DNA of 64,000 nucleotides, from positions 5,157,501 to 5,221,500 of the forward strand of contig NZ_CP120997.1 of NCBI RefSeq assembly GCF_030719295.1. Reading direction: 5' to 3'. This document shows, piece by piece, positions 1 to 64,000 of this stretch (the stretch's first letter is position 1; each line of letters opens with the position of its first letter). The translations under genes and the position numbers were made by a program. This DNA is from Streptomyces sp. Mut1 (GTDB taxonomy: Bacteria; Actinomycetota; Actinomycetes; Streptomycetales; Streptomycetaceae). The notes under the pieces were generated by a model. That model did no database searches and was not told the DNA's origin. It saw only the letters and a list, made by a program, of their open reading frames with translations.

Positions 1-312
1 GACCCGCGCCACCTGTCCCTGACCGCGATCCGGGACGCGATCGGCCGGCGGGAGCACGTACTGCTGCTGCTCTCGCTCGCCGCGATGCAGGGGTTCGACG
101 TGCCGCACTGGGTGCTCTGCCACGGCGCCGTGCCCGGCGCCCTCGTGATCGAGGACCCCTGGGCCAACGCGTCGACGGGGGACACCTGGGTCGACGCCCA
201 CCTCCTGCCGGTGCCGGACCCGTCGCTCGACACGATGTCGACGATGTCGCCGGGGGGCTTTCGCGGAGCGGTGACCATCAGCCACGCGCAGCGCCCGGCC
301 GGCGCCGCGTAG
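1..312 (+). CDS. C39-like peptidase family protein, 3' end only
   Basis: The reading frame is open from base 1 and ends at TAG 310-312, so only the C-terminal 103 residues are present. The segment contains VPHWVLCHG, then VIEDPW, then a terminal strand region ending GFRGAVTIS. A His in 'PHWV' followed by an Asp in 'DPW' is the usual His/Asp part of the papain-like triad in C39-like peptidases. The nucleophilic Cys would lie upstream of the window. The family is known in Streptomyces as 'peptidase C39 family protein'; its substrate is not known. The call rests on these two motifs only. Confidence 0.6.
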   Translation, partial: DPRHLSLTAIRDAIGRREHVLLLLSLAAMQGFDVPHWVLCHGAVPGALVIEDPWANASTGDTWVDAHLLPVPDPSLDTMSTMSPGGFRGAVTISHAQRPAGAA

Positions 313-421
313 CCCGTACGGCCCGGGGCCCGGCCGCCCTCGGTTCGCCCAGGCCAGAGGGCTACGCTGCCTTGTGGCCGACACCTACGACCCAGCCACT
401 TCCCAGGAAGGAACGGCAGCG

Positions 422-1651
422 ATGAGGATTCGTTCCACGACCGATGAGGACCTGGACGTCTTCGTCGACACCGTCCACCGGGCGTTCGGGCAGTTCCCGG
501 AGACGCCGGTCGCGAACGGCGGTCGCTGGTGGTCGGCGCTGGAGATGGAACGCGGCCTGCTCGCCGTGGCACCGGACGGAAAGCCCGTGGGCACCGCCGC
601 CGCCTACTCCTTCGAACTCACCCTGCCCGGCCGCATACCCGTCCCGGCCGCCGGAGTGACCGCCGTCGGCGTCCTGCCCTCGCACCGGCGGCGCGGCGTG
701 CTCAGCGCGATGATGCGCCACCAGCTCACCGAGGTGCGGGCCCGGGGCGAGTTCCTCTCCGTGCTGCTGGCCTCGGAGGCGCCGATCTACGGCAGGTTCG
801 GTTACGGACCGGCGACCTCCACCGCGCGGCTGACGGTGCAACGCCACAAGGCCGCCCTCGCCGCCCCCCGGGCACTCGCGCCGGCGGCCGACGCCGACGG
901 TGGTTCGGTCGAGGTCATGCGGCGTGCCGAGTGCGGCGAGATCCTGGAAGCCGTCTACGACCGGTATCGCCGCGCCCAGCCCGGCGCGCTGTCCCGGCCG
1001 CCCCGCTGGTGGGCGCTGGGCGCGGGGCAGCCGCCCGTCTCCCCGGCGCCGCGCTATGTCGCCGTCCACCGGGACGCCGACGGCACCGCGGACGGGTACG
1101 CCAGCTACTCCCTCGGCTCCGTCGGCGAGCAGAGCACTCTGACGGTCGACGAGACCATCGCCGCCGACGACGCGGTCTTCACGGCCCTGGCCCGGTACGC
1201 ACTCGGCCACGACCTGGTCTCCCAGGTCGTGTTCCGCCACGTCCCGCCCGAGCACCCGCTGCGCTGGCAGCTCGCCGACGTCCGGGCCGGCGAGGTCGGC
1301 GGCCACACCGACTGGCTCTGGGTGCGCCTTCTCGACGTCCCGCGTGCGCTGACCGCTCGCGGCTGGTTCACGGACGGCGAGCTGGTCCTGGACGTTCAGG
1401 ACCCCTTCCTGGACGAGCACGGCCGCTACCTGCTGACCGTCCGCGACGGCAGGGCCGACTGCGTCCCCACGGACCGGCGGCCCGACCTGTCCCTGGACGT
1501 GCGCGACCTGGGCGCGGTCTACCTCGGCGGCACCAGCCCGAGCACGCTCGTACGCGCCGGACACATCCGGGCCCACCACCCGGGCGCCGCCGCCGTCGCG
1601 GACGCGCTGTTCGCGACGGACCGCTCCCCGCACTGCCTGCACTGGTTCTGA
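422..1651 (+). CDS. Eis-type GNAT N-acetyltransferase
   Basis: 409 residues, close to the length of mycobacterial Eis. The start at 422 is chosen because AGGAAGGAA lies about 9 bases upstream; an in-frame ATG at 374 has no such site. An N-terminal GNAT domain carries the acetyl-CoA loop around residues 85-98 (VLPSHRRRGVLSAM), followed by PIYGRFGYG at 121-129. Tyr123 there matches the general acid Tyr126 of Eis. The C-terminal half resembles the SCP2-like domain of the family, and the protein ends in Phe. In Eis the carboxylate of the terminal Phe acts as catalytic base, and that feature is kept here. Known members acetylate amines, including aminoglycosides; the natural substrate here is unknown. 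It is monocistronic. Confidence 0.88.
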   Translation: MRIRSTTDEDLDVFVDTVHRAFGQFPETPVANGGRWWSALEMERGLLAVAPDGKPVGTAAAYSFELTLPGRIPVPAAGVTAVGVLPSHRRRGVLSAMMRHQLTEVRARGEFLSVLLASEAPIYGRFGYGPATSTARLTVQRHKAALAAPRALAPAADADGGSVEVMRRAECGEILEAVYDRYRRAQPGALSRPPRWWALGAGQPPVSPAPRYVAVHRDADGTADGYASYSLGSVGEQSTLTVDETIAADDAVFTALARYALGHDLVSQVVFRHVPPEHPLRWQLADVRAGEVGGHTDWLWVRLLDVPRALTARGWFTDGELVLDVQDPFLDEHGRYLLTVRDGRADCVPTDRRPDLSLDVRDLGAVYLGGTSPSTLVRAGHIRAHHPGAAAVADALFATDRSPHCLHWF

Positions 1652-1867
1652 CCGCGTCCTCCGATCGCGTCGGCGACCGCGGGCCGAAGGCCTGTCTCCG
1701 GAGCACGGGGAGAACTCCCCGTCCCGGTCTCCGTCCCGGTCCCTGTACCGTGATACGCGCACGTGGACGATGGCGCGCTTGGGCTGCTGTGCGTACGAGG
1801 AGCCGGTGAGCGTGCCTGGAGTCGCGGCCGACCCCACCCTTCTTGATCCTGAGCGGACGTTTGTGGC

Positions 1868-2956
1868 ATGAGTACTAGTATCGGAATCGTCGGACTGCCG
1901 AATGTCGGCAAGTCGACCCTGTTCAACGCCCTGACCAAGAACGACGTGCTGGCGGCCAACTACCCGTTCGCCACGATCGAGCCGAACGTCGGCGTGGTCG
2001 GCGTCCCGGACCGCCGCCTGGAGATCCTGGCGAAGATCTTCGGCTCACAGAAGCTGCTGCCGGCGACGGTCGACTTCGTGGACATCGCCGGAATCGTGCG
2101 CGGCGCGAGCGAGGGCGAGGGCCTGGGCAACAAGTTCCTCGCGAACATCCGCGAGTCGGACGCGATCTGCCAGGTCATCCGCGCCTTCAAGGACGAGAAC
2201 GTCGTCCACGTCGACGGCAAGGTCTCGCCGAAGGACGACATCGAGACGATCAACACGGAGTTGATCCTCGCCGACCTCCAGTCGGTCGAGAAGGCCGTCC
2301 CCCGCCTCCAGAAGGAGTCCCGCCTCCAGAAGGAGAAGGTCGCGGTCCTGGCCGCGGTCGAGGAGGCCCAGAAGATCCTCGAAGCGGGCGACACCCTCTT
2401 CCACGCCGGCATCACGGCCTCCACCGAGAAGGGCCGCCTCCTCCACGAGCTGCACCTCCTCACCACCAAGCCGTTCCTCTACGTGTTCAACGTCGATGAG
2501 GACGAGCTGGTCGACGAGGACTTCAAGAACGAACAGCGCGCCCTGGTCGCCCCCGCCGAGGCCATCTTCCTGAACGCCAAGATCGAGTCCGAGCTGATCG
2601 AGCTCGACGACGACGAGGCCCTGGAACTCCTCCAGTCCATGGGCCAGGAAGAACCCGGCCTGGCCACCCTCGGCCGCGTCGGCTTCGACACCCTGGGCCT
2701 CCAGACGTACCTCACGGCAGGCCCGAAGGAAACCCGCGCCTGGACCATCAAGAAGGGCGCCACGGCCCCCGAGGCGGCCGGTGTCATCCACACCGACTTC
2801 CAGAAGGGCTTCATCAAGGCCGAGATCATCTCCTTCGACGACTTGGTCGAAGCCGGCTCGGTCGCCGAGGCCCGCGCCAAGGGCAAGGCCCGCATGGAGG
2901 GCAAGGACTACGTGATGCAGGACGGGGACGTGGTGGAGTTCCGCTTCAATGTGTAG
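1868..2956 (+). CDS. ychF: Redox-regulated ATPase / ribosome-associated YchF (Obg family)
   Basis: 362 residues, the standard YchF length. The P-loop GLPNVGKST is at residues 9-17. The switch region DFVDIAGIVRGASEGEGLG follows, and NVDE occupies the nucleotide-specificity position where GTPases have NKxD; this is the YchF signature that favours ATP. A coiled-coil insertion rich in Lys and Glu (about residues 130-170) and a C-terminal TGS domain (about 275-360, ending DGDVVEFRFNV) complete the family architecture. YchF binds ribosomes and affects translation fidelity and the oxidative stress response. The gene stands alone, with 216 bases upstream before the acetyltransferase gene. Confidence 0.96.
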   Translation: MSTSIGIVGLPNVGKSTLFNALTKNDVLAANYPFATIEPNVGVVGVPDRRLEILAKIFGSQKLLPATVDFVDIAGIVRGASEGEGLGNKFLANIRESDAICQVIRAFKDENVVHVDGKVSPKDDIETINTELILADLQSVEKAVPRLQKESRLQKEKVAVLAAVEEAQKILEAGDTLFHAGITASTEKGRLLHELHLLTTKPFLYVFNVDEDELVDEDFKNEQRALVAPAEAIFLNAKIESELIELDDDEALELLQSMGQEEPGLATLGRVGFDTLGLQTYLTAGPKETRAWTIKKGATAPEAAGVIHTDFQKGFIKAEIISFDDLVEAGSVAEARAKGKARMEGKDYVMQDGDVVEFRFNV

Positions 2957-3063
2957 CGAATTGGTTACTGCAAGCTAGCCATTTCGTCAAGAATGCTGGT
3001 CAGAGGGGTCGGACTTGGGTGAGCCCGGCCCCTACCGCATTTCCGTGCCGACTTGGTGCTGAC

Positions 3064-3645
3064 TCAGCCGCGGCGGGGTGGAGCGAGCTTCTCCAGGTCG
3101 AGGTTGATCTCGAAGGGCACCGGACGGTTGAGCGAGCCCCTGAAGATGCCAACGGGTACATAGGTGGCGGTCGGCTCGTCGAGTTCGTAGACGTGGACGA
3201 TGGGTGCTCCGTCCTCGTCCTCGATGCGCCAGTAGTGCGGGATGCCGGCCTCTGCGTATTTGTGGAGCTTTACCGTGCGGTCCCGGTGCGCGGACTCGGG
3301 GGAGACCACCTCGACAGCGAGTCGTACTTCATCCGGTGCGAACCAGGTGCGGTCACCGTCGAAGTCGGCCGTCGTCACCAGCAGATCCGGCTCGGGCCGA
3401 TTGCGTTGATCGAGTTTGATGGTCATCTCCCGTCCGACCCTTACGTCGGCCGGCGCCTGCTCCATGAGAGCCACGGTGAGCATCGTGACGAGATGGCCGT
3501 GCCACCACCGCTGCGGGGGCACCCTGAATACGAGGGCTCCGTCGATCACCTCGGTGTGGCGCGGTGCTTCCGGGAGGCGGTCCAGGTCCTCCGCGAACCA
3601 GCCTTCCGCGCGGGGCGGGCGCATCCAGTCGGGCAGCGCGGTCAT
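3064..3645 (-). CDS. Uma2 family (DUF820) PD-(D/E)xK nuclease-fold protein
   Basis: 193 residues from the ATG at 3645 (MTALPDWMRPP), the usual beginning of this family. The frame stays open a further 39 residues upstream to an ATG at 3762, but that stretch is arginine-rich and untypical. Conserved elements are the 'EVIDGALVF' strand, 'EPDLLV' (catalytic Asp), 'LAVEVVSPES' (catalytic Glu) and 'DRTVKLHKYAEAGIPHYW'. This matches the restriction-endonuclease-like Uma2 fold, which is abundant in Streptomyces and cyanobacteria. The biological role of the family is not established. It follows a decayed stretch on the same strand. Confidence 0.85.
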   Translation of the reverse strand: MTALPDWMRPPRAEGWFAEDLDRLPEAPRHTEVIDGALVFRVPPQRWWHGHLVTMLTVALMEQAPADVRVGREMTIKLDQRNRPEPDLLVTTADFDGDRTWFAPDEVRLAVEVVSPESAHRDRTVKLHKYAEAGIPHYWRIEDEDGAPIVHVYELDEPTATYVPVGIFRGSLNRPVPFEINLDLEKLAPPRRG

Positions 3646-4254
3646 GGCTCGACCGTAGCGACTCAGCGGGGTCCGGGCCACGAGGCCGACGACGGCCGAA
3701 ACGGGAACCGTCCTCGTCACCCGAACGCGGGCTGTCTGCCCGCGCCTGCGCCGCACGCTCATCAGGGACTCACCTCGTCCGAGAACACCGGGAGCGGCGA
3801 GTCGGGCGAGTAGTCGACCGGCGCGTGGGCGGGCCGGTCGGGGCGGCGCTTCGTGCCTCGGTGCGCAGGTACCAGGACACCGACTTCCGTACGAGCGTCC
3901 TCGTCAGGCGGGTCACTGTGGCGTCGGGCCAGTCACGGGCGTAGGTGGCCGCAAGCGGCGCCGAATCGCCGGGCCTCGATGCCAACCTACGGTCCCGGTG
4001 ATTTGCTGACCGCTTGGCCGCTGTGAGTGGCGGTTCGCAGGCGAGGTGCGGGAGTTCGTGAGCGCCACGAGGCCGCAGGCTCCCAAGTGCGTCCGGAGTA
4101 CGTTCAGTACGAGGGATTCCGGCCGGCACGCCGAGAGCACTCACCGGACGCCGTGGGCCACGCCCTTCGGACGTGCGACGGGACCTTGCGGCACGGGCAT
4201 TCGCCGTCGCCGTGCTGGCCGGTGCCGGATGTCCTGACGCGTGATCAGTGGCAA
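3646..4254. other. 609-base gap with a probable gene remnant
   Basis: No intact gene is visible. On the minus strand between about 3960 and 3763 there is coding-like sequence in two frames: ATVTRLTRTLVRKSVSWYLR in one, then APVDYSPDSPLPVFSDEVSP ending at a TGA that overlaps the ATG at 3762. A single frameshift near 3830 would join them. This suggests a broken gene formerly coupled to the reading frame running into the Uma2 gene. The product is not recognised. The half nearer the toxin gene (3965-4254) shows nothing identifiable. Confidence 0.35.
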
Positions 4255-4518
4255 TCAGGTGTTGTAGACGTTGGACCGGTGGCCCACGTGAACGACCCAG
4301 ACCATCAGTTCCCCGTTGTCGATCGTGTAGACGATTCGGTAGTCGCCGACCCGCAGCCGGCGGCGGTCGGGCTGGGATACGAGTGCGGTGGTGTTGCAGC
4401 CGAGTGGATCGCTTTCCAGTTCGGTGAGCTTGGCCAGGATGCGCAGTGCCATGTCGCGGGGGATCTTCCGAAGCTCGGCCTGCGCCTCGGGACGAAAGAC
4501 GGTTCGGTACTCACTCAC
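4255..4518 (-). CDS. RelE/ParE-superfamily toxin
   Basis: 87 residues with a GTG start at 4518, inside the end of the antitoxin gene (8-base overlap). The fold signature is present: an N-terminal strand (YRTVFRPEAQAEL), a helical hairpin, then 'RRLRVGDYRIVYTI' and 'VWVVHVGHRSNVY' at the C-terminus. These are the conserved arginine- and tyrosine-containing strands of RelE-type mRNA interferases. RelE-type toxins cleave mRNA on the ribosome and are neutralised by the cognate antitoxin. Gene order antitoxin then toxin, with translational coupling, is the standard type II arrangement. Confidence 0.92.
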   Translation of the reverse strand: MSEYRTVFRPEAQAELRKIPRDMALRILAKLTELESDPLGCNTTALVSQPDRRRLRVGDYRIVYTIDNGELMVWVVHVGHRSNVYNT

Positions 4519-4780
4519 CGCGTGCCAGCGTCTCCCTCATGACGTCCTCGATCGGGATGCCGGGCGCGGGGTTTGCCAGACGCTCGTCGATGATCCGATT
4601 GATTTCGCGCTCTTCCCACTCCTGGTACTTGCGCAGCACCTCGATGGAGACGACTGCGGCGACTTCCTTGCCGCGACGTGTGATCACCGTGGGTACGTCG
4701 TCGCGGTCCGCGCGCTCCACGACCTCCGCCAGGTGGGCGCGCACGTCGCGGATGGACTCTATGGGTAGCGGCTGCGTCAT
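4511..4780 (-). CDS. Phd/YefM-family antitoxin
   Basis: 89 residues from the ATG at 4780. The N-terminal part 'IESIRDVRAHLAEVVERA' followed by 'VPTVITRRGKEVAAVVS' is the Phd/YefM DNA-binding and dimerisation fold. The charged C-terminal tail (EWEEREINRIIDERLANP and onward) is the segment that would wrap the toxin. Family antitoxins repress their own operon and release repression when degraded. A 10-base perfect palindrome 26-35 bases upstream of the start is a candidate operator. The gene overlaps the toxin gene by 8 bases. Confidence 0.92.
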   Translation of the reverse strand: MTQPLPIESIRDVRAHLAEVVERADRDDVPTVITRRGKEVAAVVSIEVLRKYQEWEEREINRIIDERLANPAPGIPIEDVMRETLARGE

Positions 4781-4805
4781 GCGCCCAAGGGTACCGGGTG
4801 TCCCA

Positions 4806-4815
4806 TGTGTACACA
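4806..4815 (-). promoter_or_regulatory. Palindrome, candidate toxin-antitoxin operator
   Basis: TGTGTACACA is a perfect 10-base palindrome centred about 30 bases upstream of the antitoxin ATG. It overlaps the likely -10 area of the minus-strand promoter. Phd/YefM proteins autoregulate through short palindromes of the type TGTACA, which is contained here. The site is inferred from sequence and position only. Confidence 0.5.
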
Positions 4816-4947
4816 ATGCTGTGAGGTGAGCGTGCCGCTCACCGCGCACGGGGCGCCCGAGGGCCCCGTACGGACGCCGCAGGCCCCCGGTAGCCGCGAA
4901 GTGGTCGGCGTCGAGTCCGGCCGGGCACTGTGCGGGTGCCCGCCCCC

Positions 4948-5445
4948 TCACGGCTCCCGGTTCATCAGGCTGAGTACCGTGCGGACCAGGGCGGCGAGGG
5001 TGCCGTCGTTGAGGGGCTTCTTCTCAAGGCCGAACTCGACCGTGTTGCGGCCGTCGTCGTGCTTGAACCGGAACGTGACGTGCAGGCGGAGGAAGGCGAT
5101 GACTCCGGCGAGGACGGTCAGATCGGTGACCAGGTCGTCGCCGCCCATCTGGTCGTCCTCCGGAGGGTCGGCGAGGACCTCCTCGACCAGGTTCCGCGCG
5201 CCTTCCTCGCGGACGAGTGCGGCCAGCACGCGGCGGGCGGCGGCCGCGGGGTCGTCCGGGGGGAGCGGGGGAGAGCCGGCGCCGGCCTGGGCGAAGAGTG
5301 CTGTCAGGACCTCTTGCGCCTGGTACGCGGTCGTCAGGCCGGTGGGGTGGGTGCGGCCCAGTTCGTGGGCCACCTCCTCCAGGGCGAGCAGTGCGGTCCG
5401 GTCCGGCAGGGCGGCCGCCCGTTCGGCGTGGATGTCGCCGGCCAT
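4948..5445 (-). CDS. Uncharacterised small partner of the CHAT protease
   Basis: 165 residues; its ATG lies one base after the stop of the CHAT gene, so the two are translationally coupled. The N-terminal two thirds are helical and acidic. A single hydrophobic stretch at about residues 104-118 (TDLTVLAGVIAFLRL) is followed by alternating charged strands (HVTFRFKHDDGRNTVEFGL) and a final helix. That layout resembles, without proving, the small constant components found beside caspase-like effectors in actinobacterial conflict systems. No catalytic motif is visible. It may be a regulator, a membrane tether or a substrate of the protease. Confidence 0.6.
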   Translation of the reverse strand: MAGDIHAERAAALPDRTALLALEEVAHELGRTHPTGLTTAYQAQEVLTALFAQAGAGSPPLPPDDPAAAARRVLAALVREEGARNLVEEVLADPPEDDQMGGDDLVTDLTVLAGVIAFLRLHVTFRFKHDDGRNTVEFGLEKKPLNDGTLAALVRTVLSLMNREP

Positions 5446-5446
5446 G

Positions 5447-8400
5447 TCAGCTCCAGTCTCCGAGCGGGACGAACGCCGCCCAGTGGTAGGGGTGGGACAG
5501 GTAGGCGCGGTCCGGGTCGGCGAGCATGCGGCGCTGCGCGTCCCACAGCGCGCGCCACAGCGGGCGGCCGTCCATCACGGCGCCGGTCACCTCGTCGAGC
5601 AGGGCGGCGGAGCTGGTGCGGTCCACCCGCCAGATCGGGGCGAGGACCGTGCGGGTGCCTCCGCGCAGCAGGGCGCGGGGGAGGCCGGTGAAGTCCTCGC
5701 CGGGGTGGTCCGGCTCGTGCCAGCCGACCGAGCAGGCGCGCAGCACCACACGGGACGGGGTGCGAACGCCGGTCAGGTCGCGTGCCCGCAGGAAGGTCCG
5801 CCGGGCCCGCTGCGAAGTGGGATCGGCGTGCCGGCTGGGGCGGTCGGTGCCGTCGGAGAGGAGCAGGGCGGAGTTCTCCGGATCGCTGTGGTCCTGGTAC
5901 CCGTGGCAGGCGATGTAGGCCAGGTCGGCCTGCCCGATACCGGCGAGGACCTCGTTGGGAGTGGCTTGCGTCCCGGCGAGGGAGGATAGCTGCCAGCCGG
6001 GCCCCGGGCGGAGCGCGTCGGCCTCGAATCCGTTGCCGTTGCCCGGTAGATCCTCCTCCGCCGCCACCCGTACGCACAGCACGGCCCCCGAACCGGCCGG
6101 CTTCGCGGCGCGCAGCACCGCCAGGGCCGAGATGCTCGGGGTGTACACGAGGGCCGTCTGCTCGGCGCAGTACCTGCCGTCCGGCAGCCGCAGCGCGCCG
6201 AGCGGCAGTACGGACAGCGGCCCGTGCGGCGCAACGCACAGCAGCTCGCGCCCCGCCAGCAGCTCGTGGAACGGCAGGAGTTGCTCGCTCAGGCCGTCCA
6301 GGGGCAGCGGGGCCGGCCGCCGCGGTTTGATCGGCGGGACAGGCGGGAACGCGGAGCGGTCGCCGTCGACAACGAGGCGGACCTGCTCCGCCGCGGCATG
6401 CAACTCCCCGCGCCCCACCGGGATGCGGTACCACCACAACGACTCCTCGCCGGAGGCCAGCGCGAAGCAGAAGGTCTCCGACTCGCCGGTGAAGTAGGAG
6501 GCCAGCACCATGCCTTCCTCCGGCGCGGCGTCGTCCAGCAGCCGCAACGCCTGGGCGGAGTCCGCGGGTCGCGCGGTGCGCAGCCGCACGTACTCCGGCG
6601 CGACCGGCTCCAGAGCCCCGTACAGGGACTCCAGCGCCCGCCCGTACCCGCGCCAGAGCCAGGCCCTGTCCGGACGCTGCCCGCCCGCCAGCAGCCGGTG
6701 CTCGGACAGCAGGCGCTGCTCGCTCTCCCACACCTGGCGCGGTACGCCCACCGGCTCGGCCAGCGGCATCCGGGCCAGGTCCTCGGCCATCCCGCGCGCC
6801 TTCGCCTCCTCGTGCAGGTCGAAGGCCAGCAGCCCCGGCGAGCGGTCGTCGGGCAGCGGCAGGTCCGCGCGGTACTCGTAGAGCAGGGACAACAGCGCCT
6901 CGTACAGGGGGAGTGCGAGCCCGGCCGCCTGGTCCGCGTCCTGGAGCACCGGATGCAGCTCCCGGGCACGCAGCCGCAGGACGCGGTGGTGCCACAGCAC
7001 CTCGAAGGCCCTTCGGTGCCCGCCCGGCGTCCACACCAGGAGCGCGGCCAGGCCCAGGGGCAGGTCCGGGTCCGGGAGCCGGCCGTAGGCGTCGTAGGTG
7101 TCGAGGACCTCCTTCAGCAGCCGCGCCGCCACCAGCGGACCGCGCACCTCGGCGATCGCCTCGCACACCGGTACCGCCAGGGTCTGCACGGTGCCCTGCG
7201 GCTCCCGCTCCAGCGCGCGGCGCAGCCCCTCCGCGAGCCGGTCCGCGAGCTGCCCGCGCCGCTCCGGGTCGCGCTCGACGCGGCACAGCCGTTGCAGCGC
7301 CAGCAGACAGGTGTCCGGCAGCACCGGAGGGCGTGAGGCGAAGGAGCGGAGCATGCGCTCGCGCAGCTTGGCCAGGACGAAGGAGACAGGCTCCTCGGGA
7401 CCTCCCAGCGGCACCAGCCGCGAGATCAGCATCCGCTCGCGCAGCCGCTCGGGAAGCTGCTCCGGCTGCCGCGGGTGCTCGGGGTCCCCGGACACGTAGA
7501 GGGCATAGCGGTAGCATTCCGCCGCGCCTTCGTCGTACCCCTCGGACAGTTCCAGATCGCCCATGGTGACGAACAGTTCGCCGGCGCAGGGATAGGTCGA
7601 ACCCGCCATCTCGAAGATGCCGCTCAGCAGCTCCGACTCCAGCGACATCAGAGTGCGGGGCAGGCGCGGATCGGTGCCGGAGAACAGCAGCCCGGTGAGC
7701 ATGCAGCGCAGGGGCACCGAGTGCGTCTGCCCCGTCCCCTGCTGCTCGGCGTGTTCCAGCTCGTTGCTGAGCAGTTCGAACGCCTCCCACTGTCGGTCGG
7801 TCCGCTCCAGGCAGGAGACCAGGCCGTACGTCACCGACGTACGCGCCGTGGCCCGCATCGACACCTCGGGCAGCTCCAGCAGTTCACGGTAGGCGTCGGC
7901 CGCCGCTCCCAGGGCGCCGACGGCCTCCGCGACGTGGGCGCGACGGCTGAGGAGATCCGGCCGCGAGGGCATGAACGAACCCTCGGAGTCGTTGTCCGGA
8001 CGCGCGGCGAACGCCTCCGCACGCTCCAGCGCGGGCACGGCCTCCCGGTAGCGGTGCAGGGCGATGAGGGTGTCCGCGAGCTGGACGGTCACGGCTGCCT
8101 CCTCCATGGAGGTCACCTCGGCCTCCGGGGCCATGGCCACGAGCGCCTGCTCCAGCACCTCGGCCCGGCGGGGCATGTCGTCCATCGCGAGGTACACCGA
8201 AGCCAGTTGGAGGTAGGTGTTCACCAGCGAACCCACGTCGCCCACCGCGTGCTGCAACGAGAGCGCGCGGGACGCGTGGTAGAGCGCCCGTTGGTTCCGG
8301 CCCTGCTCCAGCAGGTGATTCGCCCAGTCGGCGCGGGCCGTCACGCGGCTCGGCCCGTCCTCGGTGAGCAGCCCCAGCGCGGCGATGGCATGGGCGTTGC

Positions 8401-8821
8401 GGGTCCGGTCGGCGTCCCAGTCCGTCAGCAGCCGCACCGCGGACCGCACCGGCTCGTCCGGAAGCAGCGAGCGGTGGCGTTCCAGCACCCGGTAGGCGCC
8501 CAGTACTCCCTCGGCCGCGCAGGCCCGGCGCAGCAGCCGGGGGAATCCGTCGCCGCCGTCGGAGTCCCCGGCCTGCCGGGTGGGGGCCGGGCCGGACGCC
8601 AGGGCCTCGCAGCGGTCGGCGAGGAACGCCGCCATGTCCGCGAGCGGCGCCCGGCCCCAGCCCCGGGCCATCTCGGCATGCTGCCGCAGGAAGTCCACCG
8701 TCTCCCCGTGCCGGCCCGGTGGGATCTGCCCGAACAGGTCCAGCACTTCCCCGTACGTGGGGGCGGACAGGCTGCGCAGCGCGATCTGCAGGGGCCGGTC
8801 CTGCCGGTCCTCATCCTCCAT
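5447..8821 (-). CDS. TPR-CHAT protein (caspase-like protease)
   Basis: 1124 residues. The N-terminal two thirds form a helical repeat array with TPR-like stretches, for example around residues 180-330 (YHASRALSLQHAVGDVGSL; EAVPALERAEAF). The C-terminal about 300 residues are a CHAT domain: IACHGYQDH supplies the catalytic His (about residue 973) and VVLRACSVGW the catalytic Cys (about 1030). The tail 'SHPYHWAAFVPLGDW' is typical of the end of CHAT domains. CHAT proteases cleave specific partner proteins; TPR-CHAT is the protease of the type III-E CRISPR (Craspase) system and occurs widely in conflict systems. No CRISPR array is nearby. The gene overlaps its upstream partner by 11 bases and is coupled to the downstream gene. 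Confidence 0.9.
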   Translation of the reverse strand: MEDEDRQDRPLQIALRSLSAPTYGEVLDLFGQIPPGRHGETVDFLRQHAEMARGWGRAPLADMAAFLADRCEALASGPAPTRQAGDSDGGDGFPRLLRRACAAEGVLGAYRVLERHRSLLPDEPVRSAVRLLTDWDADRTRNAHAIAALGLLTEDGPSRVTARADWANHLLEQGRNQRALYHASRALSLQHAVGDVGSLVNTYLQLASVYLAMDDMPRRAEVLEQALVAMAPEAEVTSMEEAAVTVQLADTLIALHRYREAVPALERAEAFAARPDNDSEGSFMPSRPDLLSRRAHVAEAVGALGAAADAYRELLELPEVSMRATARTSVTYGLVSCLERTDRQWEAFELLSNELEHAEQQGTGQTHSVPLRCMLTGLLFSGTDPRLPRTLMSLESELLSGIFEMAGSTYPCAGELFVTMGDLELSEGYDEGAAECYRYALYVSGDPEHPRQPEQLPERLRERMLISRLVPLGGPEEPVSFVLAKLRERMLRSFASRPPVLPDTCLLALQRLCRVERDPERRGQLADRLAEGLRRALEREPQGTVQTLAVPVCEAIAEVRGPLVAARLLKEVLDTYDAYGRLPDPDLPLGLAALLVWTPGGHRRAFEVLWHHRVLRLRARELHPVLQDADQAAGLALPLYEALLSLLYEYRADLPLPDDRSPGLLAFDLHEEAKARGMAEDLARMPLAEPVGVPRQVWESEQRLLSEHRLLAGGQRPDRAWLWRGYGRALESLYGALEPVAPEYVRLRTARPADSAQALRLLDDAAPEEGMVLASYFTGESETFCFALASGEESLWWYRIPVGRGELHAAAEQVRLVVDGDRSAFPPVPPIKPRRPAPLPLDGLSEQLLPFHELLAGRELLCVAPHGPLSVLPLGALRLPDGRYCAEQTALVYTPSISALAVLRAAKPAGSGAVLCVRVAAEEDLPGNGNGFEADALRPGPGWQLSSLAGTQATPNEVLAGIGQADLAYIACHGYQDHSDPENSALLLSDGTDRPSRHADPTSQRARRTFLRARDLTGVRTPSRVVLRACSVGWHEPDHPGEDFTGLPRALLRGGTRTVLAPIWRVDRTSSAALLDEVTGAVMDGRPLWRALWDAQRRMLADPDRAYLSHPYHWAAFVPLGDWS

Positions 8822-9806
8822 CGTGCTGCCCCCTCCTCCGGTGCCCGCCGAGTCGCGCCAGGGCCTCTCGGTACGGTTTCGGGTGTTCGGAGGCGCGGGC
8901 GCGCAGCCGCAGCTGCTCCAGCGGCTCGCGCAGGCTCCGCTGTCCGCGCTCGGCCTCCGTCACCAGCAGCAGCGCCTCGTAGGAGGCCTCCTGCGCACGC
9001 ATGCGGCGTTCCATGAGCGTCGGCTTGTGCAGGCGGGCCAGCACCTGTGAGTGCGGTGCGGTCCTTCGCAGGCGCGCGAGCACCTTGTCCCGCTCCCGCG
9101 CGGGACCGGCCGCGATGCGGATCCGGGCCATCTGCTCCAGCGTCGTGCCCGCCACCGGCAGCATGTCCTGCTCCAGCAGGGCCGCCGCCCGGTCGTACGG
9201 TTCGAGTGCGTCCCGCGCCTCGCCGAGGGAGATCAGCGCCGCGGTGTGCAGCAACACCCGGTCCGTGCCGAGCGGTTCGTCGCCGAGGCGCTCGCGGATA
9301 TCCGCGTCCAGCGCCGTGCGCAGGCCGAGGAAGCGCAGTTCGTCGACGTGCTGCTCGTGCCGGCGGCGGGCCGCGACCAGGCGGTTCTGGGCTTCCGCGG
9401 CGCGCGGGGAGTCCTTCGGGTAGGGGGAGGTGTGCGGGCCGACGTCCTCGAATCCGCTCACCACGTGTGCCAGCAGCCACATGGCCATGTCGAGCCGTTC
9501 CGTCGCCGCGTAGGCCGTGGCCGCGTCCACCCACGCACCGCGTCGCCGGGGGTCCGAGCCGAGCGCCGAGAGCAGTGTGGCGGCCGCCCCGAAGACTTGG
9601 CCGGCCCGCAGCATCGCGACGCCGAGCAGATGCTCGTACACGGGACCGCGCGCCGCCACCTCGAAGAAGGGGCCCAGCGCACGCAACCGGTCCTGGAGGG
9701 ACGCCTGCGGCACCGGCAGCCGCTCGACCCACTCCCGCGGTAACTCCTCAGCGTCGAAAGGGGCTTCCCACCCCAGCGCCGCAGCCGCTTCGCGCACGCC
9801 CGCCAC
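8811..9806 (-). CDS. Helical-repeat (TPR-like) protein upstream of the CHAT gene
   Basis: About 331 residues if the GTG at 9806 is used. Alternatives are GTG at 9797 and GTG at 9968; the last has GGAGGGG just upstream, but the added residues look non-coding. The body is all-helical with repeated amphipathic helix pairs (HLLGVAMLRAGQVFGAAATL; WVDAATAYAATERLDMAMWL), then a charged arginine-rich C-terminal half. No named domain is recognised. Its 3' end overlaps the CHAT gene by 11 bases, so the pair is clearly one transcription unit. A role as sensor or scaffold for the protease is plausible but only inferred from context. Confidence 0.65.
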   Translation of the reverse strand: MAGVREAAAALGWEAPFDAEELPREWVERLPVPQASLQDRLRALGPFFEVAARGPVYEHLLGVAMLRAGQVFGAAATLLSALGSDPRRRGAWVDAATAYAATERLDMAMWLLAHVVSGFEDVGPHTSPYPKDSPRAAEAQNRLVAARRRHEQHVDELRFLGLRTALDADIRERLGDEPLGTDRVLLHTAALISLGEARDALEPYDRAAALLEQDMLPVAGTTLEQMARIRIAAGPARERDKVLARLRRTAPHSQVLARLHKPTLMERRMRAQEASYEALLLVTEAERGQRSLREPLEQLRLRARASEHPKPYREALARLGGHRRRGQHDGG

Positions 9807-10515
9807 CCCCGTCCGGCATACCGGTGTCCATCCTCCGGTGCGCCCTGTGCGGGCGGCAAGGTCGCCCCGGCCACTCGAACGGATGGTGTCCGCCGTCCAT
9901 GCCGGGTCCGGGGAGTGCTGACGGCCGGCGGCGCACGGTCGCGCGCCGCCCGTCCCGGGAAGGTTCACAACCCCTCCACGGCACGGGCTCATCTCTCGGC
10001 CGAGCGGGGTGCCGGCGACGACTTCCGGCCAGGAGGGCCGGGACGGGGTGGGCGGCGGCTCCGTGGCGCGGGGAAGGCGGGGCGTACGTACCGGGGTCGA
10101 TGCCGGTCCGGCGGGTGACACGTGCCGGGTGCCCTCGGGCTCCGCGGCCGGGCGGCCCGTGACCTCGGGCTTCGGTCCGTCACCCGGGAAGGGGGCGCAA
10201 CCCGGGGCCGGGGGCGGTCCGGGCCCCGGCGCGCGTGCCGGGGCCCGAGGCAGGGGCGTACGCGATATCGGGGCGACCCCCGTGGCCGACCGGGCCGGCG
10301 GTTCGAGCGGCAGGTGAAGTGGATGCCGGCCGCATAAACCCGCGTACCGCACGTCGACCGAAAAAATCCCACGGGCCGTACGGGGAACTTCATGTCCTGG
10401 CAATAAACCGCGAGCCGGTGCTATAAGTAACGAGCCCAAGGCCGGGGACCGATGAATTCTCAACAGTCCGCGTGCCGACCGAGAAAGATCATTCCACCGA
10501 AAAGGGGGGATTACG
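9807..10515. other. 709-base divergent intergenic region
   Basis: This separates the leftward CHAT operon from the rightward peptide operon. Most of it (about 9970-10380) is very GC-rich and shows no convincing reading frame on either strand. The only clear signals are near the right end, where base composition falls: a promoter-like pair and the ribosome binding site of the peptide gene. The start of the CHAT operon may lie inside the left part. Confidence 0.5.
10398..10427 (+). promoter_or_regulatory. Candidate promoter of the peptide operon
   Basis: TGGCAA (10398-10403) and TATAAG (10422-10427) are separated by 18 bases in a local AT-richer patch. They lie about 90 bases upstream of the short peptide ATG, leaving a leader of roughly 80 bases. 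The match to the housekeeping sigma consensus is fair. It is inferred from sequence only. Confidence 0.45.
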
Positions 10516-10611
10516 ATGAAGAAGATCGTCGTGCGCAAGACCGGCGGTGTGAAGCTCACTACGAGCGCGAGCGCCTACTGGCCGCCGATGTGTATCGCGG
10601 GTCAGAACTGA
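10516..10611 (+). CDS. Candidate RiPP precursor peptide, 31 residues
   Basis: This short gene has a strong ribosome binding site (AAGGGGGG, about 7 bases before ATG). The N-terminal half, MKKIVVRKTGGVKLT, is basic and leader-like. The C-terminal half, TSASAYWPPMCIAGQN, is polar and aromatic with a single Cys, like a core region. It is followed immediately by a 19-base-pair hairpin and then by a gene for a PqqD-like/M50 membrane protein. Peptide, attenuating hairpin, then RRE-bearing enzyme is the usual RiPP operon order. No described RiPP class with this core was recognised. Which residues are modified, and how, cannot be told. Confidence 0.6.
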   Translation: MKKIVVRKTGGVKLTTSASAYWPPMCIAGQN

Positions 10612-10616
10612 CGCAG

Positions 10617-10657
10617 GACGTGGTGCCCGGAATTCATCGAATTCCGGGCACCACGTC
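10617..10657 (+). terminator. 19-bp perfect hairpin between peptide and downstream genes
   Basis: Bases 10617-10635 pair perfectly with 10639-10657 around a three-base ATC loop. No T-run follows, so it probably works as a partial terminator and 3'-end stabiliser. That would give abundant peptide mRNA with lower read-through into the processing genes. It starts only 5 bases after the peptide stop codon. Confidence 0.8.
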
Positions 10658-10710
10658 GGTGTCCCCACACGACGCCGGGAGGTCGCCGGCGAATCCGACA
10701 CGGAGACGGC

Positions 10711-12105
10711 ATGGCGGATACTCGGCAGACCGCGGAGCCTGCCTTTCATCAACTGACATTCGTCCCGGAGGGCGACGAGGTGCTTGTCGGCCGGGCCGAC
10801 ACCGATTCGTACGCCCTCTTTCCCGCCGACGGCGCGATGCTGCTCCACAAGCTGACCACCGGCATGCCCCTGGCTGACGCCGTCGCCTGGTACAACGCCT
10901 CCTACGACGAGCCCGTCGACATGGAGGACTTCCTGGAGACCCTGGACGACCTGGGGTTTCTTCTAGGTGACGGGGATGATTCGGTCGTTGGAGCGCCGGC
11001 CGCCGTGCGGTACGCGCGGCTCGGCCGGGCGGTCTTCTCGCCGGTCGCCTGGGTCGTCTACGGGGCGATAGCAGTGGTGTGCGTGGTGCTCCTGGTGCGG
11101 ATGCCCGATGTGCGCCCCTATCCGAAGACCCTGTTCTTCACCGAGTCGCTGCTGCTGGTACAAGTCGGTCTGCTCTTCGCCCAGCTTCCGTTCGTTTTCC
11201 TTCATGAGTCCTTCCATGCGCTGGCCGGCCGGCGCATTGGCATTCCCTCCAGTCTCGGCGTCGGGCGGCGGCTTTACTTCGTGGTGTTCGAGACGACGCT
11301 GAACGGATTGCTCGGAGTCCCCCGGAGAAAGCGGTATCTTCCTTTCCTGGCCGGCATGGTCGCCGATACTCTGGTGTTCTGTCTGCTGGTCTGCGCGGCC
11401 GCTCTCGATGCGCATGGAAACGGCCCTGGCCTTTCCTTCTTCGGGCGTTTCGCGGTGGCCCTCGCATTTGTCACCGCGTTGCGGTTCGTCTGGCAGTTCT
11501 ACCTATTTCTGCGGACCGACCTCTATTACGTTTTCTCCACAGCTCTCGGCTGCGTCGCCCTCCACGACGCGACGCGGGCGATGATCCGGAACACCCTCTG
11601 CCGCCTGCTCGGCCTGCGGCACCGCACGGTCGACCTGGAGCAGTGGTCGGAGCGGGACCGCAAGGTCGCGCGCTGGTACGCGCCGTTCGCCGCGGCGGGC
11701 GTGCTGGTGATGCTGCTGACGGCGGCCGCCACCGCGGTCCCGGTCCTCGCTCACTTCGTACGCCTCCTCGTCGACCGGCTCGGCAACGCCGGGCACCCCG
11801 ACTCCGGCTTCTGGGACTCCGTCGGCTTCCTGGCGCTGAGCGTCGTGCAGTTCGGACTGGTCGGCGTGGTGGCCCTGCGCGACCGCGCCCGCGCCCGCGA
11901 GCAGCAGCGGCAGCGGCAGCAGAACGGAAGCCGCACGGAAGCGGCCCCGGACTCCGCCCAGGCCTCGGACTCCGCCCCGGCCCCGGACTCCGCCCCTGAC
12001 CCCGCCTCGGACTCCGTCCCCGCCGCCACCCCGGGCACCGCACCCCTCCCGCTCCCCGCTCCCACCACCGCACCCCTTCACGCAGAACAGGAACACAGCC
12101 GATGA
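10711..12105 (+). CDS. PqqD/RRE-like domain fused to multi-TM M50-type zinc metalloprotease
   Basis: 464 residues; GGAG lies 6 bases upstream of the ATG. Residues about 12-86 (LTFVPEGDEVLVGRADTDSY, ending LDDLGFLLGD) have the strand-helix pattern of a PqqD-like RiPP recognition element. Several membrane segments follow (about 107-130, 142-165, 205-230, 240-262, 313-345, 365-385). HESFH at 165-169 lies at the end of a membrane helix and fits the HExxH zinc site of M50 intramembrane peptidases. The last 60 residues are a Pro/Ala/Ser/Asp low-complexity tail. It probably binds and matures or exports the peptide encoded just upstream. Its stop codon overlaps the next start (ATGA). Confidence 0.75.
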   Translation: MADTRQTAEPAFHQLTFVPEGDEVLVGRADTDSYALFPADGAMLLHKLTTGMPLADAVAWYNASYDEPVDMEDFLETLDDLGFLLGDGDDSVVGAPAAVRYARLGRAVFSPVAWVVYGAIAVVCVVLLVRMPDVRPYPKTLFFTESLLLVQVGLLFAQLPFVFLHESFHALAGRRIGIPSSLGVGRRLYFVVFETTLNGLLGVPRRKRYLPFLAGMVADTLVFCLLVCAAALDAHGNGPGLSFFGRFAVALAFVTALRFVWQFYLFLRTDLYYVFSTALGCVALHDATRAMIRNTLCRLLGLRHRTVDLEQWSERDRKVARWYAPFAAAGVLVMLLTAAATAVPVLAHFVRLLVDRLGNAGHPDSGFWDSVGFLALSVVQFGLVGVVALRDRARAREQQRQRQQNGSRTEAAPDSAQASDSAPAPDSAPDPASDSVPAATPGTAPLPLPAPTTAPLHAEQEHSR

Positions 12106-14318
12106 GCGAGCAGCCCGCCCACCTGTGGATCGTCGGCGGCACCCGCCGGGACCGTGACGCCGCGTTGGAAGCGGTCCTTCCCCGGTCCGACGTGGGCGAG
12201 TTCCACGAGGTCAGCAGCCACCGCCGGGGCCGCGGCCCGTACGCCGGGACCGCCGCCCTGCTGAATCTGGTGGTGCCCCGGGTGTGGGCGCGGTCACCGG
12301 AGCTGGTCACCGCCCACGACGTCGAGCTGCTGTCGGTCGCCCCCGACCTGGAGTCCGTCGTGGAGCCGTCCCGGGAGACGCTCACCTCGCTGGCCGTCCC
12401 CGAGGAACGCACCCGCTTCTACGGCCCGGCGCGGACCCGGCGCCTGGCACACGGTGTGGTGGAGTTCCTGAACCGCTGGGCGGCCGAGTCCGGCCGGCCG
12501 GTCACCGTACGCTTCGACGCCGTGCACGCGGCGGACGCCACCGAGCAGGAACTGCTGGCCATCGTGCTGCGCCGGGTCGACCCGGCGAGGCTGCGCGTGG
12601 TCGTGGCCACCACCGCCGACCCGCTGCCGGCGCACGCCACCGAACTGGCCGGTGCGCTGGCCCGGTACGCCGTACGCGTGGACGCACCGGCCACCGCCGA
12701 CGCCCCCGCCGCACCGCGCCGGGGCACCGATCCGGTCCTGGCCTACGTGGAGTCCGACGGCACGTCCGACGACGCCGGCGAGCGCTCCGCCTACGAGGCC
12801 GCGCCCGCGGAGATACGGGCCGGGCTGCACGACGCCAGGGCCGCCGAGCTGGAGCGGACCCTGCCGCAGGCACACCGGCTCGGCGCTCTCCCGTACCACC
12901 TGGAACGCGGGAGCGACCCGCACGGGGCCGGGCTGCGGACGGTGCTGGAGGCGACCGGCCGCTGCGTGGACATGGGCTTCTACCACGCGGCGATCGAACT
13001 CGGCCGCCGGGCGCGGGCGCTGGCCGACCCCGAGCGGGAGGAGGACGCGTACTGCACGGCGAGCACCAGGCTGACCAGCTCGCTGGCCGTCCTCGGGCAG
13101 GTGGACGAGGCCGAGGAGATCTACTTCGACCTGCGCAGCCGCTTCACCACGCCGATGGTGCACCTGTTCTCCAACTACGCGCTCGGCATGCTGTACACCC
13201 GCCACCGCGCGCCCGACTCCCGCAACCACCTCACCGCCCGGGTCCACCTGCACACCGCCATCGCCCTGGCGTCGCAGATGCCCGAGGCGTCCCGCTCGTT
13301 CCAGAAGGTCTTCCAGCAGAACGGCCTCGCCCTGGTCGAGATGCACATGGGCAACCTGACGCGGGCCGAGGAGCTGGTGACCGAGGGGCTGGCCCGGCTC
13401 GACGCCGATCTGGCCCCGGGCGAGCACGAGTTGCACCGCTCGGTGCTGTTGCACAACCGGGGGCAGGTACGGGCCGCGCTGGGCCGGATCGAGGAGGGGG
13501 TCGCCGACCTGTCCCGGGTGATCGCCGCCGACCCCAACCACCCCGAGTACTACTTCGACCGCGCCTCGCTCCACCGCCGTTCCGGCGACACCGACGCGGC
13601 CCTCGCCGACTACCAGTGCGCCATCGACGTCAGCCCGCCGTTCCCCGAGGCGTACTACAACCGGGGCGACCTGCGCTCCGAACTCGGCGACACCAAGGGC
13701 GCCCTCGCCGACTTCGGATACGTCCTGGAGCTGGAACCGGACTACCTGCGCGCCCGGATCAACCGCGCGTCCCTGCTGCTGGAGGCCGGCGACCTCGACG
13801 GCGCCCGCGCGGACGTGACCGAGGGCCTCGCCCACCACCCCGACAGCGCCGACCTGCTCTGCACCCGTGGCCTGCTCGCCCTGGAGGACGGCGACCCCGA
13901 CGCCGCCCTGGCCGACTTCACCACGGCCCTGGACCACGACCCGGCCCTCTACGAGGCGCTGGCCAACCGCGCGGTCATCGCCCAGGAACAGGGCCGGCCC
14001 GACGACGCGGTCGAGGACCTCACCCGCGCCCTGGAACTCGTCGGCCCCGACGCGTCCCTGCTCTACAACCGCGGCTACGTGAACCGCTCGGCCGAGCGGT
14101 GGCAGGAGGCCATCGACGACTTCACCGCCGCCCTCGACCTCCCGGACGCCGACCCGGCCGAACTGCTGTGGGAACGCGCCGGCTGCCGCACCGCGAGCGG
14201 CGACCCCGACGGCGCCCGGACCGACCTGCGGCTGTGCGCCGGCCTGCCCGACTCCCCGTACGCCGACCGTGCCCGCGAGCGCCTGACGGAGATGTCCGGG
14301 GCCCCGGAGCCGGCGTGA
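12102..14318 (+). CDS. TPR protein of the candidate RiPP operon
   Basis: 738 residues, coupled to the M50 gene by an ATGA overlap. Residues 1-200 look like an alpha/beta domain (HLWIVGGTRRDRDAALEAVL; RLRVVVATTADPLPAHATEL), reminiscent of a signalling NTPase fold but lacking a clear P-loop. From about residue 420 there are at least eight consecutive TPR units; good examples are EAYYNRGDLRSELGDTKGAL and LLYNRGYVNRSAERWQEAID. TPR arrays bind peptides or proteins, so a scaffold or regulatory part in peptide maturation is likely. The exact function is unknown. It ends at a bidirectional hairpin facing the TIR operon. Confidence 0.75.
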   Translation: MSEQPAHLWIVGGTRRDRDAALEAVLPRSDVGEFHEVSSHRRGRGPYAGTAALLNLVVPRVWARSPELVTAHDVELLSVAPDLESVVEPSRETLTSLAVPEERTRFYGPARTRRLAHGVVEFLNRWAAESGRPVTVRFDAVHAADATEQELLAIVLRRVDPARLRVVVATTADPLPAHATELAGALARYAVRVDAPATADAPAAPRRGTDPVLAYVESDGTSDDAGERSAYEAAPAEIRAGLHDARAAELERTLPQAHRLGALPYHLERGSDPHGAGLRTVLEATGRCVDMGFYHAAIELGRRARALADPEREEDAYCTASTRLTSSLAVLGQVDEAEEIYFDLRSRFTTPMVHLFSNYALGMLYTRHRAPDSRNHLTARVHLHTAIALASQMPEASRSFQKVFQQNGLALVEMHMGNLTRAEELVTEGLARLDADLAPGEHELHRSVLLHNRGQVRAALGRIEEGVADLSRVIAADPNHPEYYFDRASLHRRSGDTDAALADYQCAIDVSPPFPEAYYNRGDLRSELGDTKGALADFGYVLELEPDYLRARINRASLLLEAGDLDGARADVTEGLAHHPDSADLLCTRGLLALEDGDPDAALADFTTALDHDPALYEALANRAVIAQEQGRPDDAVEDLTRALELVGPDASLLYNRGYVNRSAERWQEAIDDFTAALDLPDADPAELLWERAGCRTASGDPDGARTDLRLCAGLPDSPYADRARERLTEMSGAPEPA

Positions 14319-14360
14319 GGCTCCTTCTCTCCCTCGCGGGGTGCGCGGAGAGAAGGAGCC
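14319..14360. terminator. Bidirectional terminator between convergent operons
   Basis: A perfect 14-bp stem (14319-14332 with 14347-14360) and a 14-base loop begin directly after the TGA of the TPR gene, 26 bases from the stop of the convergent membrane-protein gene. The rightward arm is pyrimidine-rich. It can serve both operons. Confidence 0.8.
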
Positions 14361-14385
14361 CGGACAGCCGGCCGACTGGTGTGTG

Positions 14386-15672
14386 TCAGCTGACGCCCTC
14401 GTCCTCGTCGGCTCCCGAGCGAGGCGTGGGGGGCCGGTGCGGGCTGTGGGAGGTGTCCCAGTAATACGGGGGCGACGTGTCCTCCCCACTCGTCGTCCAC
14501 CAGCCCTGGCCCTGGTCGCCCGCGTCGTTCCGAGCCGTCCCGGCCGCGAAACCGGCCGCGTCGTCGGCGTGCGGGTCAGCGGTCGCGCGGGTGTACTCCC
14601 CGTATTCCCCGGCCGCGTCCTCGTCGGGCGTCACGAGAATGGTCCGCCTGATCTCCTCTGCGGCATCGTGCAGCCCTTCCGCCTCAAGAGTGAGCAGCAC
14701 CCTGTGCACCAACACGGTGTACCCGTCCATATCAGGCTTCAGGCCCGCCGCCGCCAGCAGTACGAGCAGACGATCCGCGACCCCGACCTCCTCCTCACGG
14801 TCAAACCCCCCTTCCTCCCGGGCCGGTCCGTCCCAGAGAGGGCCTCCGACGGTCGCTTCGCTCCGGGCGCCCACGGGCGGGACAAGCAGGTGACGGAAGA
14901 GTTCGGGTACCTCCTGGTCGTTCGCCGCCGCCGCGACCTGGGCGAGCGGGCCGATCATGTCGACCGCCTTCTCGATCTCGTCCTCGTGACGGGCCAGCCA
15001 CCACACGACCGCGCTGCCCGTGCTCGTCATGACGTCCTCCCCGAGGTAGCGCCGCTTGTTGCGCTCGTGCTGACGCTCGTGCTCCCAGATCTCCTCGTCC
15101 TTGCGGAGGTCGCTCAGCTTCCGCAGGCGCTCGCGGTCGCCGGGAGCGAGGGTCAGCGTCACATCGGCCACCATGGCCTCGACCCGTCCGCTGCGGTCCG
15201 TCAGCGGAATGCCCAGCTCTCCTTCCAGGAGATAGCGCGCGAAGGTCGCCCGGCCGGGCTCCTCACGACGGACCACCGCCAGGGCCCGGCTGACGACCGA
15301 GGACACGGCGAGGGCCGGGGAGGCGCTGTCGGACCAGTCGCCGTAGTCGGGTGCCGGCCTCCACCACACGGTGGCGGAGAAGAGGAAGTCGTAGCCGTCC
15401 GTCGCGCTCGGCAGCGCGGCGTCGATCACCCGGGTCTCCTGGTACGGCTGTTCCGCCGGTGCGGCAGGCGGATCGGGTTCCGCGGGCTCGTACGGTTCGG
15501 CCGGCGTGCGGTCGCTGCTGAGGACCGCCATCACGAACAGGAGGGAGCCGGAGACCGTGACCATGGACATGAAGCCCCACAGCCAGGGCGACCAGTTCAG
15601 GAAGTTCCCCAGGGCAGCCGGTGCCAGGCCGCAGACAGCGACGAACAGCATGCGGGGAAAGCGGTCCTTCAT
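14386..15672 (-). CDS. Two-TM membrane protein, third gene of the TIR operon
   Basis: 428 residues from the ATG at 15672, which overlaps the stop of the upstream gene by four bases. Two hydrophobic helices lie at about residues 9-27 and 30-52, then a Pro/Glu linker. A soluble domain follows (DFLFSATVWWRPAPDYGDWS, ARYLLEGELGIPL) with charged helices (DRERLRKLSDLRKDEEIWEH). The last 60 residues are acidic and low in complexity. No known domain is recognised. Tight coupling to the TIR and P-loop genes suggests it is a membrane-located component or target of that system. Confidence 0.7.
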   Translation of the reverse strand: MKDRFPRMLFVAVCGLAPAALGNFLNWSPWLWGFMSMVTVSGSLLFVMAVLSSDRTPAEPYEPAEPDPPAAPAEQPYQETRVIDAALPSATDGYDFLFSATVWWRPAPDYGDWSDSASPALAVSSVVSRALAVVRREEPGRATFARYLLEGELGIPLTDRSGRVEAMVADVTLTLAPGDRERLRKLSDLRKDEEIWEHERQHERNKRRYLGEDVMTSTGSAVVWWLARHEDEIEKAVDMIGPLAQVAAAANDQEVPELFRHLLVPPVGARSEATVGGPLWDGPAREEGGFDREEEVGVADRLLVLLAAAGLKPDMDGYTVLVHRVLLTLEAEGLHDAAEEIRRTILVTPDEDAAGEYGEYTRATADPHADDAAGFAAGTARNDAGDQGQGWWTTSGEDTSPPYYWDTSHSPHRPPTPRSGADEDEGVS

Positions 15673-17636
15673 CGTTCCTCTTCCGTGGTCCGGGGCCCGG
15701 GGTCCGTGTGTTCCGTGCGGGCGAACGAAGCCTGGTCGATGTGTTGCCAGAAGCGGCTGGCGACGGCTGCCCGGGAGGGATCGCGCCCGCCCCCCGCCCA
15801 GTCGCAGGCGAGGGCGTAGAGGCGGTGGAGTGCGGCCGCGCGTCCGTGTGTCGCTCCGACCATCACGCCCAGTGCCATGTCCCGCGCGCTGTCGTGGGTC
15901 ACGCTGGTCAGCCAGCTCTTCACCAGCGGTGTCCAGCGGTCCGTCGGCGGCTGGGCGAAGACCGCCTCCCAGCCCCGGAACAGGTCCGGCCACGGTGGCG
16001 GATCCGGGACCCGGTCGCTCCTCAGGAGCTCGGTGAGCAGCTGGAGATGGGCCTCCGCATCCCGTTCGCGACGCATCCGGTCCCGCAGGCGGCCGACCAG
16101 CAGCCGGTGGAGCCGATGGTCGCTGCTGCCGAGTTCGAGCAGGGCCTCCGCCGCCTCGTGCGCCGCCTGCCCCCGCCGTACGGCCAGGTAGTGCAGCCGC
16201 ACCAGAGCCTGATCCGGATGTGTCGCACCGAGGTTCTGACGGCAGGCGGCGGTCAGGACGCGCACGAGGCCGTCCGACAAGGGGCCGGACCTCACGCAGT
16301 CGTACATCCGTCTGCGGAACCACCCGCCGAGCCTTTCGTGGCTGAGGCCGAGTTCGAGAGCTGCCACAGCTCGCGGGTCGCAGGCTGTCCCGGTCGCAGC
16401 GTCCGCCCAGCGGGCCACCAGGTCGAAGAGGTGGTCGGGCCGCCCGACGGCGAGGCACTGCTCGCCGAAGCGGATGACGACGTCGACCTGGTCGTCCACG
16501 GTCATCCCCTGGAGCCCGGCGGCCTCGTCGATCCAGTCCCTGAGGTCGTCGCGTACGCCGGGGAAGTTCTCCCAGAAGTACGTCCGTACCGCGTCGGCGT
16601 ACGCCAGCTGCTCGAAGCGGAGCCGGCCGGCGGCGTCACGCTCGATCCCGAGGGCCGCCAGCCGCTCCCCGAAATCCGTCCGCGCGAGCTCGGTCGTTGC
16701 CTCCTCCTCGTGCCGCACCGTCTTCATGAGGCCGTGCCACGCCTCGTACACGGTGTCCGCGCGGAACTCCTCGAACACCGCGGCCGCGAGCAGCAGGGTC
16801 CGATCGGGCGTGGCGCGGAACGCGGTCACCTGCCGGCCCACCTCATCGGCCCGGTCGGTCACCGCGTGCATCGCCTGGTCCAGCCATCCCGCGAAGTCCG
16901 CACCGAACCGGCCGCTGTCCCGGGCGGCCCTCACCAGCGAAGCGAGCCGCGCCAGTTCCCACATGGGGGAGCGGTCGCACAGGTGCTGAAGCCCGGCGCT
17001 CCGCAGGTCCGAGGGGCGGAACTCCATCCGGGCCACGCGCAGGTGCCGGGTGACGACCGCGATACCCCGGGGCCGCCGCAGCTTCACCGTGTCGGGTTCG
17101 AGGTCCGGCGCATGGGCGTGGGCCATGCCCGACGGCAGGACGACCACCATGTGTGCGCCCGCCTGCTGGACGCGGGACCGGCGTACGGCAAGGCAGTGCC
17201 GGGCCTTGGCGTACGTCTCCTCGTCCGTGATTCCCGAGAGGTCGAGGAGGAACCGGTCGCCCTCGCCGGGAGCGTGCTCGTCCGTATCGGTGGCGGGCAG
17301 TTCCTCGAATCGTGCCTCGTCCCCGGCGGTGCCCCCGTCCTCCCCGAGCTCGTGCAGCAGCATGATCGCCGCGGCACGGCGGCCACTGCCGGGCGGTGCG
17401 TCCAGCAGCACCACCGACCCCGGCTTCTCCAGGCGGTCGGCGGCGGTGCGATATCCCCCCGGCGGGGCGAACCGGTCGGCCAGGCGCACTCGGTCCTCGC
17501 GGACAATGCGCAGGGACTCGATTCCCTTGCGGCGCATCCAGTCCGCGCCGGCGCCGTAGAAGATGTACTGGGGCCCCTCGCCGTTGTTGACCGGGCCGCG
17601 CGGATCATTGACCGTGACGCGTTCCTGCTCGGTCAT
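15669..17636 (-). CDS. STAND/NLR-like regulator with degenerate P-loop and signalling motif
   Basis: 655 residues from the ATG at 17636, with four-base overlaps to both neighbours. At the extreme N-terminus, residues 10-25 (NDPRGPVNNGEGPQYI) repeat a motif found at the C-terminus of the adjacent TIR protein. Residues 77-90 (LLDAPPGSGRRAAA) look like a Walker A loop in which the Lys-Ser/Thr is replaced by Arg-Arg. FLLDLSG near 129-135 resembles Walker B. The C-terminal 350 residues are all-helical (LHYLAVRRGQAAHEAAEALL), probably a sensor or scaffold array. The architecture suggests an NLR-type sensor that engages the TIR effector. Nucleotide binding is uncertain because of the altered P-loop. 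Confidence 0.75.
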   Translation of the reverse strand: MTEQERVTVNDPRGPVNNGEGPQYIFYGAGADWMRRKGIESLRIVREDRVRLADRFAPPGGYRTAADRLEKPGSVVLLDAPPGSGRRAAAIMLLHELGEDGGTAGDEARFEELPATDTDEHAPGEGDRFLLDLSGITDEETYAKARHCLAVRRSRVQQAGAHMVVVLPSGMAHAHAPDLEPDTVKLRRPRGIAVVTRHLRVARMEFRPSDLRSAGLQHLCDRSPMWELARLASLVRAARDSGRFGADFAGWLDQAMHAVTDRADEVGRQVTAFRATPDRTLLLAAAVFEEFRADTVYEAWHGLMKTVRHEEEATTELARTDFGERLAALGIERDAAGRLRFEQLAYADAVRTYFWENFPGVRDDLRDWIDEAAGLQGMTVDDQVDVVIRFGEQCLAVGRPDHLFDLVARWADAATGTACDPRAVAALELGLSHERLGGWFRRRMYDCVRSGPLSDGLVRVLTAACRQNLGATHPDQALVRLHYLAVRRGQAAHEAAEALLELGSSDHRLHRLLVGRLRDRMRRERDAEAHLQLLTELLRSDRVPDPPPWPDLFRGWEAVFAQPPTDRWTPLVKSWLTSVTHDSARDMALGVMVGATHGRAAALHRLYALACDWAGGGRDPSRAAVASRFWQHIDQASFARTEHTDPGPRTTEEER

Positions 17637-18424
17637 CGCTCGTCGTCCGAACGCCGGCGCTCGCGCTCGAAGCGCTGGTGGACCGTACCGCTGTTGTCGC
17701 CCGCCGTGAACTGCACGCCGGTGTTGTCCCCCTCGAAGTGGGGTGCGTTGTATTGCGGTCCGCGACCGGTGTTCACCGGCCCCTGTGGCTCGTTGACGAA
17801 GGTGCCGAGGTCTCCGTTGAGGTTGCCGATACCGCCGCGTACGCGTTGTTCCATGTCGCGTGCCTGCATCCTGACGCGCCCGCGGTCCTTGGCCGACTTC
17901 TTGCGGGACTTCGCCTCCGCCCGCTCCCGTGCCGCACGGGCGTCCCGGTCCTCCTCGCCCAGCTCCGGCAGCAGCCGGGCGAGGGCGTCGCCGATCGCCG
18001 CCAGATCCGACTCGGCGTTTCGGTGGTCGAACCGCCTGTACTGGCAGTCCGCCAGCTCTCGCAGGTCCTCCGGGAGGACGGCGGGGTCGATCCGGGTGGC
18101 CTTTCCTACGAGCACGGGAATCACCAGGACTCCGCGGTCGAGCGCCGTCTCGATCTCGCGCCGGGTCCAGTCCTGCCGGGCCTCCAGTGCGGGGCGGCCG
18201 TCGGCACCGCGCACCTCCGCCCAGCGCGGCCCGATGACGGCGAGGAGCGCCTGGCACTCCTCCACGGCCTTGACCAGCTCCGCCGGGTAGCGGTGTCCGG
18301 GCTCGATGGAGTTGCTGGCGAAGAAGACCCGCTCGCGGCCGAACCGGCGGGCGAGTTCCCGGTCGATGAGAGTCGCCGCTGATTCCTCATCGCCTGTGCG
18401 GTAGTTGACGAAGACGTCGGGCAT
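17633..18424 (-). CDS. TIR-domain effector with C-terminal signalling motif
   Basis: 263 residues from the ATG at 18424 (AAGAAGGGAA upstream, 7-base spacing). Residues 1-150 are a TIR domain: PDVFVNYRTGDEESAATLI, then VFFASNSIEPGHRYPAELVK. Glu49 in 'PAELVKAVEE' lines up with the catalytic Glu of plant and bacterial TIR NADases, so NAD cleavage is likely. A charged linker follows (about 170-200). The tail then carries NEPQGPVNTGRGPQYN (211-226) and two further short repeats, GDNTGVQF and GDNSGTVH. The first motif is shared with the N-terminus of the next protein. This is the first gene of a three-gene overlapping operon. Confidence 0.88.
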   Translation of the reverse strand: MPDVFVNYRTGDEESAATLIDRELARRFGRERVFFASNSIEPGHRYPAELVKAVEECQALLAVIGPRWAEVRGADGRPALEARQDWTRREIETALDRGVLVIPVLVGKATRIDPAVLPEDLRELADCQYRRFDHRNAESDLAAIGDALARLLPELGEEDRDARAARERAEAKSRKKSAKDRGRVRMQARDMEQRVRGGIGNLNGDLGTFVNEPQGPVNTGRGPQYNAPHFEGDNTGVQFTAGDNSGTVHQRFERERRRSDDER

Positions 18425-18706
18425 GAAGGTTCCCTTCTTGAGGTGAGGTGAGATGTGGGGGAGGTCCCCGGTCCGCCCGGGGCAAGAGGCCCGTGCGCAT
18501 GACGGCATGACGCGTCCACGCGTGGCGTACGGGGGAGGAAGGTGCGCCGCCCCGCTCTCACTGATCGCTGGCGGGCCCGAGAGGCCGGAGCGCGGTGTGA
18601 TGCGGTGGACGGGGATCAGGGGGTTGAGCAGAAGGGGGTGCCCGGCGGGCCGGGCAGCTTCCCTCGTGGTGTCGGCCGCCGGTACGGCCCGGTCGCGGAG
18701 CCGGTG

Positions 18707-19951
18707 TCAGTCCTGCGCGGGGGCGAGCACCCGGGCCAGCGCGGGCTGCAGATCGCGTACGGCCCGGCTGCTCCGGAACCGGTGGAGCTCCCGCGCGAGA
18801 CGCCGGACGTCGCTGTTCACCGTGGCCGAGGGCACGGCCGGCATGACCCCGAGGAGTTCTCCGGCGATCGTGCACGCATGCTCGACCTCCCCGGAGGCCG
18901 CGTGGGCCAGGGACCTGCGGAAGCCGTACCGGGCACGGGTGCGCAGGGCGTGCGCAGGGAGACGGTGGCACTCCCGGTCGAGGATCTCGGCGGCGGCCTT
19001 CGGCCGGCCGAGATCGTGCAGGCACCAACCGGTCGTCATCGCCGCCGGATCGTTCACATGGGTGGTGCCGATCACGGGTCCCGCGCTGTCGCGGACGTCG
19101 TCACCCGCGAGCAGCTCCCGCGCCCTGTCGAGGCTGCGCAGGCAGTCGCGTTCCTCGCCGACGAGAGCGTGTCCCTGCGCCTCCCGCTGAGCCGCGAGTC
19201 CCCGGATGCGGGGCGGGAGGTCGTCGCGCTGCGCCCGGCGGGCCAGAGTGACGGTGGTCGCGGCGTCGCCGTCGTAGAGCGTGACCAGGGCGCGTCGCAC
19301 GAGCGCGTACGAACCCAGGTACGGATCGCCCCCGGCGCGCGCCAGTTCGGCGGCCTCGCCGGTCCAGCCGAGCGCCGCGCCGGTGTCCCCGGCCTCCTGG
19401 GCCATCCAGCCGGTGAACTCCGCGAACCGCGAGGCGAGCAGGAGCGCGGGGGTGCGTGTGGCAGAGGGGCTGCCGGCGGCCAGCCCGGCGACCGTACGAG
19501 TCTGCGTCTCCAGGAGGGGAAGCAGCAGCTTCGGGGCGGTGGACTGGCCGAGTTGGCGAAGCTGGTCGAACTGCGCCCGGAAGGACAGAAGGAGAGGACC
19601 GGCGGCGGAGTGCGGCTGACCTCCGCCCTTGAGCCCGAGATCGATCAGCGACCCCGTGCCCGCCGCGAGGACCGCCCGGCGCCCGACCTGCCAGAGGCTC
19701 GGGGCAGGGGCTTCGGCCGTGTCCGGCGCGGAATCGGGGCGGGCGGCCAGGCGCTCCAGTTCGCCCTTCGCGCCGAGGAAGGCGTCGCATCGCCGGGCCA
19801 GTTCGGACGATGCCGTACGCCCGCCGCGCTCGACCTTGCTGAGGTGGCCCTTGTCGTAGTTGAGCGCCATGGCGAAGTCGGCCAGGGACAGCCCCGCCTC
19901 CTGCCGTAATCGGCGCAGTTCCGGGCCGAAGTGTGAAGGTGTGCTCGTCAT
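18707..19951 (-). CDS. XRE-family regulator with helical C-terminal domain
   Basis: 414 residues from the ATG at 19951, with GGGGGAG upstream. Residues about 8-62 are an XRE helix-turn-helix (LRRLRQEAGLSLADFAMALN, GHLSKVERGGRTASS). The remainder is a TPR-like helical array of the kind common in large Streptomyces XRE proteins (VTLARRAQRDDLPPRIRGLA; CLRSLDRARELLAGDDV). The gene precedes the TIR operon on the same strand with a 282-base gap, so it may regulate that operon or be unrelated. Many such regulators control neighbouring toxic or developmental genes; that link is only positional here. Confidence 0.85.
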   Translation of the reverse strand: MTSTPSHFGPELRRLRQEAGLSLADFAMALNYDKGHLSKVERGGRTASSELARRCDAFLGAKGELERLAARPDSAPDTAEAPAPSLWQVGRRAVLAAGTGSLIDLGLKGGGQPHSAAGPLLLSFRAQFDQLRQLGQSTAPKLLLPLLETQTRTVAGLAAGSPSATRTPALLLASRFAEFTGWMAQEAGDTGAALGWTGEAAELARAGGDPYLGSYALVRRALVTLYDGDAATTVTLARRAQRDDLPPRIRGLAAQREAQGHALVGEERDCLRSLDRARELLAGDDVRDSAGPVIGTTHVNDPAAMTTGWCLHDLGRPKAAAEILDRECHRLPAHALRTRARYGFRRSLAHAASGEVEHACTIAGELLGVMPAVPSATVNSDVRRLARELHRFRSSRAVRDLQPALARVLAPAQD

Positions 19952-20240
19952 CGGACTCCCCCTCGAACAGTGACCGTGAGAGCCGTGTGCCCTCACGGGG
20001 GACTTTCGTTCGACGTTCACCGGCGACGCGGAGACCGGCGGCGAACACCCTTGGTGAGGGGTTCGTTCCGCTCCGCATCCAAGAGCGAGTCTGGCACGAG
20101 GTGCGGTTCAGGGATCAAGATTTGGCAGGGTTGCCTGTTGCCTCTTCTGTCCGGCGAGGCGGGACGTGTCGCATGGCGAAGGCCCCTCCGCAGGAGTACC
20201 GCGCCCCCGCGGAGAGGCCGAACCGCTCACCTGTGTGGCG

Positions 20241-20957
20241 TCAGCAGACGCCGAGGTCCTCCCAGACGCCCCACTCGCCGGTGGTGCCGGGCTGGTCGCC
20301 CTGGACCCACCACTTGGCGCGCCAGGTGTGGCCGTTGTACGAGACGGTGTCGCCGCCGTTGTAGACGCGGCCGGCGTCCCAGGCCGCGGTGGCGCAGTCG
20401 CCCGGGTCGCCGTCGTCGCCGCCGCCGGGGTTCTCGCCGCCGCCGCCGATCTGGACGTCGATGCAGGCGTAGAACGCGTTGGCCGTGTCGGAGATGTTCC
20501 AGACGGCGAGGACCTTCTGGCGGCCGGAGAAGCTGCCGAAGTTCACGTGGTGGGTCTTGGTGGCGCCGGGCTGGGCGCCGTTGTCGTTGAACTCGGCGAT
20601 CTTGGAGTTGCCGATGTAGTACTGCCAGGTGCTCGTGGCGTGGCGGGCCGTCAGGGTCCAGGAGAAGTCGGTCGAGCTGCCGACCGACGTGGCCTTCCAG
20701 CCCTTGTTGTCGTTGTCCAGCTCGGCGAACTGCGCGTTGCCGCCGCTGCAGCTCATGAGGCCCTTGGGGCCCTCGACGCTCTGCGGCTCGTACTTGATCT
20801 GGCCGCAGTCGACGACGCCCGAGGCGCACTGGGCCTGGCGGCTCGGCGGGTTGGAGACGTATCCGTGGGCACTGGCCGTGGCGGCCGGCAGGGCCACCGC
20901 GAGCAGGGGGGCGACTCCGGCACCGATCACGAGGGCCAGTCTTCGCTTCGCGTTCAT
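20241..20957 (-). CDS. AA10 lytic polysaccharide monooxygenase with CBM5/12
   Basis: 238 residues. A signal peptide is cut after TASA (residue 30), which exposes His31 as the mature N-terminus (HGYVSNPPSRQ), as copper-dependent LPMOs require. The second histidine-brace residue is His106 in TARHATSTWQYYI. The catalytic domain runs to about 170. A Gly/Asp linker and a C-terminal CBM5/12-type chitin-binding module follow (TAAWDAGRVYNGGDTVSYNG; GEWGVWEDLGVC). The enzyme oxidatively cleaves crystalline chitin outside the cell. A DasR-like site lies about 180 bases upstream. ATG 20957 has a good spacing to GGAGTT. Confidence 0.94.
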   Translation of the reverse strand: MNAKRRLALVIGAGVAPLLAVALPAATASAHGYVSNPPSRQAQCASGVVDCGQIKYEPQSVEGPKGLMSCSGGNAQFAELDNDNKGWKATSVGSSTDFSWTLTARHATSTWQYYIGNSKIAEFNDNGAQPGATKTHHVNFGSFSGRQKVLAVWNISDTANAFYACIDVQIGGGGENPGGGDDGDPGDCATAAWDAGRVYNGGDTVSYNGHTWRAKWWVQGDQPGTTGEWGVWEDLGVC

Positions 20958-21138
20958 GCCAACTCCTTCGCTGGGGACTGCCGCGGGGTGACGGCAGCGG
21001 TCGGACGCGCCCGCACCGGTGCGGCCTCGTGTGGGGAGTGCTGAACACGGTGAGGGCATGGGTGCGGCCGGTGGCGAGGGGGCGCCGCCCGCAGCCCTTC
21101 GCGCGCCGTCGGCCGCTTCCGCGACCGAGGCTCACCTT

Positions 21139-21153
21139 CAGGTCTAGACCATA
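21139..21153 (-). promoter_or_regulatory. DasR-responsive element (dre)-like operator
   Basis: Read on the minus strand, this contains TGGTCTAGACCT, the 12-base motif repeated in Streptomyces chitinase promoters; its core GGTCTAGACC is a perfect palindrome. The DasR regulator represses chitinolytic genes through such sites until amino-sugar signals release it. The site lies between the LAL regulator stop and the AA10 start, where the oxidase promoter must be. Confidence 0.82.
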
Positions 21154-21207
21154 CTCATGGGCGTGTCCTCGTCAAGGGACTGCGCACCCAACTCCCCTGA
21201 TCGCGAC

Positions 21208-24096
21208 TCACGTTGCCGGGCGGGCCATGACGATTCGGGTGATCTCCACGCGCGACTTCGCGCCCAGCTTGCGATAGGCGCGGGTGAGCGCCGCCTCCAC
21301 CGTCTTCACGCTGAGCGTCAGACCCGCCGCGATCTCCCGGTTCGTCGCGCCCTGCGCCACCCGCGTCACCACACTGCGCTCCGTCGAACTCAGCCGCTCC
21401 GGCCACGCGTTGCCCTCCAGGTGCGGGAACGACGCCTCCTCGCCCCGGTCCCGCTCCGTCCGTACACCCGCGACCCAGGCCCGCGCGCCCGCCGCCGTGA
21501 AGATGCGCAGCGCCTGGGCGAAGGCCGCGCGGGAAGCGCCCTCGTCACCGAGGCGGCGGCGGACGCGGCCGAGCGCCACATGGGCGCGGGCCTCCTCCAG
21601 GGGGTAGCCGGCCGCCCGCAGGCGCCCCGCCGCGTCCTCGTAGCCCGCGGCGGCCGCCCCGAGGCGACCGCGCTCCTCGGCGACCGTCGCCGCCGCCCGG
21701 TCCAGGGCGGCGAGGGTGCCGGTCCTGCCGAGCCGGGCGGCCTGGGCGCGGGCCCGGTCGCCGACCGACTCCGCCTCGTCCACCGCCCCGCTGCGGGCCA
21801 GCGCCTCGACGAGGTCGGCGTGCCAGCGGCGGGTCGCGGGGTCGCCCTGGCCCTGGGCGCTCTCCATCTCGGCGGTACGGCGCAGCAGCTGGGCGGCCTG
21901 CCCGTACTGGCCGCTGAACAGCCTGATCCGGCCCTCGGCGTGCAGCGCCCTGGGCAGGAACAGCCGGTCGTCGTCGTCCTCGCTGTGCCGCCTGGCCGCC
22001 TCCGCCGCCGCCAGGCCCTGGCTCAGGCTGCCGCCCGCGGTCTCGGCGAGGGCGACCGCGTACCAGGCGGGCCCCTGGCTCAGCCCCGCCCGTTCGGCGA
22101 TCCGCAGGCTCTGACGGGCCATCGACAACCCCTGCCGGCAGCGCCCGCGCTGGATCTCCAGCTGGGCCAGGCCGATCAGGCACTGGCTCAGACAGTCCGC
22201 CGAACCGCGCTGACGCAGGGTGTACACGAGCGTCCGCAGCTCCGCCCGCGCCTCCTCCAGCTGGTCGTGCACCAGATGGAAGCGGTGCTTGAGATAGATC
22301 GGCCCGTTGTGGTGGCTCATCGCGTACGCGTCGTGGGGCGCGGCGAGTGCGGCGGTGAGCGTCGACTCCGCCTCGGGCAGGCCCAGGAAGAGTTCCAGGG
22401 CCGCCTGCTGGGTCAGCGCCAGCACCTCCGTGCGCCGGTCGCCCGCCCGCGCGGCGAGCCCGGCCGCCCGTGCGGCGTGGTCGCGCGCCCGCCGCGCCGA
22501 GCCGCCCACCATCCACGCGTGCCAGCTCATGCGGTAGTGCAGCGGGGCCAGCAGCCCGGGATCGCGCCCCGCGTCCCGTACCGCCTCGGGGAACACGTCC
22601 GCGACCTCCGACATCGCCTGGCCCGAGGAGTCCACCACCACGTTCCAGGCACGCACCCGGTCGGCGGGCCGGACCGCCTCCCGCAGCACCTCGTACGCCA
22701 GTTGCCGGGCGAAGCCGAAGTCGCCCGCGTCCAGCCCGTCCTCCGCGGCCGTGAGCCGGCGGCCGATGCCGGTGGGTGTCCCGTCGGCCGGGGTGTACTG
22801 CGCCGCGAGCCGCCCGAACCGGGCCGCCGTCCCCGGTGCGCCCCGGCGCCGGGCCGCGGCCGCCGCCTCGACCAGCCGGTCCGCCACCGCCGGGTCCGGG
22901 CCCGCCGTCAGCCGGGCGAGGTGATGGGCGCGCTCGACCGGGTCGTCGGCGGCCCCGGCCAGGGCGCGGTGCGCGTCCATCCGCAGCGCGTACGGGGCCC
23001 GCGCCGCCAGGACCAACGGCGTGAGCGGGTCGGGGAAGCCGAGCGTGCCGTGGTCCCGCGCCCGCAGCAGGCCGTGCCGTACGCAGGTGTCGACATCGGC
23101 GTCCGCGTACCGGCAGCCCGCCCGCCGCAGCAGCTCCACCGTCGGGCGGACGGCGGCGCTCGCGGTGAGCAGCATCTGCTGGGCCCGCGCCGGCAGCGCC
23201 TCCACCCGCTCCAGGAGCGGACGGCTCAGGGACTCGGGGACGGGCAGCGGCTCCGAGGAGTCGGGGAGGGGCGCGCCGGAGGAGACCGCCGCGTGGAGGG
23301 CGGCGGACAGTTCCAGGGCCGTACGGGGATTTCCCGCGCCGGCCTCGTGCAGGCGCGCGGTCAGCCGCGGCGGCCAGGGGCCCTCGCCGTGCGCGTCCAG
23401 CACTTCGGCGATCTCGCGGACGGTCAGGGGTTCGAGCGGCAGCGTACGGAGCGGCTGCGGGCACAGCTCCGGGGCCGTCGCACGGTCCGGCCGCGGGACC
23501 TCGTCGGACGGGGCGAGCGGCGTACGCAGGGCGGCGAGTACGGCGTACCCGGGCACGCTGCGGCGGGCGAGGAACAGCAGGACCCGGGCCGTCGGCTCGT
23601 CCAGCCACTGCGCGTCGTCGACGACCACCAGCAGGGGGCCGGTCCCGGCGAGCGCGGCCAGGACCTTGCGCACGGCGATGCGCAGGACCAGCGCGTCCCG
23701 GCCCGTGGTGGGGTCGGCTCCGGCGGGCGGCGTGCGGCGCAGGAGCGCGCCTTCGAGCAGGGCCCGTTCCTGGGCGGCCAGACCGGCCAGCGGGGCGTCG
23801 CCGGCCGTGGCCAGCAGGTCGATGAGGCCGAGGAAGGGGCTGTCCCGGTCGGACGAGGCCGGCGCACAGCGCAGGACGCGGTGCCCGCGCGCCGCGAACT
23901 CGTCGGCGAGTTGGGTCACCGTCGTGCTCCGGCCGATGCCCTCGGGGCCGGTGAGCAGGACACCGCCGCCGCCCTCCAGGTGGGCGCGGGCCGCGTGGCG
24001 CAGGGCGTCCCGGCCCGAGGTGCGGGAGCCCGGGGTGCGGGAGCCCGGGGTACGGGAGTCGGCGGTACGGAGACGGTCGGTTCTGGAGCGGGTCAT
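21208..24096 (-). CDS. LAL-type LuxR transcriptional regulator (ATP-binding, HTH)
   Basis: 962 residues. An N-terminal AAA-type domain has a Walker A-like GPEGIGRST (50-58; Arg replaces the usual Lys) and a Walker B-like LLVVVDDAQWLD (about 160). A long helical repeat region follows. The C-terminus is a LuxR helix-turn-helix (about 895-957: LSSTERSVVTRVAQGATNRE, LSVKTVEAALTRAYRKLGAK). The first 30 residues hold an imperfect PGSRT repeat. LAL proteins are activators of secondary-metabolism or catabolic genes. Here the gene sits between two genes for secreted chitin-binding enzymes, so control of that block is a reasonable guess. Confidence 0.9.
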   Translation of the reverse strand: MTRSRTDRLRTADSRTPGSRTPGSRTSGRDALRHAARAHLEGGGGVLLTGPEGIGRSTTVTQLADEFAARGHRVLRCAPASSDRDSPFLGLIDLLATAGDAPLAGLAAQERALLEGALLRRTPPAGADPTTGRDALVLRIAVRKVLAALAGTGPLLVVVDDAQWLDEPTARVLLFLARRSVPGYAVLAALRTPLAPSDEVPRPDRATAPELCPQPLRTLPLEPLTVREIAEVLDAHGEGPWPPRLTARLHEAGAGNPRTALELSAALHAAVSSGAPLPDSSEPLPVPESLSRPLLERVEALPARAQQMLLTASAAVRPTVELLRRAGCRYADADVDTCVRHGLLRARDHGTLGFPDPLTPLVLAARAPYALRMDAHRALAGAADDPVERAHHLARLTAGPDPAVADRLVEAAAAARRRGAPGTAARFGRLAAQYTPADGTPTGIGRRLTAAEDGLDAGDFGFARQLAYEVLREAVRPADRVRAWNVVVDSSGQAMSEVADVFPEAVRDAGRDPGLLAPLHYRMSWHAWMVGGSARRARDHAARAAGLAARAGDRRTEVLALTQQAALELFLGLPEAESTLTAALAAPHDAYAMSHHNGPIYLKHRFHLVHDQLEEARAELRTLVYTLRQRGSADCLSQCLIGLAQLEIQRGRCRQGLSMARQSLRIAERAGLSQGPAWYAVALAETAGGSLSQGLAAAEAARRHSEDDDDRLFLPRALHAEGRIRLFSGQYGQAAQLLRRTAEMESAQGQGDPATRRWHADLVEALARSGAVDEAESVGDRARAQAARLGRTGTLAALDRAAATVAEERGRLGAAAAGYEDAAGRLRAAGYPLEEARAHVALGRVRRRLGDEGASRAAFAQALRIFTAAGARAWVAGVRTERDRGEEASFPHLEGNAWPERLSSTERSVVTRVAQGATNREIAAGLTLSVKTVEAALTRAYRKLGAKSRVEITRIVMARPAT

Positions 24097-24296
24097 CGGG
24101 GGCCCCTCTGCGCGCAGCCTTCTTCCCCGCTGCCCGTGCAGCAGGGCCCGCCCATGACCGACCGAATGTAGGGCCGGGCGGGGGCGGGGTCAACGGTGCA
24201 CTCCCGGACGCGGGTTGACCGGTCACGGCGCGGCGGGGCACGCGCCGTGACCGGTGGTCCGGTGTCAGGTGCTCAGGTGCTCAGGTGCTCAGGGGG

Positions 24297-26474
24297 TCAG
24301 CAGGGGCCGCTGTCCGTCCAGACGGCCCAGGAGCCCGGGGCGCCCGGCTCCGCTCCGGTCGAGTACCACTGCGAGGTGTAGGTGTGGCCGTTGTAGGAGA
24401 CCTGGTCGCCCGGCGTGTAGCCGGTGGTCGCGTTCCAGGCGGGCAGGTCGCCGCAGCCCTCGGGCGGGTTGCCGCCGCCCGTGACGGTCCAGGTGAAGGC
24501 CGCCGTGCCCGTGGCGCCGGCGGGGTTCTTCGCGGTGACGGTCACGGCGGAGGTGCCGGCGGTGGTCGGGGTGCCGGTGACGCGGCCGGTGGAGGAGCTG
24601 ATCGACAGGCCCGCGGGCAGGCCGCTCGCGCTGTAGGTGAGGGCCTGGCCGCCCGGGTCGCTCGCCTGGATCTGCACGCTGACGGCGGTGCCGACGGCGC
24701 TCGTCTGGTTGCCGGGGTTGGTCACCGAAGGCGAACCGGGCTGGCTGCCGCAGGTGCCGGGGACCGGGTCCGCCCCGGTGACGCTGACCGCCGCCCAGGC
24801 CGCGTCGATGGTGTTGTACTCGGTGCAGTGGGCGCCGTAGAGGTCGGCCGCCGCCTTCAGCGAGTCGATGCGGGCCTGGTGGTAGTTCTCCCGGCTGTTG
24901 GCGTACGAGGCCAGCGCCTTGAACCAGATCTTGCCGGCCTTGTCGTTGCCGATCCCGTTGACCGTGGAGTTGTTGCAGGTCGGGCTGTTGCCGTAGCCGT
25001 GGTTGCCGCTGCCGACGGCCGCCAGGAAGAACCAGTGGTTCAGCGGGCCCATCGAGTAGTGCGGGTCGAGGCTGCCGTTGTTGCTGTTCCAGCAGTCGGG
25101 CGACGCGCCGTCCAGCGAGGGCTGGTTCATCCAGCGCAGCGGCTGGTTGTTGCCGCTGATGTTGATCAGCTCGCCCATGGTGTAGTCGGGCTTGTCGACC
25201 GGGCTGTTGGCGTAGAACTCCACCAGTGTGCCGAAGATGTCGCTGGTGCCCTCGTTCATCCCGCCGGTCTCACCGGTCTCGTCCCAGCCGGTGAGCGCGC
25301 CGCTCACGCCGTGCGCCATCTCGTGCCCGGCGACGTCGAGTTCGACCAGCGGGCGCTGGTTGCCCTGGCCGTCCCCGTACGTCATCTGGCTGCCGTCCCA
25401 GAAGGCGTTCACGTACGCGTTGCCGTAGTGGGTCCGCGAGGGCACGCCCCGGCCGTCGCCGAAGATGCCGTTGCGGCCGTGGGCGGTCTTGAAGTAGTCG
25501 AACGTCATCGCCGCCCCGTAGTGGGCGTCGGCGCCGGCCGACGCGGGGTCGCTCGCGGAGCCGTTGCCGAAGGTGCCGGTGGAGCTGGTGAAGACGGAAC
25601 CGGTGCCGCTGGTCGCGTGGTTGAGGTTGGTCGTGTAGCCGTTGCCGTGCGACGGGTCCTGGAGGGCATACCCACCGCCGGTCTGCGTGACGTCGAGCGA
25701 CACCTGCCCGCTGTAGATCGTGCGGCCGGTGCCCGCGGTGGCGGCGGCCACCGCGACGGCCGGGGCCTTCGCCGCGGTGGCCGTACGGGCCGGGGCGGCG
25801 TCACCGGCGGCCGCGAAGGTGCTCACCTCGTCGCTGGTGCGGACGACCTCGCCGGAGCGCGCGTCCACCAGGACGTGCAGCCGGCTCGGGGTCTGGTCGG
25901 CGCGCACCCCGCTGACCACGGTCTCCCAGACCAGGGTGGCGTCGTCGTCGTTCAGCTGGACGGCCAGACGCGGCGCGGAGACCGAGTCGACCGAGCCCCG
26001 GAACGCCTTCTTCGACAGCTGGGAGGCGCGGGGCGCGGTGAGCTCGGGGGTGGTGGACACCGCGGGCGTGGCCCGCGCCGCCGTGGTCAGCGACTCGTAG
26101 GCGCCGTCCTGCTTCAGCCGTACGACGACATCGCCGCCGTAGGCGGGCAGGCCCTTGTACGTCCGGTCGAACCGTACGGAGGCGGAGCCGTCCCGGTCGA
26201 CCACCAGGTTCCGGACGGTGAAGGAGTCGGAGCCGCTGCGGTGGGCGGCCTGCCCGTGGGCCGCCAGGGCCTTCTTCGCGTCGGCCTCCACGTCCTTGCG
26301 GACGGCGGCCGAGGGCTGCGTCGTGTACGGGGCCGGGGCGAAGGCGTGGGGGCCCGCGGTCGGGGAGGGGACGGCGGGTGACGGGGCGGCCGTCGCCCCG
26401 GGCAGGGCGATGGCGGAGGCACACGCACAGGCCACAGTGGCCGTCAGAAGCCTCGCGGCTCTTCGTATGTACAT
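24297..26474 (-). CDS. Secreted M4 (thermolysin-like) metalloprotease with Ig-like and CBM5/12 modules
   Basis: 725 residues. A signal peptide (about 1-30) and an FTP/PepSY propeptide region (about 50-220) come first. The M4 catalytic domain has HEMAH at 384-388, the third zinc ligand Glu408 in GGMNEGTSDIFG, and the C-terminal active-site His in MGPLNHWFFLAA. A putative Ig-like domain of the He_PIG type follows (SYSASGLPAGLS-like segment, GTPTTAGTSAVTVTA). The end is a CBM5/12-type chitin-binding module (ATTGYTPGDQVSYNGHTYTS) similar to that of the nearby AA10 oxidase. It is likely to degrade protein associated with chitin. A DasR-like site lies about 227 bases upstream of the start. Confidence 0.93.
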   Translation of the reverse strand: MYIRRAARLLTATVACACASAIALPGATAAPSPAVPSPTAGPHAFAPAPYTTQPSAAVRKDVEADAKKALAAHGQAAHRSGSDSFTVRNLVVDRDGSASVRFDRTYKGLPAYGGDVVVRLKQDGAYESLTTAARATPAVSTTPELTAPRASQLSKKAFRGSVDSVSAPRLAVQLNDDDATLVWETVVSGVRADQTPSRLHVLVDARSGEVVRTSDEVSTFAAAGDAAPARTATAAKAPAVAVAAATAGTGRTIYSGQVSLDVTQTGGGYALQDPSHGNGYTTNLNHATSGTGSVFTSSTGTFGNGSASDPASAGADAHYGAAMTFDYFKTAHGRNGIFGDGRGVPSRTHYGNAYVNAFWDGSQMTYGDGQGNQRPLVELDVAGHEMAHGVSGALTGWDETGETGGMNEGTSDIFGTLVEFYANSPVDKPDYTMGELINISGNNQPLRWMNQPSLDGASPDCWNSNNGSLDPHYSMGPLNHWFFLAAVGSGNHGYGNSPTCNNSTVNGIGNDKAGKIWFKALASYANSRENYHQARIDSLKAAADLYGAHCTEYNTIDAAWAAVSVTGADPVPGTCGSQPGSPSVTNPGNQTSAVGTAVSVQIQASDPGGQALTYSASGLPAGLSISSSTGRVTGTPTTAGTSAVTVTAKNPAGATGTAAFTWTVTGGGNPPEGCGDLPAWNATTGYTPGDQVSYNGHTYTSQWYSTGAEPGAPGSWAVWTDSGPC

Positions 26475-26877
26475 AGGAACGGGGGTGTCCTTTCACCTCG
26501 TACAGGGGAGTCCGGCCGCCGGCCCGCGGGGTGTTGGGGGCGGTGGCGCGGTGGGCAGGTGCGGCGAACCGGCGGCGGCGCCCCGGTGGGGAGCGATGCC
26601 GACGCACGAGTGTGGGGAGACGGCCGGAGCGGCTGCCAGGCACTGCGCGAATGCTGAGGGGTTTCCCTACGCGCGGTCCCCCTGGCGTGAAGTCGCCTCG
26701 ATTGGACTGGACCAAATATGGGCAACGCTCTTGTCAGCGCGCACACATGTGTGGAGGATCCTTCACGCGATCTCCGGAAGTGTCATGAATCTGACATGCG
26801 CGGTGTGTTCGGCGGATCGCGGCGGGTTCCGGTCACCGGACCCGTCGCTGGACCCATCAACGGACCCAAGGAGTCTC
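26475..26877. other. 403-base divergent intergenic region
   Basis: This lies between the M4 protease (leftward) and a small secreted protein (rightward). It holds a dre-like element at 26701-26716 and an inverted repeat TGTCA-N6-TGACA at 26781-26796. The latter sits about 80 bases upstream of the small secreted protein ATG. No gene is seen in it. Confidence 0.5.
26701..26716 (-). promoter_or_regulatory. dre-like operator upstream of the M4 protease
   Basis: On the minus strand the sequence is TTTGGTCCAGTCCAAT. The central TGGTCCAGTCCA differs from the DasR/chitinase consensus TGGTCYAGACCA at one position of the second half-site, and it has flanking dyad symmetry. It stands in the promoter region of a protease carrying a chitin-binding module, which supports the assignment. 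Confidence 0.6.
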
Positions 26878-27204
26878 ATGTTCGGGAAGCGCAGTGTGAT
26901 CGGTACCGCGGCCGTTGCCATGGCCGCCGTCGGCGCGATGCTGACGTCGGCCCCCTCCGCCCAGGCGGCACCGGCCAACTGCACGGTCTCCTACGGGAGC
27001 GGTGCGGGCAGCACGATCTCCAGCCTGTGCACCGGAGGGACCGGGCACCACCGGATCCACGCGGTGCTCAACGCGCTGGACCCCCGGCTCCCGCAGCGCG
27101 TCGTCCTCGGCGACTGGGCCCCCGTGGGCCAGACCTCGGTCGCAGTCAACCCGTGGGGTTCGGGCTACATCCAGTCCATCTGGTCCGAGACCGTCGACTG
27201 GTGA
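26878..27204 (+). CDS. Small secreted protein, 108 residues
   Basis: AAGGAG sits 5 bases upstream of ATG 26878. A typical signal peptide (KRSVIGTAAVAMAAVGAML and onward, cleavage near SAQA-AP at residue 31) precedes a mature part of about 78 residues. The mature protein has two cysteines (ANCTVSYG, SSLCTGG), likely one disulfide, and many Gly, Ser and Trp. No family is recognised. It is transcribed divergently from the M4 protease and is followed by a strong terminator, so it is probably monocistronic. Confidence 0.75.
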   Translation: MFGKRSVIGTAAVAMAAVGAMLTSAPSAQAAPANCTVSYGSGAGSTISSLCTGGTGHHRIHAVLNALDPRLPQRVVLGDWAPVGQTSVAVNPWGSGYIQSIWSETVDW

Positions 27205-27222
27205 CCGCGCGCACGCACGGCT

Positions 27223-27252
27223 GAGGGGGCGGCCGCGCGCGGCCGCCCCCTC
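27223..27252 (+). terminator. Terminator of the small secreted protein gene
   Basis: A perfect 12-bp GC-rich stem (27223-27234 with 27241-27252) around a 6-base loop begins 19 bases after the stop codon. As is usual in Streptomyces there is no clear T-run. Confidence 0.8.
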
Positions 27253-27397
27253 GGGGCCGGGCCCCCGGCCCCGTCCGCGGGATATGCGCAGGCCCGGCCA
27301 ATGTCATCACTTCGAGTGAAACTCTGGCCTCTGCTTGCGGTCCGGAACCCACGGTTGCGACGCTGTCGCAGTCTGTCAACCTCTTGGGGAGTGGCCT

Positions 27398-28150
27398 GTG
27401 GCTTTCGGTGAGCGGCCCGCCTATCTGCGCGTGGCGAGCGATCTGAGGGAAAAGATCGTCAACGGTTCGCTGCCGCCGCATACGCGCCTGCCCTCACAGG
27501 CGCGCATTCGCGAGGAGTACGGGGTCTCGGACACCGTCGCGCTGGAGGCGCGCAAGGTCCTGATGGCCGAAGGGCTGGTCGAGGGCCGGTCCGGTTCCGG
27601 TACGTATGTGCGCGAGCGTCCGGTCCCGCGCATGATCGAGCGCTCCGGCTTCCGGCCCGACGCGGGCGCCGGCCCGTTCCGGCAGGAGCAGTCGGCGGAG
27701 GGGGCGCGGGGGACCTGGGAGTCGAGGAGCGAACAGGAGGGCGCGAGCCCCGAGATCGCCGCCCGGCTGGGCATCGAGCCGGGCGACCGGGTGATGCGTA
27801 CGCGCTATGTGTTCCGGGAGGCCGGTGAGCCGATGATGCTCTCCACCTCCTGGGAGCCCCTCGCGGTCACGGGGCGCACGCCGGTGATGCTGCCGGAGGA
27901 GGGCCCGTTGGGCGGCTGCGGGGTGGTCGAGCGGATGGCCGCCATCGATGTCGTCGTGGACAACGTGGCCGAGCAGGTGGGCGCGCGGCCGGGGCTGGCG
28001 GAGGAGCTCCTGGCGCTGGGGGGTGTGCCGGGGCATGTGGTCATGGTGATCGAGCGGACCTTCTACGCCTCGGGCCGGCCCGTCGAGACCGCCGATGTGG
28101 TGGTGCCCGCCGACCGCTACCGGGTCGGATACCGGCTGCCCGTGAGGTGA
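27398..28150 (+). CDS. GntR/HutC-family transcriptional regulator with UTRA domain
   Basis: 250 residues from the GTG at 27398 (GGGGAGTGG just upstream; the protein then begins VAFGERPAYLRVASDL, the family norm). Residues 7-72 are the winged helix-turn-helix (LPSQARIREEYGVSDTVALE, GLVEGRSGSGTYV). The C-terminal part is a UTRA ligand-binding domain (GDRVMRTRYVFREAGEPMML; VVERMAAIDVVVDNVAEQVG). The family usually represses a transporter or catabolic operon and is released by a small ligand. No obvious target lies next to it, so the ligand is unknown. A long hairpin follows. Confidence 0.92.
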   Translation: MAFGERPAYLRVASDLREKIVNGSLPPHTRLPSQARIREEYGVSDTVALEARKVLMAEGLVEGRSGSGTYVRERPVPRMIERSGFRPDAGAGPFRQEQSAEGARGTWESRSEQEGASPEIAARLGIEPGDRVMRTRYVFREAGEPMMLSTSWEPLAVTGRTPVMLPEEGPLGGCGVVERMAAIDVVVDNVAEQVGARPGLAEELLALGGVPGHVVMVIERTFYASGRPVETADVVVPADRYRVGYRLPVR

Positions 28151-28231
28151 TCGCGGCCGGGCGGACGCCTGTGTCCGATTGTCATGTCCCGCTCCTATGC
28201 GCGGTGCCGTGGAGGGCGGTGGGGTTTCCGT

Positions 28232-28275
28232 GACGCCCTGGGGGCGCATCCAGTCGGATGCGCCCCCAGGGCGTC
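28232..28275. terminator. 20-bp perfect hairpin after the GntR gene
   Basis: Bases 28232-28251 pair perfectly with 28256-28275 around a four-base loop (AGTC). It stands 81 bases after the GntR stop and about 160 bases before the next gene. It can end transcription from either side. Confidence 0.82.
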
Positions 28276-28434
28276 GATCCGTTCCTGGCCGGATTGGTGT
28301 CTCTTTGTGTAAAGACGCATGCGTTGAGTGAAGGTCAGGCGTACGCTCGGGCATATGCGTACTGCGGTTTCCTGGGGTTCCTTAGAAGCGTGCACGTCGT
28401 TCAGGGGAGGGGCGCGATGCTCGGGAGAAACACG

Positions 28435-28617
28435 ATGAGCGACAGCGGTGCCGTGCTTCCTTGGCTGGTGGTCCGGCAGGATGACAACGGCAGCCGCTAC
28501 CGCGTGGGCAGGTATGCCACGCAGGACGAGGCCCAGCGGACGGCCGACAAGTTGCAGGACCGGGGCCACGAGCAGCTCTACTGGGTGGAACGCGTCGGTC
28601 AGGCCGCCCGGCCGTAG
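28435..28617 (+). CDS. Small SPOR-like protein
   Basis: 60 residues from the ATG at 28435. An in-frame ATG at 28417 also has a strong GGGGAGG site and would add six residues (MLGRNT). The sequence LPWLVVRQDDNGSRYRVGRY, then TQDEAQRTADKLQDRGHEQL, has the strand-helix pattern of a SPOR domain. Small proteins like this are conserved and common in Streptomyces. There is no membrane segment or signal peptide, so peptidoglycan binding as in typical SPOR proteins is doubtful. The function is unknown. Confidence 0.75.
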   Translation: MSDSGAVLPWLVVRQDDNGSRYRVGRYATQDEAQRTADKLQDRGHEQLYWVERVGQAARP

Positions 28618-28701
28618 TGCGCCGGTGCTCCGCGCCGGGGGGAATCCAGCCGTTCGTGGGCTTTTTCAGGGGCCCGAGGGCGGGGTATTACGCTCCCCGG
28701 C

Positions 28702-29101
<400 letters not shown>

Positions 29102-29112
<11 letters not shown>

Positions 29113-29196
29113 CCGCGTCGCGCGCTGAACCGGTCGCGCGCTGACCGCTTCGCGCGCTGACCGCTTCGCGCGCTGACCGGTCGCGTGCTGACCGCC
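29102..29196 (+). repeat. Six-copy 16-base tandem repeat downstream of the NUDIX gene
   Basis: Units TCGCGCGCTGAcCGcg-like start at 29102, 29118, 29134, 29150, 29166 and 29181. Each contains CGC-GCTGA, so each carries a copy of the gene's own stop codon context. The array begins inside the last codons of the NUDIX gene. It probably arose by slippage duplication of the gene's 3' end. Confidence 0.85.
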
Positions 29197-29477
29197 CGGC
29201 GACCGGGGGAGTCCGTGCGGCCGGCCGCCCGGTGGCGCTCCGCGCTGAGCGCGGGGGCGCGGGACGCGGCGCACGCCCCCGGGCGGAGCGACCGGGGCGC
29301 GGTGTGCGGCGCCGCATGTGTGCGCCCCCGCTTCCCGGGCACCTGTACGTGCGCACTGCCGTACACCCGTACGCCCCGCGTGTCGAGGGCAGCGGTATTT
29401 GGACATGAATATCGGGTATGTGCTGTTCAGCCCCCGCATGCAGGGCGTTTCCGTTGCAGGCCCTGGGAGTGATCGGT
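29113..29477. other. 365-base intergenic region with repeat array and sigma-B-like promoter
   Basis: The left quarter is the tandem repeat array. The middle (29200-29390) is GC-rich without a convincing gene. The right end contains GTAT-N15-GGGTAT, a sigma-B-type promoter for the RsbW-like kinase gene. Confidence 0.6.
29395..29419 (+). promoter_or_regulatory. Sigma-B-type promoter
   Basis: GTAT (29395-29398) and GGGTAT (29414-29419) with a 15-base spacer fit the Streptomyces sigma-B consensus GNNT-N14-16-GGGTAY. It lies about 60 bases upstream of the kinase start codon. This also argues against the in-frame ATG at 29418, which overlaps the -10 element. Confidence 0.65.
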
Positions 29478-29897
29478 GTGACCGATACCGAAGGCGACCG
29501 CGCCGAGTGGAGCTTTCCGGCTGTCCCCGGCGCCGTGCGTACCGCCCGGCACGCCGTTCATGACGCGCTGCGCTGCTGGGGGCTCGACACCGCCGTCGGC
29601 GACGAGGCGGTTCTGCTGGTCAGCGAGCTGGTGACCAACTCCCTGCGCTATACGGACGGGCCCATCGGGGTGCGCCTCATGCGCCCTCACCCCGACGGCG
29701 CCCACCCCTGCGCCCACCCCGGTCTCCTGGTGGAAGTCTCCGATCCGCTTCCGGATCCGCCCACCGAACGCGCGCCCGGACCGGAGGACGAGAGCGGCAG
29801 AGGGCTCCAGCTCGTGGCCTGCGCGGCCCGGCGCTGGGGGACCAGACGGGGAAAGAGCGGCAAGACGGTGTGGTTCGAGCTGGCCCTGCCTGGTTAG
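29478..29897 (+). CDS. RsbW-like ATP-binding protein (anti-sigma factor / serine kinase)
   Basis: 139 residues from the GTG at 29478 with GGGAGTG upstream. HATPase motifs are present: the N box in EAVLLVSELVTNSLRY, the G1 box as VEVSDPLPDP, and the G2 region in ESGRGLQLVACAARRWGTR ending KTVWFELALPG. Single-domain proteins of this kind bind sigma-B-type factors or phosphorylate anti-anti-sigma factors. Regulation by a sigma-B-like promoter is suggested by the upstream sequence. The next gene encodes a phosphatase whose C-terminal domain is a close relative, so the two probably act in one partner-switching pathway. Confidence 0.85.
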   Translation: MTDTEGDRAEWSFPAVPGAVRTARHAVHDALRCWGLDTAVGDEAVLLVSELVTNSLRYTDGPIGVRLMRPHPDGAHPCAHPGLLVEVSDPLPDPPTERAPGPEDESGRGLQLVACAARRWGTRRGKSGKTVWFELALPG

Positions 29898-30057
29898 GAG
29901 TGAGGTGGGACGCACAGCGATCACCGGAGGTCGGGCAGAACCTGGCTGAAAGGGACTGAGACCGTGCTGTGATCGTGAACGCCGTGCCGGACGGGGCCGT
30001 AGTGCTGAATACTGCGGGCATGACCGGTCCGGTGTGTGAGCTGGAGGGGACGGTCGC

Positions 30058-32646
30058 GTGAGCGAAATACCTGGGACAGCGGGCGACGTCGTGTGGCAGA
30101 GCAGTCCGCCCGGCTCGATCTACGACTACATCAGAGTCGCCTCCTTCTCGATCGGGCCCGACGGCCTGATCGAGCAGTGGAGCCGCCGGGCCGCCGGTCT
30201 CTTCGGCGTTGCCGCTCACCAGGCGGTGGGCAAGGACCCGGTCGAGGCGTTCCTGCCCGGGGAGGTGCGCCGCGAGGGCCGCCGCCGGGTCGGCGAGGTG
30301 CTCGACGGCAAGGAGTGGACGGGCCTCGTCCCCTTCCGGATGCCGGGCGAGGACGGAGTGCACGGGCTCGCCGAGATCTACGTGATGCCCAGTGAGACCG
30401 CCACCGGCGAGCGCGCCGCGGTCTGCATTGTCGTGGACGTCCGCGCACTGCGCCGGATCGAGACGGATCTCGCCGCCTCGCAGGCGATATTCGGCCAATC
30501 TCCTTTCGGCTTCGTCCTCTTCGGCACCGACCTCACCGTCGTACGGGCCAACGAGCGGTTCGCCACCGTCTTCGGCGGCCGGGCCGACGACCACCGCGGC
30601 CGCACCGTCGGCGACTACCTCTCGGGCGCGGAGGCGGACCGCCTGACGGCCACGCTCGAAAGGGTCCTGGAGACGGGCAACTCCGTCACCGACCTCCAGC
30701 TCGTCGGCATGGCCCCGGGCGACACCGAGCGCCGCCACTGGTCGATGAACCTCTACCGGGTGCACAGCGGATCGGGCCGCCCCATCGGCATCGCCGGACT
30801 CGCCACCGACGTGACCCGGCGTCACATGGCCGCCAGGGAAGCCGCCAGCGCCCGCCGCAACCTCGCCCTGCTCAACGAGGCGAGCGCCCGCATCGGCAAC
30901 TCCCTGGACCTGGAGACCACCGCCCGCGAGCTCCTCGACGTCGCGGTCCCCGTCTTCTGCGACCTCGCGTCCGTCGACCTCTACCAGGCGCTCCTGACCG
31001 GCGACGAGGCCGCGCCCGGCAGCTGGAGCCCACTGCCGCGGGAGGCGGTCGGCGGCTCCGCCGAGCTGCGCCGCGTCGCCTTCGCCAGCGCCGTTTCGGA
31101 CGCCCTGCCCGCCGCATCCGACTCCGGACCGCCGGGCGGCCCCGACGGGCCCCCCGCCCTCGGAGCCGTGCACCGCTACCCCTTCGGCTCGCCCTGCGCC
31201 GTCGCCCTGCGCACCGGCCGGGTGGAGGACGTCCCGGCCGACGACCGGGGTTTCGTACAGTCCACGCTCGCCGTGCCGATGGTCGCCCACGACACCGTGG
31301 TGGGCCTGGTGCGGTTCTCCCGTACGAAGGGGAGCGAGCCGTTCGACGACCGGGACCGGGCCCTGGCCACCGAGCTGGCCGCCCGCGCCGCCGTCTGTAT
31401 CGACAACGCCCGCCTCTACCGCCGCGAGCACGAACGCGCCCTGATCCTCCAGCGCAGCCTGCTCCCCCCGGGCGACCCCGAGGCCGCCGGGCTCGACATC
31501 GCCTGCCGCTACCTGCCGGGCAACACCGCCACCGAGGTGGGCGGCGACTGGTTCGACGTGATCGAGCTGCCCGGCCACCGCACCGCCCTCGTCGTCGGCG
31601 ACGTGATGGGCCGCGGGCTGCGCGCCGCCGTGGCCATGGGCGAACTGCGCACCGCCGTACGCACACTGGCCCTGCTCGACCTGGAGCCCGCCGAGGTGCT
31701 CTCCGCGCTCGACGAGGTCGCCCGGGGACTCGGCACACCCGGCGGCGCTTCCCCGTCCGGCGGCGGCGGGGGCGCCCAGTGGCCCGCGCGGGCCGCGCGC
31801 AAGTCCCGCGAGGCCGACCTCTCCGAGGTGTACCTCGCGACCTGCGTCTACGCCGTCTACGACCCGGTCACCCGGCGCTGCACCTTCGCCAACGCCGGCC
31901 ATCTGCCGCCCGTCGTAGTCGAGCCGGGCGAGGACGCGCTGCTCCTGGACGTACCGCCCGGGATGCCGCTCGGCGTCGGCGGCGAACCCTTCGAGGAGGT
32001 CGAGGTCGAGCTCAAGGAGGGCGCCCTGCTCGCCCTCTACACCGACGGCCTCGTCGAGTCGCGCGACCACCCGCTGGACGAGGGCCTGGCCGCGCTCCGC
32101 GCCGCCCTGGTCGAACCGGAACGCCCCCTTGAAGACGTCTGCGACCGCGTACTGACCTCGCTGGACACCCGGCACGGCGAGGACGACATCGCGCTGCTGA
32201 TGGCCCGGATCCAGGGCCTGCCCACCGAGGCCGTCGGCGACTGGCGGCTGCCCCGCGAACTCCGCTCGGTCGGCCGCGCCCGCGAACTGGCCCGCGGCCA
32301 GCTGACCGAATGGGGCCTGGAAGAGCTGGTCGACACCACCGAACTCCTGGTCAGCGAGCTGGTCACCAACGCCCTGCGCTACGGCGAGGGGGAGATCAGG
32401 CTCCGGCTGCTGCGCGACCGCACCCTGGTCTGCGAGGTGTGGGACGCCGGTCTGGTCCAGCCCCGGCGCCGGCGCGCCCGCGACACGGACGAGGGCGGGC
32501 GCGGCCTCCAGCTCGTCGGGCTCCTCAGCGCGGCGTGGGGGGCGAGGCGGACCCCGCGCGGCAAGACCGTCTGGTTCGAACTGCCGCTGCCCGACGGCCG
32601 GCCGCCCGCCGAGCGGTCGGTGGAGGAACTGCTCAGCATGTTCTGA
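30058..32646 (+). CDS. PAS-GAF-SpoIIE phosphatase with C-terminal HATPase domain
   Basis: 862 residues with a GTG start. Two PAS domains (about 20-115 and 135-260) are followed by a GAF domain (about 275-460) and a SpoIIE/PP2C phosphatase domain (about 475-715). Metal-binding aspartates are in ATEVGGDWFDVIEL and VVGDVMGRG. An RsbW-like HATPase domain completes it (about 725-850: LLVSELVTNALRYGEG; GGRGLQLVGLLSAAWG). It combines sensing, dephosphorylation of an anti-anti-sigma factor and a kinase/anti-sigma domain in one chain, as in many Streptomyces stress regulators. No transmembrane segment is seen, so it is cytosolic. Confidence 0.92.
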   Translation: MSEIPGTAGDVVWQSSPPGSIYDYIRVASFSIGPDGLIEQWSRRAAGLFGVAAHQAVGKDPVEAFLPGEVRREGRRRVGEVLDGKEWTGLVPFRMPGEDGVHGLAEIYVMPSETATGERAAVCIVVDVRALRRIETDLAASQAIFGQSPFGFVLFGTDLTVVRANERFATVFGGRADDHRGRTVGDYLSGAEADRLTATLERVLETGNSVTDLQLVGMAPGDTERRHWSMNLYRVHSGSGRPIGIAGLATDVTRRHMAAREAASARRNLALLNEASARIGNSLDLETTARELLDVAVPVFCDLASVDLYQALLTGDEAAPGSWSPLPREAVGGSAELRRVAFASAVSDALPAASDSGPPGGPDGPPALGAVHRYPFGSPCAVALRTGRVEDVPADDRGFVQSTLAVPMVAHDTVVGLVRFSRTKGSEPFDDRDRALATELAARAAVCIDNARLYRREHERALILQRSLLPPGDPEAAGLDIACRYLPGNTATEVGGDWFDVIELPGHRTALVVGDVMGRGLRAAVAMGELRTAVRTLALLDLEPAEVLSALDEVARGLGTPGGASPSGGGGGAQWPARAARKSREADLSEVYLATCVYAVYDPVTRRCTFANAGHLPPVVVEPGEDALLLDVPPGMPLGVGGEPFEEVEVELKEGALLALYTDGLVESRDHPLDEGLAALRAALVEPERPLEDVCDRVLTSLDTRHGEDDIALLMARIQGLPTEAVGDWRLPRELRSVGRARELARGQLTEWGLEELVDTTELLVSELVTNALRYGEGEIRLRLLRDRTLVCEVWDAGLVQPRRRRARDTDEGGRGLQLVGLLSAAWGARRTPRGKTVWFELPLPDGRPPAERSVEELLSMF

Positions 32647-32673
32647 GCCCGGCCCGGTCCGCGGGCGGGGCTC
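32645..32673. terminator. Bidirectional hairpin between convergent genes
   Basis: A 12-bp stem with one mismatch (32645-32656 with 32662-32673) spans the 25 bases between the convergent phosphatase and pspA genes and includes parts of both stop codons. Confidence 0.6.
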
Positions 32674-33385
32674 ACTTCGTGGTCTTCAGCGCGGCGAGGC
32701 GGGCCTCCACCTCGGCGCTGTCGCCCAGCGCGTCCAACTGCTCGAACTGGGCGTCCAGCGAGGAGGCGGCCAGCTCCTGCTTGCCGAGCGCCCGCGCCTC
32801 CTCGCGCCGCACCTTGTCCTCGAACCGGCTGAGCTCGCTCGTCGGGTCGAGGACATTGATGTTCTTGACGGAGTCCATCATCCGGTTCTGCGCCTGCGCG
32901 GACTTGGCGCGTGCCACCAGCTCGTCCCGCTTGGCCTTCAGCTCCGACAGCTTCGCCCTCATCTGGTCCAGGCCCGTCTTGAGCTTGTCGACCACCTCGT
33001 TCTGCGCGGCGATGGTCGGCTCGGCGGTCCTCGCCTCCTTCTCCGACTGGAGCTGGCGGCCTAGCGCCACCTTGGCCAGGTTGTCGAACTTGTCGGCCTC
33101 GGGGCCCGATCCGCCCGCCCGCAGCTCGTCGGCCTTCCGGCTGGCGGCGAGCGCCTTGCCGCCCCACTCCCTCGCCGCCTCGACGTCCTCGACATGGTCC
33201 TGCTCCATCAGGCGCAGGTTGCCGATGGTGGCGGCCACGGACTGCTCGGCCTCCGCGATGTTGGAGGTGTAGTCGCGGATCAGCTGGTCCAGCATCTTCT
33301 GCGGGTCCTCGGCCTGGTCGAGCAGGGCGTTGATGTTGGCCTTCGCCAGCTGGGTCACGCGTCCGAGAATGGTCTGCTTGCTAAT
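32672..33385 (-). CDS. pspA: Phage-shock protein A / IM30 family, apparent ATT start
   Basis: 237 residues if translation starts at ATT 33385-33383. The sequence then reads ISKQTILGRVTQLAKANINA, matching the invariant N-terminus of actinobacterial PspA (M-S/T-KQTILGRV). An AGGAGAGG site lies directly upstream of that ATT. The first conventional start, GTG 33358, would remove the amphipathic N-terminal helix that binds membranes. The rest is the family's long coiled coil (EQSVAATIGNLRLMEQDHVE; QSEKEARTAEPTIAAQNEVV). PspA polymerises on stressed membranes to preserve integrity. The next gene downstream of the promoter region is a TPM-domain membrane protein on the same strand. Confidence 0.9.
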   Translation of the reverse strand: MSKQTILGRVTQLAKANINALLDQAEDPQKMLDQLIRDYTSNIAEAEQSVAATIGNLRLMEQDHVEDVEAAREWGGKALAASRKADELRAGGSGPEADKFDNLAKVALGRQLQSEKEARTAEPTIAAQNEVVDKLKTGLDQMRAKLSELKAKRDELVARAKSAQAQNRMMDSVKNINVLDPTSELSRFEDKVRREEARALGKQELAASSLDAQFEQLDALGDSAEVEARLAALKTTK

Positions 33386-33442
33386 GGCACCTCTCCTGTG
33401 TGTCCGGTCCTGCTGCTCGGTCGGGTCGGGGCGTACGGGCGT

Positions 33443-35575
33443 TCAGAAGCGGCCGCCTCCGCCGCGCCGGCCCCGGGTGCCTCCGCCGCCGAAGCTCCCC
33501 GGCCCGCCGCCCCCGCCGAAGCCGCCTCCGAAACCTCCGCCGCCGAAGCCGCCCCCGCCGAATCCGCCGCCCCGGCGGCCGCCTCCGCCCAGGAGCCCGC
33601 CGAGCAGGATGCCGCCGAGGACCGCGCCGCCCATGCCGCCGCCTCCGCCCGCCATGCCGCCCGGACCGCCGCCGTATCCCCGTACGTCCTGCTCGGCCAG
33701 GCCGCGTGCCTCGCCGGCCAGCGCGTCCGCCCGCTGCGCCTCGGCCAGCGCGGCCTGCGGGTCGCCGGCGCCGGCCAGTTCGCGGGCCCGCTCCAGCCGG
33801 CGCTGCGCCTCCGCGAGCCGGGTCCTGGCCCGGCTGCCGACCGCGCCCCGGTTCGTGGTGATGAAGTCGGCGGCGGCGCCCACCGCCGAGCGCGCGGTGA
33901 GCATCGCCTGGTCGAGCAGCGAGCGGGCCCGCACGTCGCCCTGTTCCCGCTCGCGCGCACCGGCCAGCGCCTCGTCCAGTGCCGCGTCCGCCTCCTCGAC
34001 CCGGCGCAGCGCGCCGATCGGGTCGTACCGGCCGGCGCCCTGTTCCCCGCGCACATCACCGGCCACCGACCGTGCGCGGGCGATCCGGCCCCGCAGGTCC
34101 GCCGTGGACGCCCCCGGCGCCGTGCCTTCGAGCAGCCCGTCCGCGTCCGCGAGGTCCGTCTCCATCTCGGTCAGCGCGGCCGGCAGCTTCCGCGCCGCCT
34201 CGTCCAGCTCCCGGGCGCGCCGCTCGACGCCGTCGACGAGGGTGCCGGCCTGGCCGATGGCACCCTCGGTGGCCCGTACGTAGACGGCCGCGGCCGAGTG
34301 GTCGCCGCCGTCCACCGCCTGCCGGGCCCGGTTGAGCGAGGAGGTGGCGAAGACCAGCCGGTCCTTGGCCTGCTCGACGTCGCCCGCGACGGGGGCCGAC
34401 GCCCCGTCCGCGTACCGTTCGCGCATCGAGGCGAGCGCCGCCTCGGCCGCCGAGACCCGGCCGGTCAGCTCGCGGAACGCGGTCTCGGCGGCGGCGAGGG
34501 CCTGCGGGGCGTCGCGTTCCAGCTCGCGCAGCCGGTCGAAGTCCTCGGAGACCGCGTCCAGCCGGCCGTCCGCGTCCGCGCAGCGGCTGATGATCTCGTC
34601 CAGCATCCGCCTGCGGGTCGTGTCGTCCTCCGGGAAGGCGTCGTCGAGCTGCTGGCGCAGCCGGAACGCGGCCGTCAGCTCGCCCTTGGCGTAGGCCACC
34701 GCCTCGGTGAAGGGCGCGGCGGCCTCTTCCCCGAACTGGGCGGTGGCGAACCCGAGTTCCTCCTCGCTCGTGCGCACCGCGTCGTCGGTGGCGACGAGCG
34801 TCTCCTTGGCCTGGGCGTCGAGTTCGGGCAGCGGGGCGGGCGGCGGCCCGGCCCCGCCCCGTCCCGGGCCCGCCGGTCCCCAGCCCGTGGCGCCGGGCGT
34901 CGTACGGGTGGTGGCGCGCCTCTTGCGCCGGAGGAAGGCGTACGCGGCGACGACCGCGATGGCGCCGACGAGGACGACCGGCAGGAGGAGGTCGCCGGTG
35001 CCGGTCCCGCCGGAGCCCGCGCCGGGGTCGTCGGCGCCCGGCTTGATCGTGGGGGTGGGCACGGCCTCGCCGGACAGGACGGCCGTGTATCCGTCGGCGG
35101 CCCCGATCGCGGCGCCCGCCCAGTCGTGCTGCCTGAGCGCCGGCTCGACGGCGGTGTTCGCCACGTCCCGGAGCTGCGCGTCGGTGAGGCGGGAGTCCTG
35201 GTCGACGGAGTAGGCGTACTGCCGGTCGTGGGTGGCGACGGCCAGCAGGACGTCGTCGCGGCCGAGTCCGTTGCGGTCGGCCGTCTCGTCGGCCCAGTCC
35301 TGCGGGGAGCGCCCGGAGAAGTCACGGACGTACGCCACGAAGAGCTGGACGCGGTGCTTGTCGTAGAGCCGGTCGAGCGCCGTGACCACCTGGGGCCCGC
35401 GGTGGCCGAGCGCGCCCACCCTGTCGGTGATCTGCCCGTCGCGGGAGAGCGTGATCGGTCCGTCGGCGCGTGCGGACGGGGCGGGGGTCAGGGCCAGCCA
35501 GCACACCGTCAGCAGCACGGCGAGCAGCGCCCGGCCCGGTATGAGAATCCGGGTACGGCTCACAGGCGGCGTCAC
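33443..35575 (-). CDS. TPM-domain membrane protein with coiled coil and Gly-rich tail
   Basis: About 710 residues from GTG 35575 (GTG 35563 is also possible). A signal peptide (LAVLLTVCWLALTPAPSARA) is followed by a TPM/DUF477 domain (about 38-165: QITDRVGALGHRG, then GLGRDDVLLAVATHDRQYAY). A membrane helix follows near 185-207 (LLLPVVLVGAIAVVAAYAFL). A long cytosolic helical/coiled-coil region then ends in a glycine-rich tail with repeated GGGF(G). This topology and its location beside pspA are widespread in actinobacteria, suggesting a membrane-stress function. The Gly-rich tail is encoded by imperfect GC repeats. Confidence 0.85.
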   Translation of the reverse strand: MTPPVSRTRILIPGRALLAVLLTVCWLALTPAPSARADGPITLSRDGQITDRVGALGHRGPQVVTALDRLYDKHRVQLFVAYVRDFSGRSPQDWADETADRNGLGRDDVLLAVATHDRQYAYSVDQDSRLTDAQLRDVANTAVEPALRQHDWAGAAIGAADGYTAVLSGEAVPTPTIKPGADDPGAGSGGTGTGDLLLPVVLVGAIAVVAAYAFLRRKRRATTRTTPGATGWGPAGPGRGGAGPPPAPLPELDAQAKETLVATDDAVRTSEEELGFATAQFGEEAAAPFTEAVAYAKGELTAAFRLRQQLDDAFPEDDTTRRRMLDEIISRCADADGRLDAVSEDFDRLRELERDAPQALAAAETAFRELTGRVSAAEAALASMRERYADGASAPVAGDVEQAKDRLVFATSSLNRARQAVDGGDHSAAAVYVRATEGAIGQAGTLVDGVERRARELDEAARKLPAALTEMETDLADADGLLEGTAPGASTADLRGRIARARSVAGDVRGEQGAGRYDPIGALRRVEEADAALDEALAGAREREQGDVRARSLLDQAMLTARSAVGAAADFITTNRGAVGSRARTRLAEAQRRLERARELAGAGDPQAALAEAQRADALAGEARGLAEQDVRGYGGGPGGMAGGGGGMGGAVLGGILLGGLLGGGGRRGGGFGGGGFGGGGFGGGFGGGGGPGSFGGGGTRGRRGGGGRF

Positions 35576-35673
35576 GTTTGTGAGGCTATGTCCACCTTCG
35601 AGGGGTCGCGACCCGGCGGTGACTGGCTTTGGGCGGTGCGGCGGCCGGTGTGGCAGCGGGTCGTCGGAGAATG

Positions 35674-35699
35674 ACAGGTTGCCTTGCAAGGTGGCCTGT
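35674..35699 (+). promoter_or_regulatory. Palindromic operator of the MarR gene
   Basis: A 26-base dyad, ACAGG-N3-CCTTGCAAGG-N3-CCTGT, lies 20 bases before the MarR start codon and overlaps a TTGCCT -35-like element. MarR proteins bind such palindromes and repress their own promoter. Symmetry is perfect except for the two three-base spacers. Confidence 0.7.
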
Positions 35700-35719
35700 C
35701 CATCTTCTACGGTGCATGT

Positions 35720-36223
35720 ATGACGCAAGCACCCGGGGGCCCGGCGGAAGGGCCTCGCGCCGATCCCGCCGCCAGTCCCTCCGTCGATGCCTCGGTCGAT
35801 CCCTCGGCCGAGGAGGTGGCGAACCAGCTGGCCTCCGTGGTCGGCCGGCTGCTGCGGCGGCTGCGTTCCTCGTCGTCGCAGTCCCCGCTGACGCCGACCC
35901 AGCGCTCGGTGCTGGCCCGGCTGGACGACGGAGGAGCCGCGACCACGGCGGATCTGGCGCGTGCGGAGTTCGTACGCCCCCAGTCCATGCGGCTGACCCT
36001 GGGCGCGCTGGAGGGGCAGGGGCTCGTGGAGCGGGCGCCGGACCCTGCCGACGGGCGTAAATCGGTCATGTCGATCACGGACGCCGGGCGTACCGCGCTC
36101 GCCGAGGTCCGGGCCGCCAAGCGGAACTGGCTGGCCGAGGCCGTCGCCGCCGAACTCGACGGGCACGAGCGGCGCACGGTCGCGGAGGCCGCCGCCCTCA
36201 TCGAGCGCCTGGTCGGTTCGTGA
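35720..36223 (+). CDS. MarR-family transcriptional regulator
   Basis: 167 residues from the ATG at 35720. A 36-residue low-complexity N-terminus (Pro, Ala, Asp, Ser) precedes the winged helix domain: LTPTQRSVLARLDDGGAATT, then LARAEFVRPQSMRLTLGALE, and the wing PDPADGRKSVMSITDAG with the conserved DGR(K/R). MarR proteins respond to phenolic or oxidative signals. Usually a transporter or oxidoreductase is adjacent. Here the following 285 bases contain no intact gene, and an isochorismatase-like hydrolase comes next in the same direction. Confidence 0.92.
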   Translation: MTQAPGGPAEGPRADPAASPSVDASVDPSAEEVANQLASVVGRLLRRLRSSSSQSPLTPTQRSVLARLDDGGAATTADLARAEFVRPQSMRLTLGALEGQGLVERAPDPADGRKSVMSITDAGRTALAEVRAAKRNWLAEAVAAELDGHERRTVAEAAALIERLVGS

Positions 36224-36508
36224 CCGTTCGCGACGTGCTTCCCGCGGGGATACACACGGCCGTCCGCCCACGGCGTACGGCACCCGCTGCCCGGCTCACC
36301 ACCCCGCCGCTGCCCGAGTCGGCCCGGATCGGGCGCGTCGACCCGCGTCCCGTGCCCGCCCGGCCCTCCCTCGCGCCGTTCACCGCCGCCGTACCGGGCG
36401 CCCTGCTGACCATCCTCACCCTCACCGACCGCGCCCCGCGCGGCCGCACCTGATCCCGCGCCGGCCCGTCCGGCCCGCGCGACCCCATCCATCCCGAGGA
36501 GCACCACC

Positions 36509-37060
36509 ATGACCGCCACCGTTCTCGACCCGAACACCGCGTTGATCGTCGTCGACCTCCAGAAGGGCATCACCGGCCTGCCCGGCGCCCACCCCACCGC
36601 CGAGGTCGTCGCCCGCGCCGCGACCCTCGCCGACGCCTTCCGGGCCAAGGGCCTCCCGGTCGTCCTGGTCCGCGTCACCGGGGGCGCCCCCGGCCGCACC
36701 GAGGGCCCCGCCCGCTCCGGCAAGCCGGCCGCCGACTGGGCGGAGATCGTCCCGGAGCTGGGCCCGCGCGAGGGCGACATCGTCGTCACCAAGCAGCAGT
36801 GGGGCGCCTTCTACGGCACCGACCTCGACCTCCAGCTGCGCCGCCGGGGCGTCACCCAGGTCGTGGTGGCCGGAATCGCGACCAGCATCGGCGTCGAGTC
36901 CACGGCCCGCTCGGCCCACGAGCACGGCTACCACGTCACCCTCGCCACGGACGCCATGACCGACATGAGCGCCGAGGCCCATGACAACAGCGTCCAGCGG
37001 ATCTTCCCGCGTCTCGGCGAGACCGGCACCACGGAGGAGATCGTCAAGCTCCTGGGCTGA
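36509..37060 (+). CDS. Isochorismatase-fold hydrolase lacking the nucleophilic Cys
   Basis: 183 residues; GAGGAG precedes the ATG. The fold is clear: ALIVVDLQKGI (catalytic Asp16), DIVVTKQQWGAFYGTDLD (catalytic Lys), and VVAGIATSIGVESTARSAHE. In cysteine hydrolases of the family the last motif carries the nucleophile (TxxCVxxTA), but here a Gly occupies that place, as in true isochorismatases such as EntB/PhzD. It may therefore hydrolyse a vinyl ether or act by another mechanism. It lies downstream of a MarR regulator that could control it. Confidence 0.88.
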   Translation: MTATVLDPNTALIVVDLQKGITGLPGAHPTAEVVARAATLADAFRAKGLPVVLVRVTGGAPGRTEGPARSGKPAADWAEIVPELGPREGDIVVTKQQWGAFYGTDLDLQLRRRGVTQVVVAGIATSIGVESTARSAHEHGYHVTLATDAMTDMSAEAHDNSVQRIFPRLGETGTTEEIVKLLG

Positions 37061-37072
37061 GCGGCGGGCCCA

Positions 37073-37129
37073 CACCCATGCGGCGGAGCGCCGTGGCCGG
37101 CCGGGTCGCGGCGCTCCGCCGCATGGGTG
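37073..37129 (+). terminator. 21-bp perfect hairpin after the isochorismatase-like gene
   Basis: Bases 37073-37093 pair perfectly with 37109-37129 across a 15-base loop. It begins 12 bases after the stop codon. The stem length is exceptional for an ordinary terminator. Confidence 0.85.
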
Positions 37130-37289
37130 AGCTTTCGGGCGGACGCGCCGTGTCGGCACCACTTTCCCGCGCGGAGCCACCTTCAGTGGAGGGGCGGAAT
37201 CAGTGTGATCAACTGCAAATGCCACCAAACACGCAGAATCCGGCCCCTTCGGCTGCGGGCGGGCCGGGCCGTCCCCGGAGGTAACAGCC

Positions 37290-39680
37290 ATGTCCCACGT
37301 CGGCGTCCCGCGCGGGACGGCCCGCAAGCGCTCGCTCGCCCTCCTCACCACGGGCGTGCTCACGATCCCCGCCCTGGCCGGATGCAGCTCCAGCGGTGAG
37401 GAGACACCCGCCGCCGTCGTCGTCCCCCAGGACGTGGCCCCCGCCGCCCGCTCGCAGATCGCCGAAGGCGGCAAGGTCACCTGGGCGATCGACGCGATGC
37501 CCGCCACCCTCAACGCCTTCCAGGCGGACGCAGACAGCGCCACCACCCGGATCACCGGAGCCCTGCTGCCGACGCTCTTCCCGCTCGACTCCAAGGGCAT
37601 GCCGCAACTGAACCCGGACTACCTGGAATCCGCGAAGGTCGTCGAGCGCGAGCCCCGGCAGGTCGTCGTCTACCGGCTCAACCAGCAGGCGGTCTGGAGC
37701 GACGGCCGCGAGATCGGGGCGCCGGACTTCGTCGCCCAGTGGCGCGCGCTGAGCGGCAAGGACTCCGCGTTCTGGACCGCCCGCAACGCCGGGTACGAGC
37801 GCATCCAGAAGATCGAACGCGGCGCCGACGACCTGGAGGTCAAGGTCACCTTCGCCAAGCCGTACGCGGACTGGCGCTCGCTGTTCTCCCCGCTGTACCC
37901 GAAGCAGGTGACCGGCTCCCCGGACGCCTTCAACGACGGAGCCCGGACCACCGTCAAGGCGACCGCGGGACCGTTCCGGCTGCGCGAGGTGGACAAGAAG
38001 ACCGGGTCCGTCACGCTCACCCGCAACCCGCGCTGGTGGGGCAGCCCGGCCAAGCTCGACTCGCTGGTCTTCAAGGCGGTCAAGCCCGAGGACCGCACCG
38101 ACGCGCTGGCCGAGGGCACCATCGACGTCGCCGACATCGACGCGACCTCCGCCCACCGCATCGCCCAGGCCGCCCGCGAGGGCGCCGGCGGCGCACAGCC
38201 CGCCGCCGGACCGGGCGCCGAACTGACCCCGGCCGCCGCGCTGCGCTCCTGGGCGGTCGCGCACGGCTCCGACGAGGAGGCGGCCGAGGAGGAGCAGGAG
38301 GCCAGGGACGACAAGGCCAAGGCCGCCGAGGCGTACGCCACCGAGCAGAGCGGGCTGCGCGCCTACGCCGTCCGCAAGGCGCTGGAGCCCGCCTACACCC
38401 AGCTCGCGCTCAACGGCGAGACCGGGCCGCTCGCCGACGACCGGGTGCGCCGGGCCGTGGCCCGCGCCCTGGACCGCCAGGAGCTCGCCGACACCGTTCT
38501 CAAGCCGCTCGGCCTGCCCGCGCAGCCGCTCGGCAGCCACCTCGCCCTCGCCGGGCAGCCCGCGTACAAGGACGGCAGCCAGGCGCTCGGCGGCCACGAC
38601 ACCGAGCAGGCCCAGGCGCTGCTCGCCGACGCGGGCTGGACGCGCGAGGGAGCTCTCAAGAAGAGCGACGGCACCAAGGCCGGCAGCGAGGGCGAGAAGC
38701 AGCAGAAGGACGCGGCGGAGAAGAAGGCCGAGGAGAAGAAGGCAGGGGAAGAGGACAAGGCCGGGGAGAAGACGGCAGGGGAGAAGGAGGACAAGGCGGC
38801 GGAGAAGAAGGCCGGGGACGACGGCAAGGCGAGCCGCGCCGCCGCGGGCGAGCCCTCCGCCGGCGACGGCCTCTACATCGTCGGCGACGACAACAAGCCC
38901 GGCGCCGCCCCCGTCATCGCGCCCGCCCCCGCCGCCGCCGCGCAGAGCGCCGCCCTGCTGCGCCAGGCCGGACACCTCGGGAACACGGGCGCGTCCGAGG
39001 ACGCCCGGGACGTGGTCCTGGCCCAGGACCGGCAGCCCGGTGGCGCGGCCGGCGCCTACGCCCCGGCCGGCACCGCGGCCCCGGCCCAGGCGCCCGACGT
39101 GGCCCGCGGACCGCTCGGCAAGAACGGCAAGCCGCTGAGCCTGCGCTTCGTCCTGCCCTCCGGGCCCGGCTCCGCCGGTCTGCGCAGCGTCGGGGAGAAG
39201 ATCGCGGCCATGCTCGACACGATCGGCATCCGCACGGTGATCACCAAGGTGTCCGACGAGAGCTACTTCCGCGACCACGTCGCGTCCGGCGACTACGACA
39301 TGGCCCTGTACTCCTGGCCCGCCAGCGCCTACCCGGCCACCGACGACCGCCCGATCTTCGCCAAGCCGGTGCCCGCGAGCGACGGTTCGCTGCTGGTCGA
39401 GCAGAACTACACCCGCGTCGGCACGGACCACATCGACCAGCTCTTCGACCAGGCGGTCTCGGAGCTGGACGAGAAGACGGCCCGTGACCTGATGAAGCAG
39501 GCGGACGCCCGGATCTGGGCCGCCGCCGGGTCCATTCCCCTCTTCCAGCGCCCCCAGCTCGTCGCGGCCGACCGGAAGCTCGTGAACGTCGGGGCCTTCG
39601 GTTTCGGGGTGCCGCATTACCAGGACATCGGGTACAAGGCCCCTCGGGCCGCGGGCGCGCCGGCCCACGGCAAGAAGTAG
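37290..39680 (+). CDS. Peptide-type ABC substrate-binding lipoprotein (SBP_bac_5) with charged insert
   Basis: 796 residues, well above the usual 520-600. GGAGGTAA precedes the ATG. The lipobox ALAGC places the lipidated Cys at residue 32. The family fold is seen in YRLNQQAVWSDGREIGAPDF and in RVRRAVARALDRQELADTVL. A Glu/Lys/Ala-rich low-complexity insert occupies about residues 456-505 (QQKDAAEKKAEEKKAGEEDK and similar), followed by a Pro/Ala-rich linker to about 600. A smaller acidic insert is at 326-350. The C-terminal lobe resumes at SLRFVLPSGPGSAGLRSVGE. No transporter genes are adjacent, so it is an orphan binding protein. Confidence 0.88.
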   Translation: MSHVGVPRGTARKRSLALLTTGVLTIPALAGCSSSGEETPAAVVVPQDVAPAARSQIAEGGKVTWAIDAMPATLNAFQADADSATTRITGALLPTLFPLDSKGMPQLNPDYLESAKVVEREPRQVVVYRLNQQAVWSDGREIGAPDFVAQWRALSGKDSAFWTARNAGYERIQKIERGADDLEVKVTFAKPYADWRSLFSPLYPKQVTGSPDAFNDGARTTVKATAGPFRLREVDKKTGSVTLTRNPRWWGSPAKLDSLVFKAVKPEDRTDALAEGTIDVADIDATSAHRIAQAAREGAGGAQPAAGPGAELTPAAALRSWAVAHGSDEEAAEEEQEARDDKAKAAEAYATEQSGLRAYAVRKALEPAYTQLALNGETGPLADDRVRRAVARALDRQELADTVLKPLGLPAQPLGSHLALAGQPAYKDGSQALGGHDTEQAQALLADAGWTREGALKKSDGTKAGSEGEKQQKDAAEKKAEEKKAGEEDKAGEKTAGEKEDKAAEKKAGDDGKASRAAAGEPSAGDGLYIVGDDNKPGAAPVIAPAPAAAAQSAALLRQAGHLGNTGASEDARDVVLAQDRQPGGAAGAYAPAGTAAPAQAPDVARGPLGKNGKPLSLRFVLPSGPGSAGLRSVGEKIAAMLDTIGIRTVITKVSDESYFRDHVASGDYDMALYSWPASAYPATDDRPIFAKPVPASDGSLLVEQNYTRVGTDHIDQLFDQAVSELDEKTARDLMKQADARIWAAAGSIPLFQRPQLVAADRKLVNVGAFGFGVPHYQDIGYKAPRAAGAPAHGKK

Positions 39681-39718
39681 CAGGTCGGAGCCGGACCGGA
39701 AGGATCGCAAGCAGCTCA

Positions 39719-39756
39719 ACGGCCTTGCCCGCCAACCCACCGGCGGGCAGGGCCGT
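39719..39756 (+). terminator. Terminator of the orphan binding-protein gene
   Basis: A 15-bp stem with one G-U pair (39719-39733 with 39742-39756) and an 8-base loop stand 39 bases after the stop codon. Confidence 0.75.
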
Positions 39757-39914
39757 GCCCATTCCACCGACCCGGGAAACCTGCCGGGGAAGCCGCAGCG
39801 GCGGCTGCCCCGTAACATGGGACTAGCCGTGGCGTGTCCGCCCGGCGGGCGTACGAGGACTCAAGACCGACTAAGACGCCTGAATCCCCGATCCGAGAGA
39901 AGCGCAAGCCACCC

Positions 39915-41789
<1,875 letters not shown>

Positions 41790-41822
41790 CCCGGCCCGGC
41801 GCCGGCTGCCTGATCCGTACCC

Positions 41823-41851
41823 GACCGGAAGGGGAAACGACCCTTCCGGTC
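41823..41851 (+). terminator. Terminator of typA
   Basis: A perfect 11-bp stem (41823-41833 with 41841-41851) and a 7-base loop stand 34 bases after the typA stop. Confidence 0.78.
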
Positions 41852-42008
41852 AGGGGGATCTCGTGTGCATCGGTCGTCCGTCTGTACGTCCTGCGGTCTT
41901 TCCCTAGGCTGAGTCCGCTATCAGGAGCGGCATATTCGCACAGCGGATATGTCCCTGATGTCGGTGTGCCGAGCGGCGCAGCGGACGGTTGATCGAGGGG
42001 CGGAAAGC

Positions 42009-42272
42009 ATGAGTGCAGTGACACGCGGTGGAGCGGCTTCGCGGGGACGGCTCAGGGCGAGGATCGCCACCGTGGTGGGCGCGGCGGCTCTGACGGTGGG
42101 CCTTGCCGCGGGCACCTCGTCGGCGGAGGTCATAGTCCAGTGGTACGGCTACACGTCGGCGGGCGCCAAGGCGTGCAACACCGCCGCCAACGTGGCGGGC
42201 CCGGAGTACTACTGCAAGGCCCTCAATCTCGGAGGGTCCGTCGGCTGGGTCTGGGCGCTGGCCCGCCCCTGA
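42009..42272 (+). CDS. Small secreted protein, 87 residues
   Basis: ATG 42009 is preceded by GAGGGG at suitable distance; an in-frame ATG at 41949 is less likely. An arginine-rich n-region and hydrophobic core (ATVVGAAALTVGLAAGTSSA) form a signal peptide, cut near residue 41. The mature part of about 46 residues has two cysteines (KACNTAAN, YYCKALN) and several aromatic residues. No family is recognised. It resembles the other small two-Cys exported proteins in this window only in general layout. Confidence 0.72.
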   Translation: MSAVTRGGAASRGRLRARIATVVGAAALTVGLAAGTSSAEVIVQWYGYTSAGAKACNTAANVAGPEYYCKALNLGGSVGWVWALARP

Positions 42273-42829
42273 GCCGGCCGGGCCGTTTCCGGTGCGAGCC
42301 GGCCGGCCCCATGTCCTGATTCCGGGCCGCTCTGCGGCGGGCGGTCCCTGGAGGCCGGCAATCGGCAGTCATCGACGCTTTGTTCGGTGGCTGCCGATTG
42401 CCGTGTCGCCGCCGTGGGGCCCCTTCGGCGTGCGCCGGGGCCCCGGCGGCAATGAGGGATGCTCATCCGGTGGTCCGGGTGCGGAAGTCAAACGTTTTGT
42501 GAGGGCGATCCGTCCGGCTATCGGATATCGCTCTCCGAAACGTGTGTTAACAGTCCGTTTCGGGGGTGTCTGTCTGTGCTCGGTTTGTCCGGATTTCGAA
42601 CAGCGCAAGTGACGGATGTTGTCAAACCGAGACCCTTTAAGTGTGGTTTACGGCCCAGACGTACTTAATAGTTGGCTCCGTTGAGCTCGGGTCAATGGGT
42701 CACGCACCGTGGGGAGTGCGCCGACTCACGAGCACACTAAGGGCACTGAAACGATCACCGTCAGGGGTGTCGGTGTATCGACCCAGTGCCCTTCTTGTAG
42801 TCAAAAGTGGACTCATGAGGAGGAAACCC
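42273..42829. other. 557-base region upstream of the first oligopeptide operon
   Basis: It contains a hairpin terminator-like repeat (42357-42368 with 42391-42402, perfect 12 bp) and an inverted repeat CCGAAACG-N13-CGTTTCGG at 42535-42563. It also has an AT-richer zone from about 42590 to 42690 where the operon promoter probably lies. The leader after that zone is more than 150 bases. No gene is seen. Confidence 0.55.
42357..42402 (+). terminator. Hairpin downstream of the small secreted gene
   Basis: A perfect 12-bp stem (42357-42368 with 42391-42402) encloses a 22-base loop, 84 bases after the stop of the small secreted protein gene. It may terminate that gene. Confidence 0.5.
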
Positions 42830-44470
42830 ATGCGTGGTGCCAAGAGCGCCAAGTGGGTCGCGGGAGCGGCCATCATCGCCCTGGCTGCGACTGCCTGTGG
42901 CGGCGGCGACGACGACGCAGACAAGGGCAAGGGCGGCGCCAAGGGTGCTGTCAACCCCGACGGCATCTTCTCCGTCGAGGTCGGTGAGCCGCAGAACCCG
43001 CTGCAGCCGGCCAACACGATGGAGTCGAACGGCAGCATCGTCACCGACGCGATCTTCTCGCAGCTGGTCGACTACGACCCGGCCGGCAAGCTTGAGATGA
43101 TCAACGCGGAGTCTGTCGAGACCAAGGACAGCAAGCTCTGGACGGTCAAGCTCAAGAAGGACTGGAAGTTCCACGACGGCACCCCCGTCACGGCCGAGTC
43201 CTACATCAAGGCCTGGAACTGGGCCGCCAACATCAAGAACGACCAGACCAACGCGTCCTGGTTCGGCGACATCAAGGGCTACGCGGACGTCCACCCGGAC
43301 GACGCGAAGGCCAAGCCGAAGTCGGACAGCATGTCCGGTCTGAAGAAGGTGGACGACTACACGTTCACCATCGAGCTCAGCGCCCCGCTCCCGTACTTCT
43401 CGTACAAGCTCGGCTACACGGTCTTCTCCCCGCTGCCCGAGTCCTTCTACGCGGACCCGAAGGCCGCCGGCGAGAAGCCGGTCGGCAACGGCGCGTACAA
43501 GTTCGTCAGCTGGGACCACAAGAAGCAGATCAAGGTCGTCCGCAACGACGACTACAAGGGTGCCGACAAGGCGAAGAACGGTGGTGTGATCTTCAAGAAC
43601 TACACCACCCTCGAAACCGCCTACGAGGACCTGAAGTCCGGCAACGTCGACGTGCTGCGCCAGATCGGCCCGAAGGACCTCCCGGTCTACCGGTCCGACC
43701 TCGGTGACCGCGCCGTCGACAAGGCGTACTCCGCGATCCAGACCATCGGCGTCGCGATGTACACCAAGCAGTGGAAGGACACCGACCCGAAGGTCCTCCA
43801 GGGCCTGTCGATGGCCATCGACCGCGACACCATCACCAAGACGGTGCTCCAGGGCACCCGTGAGCCGGCCACCGGCTGGGTCGCGCAGGGCGTTCTCGGT
43901 TACCAGAAGGACGTCGCGGGCGACGTCACCAAGTACGACCCGGCCAAGGCCAAGGCCCTCATCAAGGAGGGCGGCGGTGTTCCGGGCAACAAGATCTACA
44001 TCCAGTTCAACGCCGACGGCGGCCACAAGGAATGGGTCGAGGCTGTCTGCAACAGCATCACCCAGGCGACCGGTGTCGCGTGCGCCGGCGACTCGAAGGC
44101 CGACTTCCAGGCCGACCTGAACGCCCGTGACGCCAAGCAGGTCAAGTCGTTCTACCGCAGTGGCTGGGTGCTCGACTACCCGGTGAACGCGAACTTCATC
44201 AGCGACCTGTTCCGCACGAACGCGGCCGGTAACAACGGCTTCTTCTCCAACAAGGAACTCGACGCCAAGATCAAGGCCGCGGACTCCGCCGCGAGCCTCG
44301 ACGAGTCCGTCGCGGCGTACCAGGCGATCGAGAAGGAGCTGGTGAACTACATGCCCTCCATCCCGCTCTGGTACTACAAGGTCAACGCCGGTTACTCGGA
44401 GAAGGTCCAGAACGTCGACTACGCGCAGGACGGCGACCCGATCCTGACCCAGATCGAAGTCAAGAAGTAA
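42830..44470 (+). CDS. Oligopeptide ABC transporter, substrate-binding lipoprotein (operon 1)
   Basis: 546 residues; AGGAGG lies 7 bases before ATG 42830. A signal peptide with lipobox LAATAC makes Cys23 the lipid anchor. Family elements of the SBP_bac_5 group are present (WKFHDGTPVTAESYIKAWNW; GLSMAIDRDTITKTVLQGTR; MPSIPLWYYKVNAGYSEKVQ). It would deliver oligopeptides to the two permeases encoded downstream. A hairpin directly after the gene probably keeps its mRNA level above that of the permeases. A paralogue begins operon 2 at 49928. Confidence 0.94.
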   Translation: MRGAKSAKWVAGAAIIALAATACGGGDDDADKGKGGAKGAVNPDGIFSVEVGEPQNPLQPANTMESNGSIVTDAIFSQLVDYDPAGKLEMINAESVETKDSKLWTVKLKKDWKFHDGTPVTAESYIKAWNWAANIKNDQTNASWFGDIKGYADVHPDDAKAKPKSDSMSGLKKVDDYTFTIELSAPLPYFSYKLGYTVFSPLPESFYADPKAAGEKPVGNGAYKFVSWDHKKQIKVVRNDDYKGADKAKNGGVIFKNYTTLETAYEDLKSGNVDVLRQIGPKDLPVYRSDLGDRAVDKAYSAIQTIGVAMYTKQWKDTDPKVLQGLSMAIDRDTITKTVLQGTREPATGWVAQGVLGYQKDVAGDVTKYDPAKAKALIKEGGGVPGNKIYIQFNADGGHKEWVEAVCNSITQATGVACAGDSKADFQADLNARDAKQVKSFYRSGWVLDYPVNANFISDLFRTNAAGNNGFFSNKELDAKIKAADSAASLDESVAAYQAIEKELVNYMPSIPLWYYKVNAGYSEKVQNVDYAQDGDPILTQIEVKK

Positions 44471-44495
44471 CCACACCGACGTAGTCCGCGCGCAC

Positions 44496-44527
44496 GCGCG
44501 GGACCGGCAGGAAAAACCGGTCCGCGC
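44496..44527 (+). terminator. Intra-operon hairpin after the binding-protein gene
   Basis: A stem of 11 pairs with one bulged G (44496-44507 with 44517-44527) has an A-rich loop. It lies 25 bases after the binding-protein stop and 112 bases before the permease. Such hairpins commonly raise binding-protein expression relative to permeases. Confidence 0.65.
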
Positions 44528-44638
44528 CTGCCCGCACGCAGTGGCCGGGGGGCCCTTCCACGCGACCGACCACCCCACAGGGGAAGTCGGGGCGGGGGAG
44601 GGCCCGTCGGCTGCCGCCGCCTATTACATGGAGGCATG

Positions 44639-45571
44639 ATGGGGCGCTATGTCGCACGACGACTGCTCCAGATGATCCCGGTCTTCCTCGGGACAACGCT
44701 GCTGATCTTCCTGATGGTCTACACGCTGCCCGGCGACCCCGTGCGCGGGCTCTTCGGGGACAAGGGTGCCGACCCGGCCACTCTGGCGAGACTTCGCCAT
44801 GAGAAGGGTCTCGACCTTCCGATCCTGCAGCAGTACTGGAATTACATGACAGGCATCGTCCTGCACTTTGATTTCGGTGACCAGATAGCCAGTGGGCGTC
44901 CCGTCACGGACGTTCTCGGCGACGCGTTCCCCGTCACCCTCCGGCTGGCAGGCCTGGCCTTCGTTATCGAGATCGTCATCGGCATCGGGCTCGGGACCGT
45001 CGCCGGCCTGCGTGCCGGCAGGCTCGTCGACAACGCGATCCTGATCTTCACTCTGCTGATTATCTCGATCCCAGTCTTCGTCCTCGGCTTCATCGTCAAG
45101 GCGGTGTTCGCCTTCCAACTCGGCTGGATCTCACCGAACGTCTCGGGAGAAGCCAAATGGAGCGAACTGCTGGCGCCTGCAATCGTGCTGGGCTCGCTCT
45201 CACTTGCCTACGTGGCGAGACTTACGCGTACGACGATGGCCGAAAATCTGCGCTCGGACTATATGCGGACCGCTGTCGCCAAGGGCCTTCCCAAGCGCCG
45301 CATCGTAGGTATCCACCTGATGCGTAATTCGCTGATCCCCGTCATTACGTTCCTCGGCACCGACCTGGGAGCCCTCATGGGCGGCGCGATCATCACTGAG
45401 GGCCTGTTCAATGTCAAGGGCGTCGGCGGCACGATCTACGAATCCATCGTCAAGCGCGAGGGCACGACGCTCGTCGGCCTCGTTACCATCCTCGTGCTCG
45501 TCTATCTCTGCATGAGCCTCATCGTCGACCTGCTGTACGCGGTCCTGGACCCGAGGATCCGTTATGCCTGA
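44639..45571 (+). CDS. Oligopeptide ABC transporter permease, OppB type (operon 1)
   Basis: 310 residues. ATG 44639 is preferred over the adjacent ATG 44636 because GGAGG lies only one base before the latter. Six membrane segments are visible, beginning MIPVFLGTTLLIFLMVYTLP. The EAA loop that contacts the ATPase reads YMRTAVAKGLPKRRIVGIHL. The C-terminus (DLLYAVLDPRIRY) overlaps the next start by 8 bases. Its third-codon positions use A and T more freely than those of the matching gene in operon 2. Confidence 0.94.
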   Translation: MGRYVARRLLQMIPVFLGTTLLIFLMVYTLPGDPVRGLFGDKGADPATLARLRHEKGLDLPILQQYWNYMTGIVLHFDFGDQIASGRPVTDVLGDAFPVTLRLAGLAFVIEIVIGIGLGTVAGLRAGRLVDNAILIFTLLIISIPVFVLGFIVKAVFAFQLGWISPNVSGEAKWSELLAPAIVLGSLSLAYVARLTRTTMAENLRSDYMRTAVAKGLPKRRIVGIHLMRNSLIPVITFLGTDLGALMGGAIITEGLFNVKGVGGTIYESIVKREGTTLVGLVTILVLVYLCMSLIVDLLYAVLDPRIRYA

Positions 45572-46514
45572 CGTGACCAAGACCGCTTCCGCGCCCGAGG
45601 ATGCCAAGGCGCCCATCGCGGATCCGGCAGCAACCGTGAAGACCGAGAAGGCCCGCAGCCTGTGGGGTGACGCCTGGCAGGACCTGCGCTCCAACTGGTA
45701 CTTCATCGTGTCATCGGTACTCATCCTCATCCTTTTGGTGATGGCGGTGTTCCCGGGCCTGTTCACCAGTGCCTCGCCCACCTCTGCAGACCTGGTGCAC
45801 CACTATCTGGGCAAGCCGGAACTGAGCAAGATCGGCTCTGAAGGCTGGCTCGGCTATGACGGTCAGGGCCACAGCGTCTACGCGCGCGTCGTGTACGGCA
45901 CCCGGGCCTCGATTACTGTGGGCATCTGCGTCACCATCCTGGTGACCTTGTTCGGCGGACTTATCGGCATGCTCGCCGGCTACTTCGGCGGCTGGGTCGA
46001 CGCGCTGCTCTCCGGCTTCTTCACCAACGTCTTCCTCGGAATTCCCTTCCTGCTCGGTGCCATGGTCGTGCTTCAGGCCTTTACCGATCACTCGATCTGG
46101 GTGGTCATCTTCGCCCTGGCATTCCTTGGGTGGACCCAGATCGCGCGCGTCATGCGAGGCGCCGTGATCGTGATCAAGCAGTCGGACTACGTGCAGGCCG
46201 CCAGGGCGTTGGGCGCGGGGACCAATCGGATTCTCTTCCGGCACATCCTTCCCAACGCCATGGCACCGGTGATCGTCGTCGCCACCATCTCGCTGGGTGT
46301 CTACATCTCGGCCGAGGCGACGTTGTCTTACCTGGGCCTGGGCCTCGGGGATCCAACGATCTCCTGGGGCATGGACATCTCCGCCGGTGCCAGCTCGATC
46401 CGCGTCGCACAGCACATCTTGCTGTACCCGTCGATCATGCTGAGCATCACCGTTCTGGCGTTCATCATGCTCGGCGAAGCCGTCCGCAACGCCCTCGATC
46501 CGAAGTCGCGATAG
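45564..46514 (+). CDS. Oligopeptide ABC transporter permease, OppC type (operon 1)
   Basis: 316 residues, starting within the end of the OppB-type gene. A cytosolic N-terminus of about 45 residues precedes a first membrane helix (YFIVSSVLILILLVMAVFPG). The periplasm-facing loop contains LGYDGQGHSVYARVVYGTR. The EAA motif is SDYVQAARALGAGTNRILFR. It pairs with the OppB-type protein to form the channel. Like its partner, it shows more A/T-ending codons than the neighbouring ATPase genes. Confidence 0.94.
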   Translation: MPDVTKTASAPEDAKAPIADPAATVKTEKARSLWGDAWQDLRSNWYFIVSSVLILILLVMAVFPGLFTSASPTSADLVHHYLGKPELSKIGSEGWLGYDGQGHSVYARVVYGTRASITVGICVTILVTLFGGLIGMLAGYFGGWVDALLSGFFTNVFLGIPFLLGAMVVLQAFTDHSIWVVIFALAFLGWTQIARVMRGAVIVIKQSDYVQAARALGAGTNRILFRHILPNAMAPVIVVATISLGVYISAEATLSYLGLGLGDPTISWGMDISAGASSIRVAQHILLYPSIMLSITVLAFIMLGEAVRNALDPKSR

Positions 46515-46524
46515 GAGGGCGAAC

Positions 46525-47583
46525 GTGGCCACCATCAACAAGACCGCCGAAGTCCCGTCCGCACGCCGGGGTGACGACCACGTCGGTCCCCTGCTCGAAG
46601 TCCGTGACCTGCACGTGGAGTTCCACACCCGCGACGGTGTGGCCAAGGCGGTCAACGGCGTCAACTACAGCGTGGACGCCGGTGAGACCCTCGCCGTCCT
46701 CGGTGAGTCCGGCTCCGGCAAGTCCGTGACGGCGCAGGCCATCATGGGCATCCTCGACATGCCGCCCGGCAAGATCCCGCAGGGCGAGATCCTCTTCCGC
46801 GGCCAGGACATGCTCAAGATGTCCTACGAGGAGCGCCGGCAGATCCGCGGCCAGAAGATCGCCATGATCTTCCAGGACGCGCTGTCCTCGCTGAATCCGG
46901 TCCTCACCGTCGGCTACCAGCTCGGCGAGATGTTCCGGGTCCACCAGGGCCTGTCCAAGAAGGACGCCCGCGCCAAGGCCATCGAGCTGATGGACCAGGT
47001 GAAGATCCCGGCCGCCGCGGCCCGGGTCTCGGACTACCCGCACCAGTTCTCCGGCGGTATGCGCCAGCGCATCATGATCGCCATGGCGCTGGCCCTGGAG
47101 CCGGACCTGATCATCGCGGACGAGCCGACCACCGCGCTCGACGTGACCGTCCAGGCCCAGGTCATGGACCTGCTCGCGGAGCTCCAGCGCGAGTACAACA
47201 TGGGCCTGATCCTGATCACGCACGACCTCGGGGTCGTCGCGGACGTCGCCGACAAGATCGCGGTGATGTACGCGGGCCGGATCGTCGAGACCGCCCCGGT
47301 GCACGAGATCTACAAGCGCCCCGCGCACCCGTACACCAAGGGTCTGCTGGCCTCGATCCCGCGCCTGGACCAGAAGGGCCAGGAACTCTTCGCGATCAAG
47401 GGCCTGCCGCCCAACCTGCTGCAGGTGCCGACGGGCTGCGCCTTCAACCCGCGCTGCACCATGGCTCAGGACATCTGCCGTTCGGACATGCCGGCCCTCC
47501 ACCCGGTGACCGAGCAGGACGGCACCGAGCTGGCCGGCCGCCGCAGCGCCTGTCACTTCTGGAAGGAGACGATCCATGGCTGA
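46525..47583 (+). CDS. Oligopeptide ABC transporter ATPase, OppD type (operon 1)
   Basis: 352 residues; GTG start with AGGAGGG at good distance. Walker A GESGSGKS (60-67), signature FSGGMRQR, Walker [13 protein letters not shown]. The C-terminal oligopeptide/dipeptide domain includes [19 protein letters not shown] with two conserved cysteines and later ICRSDMPAL. In several family members these cysteines bind an iron-sulfur cluster. It overlaps the OppF-type gene by 8 bases. Confidence 0.95.
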   Translation: MATINKTAEVPSARRGDDHVGPLLEVRDLHVEFHTRDGVAKAVNGVNYSVDAGETLAVLGESGSGKSVTAQAIMGILDMPPGKIPQGEILFRGQDMLKMSYEERRQIRGQKIAMIFQDALSSLNPVLTVGYQLGEMFRVHQGLSKKDARAKAIELMDQVKIPAAAARVSDYPHQFSGGMRQRIMIAMALALEPDLIIADEPTTALDVTVQAQVMDLLAELQREYNMGLILITHDLGVVADVADKIAVMYAGRIVETAPVHEIYKRPAHPYTKGLLASIPRLDQKGQELFAIKGLPPNLLQVPTGCAFNPRCTMAQDICRSDMPALHPVTEQDGTELAGRRSACHFWKETIHG

Positions 47584-48721
47584 CATCGAGAAGAAGCCGG
47601 TGGACGCCACCCCCAACGTCTCCGACGTCGAGACCGTCGACGCGGCCACCGAGGCGGACGCCGTAGCCGCCATCGACGCGCCCGTGTCGCAGGGGGAGCC
47701 GATCCTCCAGGTGCGCAACCTGGTCAAGCACTTCCCGCTGACCCAGGGCATCCTGTTCAAGAAGCAGGTCGGCGCGGTCAAGGCCGTGGACGGCATCTCG
47801 TTCGACCTGTACGCGGGCGAGACGCTGGGCATCGTGGGCGAGTCCGGCTGTGGCAAGTCCACCGTCGCCAAGCTCCTGATGACGCTGGAGCGGGCCACCG
47901 CCGGCGAGGTCTTCTACAAGGGCCAGGACATCACCAAGCTGTCCGGCCGCGCGCTGAAGGCCGTGCGCCGCAACATCCAGATGGTCTTCCAGGACCCGTA
48001 CACCTCGCTCAACCCCCGTATGACGGTGGGCGACATCATCGGCGAGACGTACGAGATCCACCCCGAGGTGGCCCCCAAGGGCGACCGGCGGCGCAGGGTC
48101 CAGGACCTGCTGGACGTGGTGGGCCTGAACCCGGAGTACATCAACCGCTACCCGCACCAGTTCTCCGGCGGCCAGCGCCAGCGCATCGGCATCGCCCGCG
48201 GCCTCGCGCTCAACCCGGAGATCATCATCTGCGACGAGCCGGTCTCCGCGCTCGACGTGTCGGTGCAGGCGCAGGTCATCAACCTGATGGAGAAGCTCCA
48301 GGACGAGTTCAACCTCTCCTACCTCTTCATCGCGCACGACCTGTCCATCGTCCGGCACATCTCGGACCGGGTCGGCGTCATGTACCTCGGCAAGATGGCC
48401 GAGATCGGTACGGACACCGCGATCTACGACCACCCGACGCACCCCTACACCCAGGCGCTGCTGTCGGCGGTCCCGGTGCCCGACCCGGAGGCCCGCGAGG
48501 GCCGCGAGCGGATCATCCTCACCGGTGACGTCCCCTCCCCGGCCAGCCCCCCGTCGGGCTGCCGCTTCCGCACCCGCTGCTGGAAGGCCCAGGACAAGTG
48601 CGCCACCGACGTGCCGCTGCTGGCCGTCCCCGAGCGCTTCAAGGCCTCGAAGACGCCGGCCGCCCACGAGTCGGCGTGCCACTTCGCGGCGGAGAAGGAC
48701 GTGGTGCACGCGGCCTCGTGA
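47576..48721 (+). CDS. Oligopeptide ABC transporter ATPase, OppF type (operon 1)
   Basis: 381 residues. An acidic 40-residue N-terminus precedes the ATPase domain: Walker [10 protein letters not shown], signature FSGGQRQR, Walker [13 protein letters not shown]. The C-terminal domain has the Cys-containing segment [21 protein letters not shown] 294-base part of this gene (47933-48226) is almost identical to the equivalent part of the operon 2 gene, far above the similarity of the flanks. It is the last gene of the operon and is followed by a strong terminator. Confidence 0.95.
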   Translation: MADIEKKPVDATPNVSDVETVDAATEADAVAAIDAPVSQGEPILQVRNLVKHFPLTQGILFKKQVGAVKAVDGISFDLYAGETLGIVGESGCGKSTVAKLLMTLERATAGEVFYKGQDITKLSGRALKAVRRNIQMVFQDPYTSLNPRMTVGDIIGETYEIHPEVAPKGDRRRRVQDLLDVVGLNPEYINRYPHQFSGGQRQRIGIARGLALNPEIIICDEPVSALDVSVQAQVINLMEKLQDEFNLSYLFIAHDLSIVRHISDRVGVMYLGKMAEIGTDTAIYDHPTHPYTQALLSAVPVPDPEAREGRERIILTGDVPSPASPPSGCRFRTRCWKAQDKCATDVPLLAVPERFKASKTPAAHESACHFAAEKDVVHAAS

Positions 48722-48736
48722 GCCGCGCGCGAGCGA

Positions 48737-48770
48737 AGGCGCCCCGGAACCGATCGGTTCCGGGGCGCCT
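48737..48770 (+). terminator. Terminator of oligopeptide operon 1
   Basis: A 34-base perfect palindrome, 15 or more pairs in the stem, stands 16 bases after the last stop codon. It is followed by CTTCTTTCCC, the closest to a classic T-rich tail in this window. Confidence 0.9.
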
Positions 48771-48980
48771 CTTCTTTCCCACCAATCCCGTGCCGGTTTG
48801 TGTTGAGGTCCTTGAAGTCCGCTCAATTATTCCTACACCAACCGGCCCGGTAGAACCATTGGAGACTAGGGTCGGCGAACGAAGGGCGAACGTTAATTGG
48901 CGCCTCGGCAAGAGGATCATGCCTCGGTGGGTCGAGCCGGAGTGTGGTTCGCGAGTATCGAGGAATAGGGAGTGTTGAAA

Positions 48981-49457
48981 ATGAAGGCTCGTTCTGCAAT
49001 CGGCTTCATGTCGTCCATCGCGATCTGCCTCGGGGTGAATTTTGCCATTGCCCCGCAGGCTTCTGCGGTCACATTCGAAACTGACTACGCGGTCAAGACG
49101 TCGGCCAACCCGAACTACACGAGCAGTGGCTGGTGGTACCAGGGAGCCGCGGGTGTTGGTGGAAATGAGATGTCGGCATTCCAGTCCTACGGCGATGTGT
49201 GGTGGCTTCTGGATGGCCTTGCGGATGGCAAGTCGGTAGCGGTGAAGTGGTGGAATATGCGCAACGGGAAGCTGATTCGCCAAGGTGTCTGCATAAACAA
49301 CCATGGTTCGCCGTCCTGGGCCAAGTGCAATAAGGACTTCGCGGAGGACAGTACCCTGGAGGCCGAAACGTGCCTTTATGAGTCGAGCACCAAGGCCTAT
49401 TCCAAGTGCAACGGGCAGGGCTTTCCGTTTAGGGTCAGCGACGCCAGTAACGCGTGA
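48981..49457 (+). CDS. Secreted protein, 158 residues
   Basis: ATG 48981 with GGGAGTG upstream; an in-frame GTG at 48972 is possible. A signal peptide (IGFMSSIAICLGVNFAIAPQ, cut after ASA) precedes a mature part of about 130 residues. It has four cysteines (GVCINNHG, AKCNKD, ETCLYES, SKCNGQ), probably two disulfides, and many Trp, Tyr and Asn. G+C is clearly lower than in neighbouring genes, which suggests acquisition. No family is recognised. It lies between the two paralogous transporter operons. Confidence 0.75.
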   Translation: MKARSAIGFMSSIAICLGVNFAIAPQASAVTFETDYAVKTSANPNYTSSGWWYQGAAGVGGNEMSAFQSYGDVWWLLDGLADGKSVAVKWWNMRNGKLIRQGVCINNHGSPSWAKCNKDFAEDSTLEAETCLYESSTKAYSKCNGQGFPFRVSDASNA

Positions 49458-49927
49458 CTCGTCTGGTCTAAGGGTTGTCCCGCCAGGAATTGCGGGACAG
49501 CCCTTAGCCGGCTGGAGGTTCCAGCAGTTCTTGCAGCATGTACAGATCGCCCGGGTGAGGTTTCCTCATCCGGGCCTTCTGCCTGGGCGTGTTCGTAGAG
49601 AGTCTGCGACGGCGGCTGAGAGGCCGCAGAGAACTGTTGCGCCGACTTGATCTTCTCCGGTCCCTGTTCGCGAGGAAGTAGTGAAATCGACGGGGGCATG
49701 GAGGCCATGCCTGGTTGCCCGGCCAGCAGTCGGAAGGCTGTCGCCATGCTTGAGCAGACTGAGTTTGTCCCCGACTACTGGTAGGGCCTTCTTGCTAGCC
49801 AGGGCGTCGTAGCGGTCCGTCCTTCAGGTGCATGTCTGACACATCCGGACGCAGTACGAGTGCATAAGTACGGATGGAGGGTGATATTTGACCTCACCTG
49901 AGACGGAGCACTACGAGGAGGCACTCC
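49458..49927. other. 470-base gap with hairpin and decayed sequence
   Basis: It starts with a terminator hairpin for the secreted protein. From about 49510 to 49800 there are short coding-like stretches on both strands that break quickly (for example plus-strand GVFVESLRRRLRGRRELLRR ending in TAG near 49680). G+C is reduced. This looks like remnant DNA. The last 100 bases must hold the operon 2 promoter; no convincing -10/-35 pair was seen. Confidence 0.45.
49468..49507 (+). terminator. Terminator of the secreted-protein gene
   Basis: A 16-bp stem with one G-U pair (49468-49483 with 49492-49507) and an 8-base loop begin 11 bases after the stop codon. Confidence 0.75.
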
Positions 49928-51562
49928 ATGCGCGGAGCCACACACGTCAAGTGGGCCGCATGTGCGGCGGCCGTCGCCCTGGCGGCGACGGCCTGCGGCG
50001 GGGGCGACAGCGGCGGCGGTGGTGGAGGTGGCGCCGACGGGATCGTGAGCTCGTCCTGGGGTGACCCGCAGAACCCGCTGGAGCCGGCCAACACCAACGA
50101 GGTGCAGGGCGGCAAGGTGCTCGACATGATCTTCCGGGGTCTGAAGAAGTACGACCCGAAGACCGGCGAGGCCACGAACATGCTCGCCGAGAAGATCGAG
50201 ACCAAGGACAACCAGAACTTCACCATCACCGTGAAGGACGGCTGGACCTTCAGCAACGGCGAGAAGATCACCGCCAAGTCCTTCGTGGACGCCTGGAACT
50301 ACGGCGCCCTGCTGAAGAACAACCAGAAGAACGCCTACTTCTTCGGCTACATCGACGGCTACGACAAGGTCCACCCCGAGACCGGCAAGGCCAGTGCCAC
50401 CAAGCTCTCCGGCCTCAAGCAGGTGGACGACAAGACCTTCACCGTCAAGCTGACGCAGAAGTTCTCGCTGTGGCCCGACACCCTCGGCTACCCGGCCTTC
50501 GCCCCGCTCCCGAAGGCCTTCTACACCGACCACGCCGCCTGGGTCTCCAGGCCGATCGGCAACGGCCCGTACACCATCGACAAGTACACCAAGGGCTCCT
50601 CGATGAGCCTGCGCAAGTGGGACGACTACCCCGGGGACGACAAGGCGGAGAACGGCGGCATCGACCTCAAGGTCTACACCGACAACAACACCGCCTACAC
50701 CGACCTGACGGCAGGCAACCTCGATCTCGTGGACGACGTGCCCGCCTCCCAGCTCAAGAACGTCAAGGCGGACCTCGGCGACCGCTACATCAACACCCCG
50801 GCCGGCATCATCCAGACCCTGGCGTTCCCCTTCTACGACAAGAAGTGGGACACCCCCGGCGGCATCAAGGTCCGCCAGGGCCTGTCGATGGCGATCAACC
50901 GCGACCAGATCACCAGCCAGATCTTCCAGAAGACCCGCACCCCCGCCTCCGACTGGACCTCCCCGGTCCTCGGCGAGGAGGGCGGCTTCAAGAAGGGCCT
51001 CTGCGGCAAGGAGTGCACGTACAACGCCGCCGAGGCCAAGAAGATGATCGAGGACGGCGGCGGCATCCCCGGCGGCCAGCTCAAGATCTCGTACAACGCG
51101 GACACCGGCTCCCACAAGGAGTGGGTCGACGCCGTCTGCAACAGCATCAACAAGGTCATGGGCAACAACCGGGCCTGCGTCGGCGCCCCCGTCGGCACCT
51201 TCGCCGACTTCCGCAGCCAGGTCTCCCAGCAGAAGCTGACCGGCGCCTGGCGCGCGGGCTGGCAGATGGACTACCCGCTCATCCAGAACTTCCTCCAGCC
51301 GGTGTACTACACCAACGCCTCGTCCAACGACGGCAAGTGGAACAACAAGCAGTTCGACGACCTCGTCAACAAGGCCAACGCCGAATCCGACAAGGCCAAG
51401 GCCGTCTCGACCTTCCAGGACGCCGAGAAGGTCATGGTCCAGCAGATGCCGGTCATCCCGCTCTGGTACCAGAACGGCAGCGCCGGCTACTCGGAGAACG
51501 TCACCAACGTCTCGCTGAACCAGTTCAGCGTCCCGGTGTACGAGCAGATCAAGGTCAAGTAG
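49928..51562 (+). CDS. Oligopeptide ABC transporter, substrate-binding lipoprotein (operon 2)
   Basis: 544 residues; GGAGG lies 8-9 bases before the ATG. The lipobox LAATAC gives Cys23 as lipid anchor, followed by a Gly-rich spacer. SBP_bac_5 features include WTFSNGEKITAKSFVDAWNY, GLSMAINRDQITSQIFQKTR and MPVIPLWYQNGSAGYSENVT. It is a paralogue of the operon 1 protein with moderate similarity along the whole length, so the two probably bind different peptides. Confidence 0.94.
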   Translation: MRGATHVKWAACAAAVALAATACGGGDSGGGGGGGADGIVSSSWGDPQNPLEPANTNEVQGGKVLDMIFRGLKKYDPKTGEATNMLAEKIETKDNQNFTITVKDGWTFSNGEKITAKSFVDAWNYGALLKNNQKNAYFFGYIDGYDKVHPETGKASATKLSGLKQVDDKTFTVKLTQKFSLWPDTLGYPAFAPLPKAFYTDHAAWVSRPIGNGPYTIDKYTKGSSMSLRKWDDYPGDDKAENGGIDLKVYTDNNTAYTDLTAGNLDLVDDVPASQLKNVKADLGDRYINTPAGIIQTLAFPFYDKKWDTPGGIKVRQGLSMAINRDQITSQIFQKTRTPASDWTSPVLGEEGGFKKGLCGKECTYNAAEAKKMIEDGGGIPGGQLKISYNADTGSHKEWVDAVCNSINKVMGNNRACVGAPVGTFADFRSQVSQQKLTGAWRAGWQMDYPLIQNFLQPVYYTNASSNDGKWNNKQFDDLVNKANAESDKAKAVSTFQDAEKVMVQQMPVIPLWYQNGSAGYSENVTNVSLNQFSVPVYEQIKVK

Positions 51563-51665
51563 CGGGCCCCGGCCGGGTGACCTGTGCGGCGACGCACCGG
51601 CCGCCCGGCCTCTCCGTCCCCCCGCGACCCCTCAGCCTCCGTCCCCGCGACCTCCGGAGCCCTTC

Positions 51666-52589
51666 ATGGGACGTTATGTGATCCGGCGGCTGCTGCAGAT
51701 GATCCCGGTCTTCTTCGGCACCACGCTGTTGATCTTCCTCATGGTGAACGTGATGGGTGACCCCATCGCGGGTCTCTGCGGCGACCGCCAGTGCGACCCG
51801 GCGACCGCCGCCCAACTCCGCTCGGAATTCGGCCTCGACAAGCCGGTCTGGCAGCAATACCTCACCTACATGGGCAACGTCTTCACCGGAGACTTCGGCA
51901 CCGCGTTCAACGGGCAGAAGGTCACCGAGCTGATGGGCACCGCCTTCCCCATCACCATCCGCCTCACCCTCGTCGCGATCGTCTTCGAGATCGTCATCGG
52001 CATCACCCTCGGCGTCGTCACCGGGCTGCGCCGCGGCCGCCCCGTCGACACCACCGTGCTGATCCTGACGCTGATCGTCATCTCGATCCCGACCTTCGTC
52101 ACCGGTCTGCTCCTCCAGCTGCTGCTCGGCGTCCAGTGGGGCGTCATCAAACCGTCCGTCTCCACCGACGCCCCGCTCGACGAGCTGATCATCCCGGGCC
52201 TCGTGGTCGCCTCCGTCTCCCTGGCGTACGTCACCCGGCTCACCCGGACCTCGATCGCCGAGAACACCCGCGCCGACTACGTCCGTACCGCCACCGCCAA
52301 GGGGCTGCCCAGACGCCGCGTGATCATCCGGCACCTGCTGCGCAACTCGCTGATCCCCGTCGTCACCTTCATCGGTACGGACGTGGGCGCCCTGATGGGC
52401 GGGGCGATCGTCACCGAGCGGATCTTCAACATCCACGGCGTCGGCTACCAGCTCTACCAGGGCATCCTGCGCCAGAACTCGCAGACCGTCGTCGGCTTCG
52501 TCACCGTCCTGGTCCTCGTCTTCCTGGCCGCCAACCTGATCGTGGACCTGCTCTACGCCGTACTCGACCCGAGGATCCGCTATGCCTGA
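51666..52589 (+). CDS. Oligopeptide ABC transporter permease, OppB type (operon 2)
   Basis: 307 residues. Opens MGRYVIRRLLQMIPVFFGTT, nearly the same as the operon 1 permease. Six membrane segments and the EAA motif YVRTATAKGLPRRRVIIRHL are present. The stop codon overlaps the next start by 8 bases, exactly as in operon 1. Codon use is strongly G/C-ending, in contrast with its paralogue. Confidence 0.95.
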   Translation: MGRYVIRRLLQMIPVFFGTTLLIFLMVNVMGDPIAGLCGDRQCDPATAAQLRSEFGLDKPVWQQYLTYMGNVFTGDFGTAFNGQKVTELMGTAFPITIRLTLVAIVFEIVIGITLGVVTGLRRGRPVDTTVLILTLIVISIPTFVTGLLLQLLLGVQWGVIKPSVSTDAPLDELIIPGLVVASVSLAYVTRLTRTSIAENTRADYVRTATAKGLPRRRVIIRHLLRNSLIPVVTFIGTDVGALMGGAIVTERIFNIHGVGYQLYQGILRQNSQTVVGFVTVLVLVFLAANLIVDLLYAVLDPRIRYA

Positions 52590-53553
52590 GCAGACACCGG
52601 ACGAGGCGATCTCGGCGGCCGGAGCCGGCGGACCGACGGACCTCGCGCTCGCGGAGGGCGACAGCCTGGAGAAGGCCCCCGGCCCGGACGGAACGGGACC
52701 CGACTCCAAGCCGCAGAGCCTGTGGTCCGACGCCTGGCGCGACCTGCGCCGCAACCCCGTCTTCATCATCTCCGCCCTGATCATCCTGTTCCTGGTCGTC
52801 ATCTCCATCTGGCCGCAGCTCATCGCCTCCGGCGACCCGCTCGACTGCGACCTCGGCAAGGCCCAGGAGAGCTCCCAGCCCGGCCACCCCTTCGGCTACG
52901 ACGGCCAGGGCTGCGACGTCTACACCCGGGTCGTCTACGGCGCCCGCAACTCCGTGACCGTCGGCATCTGCTCGACCCTCGGCGTCTCCCTCATCGGCAG
53001 CGTCCTCGGCGGCCTCGCGGGCTTCTTCGGCGGCTGGTGGGACGCGATCCTCTCCCGCCTCACCGACGTCTTCTTCGGCATCCCCGTCGTCCTCGGCGGC
53101 CTGGTCTTCCTCTCCGTGGTGACCAGCTCCACCGTCTGGCCGGTGATCGGCTTCATCGTGCTCCTCGGCTGGCCGCAGATCGCCCGCATCGCCCGCGGCT
53201 CCGTCATCACCGCCAAGCACAACGACTACGTCCAGGCCGCACGGGCCCTGGGAGCGTCCAACGGGCGCATGATGCTGCGCCACATCGCGCCGAACGCCGT
53301 CGCCCCGGTCATCGTCGTCGCGACCATCGCGCTCGGCACGTACATCTCCCTGGAAGCCACCCTGTCGTTCCTCGGCGTCGGCCTGAAGCCGCCCGCCGTC
53401 TCCTGGGGCATCGACATCTCCGCCGCTTCCCAGTACATCCGCAACGCCCCGCACATGCTCCTGTGGCCCGCGGGAGCCCTGGCCGTCACGGTGCTCGCCT
53501 TCATCATGCTCGGCGACGCGGTGCGCGACGCCCTCGACCCCAAGCTGCGCTGA
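52582..53553 (+). CDS. Oligopeptide ABC transporter permease, OppC type (operon 2)
   Basis: 323 residues. A 55-residue cytosolic N-terminus precedes the first membrane helix (VFIISALIILFLVVISIWPQ). The extracytoplasmic loop GYDGQGCDVYTRVVYGARNS and the EAA motif NDYVQAARALGASNGRMMLR match the operon 1 protein. It forms the channel with the OppB-type protein. Confidence 0.95.
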   Translation: MPEQTPDEAISAAGAGGPTDLALAEGDSLEKAPGPDGTGPDSKPQSLWSDAWRDLRRNPVFIISALIILFLVVISIWPQLIASGDPLDCDLGKAQESSQPGHPFGYDGQGCDVYTRVVYGARNSVTVGICSTLGVSLIGSVLGGLAGFFGGWWDAILSRLTDVFFGIPVVLGGLVFLSVVTSSTVWPVIGFIVLLGWPQIARIARGSVITAKHNDYVQAARALGASNGRMMLRHIAPNAVAPVIVVATIALGTYISLEATLSFLGVGLKPPAVSWGIDISAASQYIRNAPHMLLWPAGALAVTVLAFIMLGDAVRDALDPKLR

Positions 53554-53566
53554 GGAGTCCGCTGCC

Positions 53567-54544
53567 ATGTTGCTCGAAGTGCGCGATCTGCACGTGGAGT
53601 TCCACACCCGGGACGGGATCGTCAGGGCCGTCAACGGGGTCAACTACTCGGTGGCCGAGGGCGAGACGCTCGCCGTGCTCGGCGAATCGGGCTCCGGCAA
53701 GTCGGTCACCGCGCAGGCGGTCATGGGCATCCTCGACATGCCCCCGGGGAAGATCAGCGGCGGCGAGATCCTCTTCAAGGACCGCGACCTGCTGAAGATG
53801 AAGAGGGAGGAGCGCCGGAAGATCCGCGGCCAGGAGATGGCCATGATCTTCCAGGACGCGCTGTCCTCCCTCAACCCGGTCCTGACCGTGGGCGAGCAGC
53901 TCGGCGAGATGTACGTCGTGCACCGCGGGATGTCCCGCAAGGAGGCGAAGGCCAAGGCGGTCGAGCTGATGGACCGGGTACGCATCCCGGCGGCCAAGGA
54001 GCGGGTCGGCAACTATCCGCACCAGTTCTCCGGCGGCATGCGCCAGCGCATCATGATCGCCATGGCGCTGGCCCTGGAACCCTCCCTGATCATCGCCGAC
54101 GAGCCCACCACCGCCCTCGACGTCACCGTCCAGGCCCAGGTCATGGACCTCCTCGCGGAACTCCAGCGCGAACTGAACATGGGCCTGATCCTCATCACCC
54201 ACGACCTCGGGGTCGTCGCGGACGTCGCCGACAAGATCGCGGTGATGTACGCGGGCCGGATCGTCGAGACCTCGCCCGTGCACGACATCTACAAGGCACC
54301 CGCGCACCCGTACACCAAGGGCCTGCTGGCCTCGATCCCGCGCCTGGACCAGAAGGGCCAGGAGCTGTACGCGATCAAGGGCCTGCCCCCGAACCTGCTG
54401 CACATCCCGCCCGGCTGCGCCTTCAACCCGCGCTGCCCGATGGCCCAGGACGTCTGCCGCACCGACGTGCCGCCGCTGTACGACGTGGCCGAGCACCGAC
54501 AGAGCGCCTGCCACTTCTGGAAGGAGACGCTCGATGCACGCTGA
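53567..54544 (+). CDS. Oligopeptide ABC transporter ATPase, OppD type (operon 2)
   Basis: 325 residues; GAGGAG 8 bases before ATG. It lacks the 24-residue N-terminal extension of the operon 1 copy and begins directly with [17 protein letters not shown]. Walker A GESGSGKS, signature FSGGMRQR, Walker [13 protein letters not shown], and the C-terminal domain with [17 protein letters not shown]. Its 3' end overlaps the next gene by 11 bases. A 70-base stretch around 54200-54270 is identical to operon 1. Confidence 0.95.
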
Positions 54545-55820
54545 CCACTCGGGGCGCAGGGTCGCGCGCCAGGAGGGCGAGGTGGCGCGCAACCTCCTGG
54601 CCAAATCGCGGCAGCAGAGCGCGTACGCGGGCCGTGAACCGATCCTTGAGGTGCGCGACCTCGTCAAGCACTACCCGCTGACCCAGGGCATCGTGATCAA
54701 GAAGCAGGTCGGTGCCGTCAAGGCGGTCGACGGGGTCTCCTTCGACCTCGGGGCCGGCGAGACGCTCGGCGTGGTGGGGGAGTCCGGCTGCGGCAAGTCG
54801 ACGGTCGCCCGGCTGCTGGTGCACCTGGAGCAGCCGACGGCCGGCTCCATCCGGTACAAGGGCGAGGACGTCACCAAGCTGTCCGGCCGCGCGCTGAAGG
54901 CCGTGCGCCGCAACATCCAGATGGTCTTCCAGGACCCGTACACCTCGCTCAACCCGCGGATGACGGTGGGCGACATCATCGGGGAGCCGTACGAGATCCA
55001 CCCCGAGGTGGCCCCGAAGGGCGACCGGCGGCGCAAGGTGCAGGACCTGCTGGACGTGGTGGGCCTGAACCCGGAGTACATCAACCGCTACCCGCACCAG
55101 TTCTCCGGCGGCCAGCGCCAGCGCATCGGCATCGCCCGCGGCCTCGCGCTCAACCCGGAGATCATCGTGGCGGACGAACCGGTCTCCGCCCTCGACGTCT
55201 CCGTCCAGGCGCAGGTCGTCAACCTGCTGGACCGGCTCCAGGCGGAGTTCAACCTGAGCTACGTCTTCATCGCCCACGACCTGTCCATCGTGCGGCACAT
55301 CTCCGACCGGGTCGGCGTCATGTACCTCGGCCGCTTCATCGAGATCGGCACGGACGCGGAGATCTACGACCACCCCACGCACCCCTACACACAGGCCCTG
55401 CTCTCCGCCGTGCCGGTGCCGGACCCCGCGGCGCGCGAATACCGGGAGCGGATCATCCTGCACGGCGACGTGCCGTCCCCGGCCAACCCGCCGTCCGGCT
55501 GCCGCTTCCGCACCCGCTGCTGGAAGGCGCAGGAGCGGTGCGAACTGGAGGTGCCGCTGCTCGCCGTCCCGGCCGCCTTCCGGGACGCGGACAGCCCGGC
55601 CCGGCACGACTCGGCCTGCCACTTCGCGGAGGAGAAGCGGGTGGTGCCGCCGGAGGGCACGCTGGAGCCGGTGCAGGAGACCGCGCGGGGCGACGACGGG
55701 CGGGGCCAGGACGCCCCGGCAGCGCCCGGGGCCCCGGTCTCCGGGGCTCCGGCCCCGGAGGCGCCCGGCGGGCCCGAGGACGGCCCGCCGCCGGCCTCCG
55801 GAAGCAGCCGGGTGAGCTGA
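54534..55820 (+). CDS. Oligopeptide ABC transporter ATPase, OppF type (operon 2)
   Basis: 428 residues. Walker [10 protein letters not shown], signature FSGGQRQR, Walker [13 protein letters not shown], and the C-terminal domain [20 protein letters not shown]. After the family domain ends near residue 365 there is a 60-residue Pro/Ala/Gly tail not present in operon 1. Bases 54873-55166 are nearly identical to 47933-48226 of the paralogue, pointing to gene conversion. It is the last gene of the operon. Confidence 0.95.
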
Positions 55821-55997
55821 CCGGGCGTTAACACGCGGGCAACCCGCCCGATATACGGACCCGGCACCATGGACGTCGTACGGCCGTGCGGGTGCCGTGG
55901 GCCGGCCGGTGGGTGTCACGCCCCCGGCCGGTCGCCGTACCGGCCGCCGGGGCAGGCCCTCTTGTCGGCGGACCCGGCGCACGGAAGTATCGCGAGG

Positions 55998-57083
55998 GTG
56001 ATACTTACCCGCGGAGCAAGAGTCACCGGTGCCGTCCTCTCCGGCGTGCTCGCGGTGATCGTCGCGAGCTGGCTGGTACGGGACGCCAGGGCGGCGGAAT
56101 TCGGCCAGCTGTGGCGCTACTGGGTGGGGTTCTACGATGCCCGCCCGCACGCCGTGCCCGCGACCTCGGCCATGGACGTCGTCCTGTTCGTGCTGTACGT
56201 GGCCGTCGCCGTGGCGGCGCTGCGCACCGCGGTCGCCGCCCCCGCGCTCGTCGTCGCCGGGGTGGTCACGATCGGCGTCCGGCTTCCCGGGCTCTGGACC
56301 ATCGACAACGGCCGGATGGAGATCTCGTACTCCGACGACCTGCGCTCGCGGGCGCTGATCTCCGCGTTCGTGGCCCTCGCGGCGGGCGCCGCGATGATCA
56401 TCACGGCCGGGGCGGGCCGCAGGCCCCCGGCCGGCTCGTACGAGCAGCCGCCGGCCAGGCCGGGGCCGGGTGCGGCGGTGGTGGCGTTCCTGGTGCTGTG
56501 CGCGGCCGGGGCGGTGCAGATCGCCTGGGAGATCCGCCAGGTCGTGCGGACTCCGGACATCTTCCCCGACTGGTACGTCGGCAGTGACCTGATGGGGCAC
56601 CAGCTGACCGGACCGCCACCGGGCTGGGCCAACGCCGTGCCGGCCCTGCTGTGCGTGTACGCGGGGATCGGCGCCGTGGCACGGGCCCGGCACGCCCGTC
56701 CGTTCGGCCTGGTGGCCGGTGCGCTGCTGCTGCCCGGCGGGGTGATGGGGGTGGTCCTGATCGCGCACTACGACATGCTCGACGACTTCGGTTCGCTGCC
56801 GGTCGAGACGCAGCTCACGCTGGCCAGCTGGATCTTCGAGGCGTTCGCCGCCGTGGTCGTGCTGATCACCCTCGCCCCGCGGGGCCTGGCCGATGTGCCG
56901 GGCGGGCAGGGGCCGGGCGATGACCCCTGGTACGGCGGGACGGGGTGGGGTCCGGAGCCCCGGCCCGGACCGGCGGAGCCCCCGTACCCCGGGCAGCCGC
57001 CGGCCCCCGGCTACGGCTACCCGCAGGGCGGCGGCGGCTTCGGCCCGCCCCCGCCGCCCTCGCAGCCGCCGCCCGGCTGGTAG
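55998..57083 (+). CDS. Polytopic membrane protein of unknown function
   Basis: About 361 residues from GTG 55998 (VILTRGARVTGAVLSGVLAV); the frame is open further upstream, but that part is not membrane-protein-like. Seven or eight hydrophobic helices are seen, for example VVLFVLYVAVAVAALRTAVA and FGLVAGALLLPGGVMGVVLI. The C-terminal 60 residues are Pro/Gly-rich (YPGQPPAPGYGYPQGG), a common tail in Streptomyces membrane proteins. No family or catalytic residue is recognised. It ends four bases before the convergent S9 peptidase gene. Confidence 0.7.
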   Translation: MILTRGARVTGAVLSGVLAVIVASWLVRDARAAEFGQLWRYWVGFYDARPHAVPATSAMDVVLFVLYVAVAVAALRTAVAAPALVVAGVVTIGVRLPGLWTIDNGRMEISYSDDLRSRALISAFVALAAGAAMIITAGAGRRPPAGSYEQPPARPGPGAAVVAFLVLCAAGAVQIAWEIRQVVRTPDIFPDWYVGSDLMGHQLTGPPPGWANAVPALLCVYAGIGAVARARHARPFGLVAGALLLPGGVMGVVLIAHYDMLDDFGSLPVETQLTLASWIFEAFAAVVVLITLAPRGLADVPGGQGPGDDPWYGGTGWGPEPRPGPAEPPYPGQPPAPGYGYPQGGGGFGPPPPPSQPPPGW

Positions 57084-57087
57084 CGGC

Positions 57088-59214
57088 TCAGAGCCCCAAC
57101 GACCGCTTCAGGAAGTCCACCTGGAGCAGCAGCAGGTTCTCGGCGACCTTCTCCTGCGGGGTCATGTGCGTCACCCCGCTCAGCGGCAGCACCTCGTGCG
57201 GCCGGCCGGCGGCGAGCAGTGCCGAGGACAGCCGCAGGGTGTGGGCGACGACCACGTTGTCGTCCGCCAGGCCGTGGACGATCATCATCGGCCGGACCTG
57301 CTCGGCGGCGTGCGACAGCCCCTCGTCGCCGAGCAGCGAGTTGTCCGTGTACACCTCCGGCTGCTTCGCCGGGTCGCCGAGGTAGCGCTCGGTGTAGTGC
57401 GTGTCGTAGAGCCTCAGGTCCGTCACCGGGGCGCCGACGACCGCCGCGTGGAAGACGTCGGGGCGCCGCAGCACCGCCATGCCGGCCAGGAAGCCGCCGT
57501 AGGACCAGCCCCGGATGCCCACCCGGCCCAGGTCCAGCGGGAAGCGCCCGGCGAGCCCCTGGAGGGCCTCCACCTGGTCGTCCAGGGTGAGTGCCAGGTT
57601 GTCCTTGACCGCCTTCTCCCAGGCCGGTGAGCGGCCCGGGGTGCCCCGCCCGTCCGCGACGACCACGGCGAAGCCCTGGTCCGCGAACCACTGCGAGGTC
57701 AGGTGCGGATTGTGGGCGGCGAGGACCCGCCGGCCGTGCGGCCCGCCGTACGGGTCCATCAGAACCGGAAGCGGACCATCCGATTCCGAGTACCCGGTGG
57801 GGAGCAGCACGGCGCACGGAATCCGCCGTGCGCCCCCTTCGGTGAGAACCGGCCGGGCGGCGAGGACCGGGCGCTCCGCGTGGCTCGCGACCGTCGCGAT
57901 CTCCTCGCCGTCGCGCAGCACCCGCGCCACCGTCCCCGGCCGCTCCGGCGACGCCGAGACCAGCACCGTCACCCGGCCGGAGCGGACCGCGGTGTGCACG
58001 CCCACGCCCTCGGAGACCCGCTCGACACCCAGCTCGTTGACCCGGTACACATGGCTCTCGCCGGTCTCCGGCGCGGCCGCCTCCTCGCCCGCCGACGCCG
58101 CCACCAGGACGTCCGATTCCCCGATGTCCAGCACCGACTGGATGTGCAGCTGCGCCCCGGTCAGCGGCCGGTCGCCCACCGCCAGGACCCGGGCCCCGCC
58201 CTCGTCCGCGATCCGCACCAGCCGCCCGTCCGGCGCCCACGCGGGCACCCCGGGGAACAGCTCGAGCCACACCGGGTCCTCGTCCGCGTGCACCGTCCGG
58301 GTCGCCCCGGTCTCCGGGTCCACCGCGAGGCACAGCTGGCTCTGCTGGTCCCGGGCCTGCACGAGCAGCAGCGGCGCCCCGTGCGACGACCAGTGCACCC
58401 GTGCCAGGTACGGGAACCGGGCCCGGTCCCAGACCACTTCGGTGCGCTTGCCGTCCAGGCCCATCACATGGAGCCCCACCACCGCGTTGGGCGTACCGGC
58501 CGCCGGGTAGGCGACCTCGGCGGGCCGGCGGTCGGGGTGCGCGGGGTCGGCGATCCACCACCGCCGCACCGGGCTGTCGTCGACCCGGGCGACGAGCAGC
58601 CGGTCCGACTCCGGCGACCACCAGAAGCCCCGTGAGCGCCCCATCTCCTCGGCCGCGACGAATTCCGCCAGCCCGTACGTGACATGGGCGTCATCCGGCT
58701 CCGCGAGCGCCCTGTCCTCCTCGCCGGAGGCACCCACGACGCGCAGCGCCCCCTTGGACACATACGCGACGTGTCGCCCGTCCGGGGAGGGGCGCGGGTC
58801 GATCACCGGACCCGGCACGGGCAGCGCGCGCGCCGTACCGGAGACCAGATCGGCGACGTACACCTTCCCCGAGAGGGCGAACGCGGCCAACTCGGCCGCC
58901 CCGTCCACCGCGTAGCCCACGATCCCCGACGACCCCTCGCGGCTGCGCTCCCGGCGGGCGCGCTCCTGGGCCGACAGGCGCTCCGTCGAACCGCCCAGCA
59001 GCGCCGCGGGATCGGCCACCAGCCGCTCGCGCGGGGCCGCGCCCCCGGCCAGGTCCAGCACCCAGAGCCGGTTCGAGCGGTCCGTGCCGGAACCCGAGCG
59101 GAGATAGACCACGCGTCCACCGTCGGGTGAAACCGTGAACGCGCGAGGTGCCCCGAGGGTGAATCTCATCGTCCGGGCGAACTGGAGCGGGAAGCTGATC
59201 TCTGGCGAAGTCAT
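57088..59214 (-). CDS. S9 family prolyl oligopeptidase / dipeptidyl peptidase IV-like
   Basis: 708 residues, full length for DPP IV-type enzymes. An N-terminal beta-propeller (about 30-440) is followed by the alpha/beta hydrolase domain. The catalytic Ser is at about 571 in GWSYGGF, the Asp at about 651 in HGLADDNVV and the His at about 683 in SGVTHMT. No signal peptide is present, so it is probably cytosolic. It removes dipeptides, typically after Pro, from peptides, and would fit downstream of oligopeptide uptake, although it is transcribed in the opposite direction. Confidence 0.93.
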   Translation of the reverse strand: MTSPEISFPLQFARTMRFTLGAPRAFTVSPDGGRVVYLRSGSGTDRSNRLWVLDLAGGAAPRERLVADPAALLGGSTERLSAQERARRERSREGSSGIVGYAVDGAAELAAFALSGKVYVADLVSGTARALPVPGPVIDPRPSPDGRHVAYVSKGALRVVGASGEEDRALAEPDDAHVTYGLAEFVAAEEMGRSRGFWWSPESDRLLVARVDDSPVRRWWIADPAHPDRRPAEVAYPAAGTPNAVVGLHVMGLDGKRTEVVWDRARFPYLARVHWSSHGAPLLLVQARDQQSQLCLAVDPETGATRTVHADEDPVWLELFPGVPAWAPDGRLVRIADEGGARVLAVGDRPLTGAQLHIQSVLDIGESDVLVAASAGEEAAAPETGESHVYRVNELGVERVSEGVGVHTAVRSGRVTVLVSASPERPGTVARVLRDGEEIATVASHAERPVLAARPVLTEGGARRIPCAVLLPTGYSESDGPLPVLMDPYGGPHGRRVLAAHNPHLTSQWFADQGFAVVVADGRGTPGRSPAWEKAVKDNLALTLDDQVEALQGLAGRFPLDLGRVGIRGWSYGGFLAGMAVLRRPDVFHAAVVGAPVTDLRLYDTHYTERYLGDPAKQPEVYTDNSLLGDEGLSHAAEQVRPMMIVHGLADDNVVVAHTLRLSSALLAAGRPHEVLPLSGVTHMTPQEKVAENLLLLQVDFLKRSLGL

Positions 59215-59283
59215 GCGCCGAACCTATCGGCCGCTCCCGTCCGTGCGCCCCTCGTGCTGCTGTGCCCCGATCAATGCGTTGCC

Positions 59284-59302
59284 ACGGATAGTTATGATCC
59301 GT
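59284..59302. promoter_or_regulatory. Inverted repeat upstream of the small membrane protein gene
   Basis: ACGGAT-N7-ATCCGT lies in the divergent space between the S9 peptidase and a small membrane protein, 76 bases before the latter's start. The centre is AT-rich (AGTTATG). It could be an operator or part of a promoter; the protein that would bind is unknown. Confidence 0.35.
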
Positions 59303-59377
59303 AGCGCTCGGTGGGTATGAACCTGCTGGCTCCATGCGTGCTGCCCGTCCCGACCGTACAGATGGAGGTGAACCGCC

Positions 59378-59572
59378 GTGGCGCTCTCGATTTCGGCGGT
59401 GGTGCTGCTGGCGATCATCGTCTTCCTGCTGATCCGGAAATCCGGACTGAAGGGGGGACATGCGGTCGTCTGCGCGCTGCTCGGTTTCTATCTCGCCAGT
59501 TCGTCCATCGCGCCCACCATCTCCGAGCTGACCACGAATGTGGCCGGCATGATCGGGGGCATCAAGTTCTGA
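59378..59572 (+). CDS. Small two-TM membrane protein, 64 residues
   Basis: GTG start with GGAGGTGAA at 7-8 bases, an excellent site. Two hydrophobic segments (residues 4-19, AVVLLAIIVFLLIRK, and 27-43, GHAVVCALLGFYLASSS) flank a basic loop. A third weakly hydrophobic C-terminal part, NVAGMIGGIKF, completes it. Similar short membrane proteins are common in Streptomyces chromosomes and mobile elements. The function is unknown. It precedes mshB by 63 bases in the same direction. Confidence 0.75.
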   Translation: MALSISAVVLLAIIVFLLIRKSGLKGGHAVVCALLGFYLASSSIAPTISELTTNVAGMIGGIKF

Positions 59573-59635
59573 CGCCACCGCCCCGCCCCCGGCCGCCTTC
59601 GGCCGGCGGAGCCGCCGGCTCGTAGGGTGGTCCCC

Positions 59636-60541
59636 ATGACGGACCTTCCCGCCCGGCGGCTGCTCCTGGTGCACGCGCACCCGGACGACGAGTCGATCAA
59701 CAACGGCGCCACCATGGCCAGGTACGCGGCCGAAGGCGCCCTGGTCACGCTGGTGACCTGCACACTCGGCGAGGAGGGCGAGGTCATCCCGCCCGCGCTC
59801 GCCCATCTCGCGGCGGACCGGGACGACACCCTCGGCCCCCACCGCCGCGGCGAACTCGCGGCGGCGATGAGGGCGCTGGGCGTCACCGACCACCGCTTCC
59901 TCGGCGGCCCCGGCCGCTACCGGGACTCCGGGATGATGGGCACCGAGCAGAACCACCGCCCCGGCGCCTTCTGGTCGGCCGACCTGGACGAGGCCGCCGG
60001 ACACCTCGTGGACGTGATCCGCGAGGTGCGCCCCCAGGTCCTGGTGACGTACGACCCGGACGGGGGCTACGGCCACCCCGACCACATCCAGGCCCACCGG
60101 GTCGCCACCCGCGCCGCACAACTGGCCGCCGACGCCGCCCACCGCCCCGGCTCCGCCCCGCACACCGTCGCCAAGGTCTACTGGAACCGGGTGCCCCGCT
60201 CGGTCGCCGAGAAGGCGTTCGCGGCCCTGCGGGCGGACGCCCCCGACGCGTTCGGGGGGATCGCCGCGATCGAGGACGTGCCGGGTGTGGTGAACGACGC
60301 CTTCGTCACCACCCTCGTCGACGGCGCCGGGTACGAGGGGGCGAAGGCCGCCGCGATGCGGGCGCACGCCACCCAGATCGCCGTCCAGGAGCCCTACTTC
60401 GCCCTCTCGAACGACCTGGGCCAGCCTCTTTTCACCGTCGAGTACTACGAGTTGGTCACGGGTGAACCGGGCCCGGCGGGCGCTCCGACGGCCGAGCTCG
60501 AACACGATCTCTTCGCGGGTGTGACGGGAGCCGGACGATGA
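59636..60541 (+). CDS. mshB: N-acetyl-GlcNAc-inositol deacetylase MshB (mycothiol biosynthesis)
   Basis: 301 residues. The zinc motif AHPDDE is at 14-19, with the second motif [14 protein letters not shown] about 130 residues later. Both are typical of the MshB/LmbE family, and the length is the normal one. MshB removes the acetyl group from GlcNAc-inositol, the second committed step of mycothiol synthesis. ATG 59636 is chosen over 59627 on spacing to GTAGGGTGG. The stop codon overlaps the next start (ATGA), an arrangement I recall for Streptomyces mshB and its DUF6113 neighbour. Confidence 0.94.
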
Positions 60542-60957
60542 GCGGCAGCAGCAGGGCGCGGGCCGGCCGGACGGAAGCGCCGAAGCGGGACATTCCGGCC
60601 ACCGGTATGGCCGCTCCTCTCCACCTCGGCAGGATCGCCGCCCTGTTCGGTCTCCTGGTCGTCGGCATCCTCGTCGGCATCGCCGGGGCGCTGGTCCAAC
60701 CCGCCTGGTTCCCCGGCGGACTGGTCCTCGCCCTGGCGGCGGCGGCCGGTCTCTTCTTCGGCGGGCGCACCCTGACCGGCACCCAGTCGGGCGCCATGGT
60801 GCCGGCCGCGGGCTGGCTGATTTCGGTCATTTTTCTGCTCGGCGGGCGGCCCGAAGGCGACTATGTCTTCGGTGACGCGCTGGGCCTCGCGCTCTTCATG
60901 CTGGGCGGAATGGCCATCGCTGTGATCTGTGCCACCTTGCCGCGCACGCCCCGGTAG
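60538..60957 (+). CDS. DUF6113-like membrane protein
   Basis: 139 residues, translationally coupled to mshB. A basic N-terminus of about 30 residues is followed by four membrane segments ([73 protein letters not shown]). Proteins of this group are conserved beside mshB in Streptomyces and carry the DUF6113 name. A role in the mycothiol pathway has not been shown and would be an inference from position. Confidence 0.8.
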
Positions 60958-61151
60958 CGGGCCGACTGCGGCCGACCTGCCAAGTAATGTGCCACGTCCG
61001 ATCCCGTAATGCCCCCTGTCCGTCCGGGGGGTGCGCCGTCGTTTCCCCCGGTCGCGGGGTGTCTGTCGGCGGCGGCCAGTAAGGTGGTTCGCGCGCCCGA
61101 GCTGCGGCACGGGGGAAGTACGGGCGGCGGAGCCAATCGGGAGAACCTGCT

Positions 61152-63338
61152 TTGAGTCGTGAAACTGACAGTTCGTCCTCCGGGCCCCAGGGTCGCGGAG
61201 GAGCCGCGTACCCCTCGGGTACGCCGCCGTACGGATCCCGCCAGTATCCGTCGCCGCACCCGTCGCAGGACGCTCCGGAGGAGACCCCGGAATCCACTGA
61301 TCCCGGACGGTCCGAAGAGCCGAAGACCGAGACGACCCTGACGACGCGTATCCGGATCAACATCCCCGGATCGCGTCCCATCCCGCCGGTTGTCATGCGT
61401 ACGCCCATGAGCGACGCCGAGGGCGGCGGCGAGCGGACCGGCGAGACCCCGCGCCCGGGTGCCCCGGCGCAGGGCGGCGCCCGGCAGACGCCCCAGCCAC
61501 CGGCGCCCCAGGCCCGCGAGGAGTCCGCCCCGGCGGCCGAACCCGCGCCCGAGAAGCCGGCCAGGGAGAAGAGCGGCAGCGACTGGTTCGCCCCGCGCAA
61601 GGCGCCGGCGGGCGCCAAGCCGTCCACGGACGGGCAGCCCGGCGGCACGGACGGCGCGGGCTTCCCCGCCACCGGCCCCGGCACCCCGGGCGGCCCGGAC
61701 GCTTCCGGTGGACCCGGTGTTGCCGGCGGCCCCGGCGGCCCCGGTGCCGGTGGTCCCAGCGTCCCCGGTGGTCCCGGTGCCCCGACGGGTCCGGGCGGCC
61801 CCGGTGCTCCCACCGGTCCGGGTGGCCCCGGTGCTCGGCCGGGCGGCCAGCTGCCGGGCCGGGTGACCCCGCCCTCGGGCCCGCGCACCGACCTGCCGTA
61901 CTTCTCGGACGGCCCGCAGCGCGACGTCCCGGCCGGCCCGGGTGCGCCCGGCGACGGCACGCGCCCCACGCCGAACCTCGGGGTCCGCACCCCCGGCCCG
62001 TCCGGTCCCACCACGGGCCCGGCAGCCGGCAGCTCGGCGCTCACCCCGAACCTCGACGGCCCCGGACCGTTCCCGCCGGGCCCCGGCGCGCAGGCGCCCG
62101 GCGTCCCCGGCGTCCCCGGAGCGGTGCCGCCGCGGATGTCCGACGACACGGCCGTGCTGACCCCGCAGTTCGCGCAGCCCCCCGGCGGCAACGTCTCGGG
62201 TGACACGCTGAACAGCGGCATCCCCGTCGTGCCCGGCGACCGGCACAACCCCTCGCCGTTCCCGGGCGGTGACGGTGCCGGGGCCCCGGCCGACCCGATG
62301 GGCACCGGACCCGCCGGGCAGGACGGCTTCGCCCCGAAGCCGCCGGCCCCCGCGGCCCGGACCGCCCCGAAGCAGCAGGCCCCCGCCAAGAAGGGCCGCT
62401 CCAAGCTGGTGCTGCTCGCCGTGGCGGCCGTCTGCCTGCTGGGTGTCGCGTACGGCGCCGGGCTGCTGATGAACCACTCGGACGTGCCCAAGGGCACCAC
62501 CGTGCTCGGTGTCGACATCGGCGGCGGCACGAAGGAGCAGGGCGTCGAGAAGCTGGACGCCGCGCTCGCCAAGCGCGCCGCGGCCCCGCTCCAGCTGAGC
62601 GTCGACGGCAAGAAGACGCAGCTCGCGCCGGACAAGGCCGGGCTCGCCCTGGACAGCCAGGCGACCGTGCGCTCCGCCGCGGGCGCCGACTACAACCCCG
62701 TCTCCGTCATCGGTTCGCTCTTCGGCGGCGAGCGGACCGTCGAGCCGGTGTTCCCGGTGGACCAGGAGAAGCTCGCCGTCGCGCTCCAGGACCTGGCCGG
62801 TGTCTCGGGCACCGCGCAGGACGGGACGATCAAGTTCGAGCCCGGCAAGGCCGTCGCCGTACCCGGCAAGGCCGGCCAGGCGCTCGACGTGAACAAGTCG
62901 GTCGTCTCCGTCCGGGACGCCTACCGCGCCCAGGTCGAGACCGGCCGTACGAACACCGTCGAGCTGCCCGTCGTCACCAAGCAGCCCACCATCACCCAGG
63001 CCGAACTGGACCGGGCGATGAAGGAGTTCGCCGAGCCCGCGATGTCCGGCCTGGTCGTCATCAAGGCGGGCGGGAGGCAGATCCCGTTCGGCCCGGCCAA
63101 GTCGCTGCCGCAGATCCTGTCGATGAAGGCGGTCGACGGCAAGCTCGTCGACTTCTACGACAAGAAGGCCATCGAACGGCTCTGCGGCGGCGTCTTCGAC
63201 GGCGTCATGATCACCAAGAGCGACGGCAAGAAGCACCAGCTCGGCGCGGACGACGTGGCCACCGCCATGAAGGGCGCGCTGCTCGGCAAGACCGAGGCCG
63301 AGCGGACCGTCACCATCGACCTCGACGGCAAGGGCTGA
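61152..63338 (+). CDS. Membrane protein with Gly-Pro repeat region and peptidoglycan-binding-like domains
   Basis: 728 residues. A TTG start at 61152 with GGGAGAA about 8 bases before it fits best. Residues 1-415 are disordered and rich in Pro, Gly and Ala, with a collagen-like run of GPG/GGP units near residues 175-240. One membrane helix follows (about 418-438, KLVLLAVAAVCLLGVAYGAG). The exported C-terminal part has two repeated units of the PG_binding_4 type seen in VanW/YoaR-like proteins (GTTVLGVDIGGGTKEQGVEK; LQLSVDGKKTQLAPDKAGLA). The domain ends near 650 with a Cys-containing segment. A function in the cell wall is likely. The VanW domain itself is not seen. Confidence 0.78.
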   Translation: MSRETDSSSSGPQGRGGAAYPSGTPPYGSRQYPSPHPSQDAPEETPESTDPGRSEEPKTETTLTTRIRINIPGSRPIPPVVMRTPMSDAEGGGERTGETPRPGAPAQGGARQTPQPPAPQAREESAPAAEPAPEKPAREKSGSDWFAPRKAPAGAKPSTDGQPGGTDGAGFPATGPGTPGGPDASGGPGVAGGPGGPGAGGPSVPGGPGAPTGPGGPGAPTGPGGPGARPGGQLPGRVTPPSGPRTDLPYFSDGPQRDVPAGPGAPGDGTRPTPNLGVRTPGPSGPTTGPAAGSSALTPNLDGPGPFPPGPGAQAPGVPGVPGAVPPRMSDDTAVLTPQFAQPPGGNVSGDTLNSGIPVVPGDRHNPSPFPGGDGAGAPADPMGTGPAGQDGFAPKPPAPAARTAPKQQAPAKKGRSKLVLLAVAAVCLLGVAYGAGLLMNHSDVPKGTTVLGVDIGGGTKEQGVEKLDAALAKRAAAPLQLSVDGKKTQLAPDKAGLALDSQATVRSAAGADYNPVSVIGSLFGGERTVEPVFPVDQEKLAVALQDLAGVSGTAQDGTIKFEPGKAVAVPGKAGQALDVNKSVVSVRDAYRAQVETGRTNTVELPVVTKQPTITQAELDRAMKEFAEPAMSGLVVIKAGGRQIPFGPAKSLPQILSMKAVDGKLVDFYDKKAIERLCGGVFDGVMITKSDGKKHQLGADDVATAMKGALLGKTEAERTVTIDLDGKG

Positions 63339-63356
63339 CCCGCCCGCACCACCTGT

Positions 63357-63392
63357 CGCCGCCCCCGGCCGGACCTCCGGCCGGGGGCGGCG
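63357..63392 (+). terminator. Terminator after the peptidoglycan-binding-like gene
   Basis: A perfect 16-bp stem (63357-63372 with 63377-63392) with a 4-base loop ACCT stands 18 bases after the stop codon. Confidence 0.85.
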
Positions 63393-63437
63393 GCGTTCCC
63401 GGGCCGGTCCGCGCGCCCGCCCCGTCATCCGTGAGCC

Positions 63438-63451
63438 ATGACATCTGTCAT
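63438..63451 (+). promoter_or_regulatory. Candidate operator ATGACA-N2-TGTCAT
   Basis: ATGACATCTGTCAT is a dyad with perfect 6-base arms, 60 bases before the ABC ATPase start. In actinobacteria and Bacillus similar TGAC/GTCA dyads are bound by DesR-type (NarL-family) response regulators, often encoded next to ABC-2 exporters. The regulator gene, if present, would be beyond the window. Confidence 0.5.
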
Positions 63452-63510
63452 CCCGTATCCACGACCCGTGACCCTGCCGGGCGCACCCCCCGGTCCGCCA
63501 GGCTGGACGC

Positions 63511-64000
63511 ATGACAACGACAGCCACCGAAACGACCGCGGCGAGGACCGCCGTGGTCAGCTTCGACCAGGTCACCAAGGCCTACGGAGACGTACGCGCC
63601 GTCGACGGACTCACCCTCGACCTGCACCCTGGCGAGACCGTCGCGCTGCTCGGCCCCAACGGCGCCGGGAAGTCCTCCACCCTCGACCTCCTCCTCGGCC
63701 TGCGCACCGCGGACTCCGGCAGCGTCCGCCTCTTCGGCACGTCCCCGCAGGAGGCCATCGCGGCCGGCCGGGTCGGCGCCATGCTCCAGAGCGGCGGCCT
63801 GATGGAGGACGTCACCGTCGAGGAACTGGTCCGGCTGGTCTGCGATCTGCACCCGCACCCCTACCCGGTGAGCGAGGTGCTGGCCCGGGCCGGCGTCGCG
63901 TCGATCGCCGGCCGCATGGTCAACAAGCTCTCCGGCGGCCAGGAACAGCGCGTACGGTTCGCCCTCGCCACCGCGGGCGCCAACGACCTGATTGTGCTCG
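63511..64000 (+). CDS. ABC exporter ATP-binding protein (DrrA/CcmA type), 5' part
   Basis: The first 163 residues are present; the frame runs off the window end. Walker [10 protein letters not shown] is near residues 48-56, the Q-loop is in [20 protein letters not shown], the signature is [14 protein letters not shown], and the sequence stops just at the start of Walker B (NDLIVL). The unusual GGQEQR in place of GGQQQR/GGMRRR is seen in a subgroup of actinobacterial ABC-2 exporters. It normally forms an operon with an ABC-2 permease and often a two-component system. Confidence 0.9.

Follow-up and report, generated by a model that had tools for sequence, protein, structure and literature searches.

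A conserved locus for a short peptide, an RRE/M50-like membrane protein and a TPR protein in Streptomyces as a possible undescribed ribosomal peptide system

The locus described here raises the question of what a 31-residue peptide does when it is encoded directly in front of a membrane protein and a TPR protein, and whether the three gene products act together on a small peptide. The locus lies on the + strand of the window, by which we mean the whole 64,000-nucleotide stretch of Streptomyces sp. Mut1 DNA that was analysed. The features described in the earlier note, namely the peptide ORF, a 19-bp repeat and ORFs of 464 and 738 aa, are all present in the sequence. The genes belong to a three-gene unit that many soil bacteria share in conserved form and that appears to be a hitherto undescribed system by which a small peptide is made and used; no description of it was among the papers listed in literature searches aimed at the three-gene system, and scans of Pfam and NCBIfam turned up no model specific to the peptide, to the M50-like or to the TPR protein. 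Judging from sequence, we give a probability of roughly 0.45, slightly below even odds, to the account in which the three constitute a ribosomal peptide system that operates through the steps proposed below.

The peptide ORF (10516..10611, + strand) begins with ATG and consists of a conserved half, MKKIVVRKTGGVKLT, and a variable half, TSASAYWPPMCIAGQN, which carries one Tyr and one Cys. A purine-rich RBS-like stretch, AAAAGGGGGG (10500..10509, + strand), ends 6 nt 5′ of the ATG, and under a loose pattern SD-like stretches of 4-6 nt precede all 90 peptides of the family. For the comparison 117 relatives were found, of which the best 80 were kept and all 80 used. The earlier note had proposed a search for a conserved small ORF upstream of M50/TPR pairs, and in 79 of the 80 related loci the membrane-protease gene indeed has upstream of it a small ORF whose leader reads MKKIx[V/I]R[K/R]xGx[V/I][R/K]LT. 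As a regular expression the leader motif gave 92 matches in 101 sources (the window and 100 loci, of which 80 extended up to 8 kb to either side; L001 and L082 are repeats of the window), and every match lies in a short reading frame 5′ of a gene of the M50 family; one peptide copy in L044 is upstream of the second M50 gene there, and the peptide call in L085 depends on a strand correction. A curated pass over 82 sources (the window, 80 loci from genome contigs and L085) yielded 90 peptides, with the peptide present in 81 sources and L024 as the sole exception; the peptide profile was built from 30 peptides. Between close pairs (59 pairs, not independent of one another) the substitutions at codon positions 1, 2 and 3 numbered 108, 107 and 298, and because the differences pile up at position 3, the small ORF has the pattern of a coding sequence.

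The two halves of the peptide differ in their conservation. Among 75 distinct motif-plus-core sequences the Leu and the Thr at the end of the leader are nearly fixed (75/75 and 74/75, respectively) and the core end is variable, which is the conserved leader and variable core of a ribosomal RiPP precursor. Tyr and Cys are both present in 74 of the 75 distinct cores of the M50-containing type. The peptide had no family match in Pfam and NCBIfam at E up to 1, and the peptides have no apparent signal sequence, a point that counts against the main account. An Agr-type thiolactone was rejected, as the Cys stands at no fixed distance from the peptide end.

The 464-aa ORF (10711..12105, + strand) encodes a candidate membrane metalloprotease, RRE (PqqD-like) in its N-terminal part and M50-like thereafter, with six hydrophobic segments. 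The PqqD-like N-terminus that had been predicted held up in a profile comparison, in which residues about 24-88 (10780..10974, + strand) matched the PqqD profile with an hhalign probability of 94.8 and a P of 5.5e-8, compared to at most 3.3 for the controls (one reversed and six column-shuffled). With a limit of E 0.1, 7 of 37 relatives matched PF05402 (best E 0.0025), the window's own row giving no match.

The TPR protein (738 aa; 12102..14318, + strand), whose gene overlaps the 464-aa ORF by 4 nt, is the partner encoded 3′ of the protease gene on the same strand in the window and in 80 of 80 related loci. An apparent absence of this gene from six loci was rejected as false misses by a crude gene caller. 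Across 81 loci the distances of the M50 and TPR proteins correlate with r 0.92 (permutation maximum 0.09). The N-terminal part (12102..13001, + strand) is STAND/AAA_16-like, is without a Walker A motif and carries HRRxRGPY at residues 40-47. AAA_16 was matched in 9 of the 11 rows that were made into an alignment and profile from 21 TPR pieces (best E 6.2e-5; the window row below the cut-off, at profile positions 88-167), and PF13191 is precomputed for at least 4 of 120 listed relatives. A Walker A pattern occurred in only 1 of 76 TPR proteins, at residue 288 of L013. TPR solenoids were among the matches listed in a PDB search with the TPR protein (best 60 of 100), PADLOC gave a weak PrimPol match alone, no HTH family was present in the best 25 of 28 matches, and no DNA-binding domain was found, which counts against the main account.

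The peptide and the TPR protein also occur as a pair on their own. In 197 genomes 15 TPR genes were sampled, all with a peptide in front; 11 lie directly behind the peptide gene without M50, and 4 have the M50 gene between. Because the peptide-TPR pair occurs without M50, the TPR protein is probably the central partner. The idea of a RiPP operon put forward in the earlier note therefore stands in part: it is supported by the conserved peptide gene and the PqqD match, but the weight it placed on the RRE/M50 protein does not carry over, since the pair exists without that protein. The M50-less form occurs in a family resembling Streptosporangiaceae, and of 12 searched genomes with such loci, 5 gave no match to the M50 family at E up to 1e-10. 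Its cores are His-bearing, with no Tyr in 12 distinct peptides. In 2 of 8 cases the M50-less peptide stands alone, the TPR gene being absent within about 8 kb, and this is counted against the main account.

In the proposed mechanism, the conserved N-terminal half of the peptide would be a recognition segment whose leader is held by the RRE-like domain. The fused M50-like protease would then cleave within the membrane or close to it, probably behind the almost invariant Leu-Thr, and so free a Tyr/Cys peptide of 10-20 residues. By analogy with the TPR receptors of other peptide-signalling systems, the TPR protein may be the cognate peptide-binding partner and would most likely sense or carry the peptide. 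In the simpler form, the TPR protein would be the direct partner of a His-bearing peptide, without a protease taking part.

The alternative that survives best, although we consider it unlikely, is that of a true RiPP whose core is modified, for instance at Tyr or Cys through redox chemistry; the agent would be a linked flavin-reductase-like enzyme where there is one, the TPR/STAND-like protein or an unlinked enzyme, and the RRE-M50 protein would then remove the leader. Redox modification is possible because, in 36 of 79 assessable loci, the gene immediately 3′ of the TPR gene encodes a flavin-reductase-like protein; in 4 more such a gene is placed elsewhere, which makes 40 of 79 linked loci, in several genera, as counted with a model built from 22 of the same loci. 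PF01613 was matched in the two members scanned, with E values of 7.8e-33 and 5.8e-33. The linkage hints at chemistry outside the main account and is counted against that account. In about half of the relatives the linked enzyme may act on the peptide in addition to the proposed steps. The gene is absent from the 11 larger M50-less pieces searched. A modification would also suit the Tyr-plus-Cys core of the M50-containing type versus the Tyr-less peptides of the M50-less type. ThiF-like genes adjoin distant M50 relatives in 14 of 14 loci (L087-L100; the ThiF model was built from 3 of the loci counted, and L135-L142 cover some of these places again in larger pieces), and, according to an excerpt of PMC12257519, the RiPP precursor of a biphenomycin-like pathway is the substrate of an arginase that contains TPRs. 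Against such a modification, the flavin-reductase-like gene is unlinked in 39 of the 79 loci including the window, where no modifying enzyme linked to the operon was found, and family scans of the M50 and TPR proteins gave no modifying domain. In addition, the spacing of Tyr and Cys varies, and one fixed crosslink is therefore disfavoured.

An antimicrobial role is a rather improbable explanation, in which the Tyr/Cys core would be a weapon that the RRE-M50 protein cleaves off and exports, with the TPR protein serving for immunity or as a chaperone. According to the excerpted part of PMC10885120, the M50 enzyme EpeP is presumed to cleave and export an epipeptide with antimicrobial activity. 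A fixed leader with a core that varies between genera would suit a weapon, as would the several peptide copies of L023, L044, L047, L059 and L073. However, the core of the M50-less form is nearly constant in most members (SVIHKG) and its loci seem by eye to sit among housekeeping-like genes, and no transporter is regularly linked, which counts against the main account as well (7 of 81 loci have, by eye, a transporter-like cluster at a distance of about 6 kb; these other neighbours were grouped with the help of a crude gene caller and in part inspected by eye). The Lentzea cores are also mostly alike, with AAACSQYNxKP[AV] in 10 of 13 peptides, and because cores are steady within Lentzea, a signal or a fixed function suits them better than an arms race. 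For the Tyr/Cys peptide a role as a signal is more probable than one as a weapon. Two Lentzea genomes have two loci each with differing cores, which counts against the main account.

The function of the second protein could also be other than proteolytic, and it is quite improbable that it serves as a membrane carrier or a metal-dependent switch whose RRE brings the peptide to the membrane, with the M50-like motif being structural. Consistent with that role, the protein lies below the Pfam M50 cut-off: PF02163 matched none of 37 relatives, and of three distant cousins two gave E values of 0.0023 and 0.03, both below the cut-off, and the third none. In hhalign comparisons with M50 profiles the HExxH stretch alone aligned, with a probability of 36-58 (2.6 for a second M50 set), a weak match that is also counted against the main account, and a PDB sequence search with the M50 alignment gave no match at E up to 1. 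On the other hand, H165, E166, H169 and D270 are invariant in 37 alignment rows, and the HESFH site is kept at 98% or more in an alignment of 81 sequences. The HESFH motif (residues 165-169; 11203..11217, + strand) lies just past hydrophobic segment 2, and Asp270 (11518..11520, + strand), which from M50 architecture is a candidate third zinc ligand, just past segment 4. By hydropathy, then, an HExxH and a distant Asp are positioned at membrane helices, as in M50 enzymes.

The perfect 19-bp inverted repeat with a 3-nt loop (10617..10657, + strand) lies between the peptide and protease genes and is likely an attenuator or an mRNA stabiliser. It is a trait of the family, with z below -2 in 59 of 78 scored intergenic regions and the window as the most extreme at -6.6 (78 of 82 sources were scored, the remainder having gaps above 260 nt or no peptide). 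In the proposed system the hairpin would probably ensure that the peptide outnumbers the large proteins. That the small ORF is instead an attenuator uORF regulating the M50/TPR operon, as the strong hairpin downstream of it might suggest, is barely credible, since its peptide sequence is conserved across three phyla, the hairpin is mostly missing from the TPR-only loci (z above -2 in 13 of 15), and peptides occur in several copies at some loci and alone at two.

Among known systems, Rap, Rgg and PlcR are TPR proteins and Eep is an M50 protease. As in RRNPP(A) signalling systems such as Rap, Rgg and PlcR, a small peptide gene stands here beside a gene for a protein with a C-terminal TPR domain, with a membrane protease in some cases. 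The present TPR protein differs in that its N-terminus resembles part of AAA_16 and is STAND-like, with no HTH family among the 25 of 28 matches listed and no Rap-type effector domain, and in that the peptide has a cationic recognition half. A short peptide and a TPR protein are likewise combined in the FxSxx-COOH system of actinobacteria, but the window peptide is without the FxSxx end and the family scans gave no such NCBIfam match. A further comparison is offered by the M50 enzyme EpeP, which is also named YydH. In the epipeptide and pearlin pathways M50 enzymes (EpeP; TglG/TmoG) mature peptides, and a membrane M50 protease is encoded with a small ribosomal peptide as in our locus (PMC10885120, in excerpt). 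Unlike in those systems, no radical SAM or PEARL gene was recognised here, the RRE is fused to the protease, and there is a TPR partner. The RRE-leader peptidase fusions among lasso B proteins similarly unite leader recognition and cleavage in one polypeptide (excerpt of PMC7470986), but the lasso enzyme is a cysteine protease acting with a cyclase (excerpt of PMC10885120), whereas here a putative membrane metalloprotease is present and no cyclase was recognised.

The locus brings together RRE-guided peptide maturation and TPR-based peptide recognition, which are mostly treated as separate fields. We suggest, tentatively, that it is a system of swappable modules, in which the ancestral pair would be a TPR receptor of STAND descent and a short cationic peptide; some lineages would have acquired in addition an intramembrane protease guided by an RRE, and often a flavoenzyme as well, giving a secreted Tyr/Cys signal. 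The system might thus be an actinobacterial counterpart of RRNPP signalling that reuses RiPP-type leader recognition and reaches Chloroflexota and Bacillota. That Tyr-plus-Cys cores accompany the protease is a sharp, testable rule, and the unit is small enough to be expressed whole. In the ThiF-RRE-M50 loci of the window's genus the same M50 family is found, some with small ORFs in front, but a ThiF-like adenylyltransferase replaces the TPR protein and the peptide sequences are others. The M50-like protein family comprises at least 889 proteins at E up to 1e-3 (7995 best candidates scored, best 120 listed), a count that may include distant ThiF-type members.

In the 8-Mb, four-contig genome that holds the window, the three open reading frames and the hairpin described in the earlier note matched the sequence exactly. 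They consist of a peptide gene at 10516-10611 with the product MKKIVVRKTGGVKLT-TSASAYWPPMCIAGQN, a 19-bp inverted repeat at 10617-10657, a gene at 10711-12105 for a 464-residue protein, and a gene at 12102-14318 for a 738-residue TPR protein that overlaps the second gene by 4 nt. The note had taken this arrangement for a candidate undescribed RiPP operon; its observation as a whole was confirmed, and the RiPP reading was borne out in part, for the precursor and the recognition domain, and not for the chemistry. On the upstream side of the operon and on the opposite strand is a gene for a CHAT-domain protein with TPR-like repeats (5450-8821, minus strand; Pfam CHAT, E 3.2e-37). A further open reading frame beside it, at 8814-9732, had no Pfam match, and an HTH_31 regulator is encoded at 18710-19996 on the minus strand.

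At least 889 proteins were related to the 464-residue protein at an E limit of 1e-3, and among the best 120 that were listed the names were "hypothetical", "PqqD family" or "Peptidase M50". The 80 best of 117 confirmed loci were retrieved by means of a 37-row alignment; these came chiefly from Streptomyces, Kitasatospora, Lentzea, Streptosporangium and their kin, with one from Ktedonobacter (L014, Chloroflexota) and one from Tumebacillus (L044, Bacillota). In the Tumebacillus locus (L044:7250-11735), four peptides precede one M50/TPR set and a fifth precedes a second set.

Residues 24-88 of the protein aligned with a profile of 14 PqqD sequences using hhalign (probability 94.8, P 5.5e-8), compared to a maximum of 3.3 for one reversed and six shuffled control profiles. 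With an E limit of 0.1, the Pfam PqqD model recognised 7 of the 37 relatives (best E 0.0025), and the window's row was outside this group. The remainder has six hydrophobic segments, with HExxH after segment 2 and an invariant Asp270 after segment 4; M50 enzymes have HExxH and Asp placed likewise relative to their membrane segments. The Pfam M50 model matched none of the 37 rows, hhalign against M50 aligned the motif alone (36-58; 2.6 with a second M50 set), and no PDB chain was matched by the family in a PDB sequence search. On this sequence evidence the protein is labelled M50-like. One locus, L084, carries an in-frame TGA within its M50-family gene.

The leader-motif scan detected the peptide in 76 of the 80 loci, and three more (L010, L050 and L080) were recognised by eye, so that L024 was the sole locus with no recognisable peptide by either means. 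L024 carries the M50, TPR and flavin-reductase-like genes, and a second locus of the same genome (L018) has the peptide. The curated set of 90 peptides from 81 of 82 sources had ATG (84) or GTG (6) start codons, an SD-like stretch before all 90 by a loose pattern, and a median distance of 117.5 nt to the point where the protease match begins. In the 75 distinct motif-plus-core sequences, leader positions were nearly invariant (Leu 75, Thr 74, Gly 69), unlike the end of the core, which was variable. Both Tyr and Cys occurred in 74 of the 75 cores, which are related sequences and not 74 independent events; the exception was a decayed-looking copy in L059. Tyr and Cys made up 8.8% and 10.6% of the cores compared to 2.0% and 1.0% of crudely called neighbouring proteins. 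Differences in 59 close peptide pairs fell 108/107/298 by codon position, with the third dominant.

In 81 of 81 loci a member of the TPR family was detected on the same strand; its match starts at most 305 nt after the M50 stop, and the family's distances paralleled those of the protease (r 0.92 vs a permuted maximum of 0.09). Sequence matches identify the C-terminal part as a TPR solenoid, and 9 of 11 rows show similarity of the N-terminal part to the second half of AAA_16. The family motif is HRRxRGPY; a Walker A pattern was absent from 75 of 76 aligned proteins, and the remaining one has it at residue 288.

The peptide and the TPR gene also occur without the protease gene. A peptide-profile search of 345 genomes of the class gave matches in 12 genomes at 15 places. 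All seven strong places had an M50 gene downstream; the other eight have a sister peptide such as MKKIIVRKPGTVKLTGTASVIHKG and belong to one family (f19), which was taken as Streptosporangiaceae because one of its peptides is identical to those of two Streptosporangium loci (L037 and L042). The TPR gene was directly downstream of six of the eight sister peptides and M50 of none; the other two (L198:7809 and L199:7571) were isolated: neither a TPR nor an M50 gene lies within roughly 8 kb. Searching 197 genomes with the TPR N-terminus gave 15 TPR genes in 10 genomes. Four had M50 upstream, their peptides being among the strong places, and eleven had the peptide immediately 5′ with no M50; a peptide thus precedes all 15. 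The 12 distinct M50-less peptides had Tyr in none, Cys in one and His near the end in all. At an E limit of 1e-10, the M50 family was missing from five of 12 genomes of this group, and four further ones (G169, G236, G276 and G286) had distant members only. No maturation enzyme was found by eye around seven M50-less loci, and most loci of this form lack the hairpin (z above -2 in 13 of 15). Regulator-like open reading frames were seen by eye upstream of several of these peptides (L150, L153, L154, L156 and L157).

In the window's genus, the M50 family occurred in 18 of 150 genomes with 19 matches. Five scored like the window's form, four with the peptide and one (L086) beginning at a contig edge. 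The other 14 were distant relatives (L087-L100) with a ThiF-like gene upstream within about 510 nt in all 14, as counted with a model built from three of these same loci, which Pfam confirms. The TPR family was not found in these 14 pieces, and small open reading frames such as MAEVQEETVTTVRPEEEAAPRAIEIRLLDRIETIQNKAVSR precede some of the distant relatives (L137, L138 and L140). Together with their larger pieces (L135-L142), these loci probably represent another peptide system.

Of 79 assessable loci, 36 (for example L005, L008, L029 and L061) have a flavin-reductase-like gene (PF01613 in the two members scanned) directly 3′ of the TPR gene and on its strand, 4 have it elsewhere in the locus, and in 39, including the window, it was not found; the other 2 of the 81 loci were too short. 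The gene accompanies quite different cores and was absent from 11 larger M50-less pieces and eight ThiF-type pieces searched. Its product may be a modifying or redox partner.

The system is most likely better framed as a peptide-TPR pair in which the RRE-guided protease is optional and the flavin-reductase-like gene is present in half of the loci. The RRE-M50 protein is, most likely, a module that can be combined with this pair, where the core is Tyr/Cys and the flavin-reductase-like gene is often a neighbour, or with a ThiF enzyme. In the simplest account, the RRE would grip the shared half of the peptide and the protease would free the Tyr/Cys half, in some lineages possibly following a redox reaction; the TPR protein may be the recogniser of the peptide, and the hairpin would put the peptide in excess.

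Among described systems, the maturation of epipeptides and pearlins involves M50 enzymes (PMC10885120), RRE-peptidase fusions occur for lasso peptides (PMC7470986), an arginase that contains TPRs works in a biphenomycin-like pathway (PMC12257519), and graspetide loci are accompanied by TPR proteins of unclear role (PMC8939145). The peptide/RRE-M50/TPR combination was not mentioned in the parts consulted of PMC12710340, PMC13381572 and PMC12250964, none of the sought terms occurs in the main text of PMC7794033, and no description was found in the open-access literature by title and beginning of abstract, a scope mostly outside the subscription literature.

In Lentzea, 10 of 13 peptides had the core AAACSQYNxKP[AV], with three core types in all and two genomes with two types, and the SVIHKG core was steady in most M50-less members. 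Because cores are steady in both groups, the sequences favour a signal or fixed function for the peptide rather than an arms race.
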